In this document: positions 1 to 41,833 of the stretch, piece by piece
How the letters are laid out: each line of letters begins with the position of its first letter
Position numbering within the stretch: the stretch's first letter is position 1
NCBI GenBank assembly: GCA_024684815.1
Contig: JAIKWL010000033.1
Span: 1 to 41,833, forward strand
Source of the DNA: Saccharofermentans sp.
Lineage (GTDB): Bacteria; Bacillota; Clostridia; Saccharofermentanales; Saccharofermentanaceae
Length of the DNA stretch: 41,833 bases
Reading direction: 5' to 3'
Notes under the pieces: model-generated
What the model saw: the letters and a program-made list of their open reading frames with translations, nothing else
Databases searched by the model: none
What the model was told of the DNA's origin: nothing
Translations under genes and position numbers: made by a program

Positions 1-2
1 AT

Positions 3-317
3 TTACATATCTGACATAAACTCATCGTAAGCATAGCTCTCAATGTCATCTATCAACACATTATCCTCATCATAAATACTGAACTGCATTTGCATATCGC
101 CCAAAGATGCTTCTCCATCCAAACCCATAAGTATTGTATAAAAAGCCTCATTCAAAACAGATTTTAGAAGTTCTTTTATTTCAGCAGTGTCTGCACCTTT
201 TTTAACGAGATTACTGATTAATTCTCCTGTATAGGAATCACTAGTCTCATCAAAGTACATATTCAACATATAATCCTTTTCTTTACGGAAGTTCATTACA
301 AATTCTTCAGATGTCAT
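3..317 (-). CDS. Small hypothetical protein (104 aa)
   Basis: I do not recognise the family. The protein is acidic and soluble, with no signal peptide or membrane segment; its C-terminal third is rich in Asp, Glu and Tyr. The ATG at 315-317 is preceded by a purine-rich GGGAGAG site. It is the last gene of a minus-strand run that starts with the 302-aa gene at 612-1520 and includes the frameshifted gene at 400-602. A copy of a dispersed 27-bp element lies just upstream (364-390). Size, acidity and context fit a small immunity-type protein, but this is inference. Confidence 0.7.
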   Translation of the reverse strand: MTSEEFVMNFRKEKDYMLNMYFDETSDSYTGELISNLVKKGADTAEIKELLKSVLNEAFYTILMGLDGEASLGDMQMQFSIYDEDNVLIDDIESYAYDEFMSDM

Positions 318-363
318 AATGTCTTCTCTCCCTTTATTTGCACTTTCAAATGATTAAGTTATC

Positions 364-390
364 TATACTGTTTATTATCCATACTAAGAG
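364..390 (-). repeat. Dispersed 27-bp element, copy A
   Basis: Read on the minus strand it runs CTCTTAGTATGGATAATAAA then CAGTATA. It matches the element at 5627-5653 at 26 of 27 positions. It lies between the stop of the frameshifted gene (400) and the start of the 104-aa gene (317). Related copies are at 7057-7077 and 7472-7494. Each copy lies a short way upstream of a start codon, so it may be a regulatory sequence or carried-over gene junction sequence. Confidence 0.75.
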
Positions 391-399
391 TTCGAATTT

Positions 400-602
400 C
401 TATTCCTCTTCACAAAGAAAACAAAAAATATCCATTCTAAGGTTTCCCTCAAATAAGGTAATTATAACATCTGGCTGATTTCTGATAGTTTTCGGAAAAA
501 CACCGTTCCTTATGTGTAATCGAAAAAACGGTATTTATCATCTGAAAGTCTTTTGAATAATTCATTCATGCCTAGTACGGATAATTGCGATAAATCAATC
601 AT
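400..602 (-). pseudogene. Frameshifted small gene (about 67 codons)
   Basis: From the ATG at 600-602 the frame encodes a plausible N-terminus (MIDLSQLSVLGMNELFK) and stops at 510-512. One base added in the run of six A (523-528; T on the coding strand) would open the frame to a TAG at 400-402, giving about 67 aa that end in FCFLCEEE. Both halves read like real protein. The gene follows the 302-aa gene (stop at 612) by about 10 bases and has no strong ribosome-binding site, so it was probably translated in an operon. It is either a true pseudogene, a phase-variable homopolymer, or an assembly error. I do not recognise the family. Confidence 0.6.
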
Positions 603-611
603 TTATTAACA

Positions 612-1520
612 TCAATCGCACAGTTCTCTCAAAATATCTTCAGCATATTCGGAATTGCAACCTGCTTTTGACTTCGTAAGCTCAACAAAACGTTTTTCTT
701 CTGCTTTAATCATCTTACGCATTTCACCTTGCCACGTCTGTTCGGGTTGATCTTTGGGTATCAGGATTAAAAAACCAAGTATGGTAAAGAGCACTTCCTC
801 TAACCTATCTTCATCCAGTGTTTTTAAAGCATATAAAAGAAAACTGCATGACGGGTATGCCGCAGATGACAGGTACACATGTTGGTGACATAAGCACGCT
901 TCCAACCAGCCGGCACCTTCTAATGCCTCAGCACGATCGCTCGAAAACAACATCGCTAATATGGTTTCCATATTGGGAATTGAACCACGTTGAACGTAAG
1001 CAGCGTTTCCATAAGCCGTTTCATACAATGACCAGTCAACAGCCTTGATCTGATTAATGATCTTGCGATTGATCAGCATAATATCCTGAGGTCGCTCCCA
1101 ATTGAGAGCTTCAGAAACAGCATTAATAATTTCGTTTTTGCCATTTACGTATAGTTTCCGTGTTGCACATTCATCAACACGGCAGAGCAGAATAACATAA
1201 TCAACATCGCTGTTTAGACCGGAAATAAACTGAATCAGTGGATCAGAAGAAATATCATTATCCAGATTGATTTGCAAAGAGAGATCACTAATTATTTGGT
1301 CTTTCAAAACCAATCCACCATACCTTTGGGGCATCTTCTCTTTTGTTGTCAACTCGAAATGTCTGGAATCATTAATCTCTTCAAACCGCAATCCATTGTC
1401 AGACAAATATGCAACAGGGTCCTGCGAAAGCTCTTCGCCGCCCCAATATACTTTTTCTTCTCTGAATCCCAGCTCCCCAAGATTTCCAAAATCAAAATAG
1501 ATTTCAAACCAAAATTCCAT
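612..1520 (-). CDS. Hypothetical soluble protein, helical C-terminal half (302 aa)
   Basis: The N-terminal part (about residues 1-110) looks beta-rich, starting with aromatic and acidic residues. The C-terminal part (about 150-300) is helical with HEAT-like spacing around LAMLFSSDRAEALEGAGWLE. There is no signal peptide and no catalytic motif I recognise. The ATG at 1518-1520 has only a weak ribosome-binding site. It heads the minus-strand run that continues into the frameshifted gene and the 104-aa gene. The helical-repeat plus variable N-terminus layout occurs in some immunity proteins, but no family assignment is made. Confidence 0.72.
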   Translation of the reverse strand: MEFWFEIYFDFGNLGELGFREEKVYWGGEELSQDPVAYLSDNGLRFEEINDSRHFELTTKEKMPQRYGGLVLKDQIISDLSLQINLDNDISSDPLIQFISGLNSDVDYVILLCRVDECATRKLYVNGKNEIINAVSEALNWERPQDIMLINRKIINQIKAVDWSLYETAYGNAAYVQRGSIPNMETILAMLFSSDRAEALEGAGWLEACLCHQHVYLSSAAYPSCSFLLYALKTLDEDRLEEVLFTILGFLILIPKDQPEQTWQGEMRKMIKAEEKRFVELTKSKAGCNSEYAEDILRELCD

Positions 1521-1589
1521 CAGATCAAAACACCAATATCGATTTAATCAAGAGTATTCCCATAATTCATTTTCTTAAAATATTACAAT

Positions 1590-2060
1590 CTACAGTAATT
1601 CTATCTCAAATACCAGTTTCTTAAAATCGGTATCTTTCCCTGTGTCATTGCATCTATATCTATAGATATTATTGTTTTGTTCGAGGACCATTCCGCTATA
1701 GTCCATCTGAGAACATCTTTCACATTTTCCTGTCCAACTGAGGCGTTCAAAAATATTGTAAATACTCAAATATCCTTCTTCAGAATGACAATCAATCTCA
1801 AACTCGCGAGGACTGTTATCTTCCCATAAATCAAAAGCTTTGCTACTGACCCCGTTAACTGTCAGCTCACCATCACCAGCATCTATAGCAATACGAATTC
1901 CTTGCCGATAGGAAGAAACCGTACTGATAAATCTAACTTTGATTCTTTGATTGCAAGGGATTTCCAACACTTCCCAGCGTATTATTTCTTCGTTGCGATT
2001 CTCAAAGTTCTTGTTAATTATTCTTCTTTTTCCTAACCAATCTGGAAGTTTCTGTCCCAT
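1590..2060 (-). CDS. Hypothetical beta-rich protein (156 aa)
   Basis: The protein has alternating hydrophobic strands, a central LWEDNSPREFEIDC segment, and a C-terminal segment ending YRYRCNDTGKDTDF and LVFEIELL. I recall similar uncharacterised Bacillota proteins ending in RCND and DTxFxxLVFxIE, but no function is known to me. The ATG at 2058-2060 follows GAGG. No signal peptide or TM segment is present. It stands alone between two other small minus-strand genes in the immunity-like array. Confidence 0.7.
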   Translation of the reverse strand: MGQKLPDWLGKRRIINKNFENRNEEIIRWEVLEIPCNQRIKVRFISTVSSYRQGIRIAIDAGDGELTVNGVSSKAFDLWEDNSPREFEIDCHSEEGYLSIYNIFERLSWTGKCERCSQMDYSGMVLEQNNNIYRYRCNDTGKDTDFKKLVFEIELL

Positions 2061-2150
2061 CCTATCCTCATTCCCCCAAAAACTAAACTTGGATTGAATT
2101 AGATTAAAAGTTTATCGCCCACGCCTGCATAATTAGATATATTTACCATT

Positions 2151-2507
2151 TTAAAAGAATTTATACTCACTATTCACGCCGGAAGGCAATTTGAGATTAC
2201 TTCTGATTCGTTCATATATGGACAAGGTCCCGCTCCATTTGAAGTGCATTTTACATGTATGAGTATTTTGAGACGAAGCAATTTCCTTTTGAATGTCCCA
2301 ACAACTGTTGTTATATAAACATTTTTCAGTTAGTAACACAGCCTCATAAAACTGCTCATAGTCATCAGAAGACAAAGTAATAGAGGCCTCACAATAATTG
2401 TCAGGATCAATTTTAAATATCTGATCAGCCCACTTCGTTTCGTTGACACTAAAGTTAATTTCAGCTTTGGTAGGAACTTTTATCTTTTTTATATTTCTAG
2501 CTGCCAT
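2151..2507 (-). CDS. Hypothetical protein (118 aa)
   Basis: Small soluble protein of unknown family. It has a basic N-terminus (ARNIKKIKVPTK) followed by alternating strands and helices. The ATG is at 2505-2507 with a weak upstream purine stretch. Its 5' flank is one copy (2525-2598) of a 74-bp repeat that also lies upstream of the neighbouring 2805-3431 gene. The two unrelated genes therefore share the same leader and probably the same promoter. Confidence 0.65.
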   Translation of the reverse strand: MAARNIKKIKVPTKAEINFSVNETKWADQIFKIDPDNYCEASITLSSDDYEQFYEAVLLTEKCLYNNSCWDIQKEIASSQNTHTCKMHFKWSGTLSIYERIRSNLKLPSGVNSEYKFF

Positions 2508-2524
2508 TTTATCTTTACTGAATC

Positions 2525-2598
2525 AAATTAAAATAATTCTGACAAAGCGACTGCTCTGTCAGATTCAATTATACACTACGATTTGTCGGTAATTTTGC
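2525..2598 (-). repeat. 74-bp direct repeat, copy 1 (shared leader)
   Basis: The sequence aligns without gaps to 3472-3545. The 45 bases at 2554-2598 are identical to 3501-3545, and the remaining bases are clearly related. On the minus strand it contains TATAAT (complement of 2568-2573) at a suitable distance from the start codon at 2507. It is best read as a duplicated promoter and leader region; a good -35 box is not obvious. Confidence 0.85.
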
Positions 2599-2654
2599 GA
2601 GATATAGTTATATCCTTAACAATTTTTCTTGAAATGTTAGAAGTATCACAGTAT

Positions 2655-2804
2655 TCATTCGTCATTTTTGCTAATCCACGAGAGTTCCTCAGGATCAGTT
2701 CCACCTACAGTTTTGGCTTTCATGCATTCATCAATAGAATTAAATAAATCCTCAGACTCAATTTGATAATTCTCATTGCATTTATACAGATAGAAACCGC
2801 TATT
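2655..2804 (-). pseudogene. 49-codon coding remnant, in frame after a TGA
   Basis: The frame continues directly past the TGA (2805-2807) of the 213-aa gene for 49 codons to a TGA at 2655-2657. The translation begins NSGFYLYKCNENYQIES and ends LSWISKNDE. It reads like the C-terminus of small proteins that follow a GFYLxxxDENxxxxSDTWH-like pattern. It has no start codon or ribosome-binding site of its own. It is either the tail of the upstream gene lost to a nonsense mutation or the tail of a deleted neighbour. Confidence 0.55.
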
Positions 2805-3431
2805 TCAATCGGATCTGCATATAGCCATATAAGAAATATGCGATTTTGTTCCGTCGTTAAATATCACATCGCCATAGTTACCTTTAGGAGTATAGAAAAG
2901 TACTTTAGCGCTGTTTAAAGTGTCAGGAAATGGCCCTGCGGATCTTTTATCCGCTTCAGATCCATCAACCATCGTCCTATCAGTTTCAAGCCAAAAATCA
3001 TAACCTTTCTCCAAAGACAGAACCCTGTTGTAGTAATCGTCATTATCCGGATCATCAGAATTCATGACTGCTTCAATGAATTCTTTCGGCGGCTTATACC
3101 GATGTGATTCCATGTAGTGAAAGATCAAACTCGTGACGGCGTAGACGGTATCATCATTTCCCCATACCCTGAGTTCATAATATCCGACTCTACGTGTTTG
3201 CCCATTATATGTCGTCGTCGGGATCTCGTTTTTACCTAAAGAACAGAACGGACATCTTTGAAAACCACGACATACACGGACAGGATAACGCATGTACTTC
3301 CAAAGCTTATCTTTAAATTCGCTTGGAACTTCACCCGTCTTGAATAAATGGCCTTTTTCAAGCCAGGCAACATTCTTCATTTCGATCTCGCTTTCGAAAT
3401 ACTTATATGGTGTCAAATCCTTAAAATACAT
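2805..3431 (-). CDS. Hypothetical protein with MYFKDLTPY start (about 208 aa)
   Basis: I prefer the ATG at 3429-3431, because the protein then begins MYFKDLTPYKYFESE, a start I associate with an uncharacterised bacterial family (DUF7919-like; from memory and unverified). A TTG at 3444-3446 would add five residues. A CxGFxxCPFC segment (near residue 60) offers two to three cysteines that could bind metal. The middle is rich in Trp and Tyr. No signal peptide or TM segment is present. The frame continues after the stop for 49 sense codons (2655-2804). The 5' flank is copy 2 of the 74-bp repeat. Confidence 0.7.
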   Translation of the reverse strand: MYFKDLTPYKYFESEIEMKNVAWLEKGHLFKTGEVPSEFKDKLWKYMRYPVRVCRGFQRCPFCSLGKNEIPTTTYNGQTRRVGYYELRVWGNDDTVYAVTSLIFHYMESHRYKPPKEFIEAVMNSDDPDNDDYYNRVLSLEKGYDFWLETDRTMVDGSEADKRSAGPFPDTLNSAKVLFYTPKGNYGDVIFNDGTKSHISYMAICRSD

Positions 3432-3471
3432 AAGCCTGGTTTTCAAAAAAACTCAAAAATAGTCTGCTACT

Positions 3472-3545
3472 AAATTAAAATAGTATCTACAAAGCAAGCA
3501 CTCTGTCAGATTCAATTATACACTACGATTTGTCGGTAATTTTGC
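3472..3545 (-). repeat. 74-bp direct repeat, copy 2 (shared leader)
   Basis: Partner of 2525-2598. The 45 bases at 3501-3545 are identical in both copies. On the minus strand TATAAT (complement of 3515-3520) lies 70-85 bases before the start of the 208-aa gene. It also lies just upstream of the plus-strand gene at 3588, so it may sit in a divergent promoter region. Confidence 0.85.
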
Positions 3546-3587
3546 TATATAATGAATTCATGAATAATTGAATGTGGGGGTATTTAC

Positions 3588-4565
3588 ATGAGTTTGTTCG
3601 ATTTTTTTAAGAAGAAAGACAATGCTCCCGTAGAGCGTCCGAAAGCTGATCCGTCCGTAGATATTAAACTTGATCTGCCTGACGAACCAAGCGTTAAGAA
3701 TGAACCTGTTATTGAAGAACCAAACGCAGAAAAGGAAGACTTAAAGCTCGACGAGGTTCTTGCCGGAGTAAACAAATACTGCCCGCCCAAGCCTGTGGTC
3801 AAGTTCAAGGTTACGACAGAAGCAACTACCATATTCGACAGCAAGATAGGTGGCGTTCCGTACTTCCCGAAGACGATGGAATATCCGCGCGGCAAGTCTT
3901 ACATATTTAAAGGTCAGCCGCTTGTGTTACTGGCACAGATAAATCTTTCGCAGATTCCGGAACTTCCTGATTTCCCTCACGAAGGAATCCTGCAGTTCTT
4001 TGTTGCTGGCGATGACTTGTACGGCATGGCGCCGGAATGGGATAACCTGGATGTTCAAGACTGCTTCAGGATCATATACCACAAGGAGATCATCGACGAT
4101 TTCTCCCAACTTATGACCGCTGAAGATATTCCGCAGTACAGCGGCGAAGATGAGACTTATTTCCCGTTCACAGGCGAATACAAGCTGACCGCAGAGACTG
4201 CTGATCAGATACCAGTTACTACGAGCGATTACAGGTTCGCAGATGCCTTTGTAAGCAGTTATAACGAGCTTCACGAGACTCCCATCAAGCAACTCTGGGA
4301 TGTGGATTGCGATGTCCTTTACGATGACATGGATGATTTCCCTGATGCGATCATGGGCGGCTACCCGATGTTCACCCAGTCTGATCCCCGCGAAGACAGC
4401 AAATTCGCCGTTTATGATACGGTCCTTTTCGAACTGAACAGCGTATATGAAGACGGCATAGACATTTCCTGGGGAGACGGCGGCACCGGCACATTTCTGA
4501 TCTCGAGGGACGCTCTGTTAAACTGCAACTTCTCCAAAGTGCTGTATAACTACGACTGCCTATGA
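3588..4565 (+). CDS. DUF1963 / YwqG-like protein (325 aa)
   Basis: The first 65 residues are a charged, Pro/Glu-rich linker after a basic MSLFDFFKKK start. From about residue 85 the sequence follows the DUF1963 (YwqG) pattern: GGVPYFPKTMEYP, then LVLLAQINLSQIPELPDFP, then GILQFFVAGDD, and near the C-terminus a GGYPMFTQSDPR segment. The family is widespread in bacteria and frequent in immunity-gene arrays; its molecular activity is not established to my knowledge. The ATG follows GGGGG. By eye it is more GC-rich than its neighbours and resembles the core genes of the right half. Confidence 0.88.
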   Translation: MSLFDFFKKKDNAPVERPKADPSVDIKLDLPDEPSVKNEPVIEEPNAEKEDLKLDEVLAGVNKYCPPKPVVKFKVTTEATTIFDSKIGGVPYFPKTMEYPRGKSYIFKGQPLVLLAQINLSQIPELPDFPHEGILQFFVAGDDLYGMAPEWDNLDVQDCFRIIYHKEIIDDFSQLMTAEDIPQYSGEDETYFPFTGEYKLTAETADQIPVTTSDYRFADAFVSSYNELHETPIKQLWDVDCDVLYDDMDDFPDAIMGGYPMFTQSDPREDSKFAVYDTVLFELNSVYEDGIDISWGDGGTGTFLISRDALLNCNFSKVLYNYDCL

Positions 4566-4689
4566 GCGGTTGTGAAAAGGAAACAGATTATCTGACGCAT
4601 TTCAGCCTTCAAAAATGCGGCTTATCCCTCATTTCCATATATTAAAATCAAATACTCCATATGGCTAAGTTTAAACACGAATACGTATT

Positions 4690-4803
4690 ATGCCTCCTTT
4701 GCCTAAAGGATTAAAGAAGTGTCCACCTTCCTCAAATAATAAGAGTTATGGATGGACTGTAGGGTACTTTGCCGAACAAGTCCTGAGAGATTTAAAAGGA
4801 TAA
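4690..4803 (+). pseudogene. Possible 37-codon gene remnant
   Basis: A short frame from the ATG at 4690 encodes a protein-like stretch ending YFAEQVLRDLKG. It has no ribosome-binding site. A second start (ATG at 4661, MAKFKHEYV) is out of frame with it, so a frameshifted remnant of about 47 codons is possible. The support is weak. Nothing else is visible between 4566 and 4830. Confidence 0.25.
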
Positions 4804-4830
4804 TTATCCAAGACGAAATTGGTGAACAAC

Positions 4831-5550
4831 ATGTGGCACGACGATAATGATGACATAATGAAGCTGTATAACTTACTGGAGGAACATGAGATTAATGATC
4901 CTCTTCCTGCTGTTTGCCCGGTCTGTGGTTCCAAGTCAGGTCATATCTACTTGCATCGTTATGACGATGAACATCACGGTGGCTCATGGGTTTGGTGTAG
5001 CAATTGTCATAGTTATAATCATGCAAGCTTTAAAGTACCAGAATGGTGGAGAAACCTGAGCATTGTATCTATTCTTCAGCTTGAACACTCGCCGGAATAT
5101 CTTGAATCACATGCAGAGTTGATTGATGGTTTTGTCAACAAACTGCTCGCTATTCATGGTGACAAGTTATTAAAGGAAACACCCTGTGATCATATTTGTG
5201 AAAAGTGCGGAACTCTTATGATCAAAGAATTACCGGACGACAGAGTAGGAACATATGGCATTATCTGTCCTAATTGTGGTTGGGGAGCGGTAACAACATA
5301 CACGGATCCTATCTGTACAGATCAAACACTATATTCAATCGTATTGCTGAAAGGCAATGAACCTTCTACCGAAATTATTCGTGCAGTTAACAAGGTTTCA
5401 CACCGCAATCTGTTGAAATCAAAGCAATTGATCGAGAGTGCGCCACAAGTTATATATGAGGGTGATGCACTTGAAGTGCATGGTATGAAAGAGATACTGG
5501 ATGCGGAATCGGTTCTGTATAAAATCGAACCGGATTATCCATACGACTAA
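4831..5550 (+). CDS. Zinc-ribbon protein with L7/L12-like C-terminal domain (239 aa)
   Basis: Three parts are visible. An N-terminal zinc ribbon has CPVCGS near residue 28 and CSNC about 30 residues later. A second pair of CxxC motifs (CEKCG and CPNCGW) lies near residues 125-152. The C-terminal 70 residues follow the ribosomal L7/L12 C-terminal pattern: a hydrophobic strand, IIRAVNKVSHRNLLKSKQLI, then SAPQVIYEGDA, a second helix, and a final strand. The ATG at 4831 is chosen over the TTG at 4819; neither has a strong ribosome-binding site. No function is known to me. The L7/L12-like fold also occurs outside ribosomes and binds protein partners. Confidence 0.75.
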   Translation: MWHDDNDDIMKLYNLLEEHEINDPLPAVCPVCGSKSGHIYLHRYDDEHHGGSWVWCSNCHSYNHASFKVPEWWRNLSIVSILQLEHSPEYLESHAELIDGFVNKLLAIHGDKLLKETPCDHICEKCGTLMIKELPDDRVGTYGIICPNCGWGAVTTYTDPICTDQTLYSIVLLKGNEPSTEIIRAVNKVSHRNLLKSKQLIESAPQVIYEGDALEVHGMKEILDAESVLYKIEPDYPYD

Positions 5551-5626
5551 AGGACATTGATAATGAAACCAGTATACAAACCATTAGTCAAATTTGCATG
5601 ATATAATTTATATATTTGAGAGGAAA

Positions 5627-5653
5627 CTCTTAGTATGGATAATAATCAGTATA
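5627..5653 (+). repeat. Dispersed 27-bp element, copy B
   Basis: Matches copy A (364-390, opposite strand) at 26 of 27 positions. It follows a GAGAGG ribosome-binding-like sequence and contains an ATG (5635) opening an 11-codon frame (MDNNQYNERHK) that ends in an ATGA overlap with the Imm1 mini-copy at 5667. Copy A contains a similar mini-frame (MDNKQYR). Confidence 0.75.
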
Positions 5654-5692
5654 ACGAGCGACATAAATGATAGTAAGTTGTGGACATGACAT
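5647..5692 (+). repeat. 46-bp perfect inverted repeat, left copy
   Basis: Identical to the reverse complement of 7433-7478. It covers the junction before, and the first eight codons of, the Imm1-like gene at 7087-7458. The two copies face each other across about 1.7 kb, so recombination between them could invert the genes from 5750 to 7400. Confidence 0.85.
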
Positions 5693-5720
5693 GGCTCTAA
5701 TGGTTTATGATTATTTTTGA
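5667..5720 (+). pseudogene. Internally deleted copy of the Imm1-like gene
   Basis: This 17-codon frame reads MIVSCGHD then MALMVYDYF and stop. The first eight residues are identical to the start of the Imm1-like protein at 7087-7458. The rest resembles its late MTALMDYYL segment. The simplest reading is a second copy that lost most of its interior. Its upstream junction is also duplicated (46-bp repeat). Confidence 0.6.
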
Positions 5721-5749
5721 AATCGAACATTACAAGAAGGCAAAGAAAG

Positions 5750-6058
5750 ATGATTGATGAGAGTGTTTTTGCCCCTGGAAAGATTGAATATAACTGTTTC
5801 AGTATTTCTTTTGAGAAGCCGTTTGATCAGCAACTAGAGTCTTTAACGGAAGATTTAATACTGGTTAGGTTTGAACATGAATATACTATAGATGTCGGAT
5901 GGTATCCAGAATTAGATCCCAACGGGTATCTTATCGTTCAATTAATTAAGAACGAAGATTGGAACAATCCGGTTGAAAAAACTACTGTGGCTAATCTTAA
6001 TGAAATGTTTGAAGCGATTAAGCGAATGAAGCTTGCGATAGGAATCAATAATGGATGA
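5750..6058 (+). CDS. Hypothetical small protein (102 aa)
   Basis: The ATG at 5750 follows AGAAGG with nine bases spacing and is preferred to the in-frame TTG at 5717. The protein is soluble with alternating strands (FSISFEKPF, LILVRFEHEYTIDVGWYP, LIVQLIK) and a C-terminal helix. It overlaps the next gene by eight bases (6051-6058), so the two are translationally coupled. The family is unknown to me; size and context fit an immunity-type protein. Confidence 0.75.
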   Translation: MIDESVFAPGKIEYNCFSISFEKPFDQQLESLTEDLILVRFEHEYTIDVGWYPELDPNGYLIVQLIKNEDWNNPVEKTTVANLNEMFEAIKRMKLAIGINNG

Positions 6059-6473
6059 ACTTTTTGTAGAAGCAGTCTTATATTCAATGGGTATTAGTAA
6101 TCCCAAAGGTTATCAGGAAGTGTTAAATACCCTTTGGGAAAGCGCGCCAAGTGAATTAGAACCAATACTTCTTGACTTGGAAGCGTTGAAGTATAAGGGC
6201 GCTATGGACTATCTTCTGGCACTTCTTGAAGGTTCAACTATTGACGAAGCCGTTTTTGGAAAACATCTGACCAAGAGACTCCGTGAATTATATGAGCTGC
6301 TCCCATTAGCCGATTTTGCGAAAATAGCATATATTGTCTGGGCCCATCTTCCACAGTCGTTGAGAGACCATGATCCCTTTTATATCCTTAGTTATGCAGA
6401 TGACTGTTTGTCATATGGAGATGAGGCTCGTTGCAGAGAATTGCTTGAAGAAGTAATGAATTACTACTCATGA
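6051..6473 (+). CDS. Hypothetical helical protein (140 aa)
   Basis: All-helical acidic protein without TM segments; the Leu-rich pattern suggests two or three helical hairpins. The start overlaps the stop of the previous gene by eight bases. A rho-independent terminator follows at 6532-6557. The family is not recognised. The tight two-gene unit suggests the proteins act together or were acquired together. Confidence 0.75.
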   Translation: MDELFVEAVLYSMGISNPKGYQEVLNTLWESAPSELEPILLDLEALKYKGAMDYLLALLEGSTIDEAVFGKHLTKRLRELYELLPLADFAKIAYIVWAHLPQSLRDHDPFYILSYADDCLSYGDEARCRELLEEVMNYYS

Positions 6474-6531
6474 ATCTGAAAGCGACTTAGATAGACCAAA
6501 ACATTGGCAAATCGCAATTTTCTTTACTAAG

Positions 6532-6557
6532 CTCCCGAGATAATCGGGAGTTCTTTT
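6532..6557 (+). terminator. Rho-independent terminator
   Basis: A seven-base stem, CTCCCGA with TCGGGAG, closes a GATAA loop and is followed by TTCTTTT. It ends the 5750-6473 two-gene unit. Confidence 0.85.
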
Positions 6558-6897
6558 ATCCCAAGTCAAACCAATAATTTTCATCTTTATGCTCACGGTA
6601 AAAATTTGTAAGAAATGGGGTCAATTCATTACAAATACGCTTTGAAATATATTCTTTATCATTTCCGCCATTTGTTTGCACCCAATCATAAACCTTATCG
6701 ATTTCCGTAAGGACTTCTGGTATTTGATTAACAGTAAAGTCTGAGCCCAATATAAAAATGCGTATCTCACAATCTTTTATAGCATTTTGCCACAAACCAT
6801 TCCAAATTCCTTGAAATGATACAGGTATAACATCAATCAATTCGCTTTTTGAACAATCAAACGGCTGCCCTTTATAAATTCCCAATGATACAGACAT
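6556..6897 (-). CDS. Hypothetical protein (113 aa)
   Basis: The ATG at 6895-6897 follows GAGG with six bases spacing; the in-frame TTG at 6909 is part of that site and is not the start. The protein begins MSVSLGIYKGQPFD. It has an FILGSDFT segment, then two helices, and ends NYWFDLG. I recall similar short uncharacterised proteins in Bacillota immunity arrays, but name no family. No TM segment or catalytic motif is visible. Confidence 0.72.
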   Translation of the reverse strand: MSVSLGIYKGQPFDCSKSELIDVIPVSFQGIWNGLWQNAIKDCEIRIFILGSDFTVNQIPEVLTEIDKVYDWVQTNGGNDKEYISKRICNELTPFLTNFYREHKDENYWFDLG

Positions 6898-6959
6898 ATT
6901 TTTCCTCAATCTCGTTAGTCATTTATAACATTTTGAATATAGCGGGGGTCCCTGAACTA

Positions 6960-7046
6960 TTAGCACTCAAAATCCAAAAAAGGGTATTGATTAACTGTTC
7001 TTCTTATTTCATCAATCTTTCTTTGCTTAAATTTGTCTCCAAACAT
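6960..7046 (-). pseudogene. Truncated gene start (28 codons)
   Basis: From the ATG at 7044-7046 the frame reads MFGDKFKQRKIDEIRRT and stops after FLDFEC. A shift of one base reveals a further protein-like stretch (SANSSGTPAIFKML) before another stop. A copy of the dispersed element (7057-7077) lies ten bases upstream, as for other starts here. It looks like the N-terminus of a gene that lost its body. Confidence 0.45.
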
Positions 7047-7056
7047 TGAAAATACC

Positions 7057-7077
7057 TATACTGTTTATTATCTATAC
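7057..7077 (-). repeat. Dispersed element, copy C (21 bp)
   Basis: On the minus strand it reads GTATAGATAATAAACAGTAT then A, matching copy A at 20 of 21 positions. It lies between the stop of the Imm1-like gene (7087) and the truncated start at 7046. Confidence 0.65.
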
Positions 7078-7086
7078 GGCTGCCTG

Positions 7087-7458
7087 TTAATACAGTTGAT
7101 CCCACTGAACAATGTTTGACCTGACACTATTTAAATAATAGTCCATAAGTGCAGTCATTGCTACTTCCTTACTTATAACCTGATATGAACAGATCTCATA
7201 CTGACCATCGCAAAAAGATACAAACCCTTCCTGATCACTTCCGTTACAAGAAACATAACAACTCCCATCGTCACCAAAATGATGCAGCACCGCATTGTTC
7301 TCATTAACCAACAAAGCCATGCAGGGATACTCGTCCTGTTCACCGTTTTGAGATATCCATACTTCAGCTGATTTTTCAGCAAGAAGTTTTTTCATTATGC
7401 TCTCAAAAACATCTGCATCATCGCATTGATAAATGTCATGTCCACAACTTACTATCAT
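7087..7458 (-). CDS. Imm1-like immunity protein (123 aa)
   Basis: The pattern matches the Imm1 family of polymorphic-toxin immunity proteins as I remember it. It has EVWISQNGEQDEYPCMALLV, then a strand with GDDG, a G.V.F segment, a YQVISKEVAMTALMDYYL helix, and a terminal IVQWDQLY. The protein is acidic and cytosolic. Imm1 proteins are thought to neutralise nuclease or deaminase toxin domains (family knowledge). No toxin is adjacent. The first eight codons and upstream junction are duplicated in inverted orientation at 5647-5692. Its ATG overlaps the stop of a short upstream frame as ATGA. Confidence 0.7.
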   Translation of the reverse strand: MIVSCGHDIYQCDDADVFESIMKKLLAEKSAEVWISQNGEQDEYPCMALLVNENNAVLHHFGDDGSCYVSCNGSDQEGFVSFCDGQYEICSYQVISKEVAMTALMDYYLNSVRSNIVQWDQLY

Positions 7459-7478
7459 TTATGTCGCTCGTTATACTG
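7433..7478 (-). repeat. 46-bp perfect inverted repeat, right copy
   Basis: Partner of 5647-5692. It spans the first codons and upstream junction of the Imm1-like gene and runs into dispersed-element copy D (7472-7494). Confidence 0.85.
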
Positions 7479-7494
7479 ATAATTATCTGTACTA
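7472..7494 (-). repeat. Dispersed element, copy D (23 bp)
   Basis: On the minus strand it reads TAGTACAGATAATTATCAGT then ATA, a diverged version of copies A-C. It lies 14 bases before the ATG of the Imm1-like gene. Confidence 0.6.
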
Positions 7495-7710
7495 ATCAAT
7501 TATATCAAAACCAATGTCTTCACAGTCCGATATGGTATATTCTATGTGTTCTGCATGAACAATCCGTAAAGAAAGAAATCTACGAATGATAAAAGTTTTA
7601 TTTATTTGTCACGGCAGGATAGATGTCAGCGTAGATAAACTTTGTAATAGCACGATAAGCCACGATACGGTTTGAGTTTTCAGGATCAAATTGTGTAGTA
7701 TATTTTTATG
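7492..7710 (-). pseudogene. Decayed gene relic in two reading frames
   Basis: One frame reads DPENSNRIVAYRAITKFIYA and continues through DIYPAVTNK to a stop (about 7607-7710). A second frame directly after it reads FIIRRFLSLRIVHAEH and continues to CEDIGFDIID and a stop at 7492-7494. Together they look like the C-terminal 70 residues of one soluble protein broken by a frameshift. No start is visible. It lies directly upstream of, and codirectional with, the Imm1-like gene. The family is unknown. Confidence 0.5.
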
Positions 7711-7750
7711 TGCCATTTTATGGTGTTAAACCAACTATCAGGAGTGATAC

Positions 7751-8272
7751 ATGAAAAACAATAGGCTGAAACGAGTTGGCATGTTATTTATTTTGCTATC
7801 AATTACAGTTTTCTTACTGTCGCTATGGCAAGCTTTGAATTTTATAAAACCAATAAAACCGATACAGTCAGGATTACAAGATTATGATCATGTTAATGTT
7901 CAGATAGTTGATGTCTTAGCATGTGTGGATTCACATGAAACGGATATAAACAATAGAGAGAATAGTTACTATCTTTATTTAGTTGAACTCGAATCAGAAG
8001 AGCACGCTGTTGTAATGTATGAAAGCAGTATTCCCTCGGTATCTCAATTCCGCTCAACTCTTCCAATTAAAGTCGATGGAACAGTCTATCTTCTATCCTC
8101 AAAAGATGAGAATAACGTCAAAAACAGCTTAGGTAACTGTTCTGATAAAACTTTCTACCCCTATAAAATTATTGGAACCGTTTTTCCTATGTCAGGATTC
8201 ATAATCGGTACAATAGTTTTATGTTTAGGTATTACATGTTATATATTGGATAAAAAGTATGTTGATAATTAA
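7751..8272 (+). CDS. Small membrane protein, two TM segments (173 aa)
   Basis: A basic start (MKNNRLKRVG) leads into TM1 (about residues 10-28). A soluble middle of about 110 residues follows, then TM2 (about 142-164), and a short KKYVDN tail. By the positive-inside rule both ends are cytosolic and the middle is outside. The ATG follows AGGAG at seven bases. The family is not recognised. The topology resembles DUF3592-like small membrane proteins, but the match is not secure. Confidence 0.78.
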   Translation: MKNNRLKRVGMLFILLSITVFLLSLWQALNFIKPIKPIQSGLQDYDHVNVQIVDVLACVDSHETDINNRENSYYLYLVELESEEHAVVMYESSIPSVSQFRSTLPIKVDGTVYLLSSKDENNVKNSLGNCSDKTFYPYKIIGTVFPMSGFIIGTIVLCLGITCYILDKKYVDN

Positions 8273-8598
8273 TATATTATAAATCTCATTCCATTTGTCA
8301 TAGCCCGGCAAAGTTAAGAAATATAGCGCTTTGCGTTGGTGATGCGTATCCCAAAATGATAATTACCAAAACATATCAACCCTTTTTTCAAAATTTATAT
8401 ACCAATATAACCCTTTAACAATTCTATAATAGCAGAATAAAGAAACCGCGCTCATTTATAATTTCAGTTGGTTTAAGCCTACCACACTATCAACATTTCT
8501 TATTTTCGTTTTATTTTGCACAAAAACATTTTCGATTTTCCTAACCGTTCCGCTCATCATCTTTAGAATGATATAATTGTTAATATGAGGTGTTGGGA
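8273..8598 (+). other. Gene-free AT-rich stretch before the chaperone cluster
   Basis: I see no convincing gene on either strand. Close to its right end is TATAAT (about 8572-8577), with only a weak -35 match (TTCCGC at about 18 bases). It probably holds the promoter of the J-like gene at 8599. No CIRCE-type inverted repeat (TTAGCACTC / GAGTGCTAA) is visible. Confidence 0.5.
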
Positions 8599-9441
8599 AT
8601 GAACAATCCATGGAAAATATTAAATATCGATCCAACAAGCGACGTAATATTTATTAAACGCGCTTATACATCTCTTGCCCACAATATCAGTCCTGAGGAT
8701 GATCCCGACAGATACCGAGAACTCCACGATGCATATAAGGAAGCACTTTTCCTTGCTAAAAACATAAATGCAGATGACAGTCAGAACCTCGAGTTAAACC
8801 AGGAGCAGGATTCAGAAACTAATCCAGCCGAAGATAATTCAATTTTTGATTTCAGTGAGATCGAACAAGATTATCTTCCGGAAAACAACCTTGCAGAGAC
8901 AATTATAGAAGACATTATTTCATTTAGAGAAAGCAATAATCTGGATACTAAAGACGGTGTAAAACGCCTGCCACTTAGAATGAAAGACCGCCTGTCAATG
9001 ACTCTATTCTATATGTATTTGAAATTGGCAGAGGTAACTGATGATCTTACTATCTGGAAATCCTTTTTCGATGAGCCTCTTATTCAATATTGCTTAGGAT
9101 TTGCTGAATTCAGGGAGACCATACTTCAGCACTTTGATCCGGATTCGCCACACAAAATGAAGATTGCAGAGTTAATTGAAGATTACAACAGAAATAATGA
9201 TACACTGCGACCTTATGTCGAAACTTCATTAGAAGAAAGTGCAAAAATATATAATCGAAAGAAAAAGAAAGTCATTATTCTTCTTGTAATTGCAGGTCTT
9301 TTGTTAACGATAATGCTTGTTTGTTGCATAATTCCGTTCGAAGCCACAGTTATTACAATTTTCGGAATAGCTTTGCCAGTTATCGGATCATTCATATTCC
9401 TGTTTGCGGCTATAATGGCTGCATGTGATAACACTCGATAA
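8599..9441 (+). CDS. Membrane-anchored J-like protein 1, HPD replaced by SPE (280 aa)
   Basis: Residues 2-52 follow the J-domain pattern: PWKILNID, IKRAYTSLAH, then DPDRYRELHDAYKEAL. At the HPD position is SPE (residues 31-33). The middle domain contains IWKSFFDEPLI, shared with the paralogues at 12283 and 13248. The C-terminal 58 residues form two TM segments (about 225-245 and 252-275) after an RKKKK stop. The ATG at 8599 follows GAGG at eight bases; the GTG at 8590 overlaps that site and is not the start. It faces the Hsp70 operon at its 3' side. The likely role is to dock the HscC-like Hsp70 at the membrane; without HPD it may not stimulate ATPase. Confidence 0.85.
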   Translation: MNNPWKILNIDPTSDVIFIKRAYTSLAHNISPEDDPDRYRELHDAYKEALFLAKNINADDSQNLELNQEQDSETNPAEDNSIFDFSEIEQDYLPENNLAETIIEDIISFRESNNLDTKDGVKRLPLRMKDRLSMTLFYMYLKLAEVTDDLTIWKSFFDEPLIQYCLGFAEFRETILQHFDPDSPHKMKIAELIEDYNRNNDTLRPYVETSLEESAKIYNRKKKKVIILLVIAGLLLTIMLVCCIIPFEATVITIFGIALPVIGSFIFLFAAIMAACDNTR

Positions 9442-9462
9442 TCATTGGAACCATAATGATTC

Positions 9463-10548
9463 TTATCCCAAATCAGTCCTAAACTCTATATTATTAGCAA
9501 AACACCATGCATCAAGTTCATTGATCAATTCTGAATATTCTTCATAAACCATGTTTCTGTTATCCTTAGGGGCTTTTCCAAAGCAATATTTATGATCAAT
9601 TCCCGTTCTGTCAGTAAGGATCACTATTCTGAACGCATTGTCTTTGCCCAAAGATGCGTAAGCAGGTGGAGATACAACTATTCTCTCGATTTCCGATGAA
9701 TCATATCTATCATTTTCGAATGATACGGCAGACGAATCTACTAAAACAAAAGAAGGTGTTATAGCAAGAGCTTCTTTTGTTTCTTTCCTTCCATAAGCGA
9801 AAATAACATACCCAAGTAAAGGTCCTAAAAGGCCGAACATAAGAGCGACAGCAATAAAATACATGAAATCCATCAGTATAAATGCAACAACGCAAACGAT
9901 TATTGAGATACCGGTTATAAGAACACTTATCTTGGTTCGTATGCCCATGGATTTGTTATAGGATTGCGAGATCTTGTCTTTGGGAATATCAAACCGTTCT
10001 TCTTTCTCAAATGATTCCCTGATTCCATCTTTTACTTCATCAGGAATTGCAGATCTCTGTTTCGAATTCAGCAAAGAAACAATATCAGAGAATTCTTTCT
10101 CATCAAAGGGAATCGATAATACCCTGATATTTCCGTTCGGCAGAAAAAACTTCAGATATCTCGTGGAATTTATATATGCTCCATTCGAGTAATTCTTGGC
10201 AACATGTGTTCCACAGAATTGTTCGATAAGATATGATTCCTTTTCATCGCCTTTAACATAGGTGAACGACTCTTCATCGATCGTTATTATTGTCTGTTTA
10301 TTCGTAGCTGTTGCAATCGGAGCAATTATCGCACCTATAACAACAGGAATGAGTATTTTTATAAAGAATGGTATTTCTGAAACTATTCCATATGAAACTG
10401 ACAAAAAAACCATAAACAAAAATAAGAGAACTGATGTAGCTAAGAATGTTCCAATGAACATTACAGCTTTATTAATCCTCTTGGTTTGAAAGACTCTTAT
10501 GTTGTCAGACAAACCGGCATCACCGAAATATCCGTCATTATTACTCAT
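9463..10548 (-). CDS. Four-TM protein with two PH-like cytosolic domains (361 aa)
   Basis: The layout is an internal duplication: TM pair (about residues 28-80), a soluble beta-rich domain (about 85-165), a second TM pair (about 205-250), and a second beta-rich domain ending in a helix (about 258-350). Each soluble unit has the strand pattern and closing helix of bacterial PH-like domains; this is a pattern judgement. The ATG at 10546-10548 overlaps the Hsp70 stop (ATGAGTAA), so it is translationally coupled to the Hsp70. GTG at 10560 is an alternative start. Family not named. It is probably the membrane partner of the chaperone. Confidence 0.8.
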   Translation of the reverse strand: MSNNDGYFGDAGLSDNIRVFQTKRINKAVMFIGTFLATSVLLFLFMVFLSVSYGIVSEIPFFIKILIPVVIGAIIAPIATATNKQTIITIDEESFTYVKGDEKESYLIEQFCGTHVAKNYSNGAYINSTRYLKFFLPNGNIRVLSIPFDEKEFSDIVSLLNSKQRSAIPDEVKDGIRESFEKEERFDIPKDKISQSYNKSMGIRTKISVLITGISIIVCVVAFILMDFMYFIAVALMFGLLGPLLGYVIFAYGRKETKEALAITPSFVLVDSSAVSFENDRYDSSEIERIVVSPPAYASLGKDNAFRIVILTDRTGIDHKYCFGKAPKDNRNMVYEEYSELINELDAWCFANNIEFRTDLG

Positions 10549-12247
10549 ATGATCCTTCACTCAATCCGGTATCTATACCTTCCAGCTGATCTAAAAAGCG
10601 TGCAAACCTTTTGGTCATTATTCTAATATCACGGTCATTTCCCTGTGCCAGACAAGTTTTATAACCCATCAAAGCATCAACAATCTGTTGTCTCTCAAAA
10701 CTTAATGTCTCTTCTATTATTCGCTCAGCACGGGCAATAAGCAGCTGGTACTGTTCTTCTTCAGCAGGAGCAAGCCTTAGTTTATCTAATTGCTCTTTGC
10801 ATTTCGCCTGCTGCTCCTCAGTCATAGAATTATTCTCGCTGAGTATAACCTTGGAGTATGTCTTCTTGTCATTTGCCGTAACATCAACAACTAAAAGGCC
10901 ATTGATATCATAAGTAAGTCTGATTGACACTATATGTTCGCCTATTGGAGTTGGTGGGCAGCTCAATCTTAGGTCACCTAATTTGATATTATTAGCCGGA
11001 ACGATACTCTCACCTTGATAAATCGTCACATGAACCTCAGTCTGGTTATCTGCAGCTGCATAATAATCGTGTATTTTACTGGTAGGCAACATTGAATTGC
11101 GCTGAATAATAAAATCCATGATATGATCCTTAGTACGACGATCCTGAACTGCCGTTCCAAGCGAAAAGGGACATATGTCTGTAAGAATAACGTCTTTAAA
11201 GTCCTCGTTACGATTCTTCATTCCGGCAAAAATACCGGCACCCACGCAAATTGCCGTATCAGGGTTGATATCAGAACAAGGTTTACGGCCTGTTAATCTT
11301 TCAATATATGCAGCTATAGTGGGCATCTTGCAGGAACCGCCAACCAGGATAATATCCTTGACCTCCTGAATATTCATATGAGAATCCCGCAACACACGTT
11401 TTATCGGTTCTCCGATTTTCTCAAACACCGTATGAGCTATCTTAATAAGCGTATTATTATCAAGTGAAAGTGAATAACTGTTATCATTGATATTGACTGA
11501 CATTATGCTCAAAGGAGTTTCAGACAATGCAATCTTACAGGCTTCTGCAGTTTTATAAATAGACGCCTTCTGCTCAGGAGACAACAGTGCCTCATCAAGG
11601 TTATTCTCTTTCAGGAAGTGTGAATATATAGCCTCGTTAATGTCTTTACCGCCCAACTGATTATTGCCTGCAACCGCCAGGATCTCCATAATACTGTCGA
11701 ACGAATCGATCATGGAAACATCAAGTGTTCCGCCACCGAAATCGATAACCATATATGTGCCGTCTTCAAATCCGTGTTTCTGCATGTAGGCAAGTGCAGC
11801 TGCAGATGGCTCGTTTATCAGACGTTCAACTTTAAGACCGGACATCTCTGCAGCCTGCTTTGTCGCGTTTCGACGACAATCATCAAAATATGCAGGAACA
11901 CTGATTACGGCCTCAGTTATTTCTTCTCCAAGGAACTTTTCCGCATCTTCCTTTATCTTTTTCAAAACAAGAGAAGATAACTGCTCAGATGTAAAACTGT
12001 TTTTTCCTATCTGATATACTTTTTTTGTGCCAAGAGTACGCTTAAATTCAGACGCAGTCTTTTCAGGATGAGAAATCAATCGTTCTTTGGCCACTTCACC
12101 GACTAAGATGTTGTTATTTTCATCAACACCGACAACTGAAGGAGTAAACGTATTCCCCAGTGTATTTTTAATTATGAGTGGAGAACTGTTTTTCCACACG
12201 CACGCCAAACTGTTCGTTGTGCCAAGATCTATTCCAATAATCGCCAT
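10541..12247 (-). CDS. HscC-like Hsp70 chaperone (568 aa)
   Basis: An ATP-dependent Hsp70. The nucleotide-binding domain (about 1-350) has the phosphate-1 loop GIDLGTTNS, NEPSAAALAY, the phosphate-2 loop VIDFGGGTLDVS, and the adenosine motif ILVGGSCKMP. A substrate-binding beta domain follows (about 365-470). Only a short helical tail comes after it, and there is no EEVD-type or Gly-rich end. At 568 aa it is shorter than DnaK (about 610-640) and close to E. coli HscC (about 556). An AGGAG site lies nine bases before the ATG. It is second in a minus-strand operon: J-like 2, Hsp70, PH-like membrane protein. No grpE is present, so a housekeeping GrpE is presumably used, if any. Confidence 0.93.
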   Translation of the reverse strand: MAIIGIDLGTTNSLACVWKNSSPLIIKNTLGNTFTPSVVGVDENNNILVGEVAKERLISHPEKTASEFKRTLGTKKVYQIGKNSFTSEQLSSLVLKKIKEDAEKFLGEEITEAVISVPAYFDDCRRNATKQAAEMSGLKVERLINEPSAAALAYMQKHGFEDGTYMVIDFGGGTLDVSMIDSFDSIMEILAVAGNNQLGGKDINEAIYSHFLKENNLDEALLSPEQKASIYKTAEACKIALSETPLSIMSVNINDNSYSLSLDNNTLIKIAHTVFEKIGEPIKRVLRDSHMNIQEVKDIILVGGSCKMPTIAAYIERLTGRKPCSDINPDTAICVGAGIFAGMKNRNEDFKDVILTDICPFSLGTAVQDRRTKDHIMDFIIQRNSMLPTSKIHDYYAAADNQTEVHVTIYQGESIVPANNIKLGDLRLSCPPTPIGEHIVSIRLTYDINGLLVVDVTANDKKTYSKVILSENNSMTEEQQAKCKEQLDKLRLAPAEEEQYQLLIARAERIIEETLSFERQQIVDALMGYKTCLAQGNDRDIRIMTKRFARFLDQLEGIDTGLSEGSYE

Positions 12248-12282
12248 TTTCTATAACTCCTATCCTGCTAAATCATTATATA

Positions 12283-13152
12283 TTATTTAGCTTTATTCCT
12301 GTTATGTTTCTTAAATCCGCATACAAGACCGTTCTTTACGGATATTATTATCGCAGCAATAAAAACACCCGATGTAGACACTGCAATTAATGAACAACCC
12401 ACAATAGCATTTATATTCTGATCGCCAAACATGTCGGTTGCAAATACAATCATGCATCCAAGAAAACAAGCAACACCGATAATAATCATGATTACAATCA
12501 GCAAATCTCTTTTTGTTGTGTTCTTTTGTTCACCACAGTCATTATATTGAGAATAGTTAACATTAAGTGGTAAATGCCTCTCGCGGATTATCTCATTTAT
12601 CCTTACACCGTGATCAGATCCTTTCGGGAAGTAACATATGACCCGGTTACAAAACCCGTGTTGCCAGGCATACATGATCAAGGGTTCGTCAAAAAAATCA
12701 TTCCAGACATTTGCATCGTTAGATATTTGAGCAAGTCTGGCATACATCTTAAACAAAGTCTCAGCCAAATTCATTTTTATGTTATGAGGTATATTACTGA
12801 GATCCTTAACTGAACCAAGATTATTATTTTCTTTGAAGATCAGTATATCATCGGCCATTATTTCAACCAGTGTTCCCTGCAATACAGAATCATCTAACAA
12901 TTGACTGAAATCATACGTATCATAAGATTCCTTTGGATGTTCTTCCGAAATAGCACAGGAATCAGACAAACCTGAAATAACAATGCTTTTATTGGCGTAT
13001 GCTAGAGCCATTTTATATGCTTCATGCAATTTGCGGAATCTATCCGGATCGTCTTCCGGATTAACTTCATGTGCAAGCTTCGTATAAGCCCGTTTTATCG
13101 CTTGTACGTCATCGGTAGGTTCTATGCCAAGAATTATCCAACACAATTGCAT
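12283..13152 (-). CDS. Membrane-anchored J-like protein 2, HPD replaced by NPE (289 aa)
   Basis: The J-like domain (residues 3-52) reads WIILGIEP, IKRAYTKLAH, then DPDRFRKLHEAYKMAL, with NPE at residues 31-33 where HPD is expected. The middle domain has a TYDFSQ segment and VWNDFFDEPLI. Two C-terminal TM segments (about 217-239 and 248-272) are followed by a basic tail (KKHNRNK). It is the first gene of the Hsp70 operon; its stop is 35 bases before the Hsp70 start. A TATAAT lies upstream in the 95-bp divergent region shared with J-like 3. Likely anchors the Hsp70. Confidence 0.87.
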   Translation of the reverse strand: MQLCWIILGIEPTDDVQAIKRAYTKLAHEVNPEDDPDRFRKLHEAYKMALAYANKSIVISGLSDSCAISEEHPKESYDTYDFSQLLDDSVLQGTLVEIMADDILIFKENNNLGSVKDLSNIPHNIKMNLAETLFKMYARLAQISNDANVWNDFFDEPLIMYAWQHGFCNRVICYFPKGSDHGVRINEIIRERHLPLNVNYSQYNDCGEQKNTTKRDLLIVIMIIIGVACFLGCMIVFATDMFGDQNINAIVGCSLIAVSTSGVFIAAIIISVKNGLVCGFKKHNRNKAK

Positions 13153-13247
13153 GATTCTCTTTACCTCAACCAGTTGATTATAGCATCATGACAAAGCGAT
13201 AAAAATAACGCATGTGATAAAATAAACACAATTATACGGGGCGAGTT

Positions 13248-14297
13248 ATGGCTGAAAATCTTTGGTTCTGGAACATTTTAGGTATTGAGCCAACTAAAGA
13301 CAAGACTGTTATCAAACGGGCTTTCTCTAAACTTGCGCATGAGAAGAATCCTGAGGATGATCCAGAAGGTTATGCCAAGCTTCATGATGCATACAAAGAA
13401 GCACTTAGCTATGCATCCGAAAAAATCGTTATCGTTTCAGAAAATGGAAATACTGTTAAAGAAAATCAGTCTGCATATGATTTTTCTTCTGTCAATGATG
13501 ATAACCGACCTCTTCTGATGACTATAGCCGGTCTGACGGAAGAGATTCGGCGGTTTAAGATAAAAAACAACGTATATACATATGAAAACTTGTTCCAAAA
13601 ACCTGTATCTGAACTTCATGAAATAACAATTTCGTTGTTCAAATTATACGCAGCACTTGCCTTTAAGACCGATAACATGAATGTTTGGACTGCTTTCTTT
13701 AACGAGCCCCTGATTACAATTGTTCTGGAAGAACCTGATCTTCGCTCTTTCTTGATAGATTACTTCCCCGAAGGCGATGTTAACCGAGCAACAATTGCAG
13801 GCTTTATCAGTTCATATGAAGATAATCTCACACAAAAAATCGAGAAAGAAAAGCTTGAAAAAGAAAGAAAAATAGAAGAAGAGCAGGCCTTACAAAAGAA
13901 ACAAGGCATATGGATATATTTAGCTGTTGCATCCACCATACTATTTATAGTTTTGATTACCATTCCATCTGATATAAATCTCCCGGAATCGCAAATAATA
14001 ACCATAGGATGCATGATATTATCATTTGGTTTGAGTTGTCTGTCCAGACATCTGAAAATATACGCTAAACGTGAAAAATCTCGCAAGAAGATCATCCTAT
14101 CTCGAATTCTAATAGTTGCCGTCATAATTTCAATTTCTATTGGATGGATTTCTTTCTTTTCTGAAAACACCTCAGATGGCATCTATACATATGTATCTTT
14201 GGCTTGTTGTTATATGTTTACAGCAATTAGTATTATTACCGTATTATTGGATTCAAATCCGATTGAACGTATTAAGCGGGCATTACATGGTAAATAA
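13248..14297 (+). CDS. Membrane-anchored J-like protein 3, four TM, NPE for HPD (349 aa)
   Basis: The J-like domain (residues 6-55) reads WNILGIEP, IKRAFSKLAH, then DPEGYAKLHDAYKEAL, with NPE at 34-36. The middle domain has AYDFSS and VWTAFFNEPLI. A charged helix rich in Lys and Glu (about 198-220) leads to four predicted TM segments (about 222-345), twice the number in its paralogues. GGGGCGAG precedes the ATG. It is transcribed divergently from the Hsp70 operon across 95 bp. Its last 15 bases overlap the convergent gene at 14283. Confidence 0.86.
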   Translation: MAENLWFWNILGIEPTKDKTVIKRAFSKLAHEKNPEDDPEGYAKLHDAYKEALSYASEKIVIVSENGNTVKENQSAYDFSSVNDDNRPLLMTIAGLTEEIRRFKIKNNVYTYENLFQKPVSELHEITISLFKLYAALAFKTDNMNVWTAFFNEPLITIVLEEPDLRSFLIDYFPEGDVNRATIAGFISSYEDNLTQKIEKEKLEKERKIEEEQALQKKQGIWIYLAVASTILFIVLITIPSDINLPESQIITIGCMILSFGLSCLSRHLKIYAKREKSRKKIILSRILIVAVIISISIGWISFFSENTSDGIYTYVSLACCYMFTAISIITVLLDSNPIERIKRALHGK

Positions 14298-14576
14298 AGT
14301 GCTATCAAGCAACCTGAGTATCTCTAAGTTTGCATCCTCAACTTGATCAGCAGTGTATTCATCCAAGAAACGGCTTCCACCGGCTAATTGATCAATTAAA
14401 TATGCCAAAGCCACCACATCTTCCAGCGGAACGGATCCGGTCATTCTCCATTTGCTGCTATCTGAGACAATAGTATCCTTAATGGTCTTAAACATATCCG
14501 CATCGAAATAGTTTTCGTTACGAAGTTTCACAAGAAATCCGTTTTTGTCGTTTATCTGTTTGTTAAGATTTCCCAT
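14283..14576 (-). CDS. Small hypothetical protein (97 aa)
   Basis: Soluble helical protein with a GSVPLEDVVALAYLIDQLAG segment followed by DEYTADQVEDANLEILRLLD. The ATG is preceded by GAGGG. It follows the DUF4259 gene (stop at 14600) by 23 bases, so the two form an operon. Its 3' end overlaps that of J-like 3 tail to tail. I recall similar short proteins next to immunity genes but name no family. Confidence 0.72.
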   Translation of the reverse strand: MGNLNKQINDKNGFLVKLRNENYFDADMFKTIKDTIVSDSSKWRMTGSVPLEDVVALAYLIDQLAGGSRFLDEYTADQVEDANLEILRLLDSTLFTM

Positions 14577-14599
14577 TTCTTTATATCCCTCTTATGAAG

Positions 14600-15475
14600 T
14601 CATTTCATTCCGTTTTTGCGCAATGCAGGAACAACGTCTTGATTAATCAGATGAGCCCAAAGTGCAGATTTTCCATTCCATCCATTCTCTCCCTTATAAT
14701 TTATATATACGCTTTGCCATTCCTCCCAACGGAATATCATTTCATAGGGTTCACGATGAAAACTATATGTCCCAAAATAAGTCAGCCTTTTCTTCATTGC
14801 AGAAAAGCCTTGATTGTCAATCCGAATCCGTTTATCTTCTAATTTCTTTTTTTCATTGTCTATATTCAATGCATAATTAAAGAAAGGAAGACTATCCAAT
14901 TCTTCAACGTCAGAAACAGCATGATCTGAAATTTTAAGATATATAAGTGCATGCTCATCGCCCAACCCCATAATCCGATTATCATATTCAGTCCAGCTGT
15001 CAACCAAAACATAAACATAATATTTATAGAAAAATTCGTTGCGGAAAGCTTCATCATCCAAAACCAAATAATATATTTCATTTGGTTTGATCTTCGGAGT
15101 ACGCTTCTTAACTACTTTTACTTTAACTTCTTCAGGTTGCTGAGATAATAGCTTCTCTTTCAAAGATTCAATAATATGGTTCCGTTTCTTTTTATCTTTA
15201 GAATCCCATCGTTCTTCATCATTCTTACTATTAATGATTTCCAATGCTTCGTTTTTTACATCAGATGTTAATCGGCCATAGTCATACATCAATGAAGCTA
15301 TCGCGAGCCAAAAGTCGATCTTGTCGTCCGGATCAGCAGCCATTTCATTAAGCTCATTGAATGTCTCAATATAAGCTTCGTTGTTTGATTTGCCTACCTG
15401 AAGTTTTTTTATGTATGAATCCTTAACTTCAAGAGCCACATCATTTTGAAATATACCAACTCCCCAAGTTCCCAT
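14600..15475 (-). CDS. DUF4259 domain protein (291 aa)
   Basis: The start MGTWGVGIFQNDVALEVKD is the hallmark of DUF4259 proteins (M-G-x-W-G-x-G-x-F-x-N-D). The domain covers about residues 1-110, with a helix containing DDKIDFWLAIASLMYDYGRL. A second domain (about 125-290) has alternating strands and a Trp-rich C-terminus. I chose the ATG at 15473-15475, which follows GGAG at seven bases. The longer frame from 15502 lacks such a site. The biochemical role is unknown; the family is common in immunity-type arrays. It heads a two-gene operon. Confidence 0.85.
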   Translation of the reverse strand: MGTWGVGIFQNDVALEVKDSYIKKLQVGKSNNEAYIETFNELNEMAADPDDKIDFWLAIASLMYDYGRLTSDVKNEALEIINSKNDEERWDSKDKKKRNHIIESLKEKLLSQQPEEVKVKVVKKRTPKIKPNEIYYLVLDDEAFRNEFFYKYYVYVLVDSWTEYDNRIMGLGDEHALIYLKISDHAVSDVEELDSLPFFNYALNIDNEKKKLEDKRIRIDNQGFSAMKKRLTYFGTYSFHREPYEMIFRWEEWQSVYINYKGENGWNGKSALWAHLINQDVVPALRKNGMK

Positions 15476-15570
15476 ATTATTTCTCCATCGTAATGCTATC
15501 AATAAACAATCAAATTCATATACTGCCGATATATCTTACTATCGCATTATCCCGACAAACGGGAGTTTAT

Positions 15571-15972
15571 TTACATCTTAACTCTGTCAAAAACTGTTTG
15601 AATATCTTCTTTTGCCCCTTCAAATTTGGGCCAGGCATCTAATCCATCATCATGATTCCTTGGAACAATGTGAATATGAAGATGCGGGACAGATTGACCT
15701 GCACTTTCATCACTGGCATTAAGTAGATTAACACCTTCGTATCCGCATTTCTCTGTAAGATGATTTGCTATGGTCTTAACCGTCTTCATGACTGCACATA
15801 TAGTCTCTTTATCACAATCCAAAACATTTTTGAAATGCTTCTTTGGTACGACCAATATATGTCCGTCCACATCTTTTGCAATATCCATAAACGCAAGCGT
15901 CAGCTCATCTTCGTATACCTTCATACACGGGATTTCTCCAGATGCGATCCTACAAAAAACGCATTCATTCAT
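15571..15972 (-). CDS. HIT-family nucleotide hydrolase/transferase-like protein (133 aa)
   Basis: A typical prokaryotic HIT protein. It starts MNECVFCRIASGEIPC (a zinc-binding Cys pair), has GHILVVPKKHF, and carries the histidine triad HLHIHIVP with SAGQSVPH before it. HIT proteins hydrolyse nucleoside phosphoramidates or dinucleotides in the cytosol. The ATG at 15970-15972 follows GAGGTG at six bases and gives the usual family start. A longer start at 16035 has AAGGAG upstream and would add 21 residues. Confidence 0.93.
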   Translation of the reverse strand: MNECVFCRIASGEIPCMKVYEDELTLAFMDIAKDVDGHILVVPKKHFKNVLDCDKETICAVMKTVKTIANHLTEKCGYEGVNLLNASDESAGQSVPHLHIHIVPRNHDDGLDAWPKFEGAKEDIQTVFDRVKM

Positions 15973-16117
15973 GTTATTCACCTCTGTAAACTCCGATTTG
16001 TCACCGTATATATAACTGTCTATATAACTCACCATCAAGTTCTAACTCCTTGGTCTGTTATATTCAAGATTATTTCCACCACAGTAAATAGCCTGTCTGT
16101 TTTTGTTACAGCGTTCT

Positions 16118-16366
16118 TTATTCAATATTTTTATAAAGTCTTTGTTCGGGAATACAGTACCCTATTACATAATCCGACAGATCTGTAATTCTGTCTTCAG
16201 ATGCTTCATCTCCATGGGCTCTCAAATCAAGGATAATCTCACCCAATTGATTATACATTGTTTCTTTATCCATTCCCAAGTCTCTGTACTTCACAGCAAC
16301 TTTCCATAGACTATCAAGATTATCTTTAGCTAAAAGTATTTCTTTTCTAAACTCTGAACTATCCAT
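16118..16366 (-). CDS. Small helical hypothetical protein (82 aa)
   Basis: All-helical acidic protein with LDSLWKVAVKYRDLGMDKET, then DEASEDRITDLSDYVIGYC. I recall a family of short proteins with EDxIxxLxDFVxGxC near the end in Bacillota immunity arrays; the function is unknown. The upstream site is weak. The gene lies alone between the HIT gene and the 148-aa gene. Confidence 0.68.
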   Translation of the reverse strand: MDSSEFRKEILLAKDNLDSLWKVAVKYRDLGMDKETMYNQLGEIILDLRAHGDEASEDRITDLSDYVIGYCIPEQRLYKNIE

Positions 16367-16465
16367 ATTTCTTTAGAATGACTTTCTGATGATTTTGTAA
16401 TCGAGAGCTTAGTCTCAAATCAAGCAGGTTATATCATAGGCGCTTGATTTGTTTTGTTCATCATT

Positions 16466-16912
16466 TCACCCTCTATCCCAAGGTGCGGTTGGTATTCCAA
16501 GCAATGTTTTATATCTGTTTATGTCACTTTCACGTGCTACCACCCTCTCATATTCGTGTTCATAACGAGGCAATCGCCCTTTTTCTTCCAATACCTCTAC
16601 ACCCACCACAAAAGTCCAATCATCAACTTTATACTTGGATTCATATATTTTACCTGGCTCTTCTTCTGCGTTTATTGTTAGAATCTCACCATTACTAAGA
16701 TATATAGTGTAATCTAGACCAATAGTTATAATGCCTCTTACATCGCCTAAAACTGGGTGTGTGATGCTTTTGATCTTAAGTTTTGTAGCATCATCTTCGT
16801 CATGAACAAAACCATTAATAAATCTATCTTGTGACAAGATAAACCAGTCTATATCACCAACTACTACCGTCCAATCCAATTCGTACCACTGTGGTATCCA
16901 TCTCAACGTCAT
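16466..16912 (-). CDS. Hypothetical beta-rich protein (148 aa)
   Basis: The ATG at 16910-16912 follows GAGGAG at six bases and is preferred to the TTG immediately before it. Alternating strands carry WTVVVGDIDWFILS, THPVLGDVRG, and YTIYLSNGEILTI, then DWTFVVGVEVL, suggesting an internal repeat of W(T/S)xVVG units. It ends with LLGIPTAPWDRG. Cytosolic, family unknown. The Trp-rich beta pattern and the context fit an immunity-type protein. Confidence 0.7.
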   Translation of the reverse strand: MTLRWIPQWYELDWTVVVGDIDWFILSQDRFINGFVHDEDDATKLKIKSITHPVLGDVRGIITIGLDYTIYLSNGEILTINAEEEPGKIYESKYKVDDWTFVVGVEVLEEKGRLPRYEHEYERVVARESDINRYKTLLGIPTAPWDRG

Positions 16913-16946
16913 CAACTACTCCTCAAAAAAGCAATTAATCTGATTA

Positions 16947-17258
16947 TTAAACATTCAAATAATACCACTCAAAATACCCGTTCAATTCATTAGGAAGAAG
17001 CTCCTTATACCGGGGACCATCTTTACAGCCATTATTCCACGCTAAATGAATAACATAGTATTTCTCACCGTTGAAAAACAACACATCATCCTGACGTTCA
17101 GATTTAGCAATAGCTTTAAGTTTGTCTTTACATGCATATAAAGGACATGAAGCCCATATTTCCATTTTTGCCTGTTTTTCAAAAACGGCTTTGGAATGTT
17201 CACTGGTCATTTCAAACCAGCAAAAATCATCATATTTCGCATTAAAGTCTTCAAACAT
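16947..17258 (-). CDS. Hypothetical small protein (103 aa)
   Basis: The ATG at 17256-17258 follows AGGAGA at eight bases; an upstream ATG at 17288 lacks a comparable site. The protein starts MFEDFNAKYDDFCWFE and has a YVIHLAWNNG segment and a Tyr-rich tail. Three cysteines are present but no metal-binding pattern. It lies codirectionally 34 bases upstream of the 148-aa gene. Not recognised. Confidence 0.68.
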   Translation of the reverse strand: MFEDFNAKYDDFCWFEMTSEHSKAVFEKQAKMEIWASCPLYACKDKLKAIAKSERQDDVLFFNGEKYYVIHLAWNNGCKDGPRYKELLPNELNGYFEWYYLNV

Positions 17259-17342
17259 GCACCACTCTCCTGTTATTCCTGATTTCATTCTTTTTTGTCT
17301 ATTATTCTGCCGATTATCCTTACCATCCCTACAAACTTGAAT

Positions 17343-17804
17343 TTAGCAATTCAGCCGGTCCTTTAGCCAAATGAAAACGGTTTCTCTATCTTTGTCAGTT
17401 ATTTCTCCGTCCTTTTTTACCGCATAATGATGTCCAAACTCGCTGTCAATATAAGCGTGTCCATTCACCATCACCGGTTCATCATATCTTGGCCGGACAT
17501 GAATATGAAGATGCGGATCAGGTTCTGATTCTTTATAAAAGCTATTCATCAAACAACTCCAATTACACAAAGTTGCTCCTAAAACCATCTTTAAGCAGGT
17601 CTCCACTTTACAAATAAGCTTGTGAAGCTCTTCCCACTCATCATCTGTCAGCTCCGACATGGAACCACAGTGACGTTTCAAAACCAATATACATCGTCCG
17701 ATATAATCCTGCTCATACGAAAGGAAAACAGACCAGAATACAGTCTCGTATAACTGATAACGTTTATCTTCTTCAGTTAGATTGCACCAAGAACAATTCT
17801 CCAA
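17343..17804 (-). CDS. Second HIT-like protein (153 aa)
   Basis: A TTG start (17802-17804) follows AGG at seven bases; no better ATG exists. An N-terminal CSWC pair parallels the zinc pair of HIT proteins. CILVLKRHCGSMSELTDDEW follows, and the triad region is HLHIHVRP near residue 100. It is more diverged from typical HIT proteins than the 15571 gene and has a C-terminal extension. The enzyme role is inferred from the intact triad. Confidence 0.8.
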   Translation of the reverse strand: MENCSWCNLTEEDKRYQLYETVFWSVFLSYEQDYIGRCILVLKRHCGSMSELTDDEWEELHKLICKVETCLKMVLGATLCNWSCLMNSFYKESEPDPHLHIHVRPRYDEPVMVNGHAYIDSEFGHHYAVKKDGEITDKDRETVFIWLKDRLNC

Positions 17805-17834
17805 TTTACTACCTACTTTATCCAGATTATCAAG

Positions 17835-18041
17835 TTAACCTTGCCCAATGCCATATGCAAATATCTCAAACCACATAAACATGAGGAAGAAAATAACCAA
17901 AATCAAAGAGATTCCCAGTTTTTTCTTACCCTTTGCAGCATCAGAAGAAACTGTTCCCAATATCGCAAAGATCAGACTTACCAGTAGAATGGCCGCTTGA
18001 ATGTATGTATCTGCTTCACCAAACAAGTATTGAAACGTCAT
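17835..18041 (-). CDS. Small membrane protein, two TM segments (68 aa)
   Basis: Two hydrophobic segments (about residues 14-32 and 42-63) are joined by a basic loop (AAKGKKK), placing the loop inside. AAGGAG lies upstream. It follows the truncated lipoprotein gene by 33 bases on the same strand, so they may be cotranscribed. Function unknown. Confidence 0.7.
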   Translation of the reverse strand: MTFQYLFGEADTYIQAAILLVSLIFAILGTVSSDAAKGKKKLGISLILVIFFLMFMWFEIFAYGIGQG

Positions 18042-18074
18042 ATTTTCCCCATCTCCTTAGTTGCACTTTCCTAA

Positions 18075-18227
18075 TCATTTTTGCACCCAAAATAAAATGC
18101 GGAATCTTGTAGAGTCAGAATCGTCATCACGATCTCTTTTCGTGCTCTCAGTTTTAGTGCAGGAACAAGCACCAAACAACATAGATAAAACGAGTATCCA
18201 TGTACAAATCTTCGAACTTCTCTTCAT
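18075..18227 (-). CDS. Short or truncated lipoprotein (50 aa)
   Basis: The protein starts MKRSSKICTWILVLSMLFGA and has a lipobox (LFGA-C) at residue 21, so it would be cleaved by signal peptidase II and anchored at the outer face of the membrane. After a charged DRDDDSDS linker it ends abruptly at residue 50. GGGGG precedes the ATG. Only the export signal and linker remain; the functional domain is missing, so it is probably a truncated gene. Confidence 0.65.
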   Translation of the reverse strand: MKRSSKICTWILVLSMLFGACSCTKTESTKRDRDDDSDSTRFRILFWVQK

Positions 18228-18349
18228 ATATTTCCCCCATCTCATATGTAAAGAACTTATTTATAATTTTACCAAATTTGTCAAAGATTCTTAAACAGCA
18301 AATATTGTATTTATGCATTTCTGTCAGATATCAGACTTCTTTCGATTTT

Positions 18350-18442
18350 ATGCTGAGGCATACGTTTGCAACAAGAATGAGAGAAGCCGGAGCTGACATT
18401 AAGGCTACAGCAGACATTATGGGACATACAGAGTCGAATTAA
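18350..18442 (+). pseudogene. C-terminal remnant of a tyrosine recombinase/integrase
   Basis: The 30-codon frame reads MLRHTFATRMREAGADIKAT and continues to ADIMGHTESN. This is the HxxR box of XerC/XerD-type recombinases (LRHTFATR) followed by the GH box. The catalytic tyrosine that should follow is lost, as is the whole N-terminal part. It lies 63 bases from tRNA-Tyr, which fits an integrase of an element that used this tRNA region. Confidence 0.8.
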
Positions 18443-18472
18443 CGCTCAACCACAGGCGTTTCAAGGCAAAAC

Positions 18473-18500
18473 AAAAGGGTTTACCGAACCTGGTAAACCC
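18473..18500 (-). terminator. Terminator of the tRNA-Tyr transcript
   Basis: A nine-base perfect stem, GGGTTTACC with GGTAAACCC (18477-18485 and 18492-18500), is followed on the minus strand by TTTTGTTTT. Confidence 0.9.
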
Positions 18501-18504
18501 TCTA

Positions 18505-18589
18505 TGGTGGGAAGAGGTGGATTCGAACCACCGAAGTCAGTGACGACAGATTTACAGTCTGTTCCCTTTGGCCGCTCGGGAATCTTCCC
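18505..18589 (-). tRNA. tRNA-Tyr (anticodon GTA)
   Basis: A class II tRNA with a long variable arm. The acceptor stem GGGAAGA pairs with TCTTCCC, the anticodon loop is CTGTAAA, the T arm contains GGTTCGAATCC, and the 3' CCA is encoded. Length is 85 bases including CCA. Confidence 0.95.
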
Positions 18590-18610
18590 ATATTATTAAG
18601 TTGTGTGTAA

Positions 18611-18687
18611 TGGTGGGCCTTCGGGGACTCGAACCCAGGACCAACCGGTTATGAGCCGGGAGCTCTGACCAACTGAGCTAAAGGCCC
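18611..18687 (-). tRNA. tRNA with CAT anticodon (elongator Met or Ile2)
   Basis: The acceptor stem GGGCCTT pairs with AAGGCCC. The D arm has AGCTCAGTTGG, the anticodon loop is CTCATAA, and CCA is encoded. It lacks the initiator marks (C1-A72 mismatch), so it is elongator Met, or Ile2 if modified by TilS. I lean to Met. Confidence 0.93.
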
Positions 18688-18726
18688 ACTTCCACACTAC
18701 ACGTGCTTTTCTCAAAGCGCTTGATT

Positions 18727-18755
18727 AGTATAGTAATTTCGAGCAATTAAGTCAA
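18727..18755 (-). promoter_or_regulatory. Promoter of the tRNA-CAT/tRNA-Tyr unit
   Basis: On the minus strand TTGACT (18750-18755) and TATACT (18727-18732) are separated by 17 bases, close to the sigma-A consensus, 39 bases before the tRNA. Confidence 0.85.
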
Positions 18756-18763
18756 GAGCAAAA

Positions 18764-18797
18764 TTCCGGCCGGGGTAAAAAGCTGCCCCGGCCGGAA
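18764..18797 (-). terminator. Strong terminator-like hairpin after asd
   Basis: A 12-base perfect stem, TTCCGGCCGGGG with its complement (18764-18775 and 18786-18797), and a ten-base loop. On the minus strand it is followed by TTTGCTCTTG. It lies nine bases after the asd stop. Confidence 0.88.
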
Positions 18798-18806
18798 ATC
18801 AAAACC

Positions 18807-19892
18807 TTATTTAGCTGTAATGTATCCTTTTGCCACAAGTAGTTCAGCAGTAAGAACACCGCCGCCGGCAGCGCCTCTTAACGTATTGTGAGAGAGGCAG
18901 CAGAACTTGTAATCGAAGATGTTGTCTTCTCTGAGTCTAGCTACGGATACTCCCATGCCGCCTTCAAATTCAGCGTCGAGCTTGGGCTGGGGACGGTTAT
19001 CCTCATCAATATACTGAAGGAAATGCTTAGGAGCTGAAGGAAGACCGAGTTTAACGGCTTCACTCTCATAGGAATTCCATACAGAGATAAGTTCTTCCTT
19101 AGAAGGTTTGTTCTCGAAGGATACGCTGACTGCTGCTGTATGACCTTCCTGAACAGCTACACGGTAGCATTGTGCAGAGATAACGGGATTCTTGGCAAGC
19201 TCGATATGATCTCCTGCAAACTGTCCCCAAACCTTAAGAGGCTCCTTCTCTGACTTCTCCTCTTCACCGCCGATGTAAGGAATAACATTTCCAACCATCT
19301 CAGGCCAGTCCTTGAATGTCTTGCCGGCACCGGAGATTGCCTGATATGTGCATACGGAGATCTGCTTGATACCATTCTTAAGGAAAGGTGTGAGTGCAGG
19401 AACATAGCTCTGGATCGAGCAGTTGGGCTTAACAGCGATAAAGCCTCTCTGTGTGCCGAGTCTCTTTCTCTGAGCATCGATGAGCCTGATGTGATCACTG
19501 TTGATCTCAGGGATGACCATAGGAACATCCTCTGTCCATCTGTTCGCAGAGTTGTTGGATACAACAGGGCACTCGAGCTTGGCGATCTTCTCTTCAAGCG
19601 CTCTGATCTCGTCCTTCTTCATATCTACAGCGCAGAAAGTGAAGTCGATCTGCTTGCAATATTCTTCGATATTGTCTGTACCGAAAACTACCATCTTCTT
19701 AACGAATTCCGGGCAAGGGATATCAAGCTTCCATCTTCCCTCTACTGCCTCTTCGTAAGTCTTTCCGGCAGATCTCGGAGATGCGCATAAAGCAGCGATC
19801 TCGAACCAGGGATGATCAGCGAGAAGTGTGATAAATCTTTGTCCGACATAACCTGTAGCTCCGATAATGCCGACTTTTAGTTTCTGTTCCAT
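18807..19892 (-). CDS. asd: Aspartate-semialdehyde dehydrogenase
   Basis: Reduces aspartyl phosphate to aspartate semialdehyde with NADPH, supplying lysine/diaminopimelate, threonine and methionine. The N-terminal GIIGATGYVGQRF is the NADP-binding loop. The catalytic Cys is in KPNCSIQSYVP, and CYRVAVQEGHTAAV carries the second active-site region. The sequence is of the archaeal/fungal-type Asd branch also found in Clostridia. I chose the ATG at 19890-19892 (MEQKLKVGIIGATG), which follows GGAG at nine bases; this gives about 361 aa, the family length. Longer starts exist at 19907 and 19997. A good promoter (19988-20016) and a terminator (18764-18797) frame it as a single-gene unit. Confidence 0.95.
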   Translation of the reverse strand: MEQKLKVGIIGATGYVGQRFITLLADHPWFEIAALCASPRSAGKTYEEAVEGRWKLDIPCPEFVKKMVVFGTDNIEEYCKQIDFTFCAVDMKKDEIRALEEKIAKLECPVVSNNSANRWTEDVPMVIPEINSDHIRLIDAQRKRLGTQRGFIAVKPNCSIQSYVPALTPFLKNGIKQISVCTYQAISGAGKTFKDWPEMVGNVIPYIGGEEEKSEKEPLKVWGQFAGDHIELAKNPVISAQCYRVAVQEGHTAAVSVSFENKPSKEELISVWNSYESEAVKLGLPSAPKHFLQYIDEDNRPQPKLDAEFEGGMGVSVARLREDNIFDYKFCCLSHNTLRGAAGGGVLTAELLVAKGYITAK

Positions 19893-19987
19893 TTCTAAAT
19901 ACTCCATTGTCTCTTCACGGGCTTTCACCGTGGTATTTTTAGCTCGTTTGTCCGCGTACCGCGCACATTTGTCTTTCGAGCAAACAC

Positions 19988-20016
19988 ATATTAGCACAAC
20001 ACCCCTTATATAACAA
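19988..20016 (-). promoter_or_regulatory. Promoter of asd
   Basis: On the minus strand TTGTTA (20011-20016) and TAATAT (19988-19993) are separated by 17 bases. The transcript would have a leader of about 85-90 bases. I see no lysine-riboswitch-sized structure in it. Confidence 0.7.
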
Positions 20017-20122
20017 GTGCGAAAAAAGAAATATCAGATAATTGGTAATAGTCAACAAATGTAGGTCTTTTAAGCCTTTTTACTATGTAAGATTTGTCTC
20101 ATTTGATTATAATCTCACAGGT

Positions 20123-21070
20123 TCAGAATCCTATCCTTCTGATCTCTTTTACAAGGTTAGCCGCATAGGTTTCGGTTCCAAGGCAATTAGGGTGAAGATT
20201 ATCAATAAAGTACTCTTCAAGATGAGGGACAAGTTCCAATCCGTTAATGACCCTGATATTTGGATATCTTCCGGCTATTTCCATGACCTTATTACAAAAT
20301 CCGTAAAAGACCGGCAATTCATCAATATGGTCTCCCCTCCATACAGGAGAAATACAAAGAACCGGTATTTCCGTACCATATATATCGATTAACGTCTTAT
20401 AGTATTCCTCAACAGCAGAAGGCCCGTCTCCATACTGATTGGTACCTAAAGCAACAACGATCTTATCCGGATCGTATCCGGGCATCTTCATAAGGGAGTT
20501 CTTATCGTAAATATATCCGCCAATCCCCTGATTGATTATGTCCCAGTTAAAGGATCTGTTTACAATGCTTACATATGTCTCTGAAGAACGAAGCGGACCG
20601 TATCCCTGTGTTATGGAATCACCAAGCCACAGCACTTTAGTTTCTTTAACAGGAATCCGGTAAGCAGAATCGATCGAAAAGTTCTTTATAAGAAGAGTAG
20701 CGTCGGCAGCAAGATAGATCACTACATCATGTGTTCCTTCGGGAAGATCAAAACGGATATACCCTTCCTCTTTCATATCTTTGATATAAAAGATCCTGTA
20801 TGCCAGACCGTCAATATATACTTCGACCGAATCTTCAGAACATTTCCAGAAGATCTTATAATCGAAAGAGATCTCTGAAGCGTCAGTTGTAAATTCCAGA
20901 GTCTTTGCCGTTGAAGCATCACAACGCTCATACCACATCTCCAGTGCTCCCCTGAAATAATCCATCTGAGGCTTAGAATACTGGTTAGCCTTAAGATATC
21001 CGTCCTCAAGTTCTTCAAATTCATAAGCTCCGAAATATATCTTTTTTAATTCGTCGTTAGTAAGTATCAT
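20123..21070 (-). CDS. SGNH/GDSL-family esterase with N-terminal beta domain (315 aa)
   Basis: The N-terminal part (about 1-140) is a beta-rich domain of the kind found before SGNH hydrolases (SsfX3-like). The C-terminal SGNH domain has block I GDSITQGYG (catalytic Ser), a Gly block (INQGIGGY), block III GTNQYG (Asn), and block V DNLHPN (Asp-His). It is likely an acyl or acetyl esterase acting on carbohydrate or a small metabolite. No signal peptide is seen, so it is cytosolic. GAGAGGG precedes the ATG. No operon partner. Confidence 0.88.
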   Translation of the reverse strand: MILTNDELKKIYFGAYEFEELEDGYLKANQYSKPQMDYFRGALEMWYERCDASTAKTLEFTTDASEISFDYKIFWKCSEDSVEVYIDGLAYRIFYIKDMKEEGYIRFDLPEGTHDVVIYLAADATLLIKNFSIDSAYRIPVKETKVLWLGDSITQGYGPLRSSETYVSIVNRSFNWDIINQGIGGYIYDKNSLMKMPGYDPDKIVVALGTNQYGDGPSAVEEYYKTLIDIYGTEIPVLCISPVWRGDHIDELPVFYGFCNKVMEIAGRYPNIRVINGLELVPHLEEYFIDNLHPNCLGTETYAANLVKEIRRIGF

Positions 21071-21172
21071 ATTGTCCCTCTCATTAAATAATGCGTCAGA
21101 TCAAAATCGCATGCATAGCGCAGGTTTTATAATATAATGATTTTGAGAAAGTTAAAAGGAGGTCATGATCTT

Positions 21173-22156
21173 ATGCAGCCGACATTTCCGGTCCTCGAGA
21201 ATTACTGCAGTTACATGCTGGCAGCTCTCGGACGCTCGGAAGCGACAGTTAAGGAATATAAGTATGACCTCATTCTTTTCGCGAGGTTCATGAAGCTCGA
21301 CAGAGGCAAAGTACCTGAAGATACACCCCTCGAAGAGATCGACATTTCCGATATTGATGTAAAGTTCTTAAACTCCGTCACGACAGATGACCTTCTTGCC
21401 TTTATCATATGGCTGTCCAGATCAAGAAAACAGTCCAATTCCGCAAGAGCCAGGCATATAGCATCCTTAAGGAGCTTTTTTAAGTATCTTCATTCAAAAA
21501 AGAGACTAATCGATAACAATCCTGCTTACGATCTTGAGACTCCCAAGATAGGAAAGCGTCTTCCCAAGTATCTGACGCTTGAACAAAGCAGAGATCTTCT
21601 TAAAGCTGCTTACGATTCGCCCAAGGAATCCAATGAGCGTGATTACTGTATGCTCACACTGTTCCTGAACTGCGGCATGCGTTTATCGGAGCTCCGCGGC
21701 ATCAATATCAATGACATTCACGGCACCACCCTTACCGTAATAGGTAAAGGCAACAAAGAGCGTACGATCTATCTTAACGATGCCTGTCTTGAAGCTCTGA
21801 ACGATTGGATAAACAAGAGAGCAACTCTCAAGATCAAGCCTGAAGCCTCCAAAGCTCTTTTTGTATCCAAGCGCGGAACACGGATCTCTGATGACATGAT
21901 ACAGATAACCATAAAAAGACTTCTGGAAGAAGCCGGCATCGACACAAGGATCTATTCAGTCCATAAGCTCAGGCATACGGCTGCAACCCTTATGTACAAA
22001 TACGGGAAAGTCGATATCAGAAATCTTCAGATGATATTAGGACATCAGAGCGTTTCCACCACACAGATATACACTCATGTTGACGATGAGGCTCTGCATC
22101 AGGCGATCGAGAGCAATCCGCTCGCAAACTTCGATCCCGAGAAGGAACGGAAGTGA
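21173..22156 (+). CDS. XerC/XerD-like tyrosine recombinase (328 aa)
   Basis: The N-terminal SAM-like DNA-binding domain (about 1-120) has ARARHIASLRSFFKYL. The catalytic domain carries all active-site residues: Arg in CGMRLSELRGI, Lys in GKGNKERTIYL, HxxR in HKLRHTAATLM, GHQSVSTTQIY with the second His, and Tyr in IYTHVD. The ATG at 21173 follows AGGAGG at ten bases; the upstream ATG at 21137 has no such site. It could be the chromosome-dimer resolvase or a single-recombinase (XerA/XerH-like) version. It is slightly longer than typical XerC (about 300 aa) because of a longer N-terminal domain. Confidence 0.9.
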   Translation: MQPTFPVLENYCSYMLAALGRSEATVKEYKYDLILFARFMKLDRGKVPEDTPLEEIDISDIDVKFLNSVTTDDLLAFIIWLSRSRKQSNSARARHIASLRSFFKYLHSKKRLIDNNPAYDLETPKIGKRLPKYLTLEQSRDLLKAAYDSPKESNERDYCMLTLFLNCGMRLSELRGININDIHGTTLTVIGKGNKERTIYLNDACLEALNDWINKRATLKIKPEASKALFVSKRGTRISDDMIQITIKRLLEEAGIDTRIYSVHKLRHTAATLMYKYGKVDIRNLQMILGHQSVSTTQIYTHVDDEALHQAIESNPLANFDPEKERK

Positions 22157-22159
22157 TCC

Positions 22160-23080
22160 TCATCTGTTCCTTTTCTTCAGCATATCTGATACGGTCATTC
22201 CACCGGTTATATAATTCCTGAATATGACAATGTAGAAAAGCACAAGTGCAGCGAAGATTATTATATAGTCAATGTAGTAATCGTTTGCGCTTACTATCTC
22301 GTCCTGGATCATATAAGGAACTTCCCGGTAAGCCCGGACAAAAGAAATATCGCTGTACCACCTTAAAAGAGTGAATGTCCATATAAGCCTTTCACCCATT
22401 AAGAGCGCAAAACCTGATATGAATAAACATGTTCCTATCTGGAAAGCCGAAGTCCTTACGCCGGAGAACAGCTCATAAACGATCAGAGGCACCGCAACCA
22501 CTAGGACAGCCCCTAAAACATATGGCATCATATAATTGAACAATGAGAGAACGATCCATAATAGCATAGCGACCGCTGCACCAATCAGTGCTCCTGTTAT
22601 TCCGAATCCGACGCGTCCAGGAATAGCAGATTCGGGATTTTCATCATAAACAATAACAGGATTTGCTGTCTCATTCTGATATGATCTTTTAGCTTCTTCA
22701 AATCTTTCGTCGATCGGCTTTGCAGGAGTCGAATCCTTATATCCCGCTTCCAGAAGTTTTTCGGAAAAGATCGTTATATCTTCTGACATCGTAAACGCAT
22801 CATCCTCAGATAAATGAGAGGCATCCGCATGAAGAGTAATGATGTCTTCAGCAAGGGTAAATGATTCAAACGATTTCAGTTTCTGAAAAGTTTTTTCTAT
22901 ATGATCTCTGAAAGGAACATCTCCGAATAATCTTACCCGTGTTCTTACAAACAGGCTGTTGCCGTTAATGAAAAAGATCTCATATTGCAGACCTTTGATC
23001 TCACCTGAGATATTCCCTCCTTCTATAAATCTGAACCCGAGACAGTTATTGAGTTCAAGCATAAAACCGTATTTATCCAT
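22160..23080 (-). CDS. Multi-pass membrane protein of unknown function (306 aa)
   Basis: The cytosolic N-terminal half (about 1-165) has an alpha/beta pattern with no catalytic motif I recognise. From about residue 168 there are four to five hydrophobic segments, including GALIGAAVAMLLWIVLSLF and VLGAVLVVAVPLIVYELF, and a basic C-terminus (MLKKRNR). It ends three bases from the convergent recombinase gene. Not assigned. Confidence 0.78.
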   Translation of the reverse strand: MDKYGFMLELNNCLGFRFIEGGNISGEIKGLQYEIFFINGNSLFVRTRVRLFGDVPFRDHIEKTFQKLKSFESFTLAEDIITLHADASHLSEDDAFTMSEDITIFSEKLLEAGYKDSTPAKPIDERFEEAKRSYQNETANPVIVYDENPESAIPGRVGFGITGALIGAAVAMLLWIVLSLFNYMMPYVLGAVLVVAVPLIVYELFSGVRTSAFQIGTCLFISGFALLMGERLIWTFTLLRWYSDISFVRAYREVPYMIQDEIVSANDYYIDYIIIFAALVLFYIVIFRNYITGGMTVSDMLKKRNR

Positions 23081-23175
23081 TACTAATGCTTATCCCCTTC
23101 CGCACACAAATATATTGTGATTGTATCACTCAAAACCCGTCATCATATGAATCTATATTCCCGTAAGCTCTGAAA

Positions 23176-24147
23176 TCAATAACCGATCTGGTCGAGTATC
23201 TTATCTATAAGCTCAGCGTTTCTGATCGAAAAGTCAGCAGTAATATGAGGTGTCTCCCCATTTTCGATACATCTTCCCAGCTGCTCTATTTCAAGCATAT
23301 AATTCTGTCCTGCATTAATAGCAGGTGTATACACTTTATTGCCGGTTGTAATGGTATAAGAAAGTCTTCCCTCCTGGTTAAACTCAACATCAGAAACGAT
23401 AGTGCCCTTTGAACCGTGAATATAAAGAACATCTTTCCTTCTGTCAGATCCGGGTTCAAAGATCATTCCCACATTAAAAACGGCTCTTGCACCGTTTTCG
23501 AATTTCAGGATAACGGACGTCAGAACATCAGCACCCCTGTCGTTAAATTCAGCCTTCGCGATAACATAATCAGGAACTGAATCAATAAGAGAAAGGATCA
23601 TTGTAGTGCAATAGCAGCCGAGATCATAGACAGCTCCTCCGCCCAGTTCCTTATACATTCTTATATCTTCGATGTAGTATTGCGTGAAAAATGCAGTATC
23701 AACAAACTCCACATCACCAATGATACCGCTCTTAATATCCTCTTTGAGCGAAGCAACATAAGGGCTGTGAAGATAAGCATAAGCCTCCATCAGGATGACG
23801 TTATTCTCTTTTGCAACAGCAAACATCTCTTTGGCATCTTCGGCTGTTAATGCCAATGGTTTTTCACACAGAACATGCTTGCCTGCTTTAAGAGCCTTGA
23901 TGACCCACTCCTTGTGAAGATTGTTCGGAAGAGGAATATAAACCGCCTGAACTTCCGGATCTTCTATCAGCTTATCGTATCCGACATAAGCTTTCGCGAA
24001 TCCGAATTCGTCCCTGTAGCTGTTAACTTTATCTTCAGATCTTCCGGCGATTGCATAAAGTTCGCAGTTCTCAGCCATCTTCATTCCGGGGATCGTACAA
24101 CCCTTAGCTATACTTGCCGTGCCTAAAACACCCCATTTAACTGACAT
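23176..24147 (-). CDS. Gfo/Idh/MocA-family oxidoreductase (323 aa)
   Basis: An NAD(P)-dependent dehydrogenase of sugars or polyols. The Rossmann start is KWGVLGTASIAKG. The EKP motif is in KHVLCEKPLALT, followed by a helix and MEAYAYLHSPYV. The C-terminal domain has GGGAVYDLGCYC, the substrate-pocket region. The substrate cannot be told. GGAGG lies before the ATG. It starts 45 bases after the stop of the iron alcohol dehydrogenase on the same strand, so the two are probably cotranscribed. Confidence 0.93.
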   Translation of the reverse strand: MSVKWGVLGTASIAKGCTIPGMKMAENCELYAIAGRSEDKVNSYRDEFGFAKAYVGYDKLIEDPEVQAVYIPLPNNLHKEWVIKALKAGKHVLCEKPLALTAEDAKEMFAVAKENNVILMEAYAYLHSPYVASLKEDIKSGIIGDVEFVDTAFFTQYYIEDIRMYKELGGGAVYDLGCYCTTMILSLIDSVPDYVIAKAEFNDRGADVLTSVILKFENGARAVFNVGMIFEPGSDRRKDVLYIHGSKGTIVSDVEFNQEGRLSYTITTGNKVYTPAINAGQNYMLEIEQLGRCIENGETPHITADFSIRNAELIDKILDQIGY

Positions 24148-24192
24148 ACCGGTTACCTCCCTTAAAGATCGATCGTTTTCTCTTATACAGCA

Positions 24193-25371
24193 TCACATGC
24201 TGGCGCGGTATATCGCGAGCATTGCTTCCTCATTAAGGACTTTTGCCGAGCCCATTTCACCGCCGACACCTACAGCGCACTTATGTGCCATATCTATAAG
24301 TTCCTCTTCAGTAGGTTCCACGCCAAGTTCACGAAGATTCGTAGGCATGTTTATGCTCCTGTAGAAATCCTCCATAGCTTCAATACCCTTGAGTGCGATC
24401 TCTTCATCAGTACCCTCATCAGATACTTCCATAACGTTGAGCGCGAACTTCTTAAATCTTGGCAGACAATCATTCATTACATATCTTGCCCATGTACCCC
24501 AGATGGCAGCAAGACCTGCACCGTGTGCGACATCGTAAAGACCGCCCAATTCGTGCTCGAGCTTATGTGTCATCCAGTCTCCGCCGTCATTGCCGCAGCC
24601 TGTAAGGCCGTTATGCGCAAGGCTTCCTGCCCACATGACTTCTGCTCTGGCATCGTAGTTCATAGGATCGTCACGAAGGATGATCGCGTTCTTCTTAACA
24701 GTGCGCAAAAGACCTTCAGCAAGTGCATCGGTAAGCTCCATATTGCCGCCGTTTGTAAAATATCTTTCCATTGTATGCATCATGATATCCGTGCATCCGC
24801 AGGCTGTCTGATAATCAGGAAGCGTCATCGTAAGTTCCGGATTCATGATCGCGAACTTAGCTCTGGAATAATCGCTGCTGTAACCTCTCTTAACAAGGCC
24901 TTCCTCCTTGGTGATTACTGATGAATCGCTCATCTCACTTCCCGTAGCTGCGATAGTTAAGATAACACCTAAAGGAAGACAGCCTTTTGCCTGACGCTTA
25001 TAGTCATAGAAATCCCATACATCACCTTCATTTGCAACACCGTAGCCGATCGCTTTTGCTGAATCTATAGCGCTTCCGCCGCCTACGGCAAGAAGGAAAT
25101 CAACATTCTCTTTTTTGCATAATTCGATTCCCTCATATACAAGTCCGAGATGCGGATTCGGAACCGCACCGCCAAGCACCACATAACTTAAACCAGCCTC
25201 ATCAAGCTTATCTGTCACACGCTTGAGAAGACCAGAGCGCACCACGCTTCCGCCGCCGTAATGGATCAGGATCTTAGTGCCTCCAAACTCCTTGATAAGG
25301 TCAGCAACTTGGTTTTCCGTATTCCTGCCGAAAACAACTTTTGTCGGTGTGAAGTATTTAAAATCAAACAT
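24193..25371 (-). CDS. Iron-containing alcohol dehydrogenase, butanol-dehydrogenase type (392 aa)
   Basis: A group III metal-dependent alcohol dehydrogenase (BdhA/YugJ/YqhD branch), reducing aldehydes with NAD(P)H. It starts MFDFKYFTPTKVVFG, has the nucleotide loop LLAVGGGSAIDSAKAI, TIAATGSEMS, and the metal-ligand region CTDIMMHTMERY with HKLEHELGGLYDVAHG (His ligands). AAGGAG precedes the ATG. It is likely the first gene of a unit with the Gfo/Idh/MocA enzyme; the physiological substrate is unknown. Confidence 0.93.
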   Translation of the reverse strand: MFDFKYFTPTKVVFGRNTENQVADLIKEFGGTKILIHYGGGSVVRSGLLKRVTDKLDEAGLSYVVLGGAVPNPHLGLVYEGIELCKKENVDFLLAVGGGSAIDSAKAIGYGVANEGDVWDFYDYKRQAKGCLPLGVILTIAATGSEMSDSSVITKEEGLVKRGYSSDYSRAKFAIMNPELTMTLPDYQTACGCTDIMMHTMERYFTNGGNMELTDALAEGLLRTVKKNAIILRDDPMNYDARAEVMWAGSLAHNGLTGCGNDGGDWMTHKLEHELGGLYDVAHGAGLAAIWGTWARYVMNDCLPRFKKFALNVMEVSDEGTDEEIALKGIEAMEDFYRSINMPTNLRELGVEPTEEELIDMAHKCAVGVGGEMGSAKVLNEEAMLAIYRASM

Positions 25372-25519
25372 GTGATCCTGCTCCTTTCTTATCTGTCACG
25401 ACGGACAATACCCTTAAAATATTTTTAGATACAGCATTATCATACACAAAAATAAAAACGCGAAATTATAACATTTCGGGTCTTTTTTATCGCATACGCT
25501 TATTTTTTTGCCCGAAAAA

Positions 25520-26299
25520 TCAGCCGCTCGTAGCAGATATCTCAGGTGTGGTCGTTTCCGCCAGCGATGGTGCCGGCATACCGTTATCCGTTGTAGTCTC
25601 TTCCAGACTCTCTGATGAAGGATCCGTATAATCGGTTTCAGCCACAGGCTGCATAATAAATCCCTCTTCAGTTGATTTGTCTAACTGTATCCTGAACGGA
25701 TAGAAAGGAAGCGCAGCTATAAACTGTTCCTGAATAGAAGCAGTCTCGAAGATACCCTTCTCATTTATCAATTCGGAATTTCTGTAAGGAAGCGTTATCG
25801 CAAGATGACTCACACCCCAGATTACAATGGCAAGGATTATTACTTCAAATATCAAAAGCGGTGTTACCTGGAACAGATCGTTAAGCTTGCGCATCTGTCT
25901 GGGACGTCTTGATTTATTCTTTACATCCGTGCTGATAAATTCAAGCGCCTTAAAGCTCTTTGAATCTATCTTCGAGAGGATCTTCTCGAGCATGGAATTA
26001 CGGGTATATTCATCAAGAAGTCTGTCCTCAAACTTCATATCCTGAGGCAGCGGATACTGGGCAACGATATTGTTTGCATTCTCGAGAAGAATATCGCCGA
26101 ACTCAAAGATCACCCTGTCTGCAGGTACGTTATTGCGCTTTGAATAAATATCCAAATATGACTTAACGATAGCATTCTCGCATCTGGTTGCTTCTTTTGT
26201 GATCCCGTAGCATGAAGAATAAACCATGACTACAGTGGACATATAAAAATCACGTATATTCTCACGTGTCAATTTCTGATTCCAGAGTTCATCAGACAT
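25520..26299 (-). CDS. Single-pass membrane protein with Thr/Ser-rich outer tail (259 aa)
   Basis: A cytosolic helical N-terminus (about 1-145), one TM segment (about 150-172; PLLIFEVIILAIVIWGV), then an extracellular part ending in a Ser/Thr/Glu-rich tail. The ATG at 26297-26299 follows AGGAGG at eight bases. This site lies inside the end of the upstream 997-aa gene, and the two genes overlap by eight bases, so they are translationally coupled. The N-terminal helices loosely recall sigma-factor region 2, but the match is too weak to claim. Confidence 0.75.
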   Translation of the reverse strand: MSDELWNQKLTRENIRDFYMSTVVMVYSSCYGITKEATRCENAIVKSYLDIYSKRNNVPADRVIFEFGDILLENANNIVAQYPLPQDMKFEDRLLDEYTRNSMLEKILSKIDSKSFKALEFISTDVKNKSRRPRQMRKLNDLFQVTPLLIFEVIILAIVIWGVSHLAITLPYRNSELINEKGIFETASIQEQFIAALPFYPFRIQLDKSTEEGFIMQPVAETDYTDPSSESLEETTTDNGMPAPSLAETTTPEISATSG

Positions 26300-29285
26300 T
26301 TTGATTACCTCCTTCATTTCCTTCGCCGTTCAGAAAAGCAAGCGGATCGTTTTGTGACTGCTGATACTGTGCATCATAAGGTGCAGCACCTGATCCGGCA
26401 TACGGATCAGAGGGATCCGGCTGATACTGTGTTTCCACCGGCTGGCTGTATTGCATCTCAGCATACTGTGTTCCGGATTGCTGATACTGCTCCGGAACCT
26501 GCTGATACGGCTGTGTCTGCTGATACTGTTCCGGCATCTGCTGATACTGTTGCTGAACGGGCTCCTGTTCGTAGTAGAACTCTTCAGGAACAGCTCCGGC
26601 ATTCTGAGGCTGAGCCTTTGTTCCGGCAGGTACTGCTGCAGCAGCTGCAGCCTGAACGTCAGGCGGTGTCGGAACGGGACCCGGCTTTCTTGTCTGCTGT
26701 TGTCTGGGTGCCGGTTTTTCGCGCTGCTTCTTCTGAGGCTTCAAAGAAAGATCTCTCTCATCGATCTTGCCCGAGAACGAAGACATCGGATAGATAAATG
26801 CAAAGATGGCGACCAGTAAAGTCAGAATAAGGAATGTGATCCTGAAGTTTCTGACCATGAATGCAAGCATAATTATCGGAAGCATCAGGCCGACACCAAG
26901 ATATACCGTATATTCTGCAAGTTTACGCAAATTGGCTTTGATCTTACCGTTGCAGATAAGATACAAAACGTAAATGTAGTAATAATCGTGGATTCCAAGA
27001 GCGATTCCGAGGAATGCGCATGTTACGACGAGCATCTTGGCAGAAGGCATCAGTGCGAAAAGGAACAGACCGAGGACAGTTGATGTTGCCTGGATCAGAA
27101 CTCTCGTGCGTGATGTCAGAAGATGAGCAAACCTGTTCTTAACAAAGCCGCAAACGAAGCATGCCATAAAACCGCATACGAGGAAGAAGAATGATGTTGT
27201 TGCAAGCGAAATGCCGACATTCTCAAGATAGTTAGGTATGAACATGAGCATAAAGGCAAGCGCAACACCGAGCATAAGGAATGAAGAATTAAGGAATCTT
27301 GCAGTTCTTGAATCACCAAACACCGACAGCCATCCGCTGACAGATAAAGGAGCTTCCCTGACCTGCGTGTTGTTCTGCATAAAGTAGATCATTCCAATTG
27401 CCGTAAGTACCAGTGCAGCACCGCTGATAATCGTTACGACAAACAGTCCGTATCTTTCATAACAGATACCGGCAATAACCGCACCGACTGATACACCGAG
27501 GAAATAAGATGAAGCCTGAACATTATGGATCACTCTGTCGTTATAGTCCTTATAACCAAGTCTTCCGGCATTGATACGGTAATCTCTTAAGTAGTCAAAA
27601 GACATACCAAAGCAGAAACCTATGGGCAGAGCCAGAACTGCCGTAAGATAAGGGAAATTGATCACTCCGGCGATAAGAGCAAAGAAATAACCTGCGCAGG
27701 TTACAGCTACAAGAGCGATCCTGCTGGTCAGTTTCATCTTTATGCTGTTTCTTATACCCGAGAAACCAAGATAGCCCCAGATAAACAACAGTAACGAGAC
27801 ACATATAAATGCCTGCACCGCCTGCATAGGCAATTCGGAAAGCTGTTCTTTAAAATAGTCCGCAAAAGTTATCGGGATCATTATCGAACCGAAAGCGGTA
27901 AAGAATGAAAGGAATCTGTTTGCATTCTCACCATACATAACAAGAACCGGTGCATTTCCGGAGATGCCCTTTGAAATAGTAGAGATCAAAAGGTTAAGTT
28001 CGAAGATCATGATACCCATCGACAAAGCAATAGATATGATCGTAAATATCCATGATAGACTCATTCCGTTAACGGAACTGCCAAAATCCGAACGGGGCAT
28101 CATGATCTCAAGAACACCGGCTACGGTATTCTCGGAAGATATGATCGGTGCGATTGCACAGACATAAGATACACCGCCGTCATTACGTGTCGTGAATGCA
28201 GCCTGCTGCAGTCCGAAGCAATCAACATACTGATTCCCTGCTCCTGTCAGATAATACTGCTGTACATTTCCCGTGGCAGTTGAAGAATAAAGCCTTAAAA
28301 AAGAATCACCTGCCATCGTATAGATGTTGACGATATAAGACTTGTCGTTACCGTATTTATAGATAGGAAGCATGTAAGACATATTCTCCCTGACATCCGT
28401 ATATGTAAGAGCAGCAGCAGATGATACGGCGCATTTCTCCATCATGTCGGCACGCTCACTCTCAAGAGCTTTGATGTAAGTCTTGGAAAGCTGGGTCGCC
28501 ATAACGAGAAGGACAACAAGGATAATAGTAAAGCAATAACCTATCGTGGAAGATATGAGTCTTCTGTCTCTGTTCTGAGGTGTCTCCGAATTCTTCTTTC
28601 CGTTAGGTCCGTTCTGTCTGTTCCTGATTATCCTTATCAGGATCTCCTGCAAAGCGAAAAGAACAACACCTGCAAGAACGGCAATTACAACAGCCGTAAG
28701 GATACGGCCTTCAAGTTTATTGCCGATATCATATAACTCACCGAAAGTGCATTTATATTCGAAAACACCGACACATAAACCAGTGCTGTCTAATACGGGA
28801 ACTATTATGCTCTCATAGTTTTCGCCGTAAAGAACCGTCTGCTCGGATGTTCCGGAAAGCCACTCCGAGATATCCCTGCTGGCAACCGCGAACTCTGAAG
28901 GATCATTTACTCCGCGGCTTAAAAGAAGTGAAAGCTGTCCCTGGCTGTAGCCAAAGAGACCGTATCCTTCCGCAGACAGGTTTTCCGTAGAGGTATCCGC
29001 AAGCATAAGGTCAAGGAGCGCGCTGTATCTTGCCGGCGCATTTACCGTATTAGACACAAGATCGTCACCGTCGATACACATACGTACCACATCGGTAACC
29101 TGATGCATTTTCGTATCGGAAATCTTCTTAAATTCATCTTCAAACTGAAGTCTCATGTGGTGCACAGCAAAAGATACTGATGCGATCGAAACCACAAAAG
29201 AAACAACTATCAAGATACAGATACGAACTATTCTTCCGGCAACATCATTATGTTCCGCAGTATGTTCATTCTGAAGATTGGCCAT
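26292..29285 (-). CDS. Sensor-like extracellular domains fused to an MFS-type transporter, Gln-rich tail (997 aa)
   Basis: In order: TM1 (about 20-42); an extracytoplasmic region (about 43-188); TM2 (about 190-212); TM3 (about 244-265); a second extracytoplasmic region (about 266-405), both Cache-like in length and context; then about 12-14 TM segments (about 410-850) including a MFS-like stretch near IHNVQASSYFLGVSVGAVIAGICYERYG-type signals (SYFLGVSVGAVIAG). A cytosolic tail (about 860-997) is rich in Gln, Pro and Tyr with repeats such as MPEQYQQTQPYQQVPEQYQQ. Two sensor-like regions on one MFS-like permease is unusual. GGAGG precedes the ATG. It is coupled to the downstream 259-aa gene. 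Confidence 0.8.
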   Translation of the reverse strand: MANLQNEHTAEHNDVAGRIVRICILIVVSFVVSIASVSFAVHHMRLQFEDEFKKISDTKMHQVTDVVRMCIDGDDLVSNTVNAPARYSALLDLMLADTSTENLSAEGYGLFGYSQGQLSLLLSRGVNDPSEFAVASRDISEWLSGTSEQTVLYGENYESIIVPVLDSTGLCVGVFEYKCTFGELYDIGNKLEGRILTAVVIAVLAGVVLFALQEILIRIIRNRQNGPNGKKNSETPQNRDRRLISSTIGYCFTIILVVLLVMATQLSKTYIKALESERADMMEKCAVSSAAALTYTDVRENMSYMLPIYKYGNDKSYIVNIYTMAGDSFLRLYSSTATGNVQQYYLTGAGNQYVDCFGLQQAAFTTRNDGGVSYVCAIAPIISSENTVAGVLEIMMPRSDFGSSVNGMSLSWIFTIISIALSMGIMIFELNLLISTISKGISGNAPVLVMYGENANRFLSFFTAFGSIMIPITFADYFKEQLSELPMQAVQAFICVSLLLFIWGYLGFSGIRNSIKMKLTSRIALVAVTCAGYFFALIAGVINFPYLTAVLALPIGFCFGMSFDYLRDYRINAGRLGYKDYNDRVIHNVQASSYFLGVSVGAVIAGICYERYGLFVVTIISGAALVLTAIGMIYFMQNNTQVREAPLSVSGWLSVFGDSRTARFLNSSFLMLGVALAFMLMFIPNYLENVGISLATTSFFFLVCGFMACFVCGFVKNRFAHLLTSRTRVLIQATSTVLGLFLFALMPSAKMLVVTCAFLGIALGIHDYYYIYVLYLICNGKIKANLRKLAEYTVYLGVGLMLPIIMLAFMVRNFRITFLILTLLVAIFAFIYPMSSFSGKIDERDLSLKPQKKQREKPAPRQQQTRKPGPVPTPPDVQAAAAAAVPAGTKAQPQNAGAVPEEFYYEQEPVQQQYQQMPEQYQQTQPYQQVPEQYQQSGTQYAEMQYSQPVETQYQPDPSDPYAGSGAAPYDAQYQQSQNDPLAFLNGEGNEGGNQNV

Positions 29286-29442
29286 TTATAATATGCCTCC
29301 CCATTTCGCTGAAAATCCGCATACATTATACACAAATAAAATAAAAACAAGAAATATAGACTATCGGCAGTAATTAGGTAAATTGATCTGCACCGCCTGA
29401 TCAGCTATTAAAGGTTCAAGACCGGCAACAAAAAACTGAAAT

Positions 29443-29475
29443 AAAAAAAAGAGATTGCCGGCAAAGACAATCTCT
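29443..29475 (-). terminator. Terminator of the tRNA-Leu/tRNA-fMet transcript
   Basis: An eight-base stem, AGAGATTG with CAATCTCT (29450-29457 and 29468-29475), followed on the minus strand by a run of eight T. Confidence 0.9.
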
Positions 29476-29483
29476 TCTTAATC

Positions 29484-29560
29484 TGGTTGCGGAGGCGGGA
29501 CTCGAACCACACGACCTCCGGGTTATGAGCCCGGCAAGCTACCAACTGCTCCACTCCGCG
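29484..29560 (-). tRNA. Initiator tRNA-fMet (anticodon CAT)
   Basis: The first base C faces A at position 72, the mark of initiator tRNA. The anticodon stem has three GC pairs (GGG/CCC around CTCATAA). The acceptor is CGCGGAG with CTCCGCA, and CCA is encoded. Length is 77 bases. Confidence 0.95.
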
Positions 29561-29592
29561 ATATCATCGCACGCACTTAATAAAGGAATAAA

Positions 29593-29679
29593 TGGTGCTC
29601 GTGACCGGACTTGAACCGGTACGGATTTTACTCCGACGGATTTTAAGTCCGTTGCGTCTGCCAATTCCGCCACACGAGC
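29593..29679 (-). tRNA. tRNA-Leu (anticodon TAA)
   Basis: A class II tRNA with a long variable arm. The acceptor GCTCGTG pairs with CACGAGC, the anticodon loop is CTTAAAA, GGTTCAAGTCC lies in the T arm, and CCA is encoded. Confidence 0.95.
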
Positions 29680-29700
29680 CTATCCGTTAAGTGCTGAAAA

Positions 29701-29729
29701 ATAATAACATCATGCCGGGACAAAGTCAA
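29701..29729 (-). promoter_or_regulatory. Promoter of the tRNA-Leu/tRNA-fMet unit
   Basis: On the minus strand TTGACT (29724-29729) and TATTAT (29701-29706) are separated by 17 bases, 21 bases before tRNA-Leu. Confidence 0.85.
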
Positions 29730-29789
29730 GACAAGACAGCATCCTTTCCCGGGTTCCCGAAAAGTCCCGAAACCGTAACATAAATGTCT

Positions 29790-29817
29790 TGATAGAAAAG
29801 ACTTTAGAGATACAATA
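29790..29817 (+). promoter_or_regulatory. Promoter of the 832-aa gene
   Basis: TTGATA (29790-29795) and TACAAT (29812-29817) with 16 bases between them. An AAAGGAG ribosome-binding site and the ATG at 29849 follow. Confidence 0.72.
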
Positions 29818-29848
29818 AGACTAATTTAATATAAAGGAGATTAGACAT

Positions 29849-32347
29849 ATGCCTAACGATCCTGATAAGTTTGACAACGTTAACGGTTTTAACTCTTCTG
29901 ATGACAAGGACGATTTTGTCGGTTCTTCTTTCGCTGTGCAGTTCAAGCCCGGTGACAAGGCTGAATCCGTATCAGACAAGCTCAAAGAGAGTCAGGAGAA
30001 TATAACCAATAAGGCGAATGAATCCAACAGTGATTTCGGCGGCTTCCAATTCAATTCTTTTAAGTCCAACGATGGTTTTAAGGATGAATTTGAAGACTTC
30101 GAATTCGATTCATCGATTTCCGCCTTTAAACCGTTTAAAGCTCCCGAGAATCCGGCTGCGCCTTCCGTATCTGATGTTCCGCAGGTTCCTTCAGTTTCTG
30201 ATGTTGATTCAAAACCTGCAGACAGCAATCCCGTTATGAGTCAGGCAGAGCCTGCTTTCCCTAAAGACGGCGGCACATTCGATAAACCGGCTGTTTCTTC
30301 AGAAAAGCCTGAGATCTCCCAGGATTCTGTTCCGAAGTTTAACGATCTCGAAGATGAGATAAATATTTTCCAGACAAAGCCTAATAACGAGAAGATCTTC
30401 CAGTCAGGAAACGGACTTGACTTTGCCACTTCTGAACATGACAAGAGCACAAGTCCTTTCATGAATGCGGAAAAGCCTGATATTCCCGCACCTGATGAAG
30501 TGGATATTCCCAGAGCAGATAAGCCTCTTTCAAGTCCTTTTGCCAAGGCTGATGAAACACCTGCTGCTCCGGCATCTCCTTTTGCAAGCAAAGAACCTGC
30601 TAAGACTTCTTCTCCGTTTGAAAAACAGAAGCCTGTCTCGCCTTCAGTTAAACCCGCCGCACAGTCAGCAGGTTACAGACCTTATCCTTCTGCAACTCAA
30701 GGTGATGTATTTAACACAAGTAAATCCGTCGATAACACCGATGCAAAAGAAACTGCATCAGAAAAAACTTCAGAACCTTCAAGAACGGCATCTGCTTTCG
30801 CTGCAGCTGCAGCAGCTTCAGCAGCCGCTTCCAAGCCTGTTGAACCTGCAAGACCTGTTCCGCCGGCAACTTCCCAGAAAGCTGGCGAGACAACTATTCT
30901 TAAGCAGCCTACACCCTCTGCAGGCGCCGGTGAGACAACAATACTTAAGCAGCCTACACCTCCTGCAGGCGCCGGTGAGACTACAATACTTAAGCAGCCT
31001 ACGCCTCCCGCAAGCGCAGGTGAGACAACAATACTTAAGCAGCCCACACCTCCTTCAGGCGCCGGTGAGACTACGATACTCAAGCAGCCTGAACAAACAG
31101 CTCCTGCAAGATCAAATACAGCTGCAGCAGCCGGAATAGCAGCAGGTACCGCAATAGTCGCAGGCAGACCCGCAGCTCCTTCTAAGCCGGCATCAAAGCC
31201 TGTTGAGACTGTTAAAGCACCTGCAGAGACTGAAAAACCTCACAGACCGGCAGCATCTGCTCAGCATAAAGATACAGCACAGGCTGCAAAGCCAGCAGAT
31301 GCACCCGCTCCTGCACCCGCTCCTGCACCTGCACCTGCACCCGCTCCTGCACCTGCTCCCGCTCCTGCCAAGCCTGCACAAAGACCGGGAACTTCAAATA
31401 ACGCCAACAAACCATTAGCCCCTGCCCAGGCTTATCCGAATTCACCTTTTGAACCTAAAGGAAAGCAGCCTGTTGCGGCAACGAGAGGCGTTATGAACTC
31501 CAATACCACTGCTGCTTCAAGCACTCAGCATGATAATAAGGCTATCACTCCGGTATCAACTGTTAAGAGAAAGACGCGCAAGGAACGCAAAGCAGTTAAA
31601 GATCCGGGACTTGCCGGTCTTCTTACCTTCCTCGGGATCATCGTTCTTGCAATAGGTGTTCTCTGGGCTTTGGACAGCACTGCCGGTATCAAGAGCCTTT
31701 TCGGCAAGAAACCTTCTGAGACTATCTCCACTGTTGCAACAACTACTACCAAAGCAACTACGGAAGGCACTGAAGCATCTGTTATTACCGAGGAGACATC
31801 CAAGGAAACAACAAAAGAAACTACAGCCGCCACAACGACTGAAGCTACAACCACAACTACAGAAGCTACAACAACTACTACTGAAGCTACGACGACCACA
31901 ACCGAAGCTACAACAACGACAACAGAAGCAACGACGACCACAACGGAAGCTACAACAACTACTACAGAAGCTACCACAAAGGCAACTCGTTCTTCTTCAA
32001 AGACAGCTGAAGGCTACAGCATCAACGACTTTGACACCAAGATCTCAAACTTCTCCACGACAGCAGGAGGATTTAAGTTTGATATCCAGCTCAAGAATAA
32101 GAGTAATTACAAAGCAAATCTTCCTAAGTCACTTAAGGGTCTGGACATTAAGCTCTATTCAAGCTCAACGATCACGGATGTCACATCTGATGCAATGACC
32201 TTCACCGGCGACGGTACGTCTTACAGAGGCGTTCCTAACGAGATCGCTGTTGATGCAGGTGATACTTACACCTTCACGGTTTATGTAACCACAAGTTCAA
32301 GCGTTAACTCATACGGATATAATTACGCTTACTTCGACTGGTGCTGA
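29849..32347 (+). CDS. Single-pass membrane protein with GETTILKQ repeats and a Thr-rich stalk (832 aa)
   Basis: The cytosolic N-terminal 587 residues are mostly disordered, rich in Ser, Pro, Ala and Asp, with repeated SPF motifs. Five copies of a 15-residue unit centred on GETTILKQP (about 346-413) follow, then an Ala/Pro run (PAPAPAP). One TM segment (about 588-610) comes after a KRKTRKERK stop-transfer cluster. Outside, a Thr/Glu-rich stalk of EATTTTT units (about 661-710) carries a C-terminal beta-rich domain of about 115 residues. The ETT motifs resemble phosphothreonine sites bound by FHA domains. Single-gene unit with its own promoter and terminator. Function unknown. Confidence 0.85.
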   Translation: MPNDPDKFDNVNGFNSSDDKDDFVGSSFAVQFKPGDKAESVSDKLKESQENITNKANESNSDFGGFQFNSFKSNDGFKDEFEDFEFDSSISAFKPFKAPENPAAPSVSDVPQVPSVSDVDSKPADSNPVMSQAEPAFPKDGGTFDKPAVSSEKPEISQDSVPKFNDLEDEINIFQTKPNNEKIFQSGNGLDFATSEHDKSTSPFMNAEKPDIPAPDEVDIPRADKPLSSPFAKADETPAAPASPFASKEPAKTSSPFEKQKPVSPSVKPAAQSAGYRPYPSATQGDVFNTSKSVDNTDAKETASEKTSEPSRTASAFAAAAAASAAASKPVEPARPVPPATSQKAGETTILKQPTPSAGAGETTILKQPTPPAGAGETTILKQPTPPASAGETTILKQPTPPSGAGETTILKQPEQTAPARSNTAAAAGIAAGTAIVAGRPAAPSKPASKPVETVKAPAETEKPHRPAASAQHKDTAQAAKPADAPAPAPAPAPAPAPAPAPAPAPAKPAQRPGTSNNANKPLAPAQAYPNSPFEPKGKQPVAATRGVMNSNTTAASSTQHDNKAITPVSTVKRKTRKERKAVKDPGLAGLLTFLGIIVLAIGVLWALDSTAGIKSLFGKKPSETISTVATTTTKATTEGTEASVITEETSKETTKETTAATTTEATTTTTEATTTTTEATTTTTEATTTTTEATTTTTEATTTTTEATTKATRSSSKTAEGYSINDFDTKISNFSTTAGGFKFDIQLKNKSNYKANLPKSLKGLDIKLYSSSTITDVTSDAMTFTGDGTSYRGVPNEIAVDAGDTYTFTVYVTTSSSVNSYGYNYAYFDWC
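30885..31091 (+). repeat. Tandem 45-bp coding repeat, five units
   Basis: Each unit encodes GETTILKQPTPxAGA. The unit boundaries recur every 45 bases, and the last unit is partial. Synonymous changes between units (ACTATT, ACAATA, ACTACG) with the protein sequence kept suggest selection on the peptide. Confidence 0.85.
31842..31976 (+). repeat. Tandem 21-bp coding repeat (EATTTTT stalk)
   Basis: About six units of seven codons encode the extracellular Thr-rich stalk. Third-codon positions vary between units. The length may vary between strains by slippage. Confidence 0.8.
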
Positions 32348-32374
32348 TCTTTCAGTAAATTGATCTGAAACTTA

Positions 32375-32403
32375 AAAGGAGGTCTCAAATCAGGACCTCC
32401 TTT
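32375..32403. terminator. Bidirectional terminator
   Basis: A ten-base stem, AAAGGAGGTC with GACCTCCTTT (32375-32384 and 32394-32403). T-rich sequence follows in both directions, so it serves the 832-aa gene and the convergent Clp gene. Confidence 0.85.
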
Positions 32404-32429
32404 ATTATTTATAAGATTTTGAACAGGTA

Positions 32430-34862
32430 TCACTCGCTCTTCTTTATCGTATCGAAAACGAATTTCCCTCTTCTGTAATCGATCTTGAGACTTGCCACAT
32501 CCTTCAGAGCGCCTGTAAGGAACATATCGGCAAGAGGGTCTTCAACATTGGATCTTATTGCCTTGCGCAAAGGTCTTGCTCCATACTTTTCGTCATAACC
32601 GAGCTCAGCAAGTCTGTCTCCGGCAGCCTTGCTCATAGAGCCTTTGATGTGCTTCTCATCCAAAGATGCAAAGACATCCTTGATCATGATATTGACGATC
32701 TTACGGACCTCATCACGAGTCAGAGTCTTGAATATGATAATCTCGTCAACACGGTTCAAAAACTCCGGTCTGAATGTTTCTTTGAGTGCACTCTGGACAT
32801 GCTGGTCCATAGCTTCCTGTGTTCCTGAGAAGAAACCGATCGTCGCAGCCTTTGCCGAACTGCCCGCATTGGATGTCATTATGATGATACAGTTCTCAAA
32901 GTTTACATGCAGTCCGTGGCTGTCAGTAAGCACACCGTCATCAAGCATCTGGAGCAGAAGGTTGAATACATCAGGGTGCGCTTTTTCAATCTCATCGAAA
33001 AGGATCACGGAATAAGGCTTCCTTCTTACCTGCTCGGTAAGCTGTCCGGCATCGTCAAAGCCGACATATCCCGGAGGGGAACCGATAAGCTTTGATACAG
33101 AATGCGGCTCCATATATTCAGACATATCGACTCTGATCATTGCTTCTTCCGTATCAAACATTGCTTCAGCCAATGCCTTAACAAGTTCCGTCTTACCTAC
33201 ACCCGTAGGTCCGACGAAAATGAATGAAGTCGGCTTATGCTTCTTTGTAAATCCGGCCCTGTTGCGTCTTACTGCACTTGCAACCGCATGAACAGCATCC
33301 TCCTGGCCTATTACACGCTCATGGAGTCTTTCCTCAAGATGCTTGAGCTTTTCGGTCTCAGTCTCAGAGATCGATTTCAGCGGAATGCCGGTCCACATCT
33401 CGATTACCCTAGCGATATCTTCAACCTGAATAGGATCAGGGATAATATCGTCTTCAAGTGCATTGACTTCATTCTGAAGCCTGTCGACAGTAGCCTTGAG
33501 CTCGGCAACCTTCTCATAATCAGATTCACGTTCTTCAGGAGACGAATTCTCCATTGAATCGATCAGTTTCTGGTGTTCTGCCTTTGCCCTCTCGAGATCC
33601 TTCTTCGTCTTTGCAAGCTTAACGAGCTTGTTGTTTTTAAGATTTGCCGAAGAACCAGCCTCATCTATAAGGTCTATTGCTTTATCAGGAAGATATCTGT
33701 CAGTGATATATCTCTTGGATGCTTTGACCGCAAATTCAATAACCTCATCGGAATATGTGACGTTATGGTGCTTTTCGTAGTAATCCTTGATACCCTTCAG
33801 TATCTCAATAGCCATTTCAACAGAAGGCTCATCGAGCATAACTTTCTGGAAACGTCTTTCAAGAGCGGAATCCTTCTCGATCCTCTTATACTCCGCAGTC
33901 GTCGTGGAACCAAGGATACGGAGTTCGCCTCTTGCCAGGGCAGGCTTAAGGATATTTGCCGCATTTGTAGAACCTTCGGCATCACCGGCACCGATTATCG
34001 TATGCAGCTCATCGATAACAAGGATGATATTCTCAGCCTTGATTGCTTCATTGATAACGCCTTTGATACGGCTCTCGAACTGGCCTCTGAACTGGGTTCC
34101 TGCGACCATGGCAGGCAGATCAAGCTGCCACACCTGCATGTTAAGAAGTTTCTCAGGCACACTGCCTTCCACGATCTTTACAGCAAGACCCTGAGCTACA
34201 GCAGTCTTACCGACACCGGGGGCACCGATAAGAACAGGATTGTTCTTGGATCTTCTGTTAAGGATCTGAATACAGCGGTCGATCTCTTTATCACGTCCGA
34301 TAATACGGTCGATCTTGCCTTCCTTGGCGCGCTCGGTAAGGTTGGTGCCGAATTCATTGAGATATTTGAGACGGCTCTTGCCTTTTGCCCTCTTGGGATC
34401 AGCGCTGTTCTTATCGCCGGGAGTTCCTTCTTCAGACTGGCTTCCGGGTCTTCTGCCAAAGAACGAATCAAAGAACGACGGGCCCTTTTCTTGTTCATCA
34501 CCGGGTTTGCCGTCCTTGGACTCGGGGTCGCTTATTCCGACCGGTGTCGAATCCTCATCAAACTCATAAGCATCGTCTTCATCTTCGCCGAAAGGAAGCT
34601 CCTCACCGTTTGCAAGCGACCTTAAGAAATCCGTGGGATTGACCGAAAACTCACTCTGACCGACAAGATCTTCTATCTTGTCGCTCATCTCATCGATGTT
34701 GTCGGCGTTGATCCCCGTTGCCTTGAACATATCGGTAACACCTGTTATTCCCGATTCATAAGCGCATTTAAGGCAAAATCCTTCGTCTATTCTGTTGCCA
34801 TTCTCATATCGGCTCGTAAATACTATTGCGTGCCTCTTCTTACAAATACTGCAAAGTGCCAT
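32430..34862 (-). CDS. ClpE-like AAA+ unfoldase with N-terminal zinc finger (810 aa)
   Basis: A two-AAA Clp/Hsp100 ATPase that unfolds proteins, probably for ClpP. The N-terminus has a CSIC and CLKC four-cysteine zinc finger as in ClpE, and no Clp-N repeat domain. After a disordered linker (about 85-165) come AAA-1 (Walker A GAPGVGKT, Walker B LVIDELHT), a UVR-like coiled middle region (about 405-475), and AAA-2 (GPTGVGKTE, LFDEIEKAHPD). A TIGF tripeptide loop in AAA-2 matches the ClpP-docking loop. Its ATG overlaps the uvrA stop (TAATG), so it is translationally coupled to uvrA, an unusual pairing. Confidence 0.92.
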   Translation of the reverse strand: MALCSICKKRHAIVFTSRYENGNRIDEGFCLKCAYESGITGVTDMFKATGINADNIDEMSDKIEDLVGQSEFSVNPTDFLRSLANGEELPFGEDEDDAYEFDEDSTPVGISDPESKDGKPGDEQEKGPSFFDSFFGRRPGSQSEEGTPGDKNSADPKRAKGKSRLKYLNEFGTNLTERAKEGKIDRIIGRDKEIDRCIQILNRRSKNNPVLIGAPGVGKTAVAQGLAVKIVEGSVPEKLLNMQVWQLDLPAMVAGTQFRGQFESRIKGVINEAIKAENIILVIDELHTIIGAGDAEGSTNAANILKPALARGELRILGSTTTAEYKRIEKDSALERRFQKVMLDEPSVEMAIEILKGIKDYYEKHHNVTYSDEVIEFAVKASKRYITDRYLPDKAIDLIDEAGSSANLKNNKLVKLAKTKKDLERAKAEHQKLIDSMENSSPEERESDYEKVAELKATVDRLQNEVNALEDDIIPDPIQVEDIARVIEMWTGIPLKSISETETEKLKHLEERLHERVIGQEDAVHAVASAVRRNRAGFTKKHKPTSFIFVGPTGVGKTELVKALAEAMFDTEEAMIRVDMSEYMEPHSVSKLIGSPPGYVGFDDAGQLTEQVRRKPYSVILFDEIEKAHPDVFNLLLQMLDDGVLTDSHGLHVNFENCIIIMTSNAGSSAKAATIGFFSGTQEAMDQHVQSALKETFRPEFLNRVDEIIIFKTLTRDEVRKIVNIMIKDVFASLDEKHIKGSMSKAAGDRLAELGYDEKYGARPLRKAIRSNVEDPLADMFLTGALKDVASLKIDYRRGKFVFDTIKKSE

Positions 34863-37800
34863 TATTCTTCTCCGTTACTATTATTCTCTTCCCTTATCCT
34901 GCGTCTTACCTTAGGACCGGTAAGAATGTCGTATTGTTCTTCCTCGAGCCTTGCAGTGTCGATAAATGCAGAAATATCCCTGTACTGATCATTCTTCTTC
35001 GCCCTGTCAAGAACAGGCTTTAAGAACTGTCCCGTGTATGATTTTTTGCATTTTGCAATCTCTTCGGGTGTGCCTGAGGCAACCACTTCGCCGCCTCCGT
35101 CACCGCTCTCGGGACCAAGATCAATTATGTAATCTGCTGTCTTTATGACATCAAGATTATGCTCGATTACGACCACAGTGTTCTTATTTTCTGTTAGGCG
35201 CTCTAAAATGTCAACCAATTTATGAACGTCTGCAACATGCAGTCCGGTGGTCGGTTCATCTAATACATATATCGTTTTTCCGGTCGATCTTCTCGACAAT
35301 TCAGAGGCAAGTTTGATCCTCTGTGCCTCACCGCCCGACAGGGTCGTAGACGGCTGACCGAGCTTTATATATCCGAGACCCACATCCTGCAAGGTCCTTA
35401 CTTTTTTATATATTGCGGGATGGTTTTTGAAGAATTCGCAAGCCTCATCAACACTCATCTCCAATACATCAGAGATATTCTTGCCGTTATATCTGACTTC
35501 AAGAGTCTCTCTGTTATATCTCTTTCCCTTGCAGACATCACATGTTACATAGATATCGGGAAGGAAATGCATCTCGATCTTGTTAACGCCGTCGCCCGCA
35601 CAGGCCTCACATCTGCCGCCCTTGGTATTGAAAGAGAATCTTCCTGCCTGATATCCCCTCTGCTTTGCATCAGGTGTCTCGGCATAGAGTTTTCGTATCA
35701 GATCGAAAAGACCTATATAAGTGGCAGGATTGCTCCTCGGAGTCCTTCCGATCGGGCTCTGGTCGATGCATATGATCTTATCAAGGTTAGAATAGCCTGT
35801 TATCCTCTCGCACTTGATCCTGGACTTTCTGGCTCCGTTGAGCTCATGTGAAAGATAAGGTACAAGTGTCGAATTGATCAGCGACGATTTACCCGAACCT
35901 GATACTCCCGTAATAACGGTAAACAGTCCGAGCGGGATCGACACATCGATATGCTTAAGGTTATTTACATAAGCTCCGGATATCTTCAGAAGCTTCTTAT
36001 CGTCTTTTTTACGGCGGTTTACAGGAACCGGTATGAACTTCTTACCGGAAAGATACTGTCCGGTAACGGAGGATTCCTCCTTTATGATGTCATCGATCGT
36101 ACCTTCGGCAACGACCTGGCCTCCGAACGAACCTGCGCCGGGACCTATATCTATGATGTGATCGGCAGACCTCATAGTATCCTCATCGTGTTCAACGACC
36201 AGGATGGAATTACCGAGATCCCTTAACTTGAACAGTGTCTTGATCAGCTTATCGTTATCCCTCTGATGAAGACCTATCGAAGGTTCATCAAGAACGTATA
36301 AGACTCCCTGAAGGCCTGCGCCTATCTGAGTCGCGAGTCTGATCCTCTGAGCTTCTCCTCCGGAAAGAGTTGCAGAAGATCTGGACAGGGTCATGTAATC
36401 CAGGCCAACATCATATAAGAATTCGAGCCTTGACCTGACTTCTCTTAAGATCGGAGCTGCGATCTCGGCATTCTTGCCCTTGAGCTTAAGATCATCGAAA
36501 AACTGCCTCATGTTCTTTACCGACATATCGGTTAGTTCGCTGATATTAAGACCGCCGAGCTTAACGGACAGACTGTTCTTATTGAGCCTGGCGCCGCCGC
36601 ATACCGGGCAGACATCGATACTGAAGTATTTCTCATAGGAAGCCTTTGCCTCTTCACTGTAGGACTCCCTCCAGCGCCTGTACACGCTCGGAACGACACC
36701 TTCCCAAGCGGAATAGTAATCCTCGTTCCTGGCATAGATCGAATTTCTTGTGTCGATCTTAAGCTTCTCCCCGCCGTTACCATAAAGGATCAGATTCTTT
36801 ATGCTCTCCGGAAGTTTATAGTACGGTGTATCGAGCGAGAACTTATATCTCTTTGAAAGAGCTTCGATAAAACATCTTCCCCAGCTCTTTGGATCATCGA
36901 AGTTCCAGCCCGCTGTCCTTACCGCGCCTTCATTGAGTGAAAGCTTGGGATTGGTAATGCAAAGCTCGGGATCGACATTAGTAAGAGTACCGAGTCCGGA
37001 ACAGTTGGAACATGCGCCTTCAGGGCTGTTGAACGAGAAACTCCTCGTACTGATCTCACCGAAAGAAATCCCGCAGTCAGGGCATGCAAGATTCTGCGAG
37101 AAGAACTCGTCTGTCGATTCATATGTCTTCTCGCCTGACTCATCAACAGTTGCAGTCTGCATCTCAACCAGCAAAAGACCGTCAGCAAGCTTTAAAGCCG
37201 TCTCGCAGGAATCGTAAAGTCTTGTGGTATTGGCTTCCTTGATCACTAGTCTGTCAACGACGACTTCTATAGCATGTTTATTGTTCTTGTTAAGCTCAAT
37301 ATCTTCATCAAGCTCATATGTTATTCCGTCTACTCTGACCCTTGCGTATCCTGATTTGCGGAAACCCTCGAAAAGCTTGCTGAACTCGCCCTTCTTGCCT
37401 CTTACTACGGGCGCGTAAACTATCGCTCTGGTTCCCTCGGGATAGATCTTGAGCCTGTCGATTATCTGATCGATGCCCATTGATTTGATCTTCTTACCGC
37501 ACTTGGGACAGAAAGGTTCTCCGACCCTCGCATAAAGCAGCCTGAAATAATCGTAAATCTCAGTAACAGTACCTACTGTGGATCTGGGATTGCTTACAGT
37601 GGACTTCTGGTCAATTGATATTGCCGGTGAAAGACCTTCAATACTGTCCAGATCAGGTTTATCAAGCTGTCCCAGGAACATCCGCGCATATGAAGATAAT
37701 GACTCCACATATCTTCTCTGTCCTTCAGCATAAATGGTATCGAAAGCAAGCGAAGACTTACCCGATCCAGAAAGGCCGGTAAGTACGACCATCTTTTTTC

Positions 37801-37876
37801 TGGGTATATCAATATCCAAATTTTTAAGGTTATGCTCTCTGGCTCCCCTTATCTTAATGTACTTATTTTCATCCAT
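34862..37876 (-). CDS. uvrA: UvrA, excinuclease ABC subunit A (1004 aa)
   Basis: The damage-recognition ATPase of nucleotide excision repair. It begins IKIRGAREHNLKNLDIDIPR with Walker A GLSGSGKSS. Zinc-binding CPKCGKK and CPDCG motifs appear in the first half, and CEACAGDG with CDVCKG in the second. ABC signatures LSGGEAQRI occur twice, and the second Walker A is GVSGSGKSSL. At 1004 aa it exceeds the usual 940 by a C-terminal tail of about 50-60 charged residues (KVRRRIREENNS). The stop overlaps the start of the ClpE-like gene. Confidence 0.96.
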   Translation of the reverse strand: MDENKYIKIRGAREHNLKNLDIDIPRKKMVVLTGLSGSGKSSLAFDTIYAEGQRRYVESLSSYARMFLGQLDKPDLDSIEGLSPAISIDQKSTVSNPRSTVGTVTEIYDYFRLLYARVGEPFCPKCGKKIKSMGIDQIIDRLKIYPEGTRAIVYAPVVRGKKGEFSKLFEGFRKSGYARVRVDGITYELDEDIELNKNNKHAIEVVVDRLVIKEANTTRLYDSCETALKLADGLLLVEMQTATVDESGEKTYESTDEFFSQNLACPDCGISFGEISTRSFSFNSPEGACSNCSGLGTLTNVDPELCITNPKLSLNEGAVRTAGWNFDDPKSWGRCFIEALSKRYKFSLDTPYYKLPESIKNLILYGNGGEKLKIDTRNSIYARNEDYYSAWEGVVPSVYRRWRESYSEEAKASYEKYFSIDVCPVCGGARLNKNSLSVKLGGLNISELTDMSVKNMRQFFDDLKLKGKNAEIAAPILREVRSRLEFLYDVGLDYMTLSRSSATLSGGEAQRIRLATQIGAGLQGVLYVLDEPSIGLHQRDNDKLIKTLFKLRDLGNSILVVEHDEDTMRSADHIIDIGPGAGSFGGQVVAEGTIDDIIKEESSVTGQYLSGKKFIPVPVNRRKKDDKKLLKISGAYVNNLKHIDVSIPLGLFTVITGVSGSGKSSLINSTLVPYLSHELNGARKSRIKCERITGYSNLDKIICIDQSPIGRTPRSNPATYIGLFDLIRKLYAETPDAKQRGYQAGRFSFNTKGGRCEACAGDGVNKIEMHFLPDIYVTCDVCKGKRYNRETLEVRYNGKNISDVLEMSVDEACEFFKNHPAIYKKVRTLQDVGLGYIKLGQPSTTLSGGEAQRIKLASELSRRSTGKTIYVLDEPTTGLHVADVHKLVDILERLTENKNTVVVIEHNLDVIKTADYIIDLGPESGDGGGEVVASGTPEEIAKCKKSYTGQFLKPVLDRAKKNDQYRDISAFIDTARLEEEQYDILTGPKVRRRIREENNSNGEE

Positions 37877-37902
37877 AAATCGTTATTAGTTCCTCTGTGA
37901 AC

Positions 37903-37934
37903 AAAAAGACGGACATCTGATCAAGATGTTCGTC
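37903..37934 (-). terminator. Terminator of the tRNA-Glu transcript
   Basis: A ten-base stem with one mismatch, GACGGACATC with GATGTTCGTC (37908-37917 and 37925-37934), followed on the minus strand by TTTTT. Confidence 0.82.
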
Positions 37935-37948
37935 CTTCCTTCGTAATC

Positions 37949-38023
37949 TGGTGACCCCAAGCGGATTCGAACCGCTGATTGCGCCGTGAGAGGGCGCCGT
38001 CTTAACCACTTGACCATGGGGCC
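37949..38023 (-). tRNA. tRNA-Glu (anticodon CTC)
   Basis: The acceptor GGCCCCA pairs with TGGGGTC, the anticodon loop is CTCTCAC, GGTTCGAATCC lies in the T arm, and CCA is encoded. Length is 75 bases. Confidence 0.95.
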
Positions 38024-38041
38024 TTGTTCGTTTGCCCGAGT

Positions 38042-38070
38042 ATATTACCACAGGATCCTGACCTGCGCAA
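38042..38070 (-). promoter_or_regulatory. Promoter of tRNA-Glu
   Basis: On the minus strand TTGCGC (38065-38070) and TAATAT (38042-38047) are separated by 17 bases, 18 bases before the tRNA. Confidence 0.6.
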
Positions 38071-38119
38071 GTATAACGGGCACGAATGCTCAACCTAATA
38101 AGCGGACAATTATATTCCG

Positions 38120-39487
38120 TCAGATAATATCTGTCCTCTTATCCGAAGGAATATAAGGTCTGCGCTTGTTTACACACTTGAATGCAGGCCTCATTATTCT
38201 GCCGCCCGATACGAGCTCCTCGATCCTGTGTGCGCTCCAGCCTGCGATCCTTCCGCATGCGAAGAGCGGTGTATAAAGCTCTGTAGGGATCCCGAGCATC
38301 GAATAAACCAGTCCGGCATAGAAATCGACATTGGCACATACGAGCTTGTCCGAGTTCTTGACCTCGTGGAAGACTTCAGGCGCAAGCTTTTCGACGAGAA
38401 GATAGAGATTATAAAGATCCATATTGCCCTTCTCTTTGGCAAGGATCTCCGCATATTTCCTTATCACTACTGTTCTCGGATCGGACAGTGTATATACTGC
38501 ATGTCCAATACCATAGATAAGACCTGACTTGTCGAAAGCATTCTTCAGAAGAATGTCCTTGAGATAAGATCTGATCTGTCCTTCGTCGGTCCAGTCAGTT
38601 ACGTGCTCTCTAAGATCCTTCATCATTCCGAAAGCTTTGTTGGAAGCTCCTCCGTGCTGGGGTCCCTTGAGAGAGCCTACAGCTGATGCCATAACCGCAT
38701 AAGTATCAGAACCGGTTGAAGTGACGGCATGAGTTACGAATGTGGAGTTGTTACCGCCGCCGTGTTCTGCGTGAAGGACGAGCATAACATCGAGGATCCT
38801 TGCTTCAAGCTCGGTGAACTCACCGTCAGGTCTGATCATGTGAAGAATGTTCTGAGCGGTATTGTATTCGGCAACAGGAGCATGAATATACAGATCCCTG
38901 TGCTCTATGTAGTGTCTTCTGGCCATATATCCGTATGAGATGAGCACCGGGAATCTTGCGATAAGTTCTGTGCACTGTCTAACGACATTGGCGATATCTG
39001 TAGAATCGGGATTATCGTCATATGAATAGAGCGCAAGTATAGATCTTGCGAGCTTGTTCATGACATCCGGAGAAGGTGCCTTCATGATCATGTCTTCAGT
39101 AAAGCCCTCAGGAAGAGGTCTTACACTCTGAAGCAATGCATTAAATTCCTTAAGTTCTGACGCAGTCGGAAGCTCACCTGTAAGAAGCAGGAACGCTGTC
39201 TCCTCATATCCGTATCTTCCTTCGGAGAAGAATCCGTTTACGAGCTCTTTAACTTCATAGCCCTGATAGAAAAGCTTACCTTCAACCGGGATCCTGTCGG
39301 CATCGTCAACGATATAACTCATTACCTCACCCACTTCGGTAAGTCCTACAAGAACTCCCGTACCGTCATTGTTACGGAGACCTCTCTTAACGTTGTACTT
39401 TGTGTACAGATCCTTGTTGATATGTGATTTAACTTTTGCTACATCAGCAAGTCTGTTGATAAGCTGATCTTTCTGTTCAAATTCCAT
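38120..39487 (-). CDS. gltA: Citrate synthase (455 aa)
   Basis: Condenses oxaloacetate and acetyl-CoA; in anaerobes this feeds 2-oxoglutarate and glutamate. The family residues are clear: LHAEHGGGNNSTF (His), GPQHGGASNKA, GIGHAVYTLSDPR (catalytic His), and NVDFYAGLVYSMLGIP (catalytic Asp). The N-terminus has an extension of about 50 residues typical of Clostridia forms. A 2-methylcitrate synthase cannot be excluded. It stands alone, with no aconitase or isocitrate dehydrogenase gene next to it. Confidence 0.94.
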   Translation of the reverse strand: MEFEQKDQLINRLADVAKVKSHINKDLYTKYNVKRGLRNNDGTGVLVGLTEVGEVMSYIVDDADRIPVEGKLFYQGYEVKELVNGFFSEGRYGYEETAFLLLTGELPTASELKEFNALLQSVRPLPEGFTEDMIMKAPSPDVMNKLARSILALYSYDDNPDSTDIANVVRQCTELIARFPVLISYGYMARRHYIEHRDLYIHAPVAEYNTAQNILHMIRPDGEFTELEARILDVMLVLHAEHGGGNNSTFVTHAVTSTGSDTYAVMASAVGSLKGPQHGGASNKAFGMMKDLREHVTDWTDEGQIRSYLKDILLKNAFDKSGLIYGIGHAVYTLSDPRTVVIRKYAEILAKEKGNMDLYNLYLLVEKLAPEVFHEVKNSDKLVCANVDFYAGLVYSMLGIPTELYTPLFACGRIAGWSAHRIEELVSGGRIMRPAFKCVNKRRPYIPSDKRTDII

Positions 39488-39638
39488 GTTCCGTAATCTT
39501 CCTGTATATTCACTTAGACTAGCGCCTATAATAACAGATATTATAAATCTTTTCGCTTATTAGGGACTTCATACGGATACACGAATAATTATGCAAACAA
39601 AGCAGGTTTAGTTGTTAAGTACGTTCAAAAGAAAGGCT

Positions 39639-40409
39639 TCAGATAAGCTTTGACAGCTCGTATCCGATAACAGAAGCTGCAACCGCTGCATTAAGCGATT
39701 CTGCTTTGCCTTTCATGGGGATCTTAACGAGCCCGCCGCATTTTGACGTTGTCTCATCAGTCAGTCCGTCCCCTTCGTTGCCGATAAAATATGCGCATGG
39801 CAACTTAAGATCACTGTTGCTGAGTTCGCTCCCCTTAAGATGCATGGCAAGAGTCTCCACCCCTCTTTGCTCGAAAAACGAGAAGCACTCATCCATCGTC
39901 TTTCTTACAACAGGAATATGCCATATGGAACCCATTGTTGCCCTGATGACCTTATCGTTATAAGGATCGCATGTAGTCGGACTTACGATGACTGCCGTAA
40001 GACCAAATGCATCGGCCATTCTGATTATCGTACCGAGGTTGCCCGGATCCTGTGTATTCTCGAGCACGACATAGATATCTTTGCTGTCACCTTTAAACGG
40101 AATATCACCTTTTATTCCGGGTTCATTTATTACTATTGCGACTCCCTGAGGATTAACAGTCTGAGATATTTTAGAGAATACGTTTTCGCTTAACACCAAA
40201 GGCTCGATACCGGGAGTAAATTCCTTAGCCCAGCTAAGTCTATTCTCGGTAACGATGACTTCTTTTGCAGTCTGTCCGCTCAAAAGCGCTTCCTCACAAA
40301 GCCTCGTTCCCTCAAGATAGATCACGCCTTCCTTCTTGGATTCGGATCTTTTTGTAAGCTTTGCGATACGCTTAACATTCGGATTGTCTTTACTGGTGAT
40401 GATCTGCAA
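39639..40409 (-). CDS. TrmH/SpoU-family RNA 2'-O-methyltransferase (256 aa)
   Basis: An SAM-dependent ribose methyltransferase of rRNA or tRNA. The N-terminal substrate domain begins SKDNPNVKRIAKL and contains EGTRLCEEAL. The SPOUT knot has motif 1 LENTQDPGNLGTIIRMADAF, motif 2 YFIGNEGDGL, and motif 3 IPMKGKAESLNAAVAASV. A TTG start (40407-40409) follows AGGAG at nine bases. It lies downstream of rplT but after a terminator. The target nucleotide cannot be told. Confidence 0.92.
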   Translation of the reverse strand: MQIITSKDNPNVKRIAKLTKRSESKKEGVIYLEGTRLCEEALLSGQTAKEVIVTENRLSWAKEFTPGIEPLVLSENVFSKISQTVNPQGVAIVINEPGIKGDIPFKGDSKDIYVVLENTQDPGNLGTIIRMADAFGLTAVIVSPTTCDPYNDKVIRATMGSIWHIPVVRKTMDECFSFFEQRGVETLAMHLKGSELSNSDLKLPCAYFIGNEGDGLTDETTSKCGGLVKIPMKGKAESLNAAVAASVIGYELSKLI

Positions 40410-40512
40410 TTTACGTATCTCCTTTTCGCCCTGATAATTATATCAGATTAAGGCTCATTCCTTCTCCATCATCCTCAAGTCGACCTCAAAAAAGAAAAAT
40501 GTATTTCCAAAC

Positions 40513-40541
40513 AAAAACTGCGCGGTCAAATGCCGCGCAGT
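40513..40541 (-). terminator. Terminator of the infC-rpmI-rplT operon
   Basis: A nine-base perfect stem, ACTGCGCGG with CCGCGCAGT (40517-40525 and 40533-40541), followed on the minus strand by TTTTTG. Confidence 0.9.
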
Positions 40542-40568
40542 TAAGAATAATCAATTTGAATTGGGTTA

Positions 40569-40922
40569 TCAGAGAGCTGCCTTTGCCTTCTCAACGAGGG
40601 AAGCAAAACCTGCTGCATCTGTAACAGCGATATCGGAAAGAACCTTACGGTCAAGCTCGATGCCTGCCTTCTTGAGACCGTCCATGAATCTGGAGTAGCT
40701 CATGTCGTTAAGACGGCAAGCTGCGTTGATACGAACGATCCAGAGTCTTCTGAACTCTCTCTTCTTATTTCTTCTGTCTCTGTAAGCATAGTTACCGGAC
40801 TTGAGAACCTGCTGGTTAGCAACCTTGAAAAGCTTGCTCTTATGACCCCAGTAACCCTTTGCTGCCTTTAAAATCTTATGATGACGCGCTCTTGTGCGGA
40901 TTCCTCTTTTAACTCTTGACAT
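40569..40922 (-). CDS. rplT: Ribosomal protein bL20 (117 aa)
   Basis: Full-length L20, basic, with the classic start [20 protein letters not shown] and the [12 protein letters not shown] segment. It binds 23S rRNA early in assembly and in many Bacillota represses its own operon through the leader. AGGAGG precedes the ATG. Third gene after infC and rpmI. Confidence 0.98.
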
Positions 40923-40949
40923 TATCTTGTCCTCCTAAATTCTAAGCAA

Positions 40950-41147
40950 TTAAGCGTAAGGGATCATCTTCTTGATGATTCTAGCGTTCTGATCTGAGCA
41001 AACCTGGTTGTGTCTGAGGTGTCTCATTCTCTTAGTAGGTCTCTTGCTCAAAATGTGGCTTCTGAAAGCCTGCTTATGGAGAACCTTACCGGTACCTGTA
41101 ACCTTGAATCTCTTCTTTGAAGAAGTGTGTGTCTTCTGCTTGGGCAT
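40950..41147 (-). CDS. rpmI: Ribosomal protein bL35 (65 aa)
   Basis: Full-length L35 with PKQKTHTSSKKRFKVTGTGK and HILSKRPTKRMRHLR. AGGAGG precedes the ATG. The spacing to rplT is 27 bases and to infC 17 bases, so the three form an operon. Confidence 0.98.
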   Translation of the reverse strand: MPKQKTHTSSKKRFKVTGTGKVLHKQAFRSHILSKRPTKRMRHLRHNQVCSDQNARIIKKMIPYA

Positions 41148-41164
41148 ATTTCTATCCTCCTAAA

Positions 41165-41689
41165 TTATTTTTTCTTTGCCGGTGACAGGTACATTACCAT
41201 GTTCCTGCCTTCTATCTTCGGCGGTCTGTCTACTGATCCATATTCGGTTACGCTCTCAGCAAAGCTGTTCATTACTTCGTAACCCTTATTCTGGAAAGCC
41301 ATCTCGCGGCCTCTGAAACGGATGTTAACCTTAACTCTGTCACCTGCTGTAAGGAACCTTACGACCATCTTGCGCTTTACTTCGACATCGTGAACGTCTG
41401 TTGTAAGCTTTAAGCCGACTTCCTTAAGCTCTGTCTCTTTCTGCTTCTTCTTTGCTTCCTTCTCTCTCTTACCCTTCTCGAAAAGGAACTTGTTGTAATC
41501 CATGACTCTGCAAACCGGGTTGTCAGGATTAGGTGAAATGCAGACGAGATCTAATTCAGCATCTTCGGCGCTCTTAAGAGCATCTTCGATTGACACAACA
41601 CCAACCATCTGTCCTTCTGCGTCAATAAGACGTACCTGAGGGAACTTGATAGCTCCGTTAATCATCTGAGTCTCATTGGTCTTTGCGAT
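41165..41689 (-). CDS. infC: Translation initiation factor IF-3, probable ATC start (174 aa)
   Basis: IF-3 N-domain (INGAIKFPQVRLIDAEGQMV), the Lys-rich linker (KGKREKEAKKKQKE), and C-domain (GDRVKVNIRFRGREMAF) are intact. Start choice: AAGGAGGT at about 41697-41704 is followed seven bases later by ATC (41687-41689). The in-frame GTG at 41696-41698 overlaps the ribosome-binding site and is unlikely. An ATG at 41665 has a poor site. infC uses rare start codons (ATT, ATC) in other bacteria so that IF-3 represses its own synthesis; the sequence here fits that. Confidence 0.95.
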   Translation of the reverse strand: MAKTNETQMINGAIKFPQVRLIDAEGQMVGVVSIEDALKSAEDAELDLVCISPNPDNPVCRVMDYNKFLFEKGKREKEAKKKQKETELKEVGLKLTTDVHDVEVKRKMVVRFLTAGDRVKVNIRFRGREMAFQNKGYEVMNSFAESVTEYGSVDRPPKIEGRNMVMYLSPAKKK

Positions 41690-41729
41690 GGTAGCCACCT
41701 CCTTAGTTAAGACTTCCTAATACTTGCAT

Positions 41730-41756
41730 AAAAAAAGAACGGATAAAATCCGTTCT
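41730..41756 (-). promoter_or_regulatory. Attenuator-type terminator in the infC leader
   Basis: On the minus strand a nine-base perfect stem, AGAACGGAT with ATCCGTTCT and a three-base loop (41736-41756), followed by seven T. It lies between the presumed promoter and infC, so transcription would end before infC unless antiterminated. A second GC-rich stem region (TTGCC / GGCAG near 41768-41782) lies upstream. This fits an L20-type autoregulatory leader; the class is inferred. Confidence 0.78.
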
Positions 41757-41833
41757 CTCATAACTACCCTGCCTTAATGGCAACCCCTCTAAAATAGGTT
41801 AATTATCTAGTTATTGACCTCTTTACAAGCTAT

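Follow-up and report, generated by a model that had tools for sequence, protein, structure and literature searches.

An HscC-type Hsp70 is accompanied by three J-domain proteins with predicted membrane anchors and altered HPD motifs in a Saccharofermentans genome

The analysed window comprises 41,833 nucleotides of a contig (JAIKWL010000033.1) from Saccharofermentans sp., a relative of rumen Clostridia, and contains five clustered open reading frames, which were confirmed where the original prediction had placed them. The J-domain gene J1 (8599–9441, plus strand), whose listed reading frame begins upstream at a GTG (8590), is followed by a gene for a PH-like protein (9463–10560, minus strand) with an in-frame ATG at 10548 and by hscC (10541–12247, minus strand), encoding an Hsp70 of 568 amino acids. 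J2 (12283–13152, minus strand) precedes hscC on the shared strand at a distance of 35 nt, and J3 (13248–14297, plus strand) is divergently oriented to J2. The ATG of the PH-like gene lies within the end of hscC (ATGAGTAA) resulting in an overlap of 8 nt, or of 20 nt if the GTG at 10560 serves as start. The proposed translational coupling of both genes is thus visible in the sequence as an overlap of ATG and stop codon.

The Hsp70 scored 363 bits against E. coli HscC and 268 bits against E. coli DnaK, placing it in the HscC subfamily. This subfamily is characterized by a length of 550–580 residues, which includes that of the window protein, by deletion of the GrpE signature, a deletion in lid helix B and an insertion in L1,2, by a deletion in the nucleotide-binding domain near DnaK residues 76–101 and loss of the D211 loop, and by GrpE independence and fast nucleotide release (PMC8215388). 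The GrpE-signature and lid deletions and the L1,2 insertion were found, with approximate borders, in the window HscC as well as in E. coli HscC, and were absent from the DnaK proteins of the same genome (L002) and of locus L064. The deletion near residues 76–101 and the loss of the D211 loop are likewise present, but they do not discriminate here because both DnaK proteins share them. The J-docking site of the window HscC retains its Arg, Asp and Pro, while the linker is altered by Thr replacing Leu392.

J1, J2 and J3 each display an N-terminal J domain with the helical hairpin fold, and J1 and J3 share 37% and 33% identity with J2, respectively. A profile of the J domain matched DjlB over 58 columns with a probability of 98.3. 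Hydropathy predicts two transmembrane segments each for J1 and J2 and four for J3, all of them C-terminal, consistent with the membrane anchor of DjlB/DjlC-type partners. Together with the bit scores, this bears out the description of an HscC-like Hsp70 amid three J-like proteins with C-terminal membrane segments. In the structure model of J2, residues 88–193 form a helical middle domain. Tree calculation placed J3 inside a clade of J3-type proteins and paired J1 with an orphan J-like gene of genome G077 (locus L077, 20.7 kb, without an Hsp70). The J genes of relatives are under purifying selection.

The HPD tripeptide, which is regarded as essential for J domains (PMC8215388, PMC13254874), is present in none of the three proteins. 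J2 and J3 read NPE (in J2 Asn31-Pro32-Glu33, codons 13054–13062, minus strand) and J1 reads SPE. By these letters, they fall outside the HPD-bearing classes A to C and into type IV, and they also differ from the HPE of DjlB/DjlC-type partners in that the histidine is missing. In a sample of 47 HscC genes chosen independently of the motif, including the window, 46 had a J-domain protein within 3.5 kb; HPD occurred in none of the nearest J domains and the histidine was retained in seven. A few HscC partners read DQQ, DQV or NNN. As a control, J domains outside the HscC-partner family were inspected in 11 HscC genomes, and all 23 readable ones carried HPD (of 45 matches, seven without a locus were left unread and two yielded no J domain). 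The loss of HPD in all three window proteins had been overlooked in the original prediction.

The pairing itself is widely kept. Among 148 genomes including that of the window, all 26 carrying this Hsp70 encode a J-like protein, so that the J-like genes passed the proposed test of conservation beside the Hsp70, and the suggested precedent, an HscC-type Hsp70 adjacent to DjlB/DjlC-type genes, proved correct. The extra paralogue and the four-transmembrane variant do differ from E. coli, as had been claimed, yet a J2-type and a four-transmembrane J3-type gene also adjoin hscC in G047, G025, G078 and G077, and this layout is therefore conserved in the genus. In a wider set, the nearest J domain carried HPD at none of 107 HscC loci, and locus L194 was the single one with a second, HPD-bearing J protein within 3.5 kb. 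Motif counts over the 108 HscC genes of this set are biased because 68 of them come from 80 named loci, which were retrieved by patterns requiring [NS]PE or a W-x-[IV]LGI stretch; 11 of these 80 loci had no Hsp70 within 3.5 kb. The set excludes Hsp70 frames of up to 540 amino acids as well as frames that scored within 20 bits of DnaK, and identical Hsp70 sequences were counted once, as named loci partly represent the same contigs as loci from the genome survey. The motif-independent samples, which started from HscC, relied on strict E-value limits (1e-100, 1e-105 and 1e-115), and in part of this sampling just three to four candidates per genome were scored. For the HscC of L165, a J protein was not found within 15 kb.

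We propose that the locus specifies a dedicated chaperone system built around one HscC, which is served by several J-domain proteins. J2 and J3 would be the core partners, J1 probably a further one, and a fourth J protein might be encoded elsewhere in the genome. The C-terminal segments would anchor the J proteins in the membrane, to which each of them would recruit HscC. ATP hydrolysis by HscC would then be triggered by the J domain, with Asn/Ser-Pro-Glu replacing His-Pro-Asp, and the helical middle domains may select clients; these would probably be cytosolic portions of membrane proteins. On balance, we consider it likely that a remodelled and largely histidine-free J motif enables J2, J3 and probably J1 to recruit a single HscC to the membrane and to trigger it there.

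The loss of HPD would also agree with pseudo-J proteins of type IV, which, like Pam16, might tether HscC to the membrane or block the action of other J proteins and would not trigger ATP hydrolysis. The DKE of relative G080 matches the reading that PMC13254874 reports for yeast Pam16, a paralogue on contig C68 of the window genome reads DPR, and the partners with DQQ, DQV or NNN point in the same direction. However, no HPD partner that could be regulated was seen within 3.5 kb of HscC apart from the one at L194, although HscC could still be served by HPD proteins encoded at a distance in the genome. Moreover, DjlC of E. coli belongs to this family and acts as an activator, albeit one that carries HPE (PMC8215388). 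Taken together, we regard the pseudo-J explanation as rather unlikely.

Two further explanations involve the PH-like gene and the genomic setting. The PH-like protein has four predicted transmembrane segments starting at residues 35, 65, 211 and 235 (hydropathy). Its claimed duplication is suggested by the spacing of these segments and a repeated order of strands and helices in a poor model (pLDDT 51.1), since BLASTP detected no significant match between the halves (E 1.4); the PH assignment found no counterpart among Pfam matches at E ≤ 1. Through translational coupling, it might be co-produced with HscC as a working third component. Besides the 8-nt overlap, this would fit the occurrence of PH-like genes in 7 of 26 HscC genomes compared to 14 of 122 others and one weak match (E 1e-6) in G013, roughly 5 kb away from hscC. 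Nevertheless, the other 25 PH-like matches had no Hsp70 in flanks of up to 1.5 kb, and neither the 80 named J loci nor 17 other HscC loci contained a PH-like gene. Among its relatives, the closest one (77% identity) belongs to genome G023, where HscC had no match, and others are located between competence and DNA-polymerase-delta genes or in an amylase/DUF711/ACT cluster. The gene adjoins hscC in the window only, failed the proposed test of conservation and does not count among the conserved components of the chaperone system; a role as third component is very unlikely. We attach slightly less probability still to a defence or toxin-immunity module. The presumed immunity-gene island is partly reflected in a GC content of 0.35–0.41 over the first 18 kb against 0.41–0.49 beyond, in a phage-integrase C-terminal remnant (18200–18442, plus strand) outside the chaperone system, which marks the end of the low-GC region beside tRNA-Tyr and tRNA-Met genes, and in neighbours with clear scores for DUF1963 and DUF7919; DUF4259 scored weakly and the other searched neighbours gave no clear score. 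For the five proteins plus ten neighbours, PADLOC yielded at best 13–16 bits and no defence-model match, leaving the suggested defence role unsupported, and the 17 other HscC loci share neighbour families only among few loci or close relatives.

Returning to histidine-free triggering of HscC, we see about even chances that it extends to the HscC family as a whole, with NPE, SPE, RPD and GPE as alternative docking code and the HPE of E. coli as the exception. Such a code may limit cross-talk of HscC with DnaK and DnaJ. If so, many bacterial J proteins that would be counted as inactive type IV members would be active co-chaperones, and dozens of dedicated Hsp70-J pairs functioning without the histidine would make the triggering mechanism more flexible than thought, with HscC supplying natural variants for testing it. 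A set of J-like membrane proteins would become candidate HscC partners. This chaperone system, of which little is understood, would also gain a recognisable sequence mark; its E. coli member has cadmium and UV phenotypes of unknown mechanism (PMC8215388).

Compared to known systems, the window proteins share with Pam16-type proteins the J fold, an altered HPD and a location at the membrane, here predicted from transmembrane segments. According to PMC13254874, Pam16 acts beside the HPD protein Pam18, whereas no such partner was seen near HscC except at L194. The class A system DnaK-DnaJ, which also exists in the window genome (L195, L196), likewise combines an Hsp70 with a J-domain partner, but its DnaJ retains HPD and its DnaK has the GrpE-signature region and the part of the lid missing from the window HscC. 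A close resemblance also exists to HscC-DjlB/DjlC of E. coli, where C-terminally anchored proteins with an N-terminal, HPD-altered J domain are encoded adjacent to an HscC-type Hsp70. DjlB and DjlC are longer (475–483 versus 280–349 amino acids) and have one transmembrane segment instead of two or four, and the DUF1266 genes ybeR and ybeU of E. coli have no match among the searched window neighbours. The E. coli partners carry HPE, while in the window three J genes flank hscC and carry NPE or SPE without the histidine.

All five open reading frames of the cluster proposed in the original prediction were recovered at their positions in an ORF listing of the window. J1 (8599–9441, + strand) is followed by the PH-like gene (9463–10560, −), the gene of the HscC-type Hsp70 (10541–12247, −), J2 (12283–13152, −) and J3 (13248–14297, +). 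J2, hscC and the PH-like gene are read in this order from the same strand, with a spacing of 35 nt between J2 and hscC and an overlap of 8 nt between hscC and the PH-like gene counted from its ATG. The C-terminal transmembrane (TM) segments ascribed to the three J proteins were likewise predicted, two each in J1 and J2 and four in J3. A histidine (His28 of J2) lies three residues ahead of the motif replacing HPD in J1, J2 and J3 (LAH-x-x-[NS]PE); E. coli DnaJ has a methionine there, and the histidine is missing in many other HscC partners. Two ORFs (15571–16038 and 17343–17804) carry HxHxH motifs and, by eye, resemble the HIT family. A C-terminal phage-integrase remnant (18200–18442) abuts tRNA-Tyr and tRNA-Met genes where the low-GC region ends, probably marking an island border.

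The 568-aa Hsp70 scored higher against E. coli HscC than against E. coli DnaK (363 versus 268 bits). The accessible part of PMC8215388 names as HscC marks a missing GrpE-signature region, a partly missing lid and an L1,2 insertion, and further deletions near 76–101 and in the D211 loop. The first three marks are shared by E. coli HscC and the window Hsp70, and none of them occurs in the DnaK of the window genome (L002) or of locus L064. The 76–101 and D211-loop deletions are present in the window Hsp70 but also in both DnaK proteins and are therefore not discriminating here. DnaK of the window genome adjoins a DnaJ carrying HPD (L195). This assembly, with a contamination of 5.24%, contains two DnaK–DnaJ gene pairs (L195 on contig C58, L196 on contig C69), which may point to an additional strain or to a genuine duplication.

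The pairing of J-like protein and HscC was upheld in 148 genomes of relatives, the window genome counted. Using cut-offs of E ≤ 1e-100 for HscC and E ≤ 1e-6 for the J-like protein, HscC was detected in 26 genomes (27 genes) and the J-like protein in 27, among them all 26 HscC genomes. The 27th (G003) harbors a J-like gene adjoining a partial Hsp70 at a contig end (L055).

The survey of the J motif was begun from HscC genes, so that loci were picked regardless of motif. In the genus and family sample (27 HscC genes including that of the window), the nearest J protein displayed NPE (16), SPE (5), HPE (2), GPE (2), DKE (1) or PPE (1). The DKE gene adjoins hscC in G080 (L145); these are the letters of the yeast Pam16 motif as given in the accessible part of PMC13254874. 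Eight HscC genes from 397 other Bacillota genomes (E ≤ 1e-105) were accompanied by HPE (4), NPE (2) or NNN (1), no J protein being found for one. The third sample, from the phylum of a Sphingomonas genome (13 HscC genes, 299 genomes, E ≤ 1e-115), showed RPD (7) and HPE, GPE, DQQ, DVE and DQV (1 each); its centre genome (NPE) was excluded because a motif search had located it. When the three samples were pooled, a J-domain protein lay within 3.5 kb of 46 of 47 HscC genes, and a scripted count without the centre genome found HPD in 0/46 and a retained His in 7/46 of the nearest J proteins. Only L194 among these loci encodes a second nearby J protein with HPD. Together with 80 loci named from pattern searches, 108 distinct HscC genes were available, 68 of them from loci skewed toward [NS]PE by the search pattern; the 107 with a J neighbour carried NPE (53), HPE (23), SPE (12), RPD (7), GPE (3) or one of nine singletons, and never HPD. 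Three extra HscC loci, a phage-labelled record and two plasmids, displayed NPE, NPE, DPQ and RPD. On the former (L233:6980–10929), a human-faeces contig with an unverified phage label, a 57% identical HscC is followed by two NPE J proteins. As a control, a Pfam DnaJ search yielded eight matches in the window genome and 37 in ten other HscC genomes; 38 had loci, of which two (L202, L228) yielded no J domain on reading. HPD was present in 23/23 readable J domains outside the HscC-linked family and in 0/13 HscC-type readings, some of which are the same gene repeated. A quick HscC tree indicated at least nine changes of the motif His.

According to the accessible part of PMC8215388, DnaJ contacts DnaK through the motif His (L391 linker carbonyl), Pro (P419) and Asp (R167 and Q378). 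P419 and D393 are retained in 108/108 HscC genes, R167 in 104 and Q378 in 51, while position 392 is Thr in 105 (Leu in DnaK) and position 477 Thr or Ser in 107. Thus, at the level of sequence, the J-docking pocket of HscC is maintained and its linker and rim are altered; we infer that the linker change may substitute for the His contact. Six supported independent pairs gave little power, and change in step with the motif His could be shown for no position of HscC; the sole hint was Val390 accompanying non-His residues in 3.3 of 6 pairs on average and never the reverse.

Among J frames close to HscC, 119 are clear of a locus end; simple hydropathy predicted a TM segment in 86 of them, located in the C-terminal half in 80 cases. 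Predicted membrane anchoring of HscC-neighbouring J proteins is common, not universal. In G047, G025, G078 and G077, too, a J2-type gene and one of the J3 type with four TM segments lie next to hscC. A 34-protein J tree places J3 among J3-type proteins (support 100/98) and joins J1 to an orphan J protein (99/95) from G077, a genome with one HscC match and five J-like genes. The window genome encodes a fourth HscC-type J-like protein (motif DPR) on contig C68 (L201; L160:9808–10620), in whose locus no Hsp70 was found. A further weak J match lies on the same contig (C68:54617). It is thus probable that a single HscC is served by several membrane J proteins. In relatives, dN/dS was 0.26–0.34 for five J-like gene pairs, compared with 0.08–0.14 for the three HscC pairs adjoining them; by this sequence measure the J proteins are selectively retained and evolve faster than HscC.

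The PH-like gene, claimed as a part of the system, is not kept beside hscC elsewhere. Its product was detected in 21/148 genomes, 7/26 with and 14/122 without HscC. No Hsp70 was found in the flanks (up to 1.5 kb) of the other 25 matches, and no PH-like gene in the 80 named J loci (flanks of at most 10 kb, in many cases less) or in 17 other mapped HscC loci; a weak match lies about 5 kb from hscC in G013. Its relatives occur between a competence-protein gene and an unknown gene followed by DNA polymerase III delta, or in the order amylase, small TM protein, PH-like, DUF711, ACT. The PH-like gene thus adjoins hscC locally and is no conserved part of the HscC system. This four-TM family spans the genus in two repeated gene orders (L153, L154, L155, L156, L157, L158, L161).

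The observation behind the original prediction therefore holds, and its interpretation was right in part: the locus belongs to a known kind of system, in which membrane J partners accompany HscC, and here takes a multi-anchor form. What deserves a test is the family-wide remodelled J motif. In the accessible part of PMC13254874, HPE (DjlB, DjlC) is seemingly the sole tolerated substitute for HPD, otherwise altered proteins are presumed nonfunctional, and a designed HPD-free sequence worked as a J domain. General HPD loss in HscC partners is unreported in the titles and abstract openings covered; Barriot et al. 2020 may mention it. The anchored J proteins would draw HscC to the membrane and trigger it there, with clients handled through the helical domain of each J protein. 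On a Pseudomonas oryzihabitans plasmid (L234:1–9347), HscC and an RPD J protein lie downstream of a copper-resistance gene set, which would fit, short of proving, a metal-linked role. E. coli djlB and djlC (L060:712–5664) are each located downstream of a DUF1266 gene (ybeR, ybeU). As described in the accessible part of PMC8215388, E. coli DjlC is membrane-inserted and stimulates HscC, with membrane proteins suggested as clients; membrane recruitment and triggering of HscC in the window would most likely extend this HscC–DjlC case.
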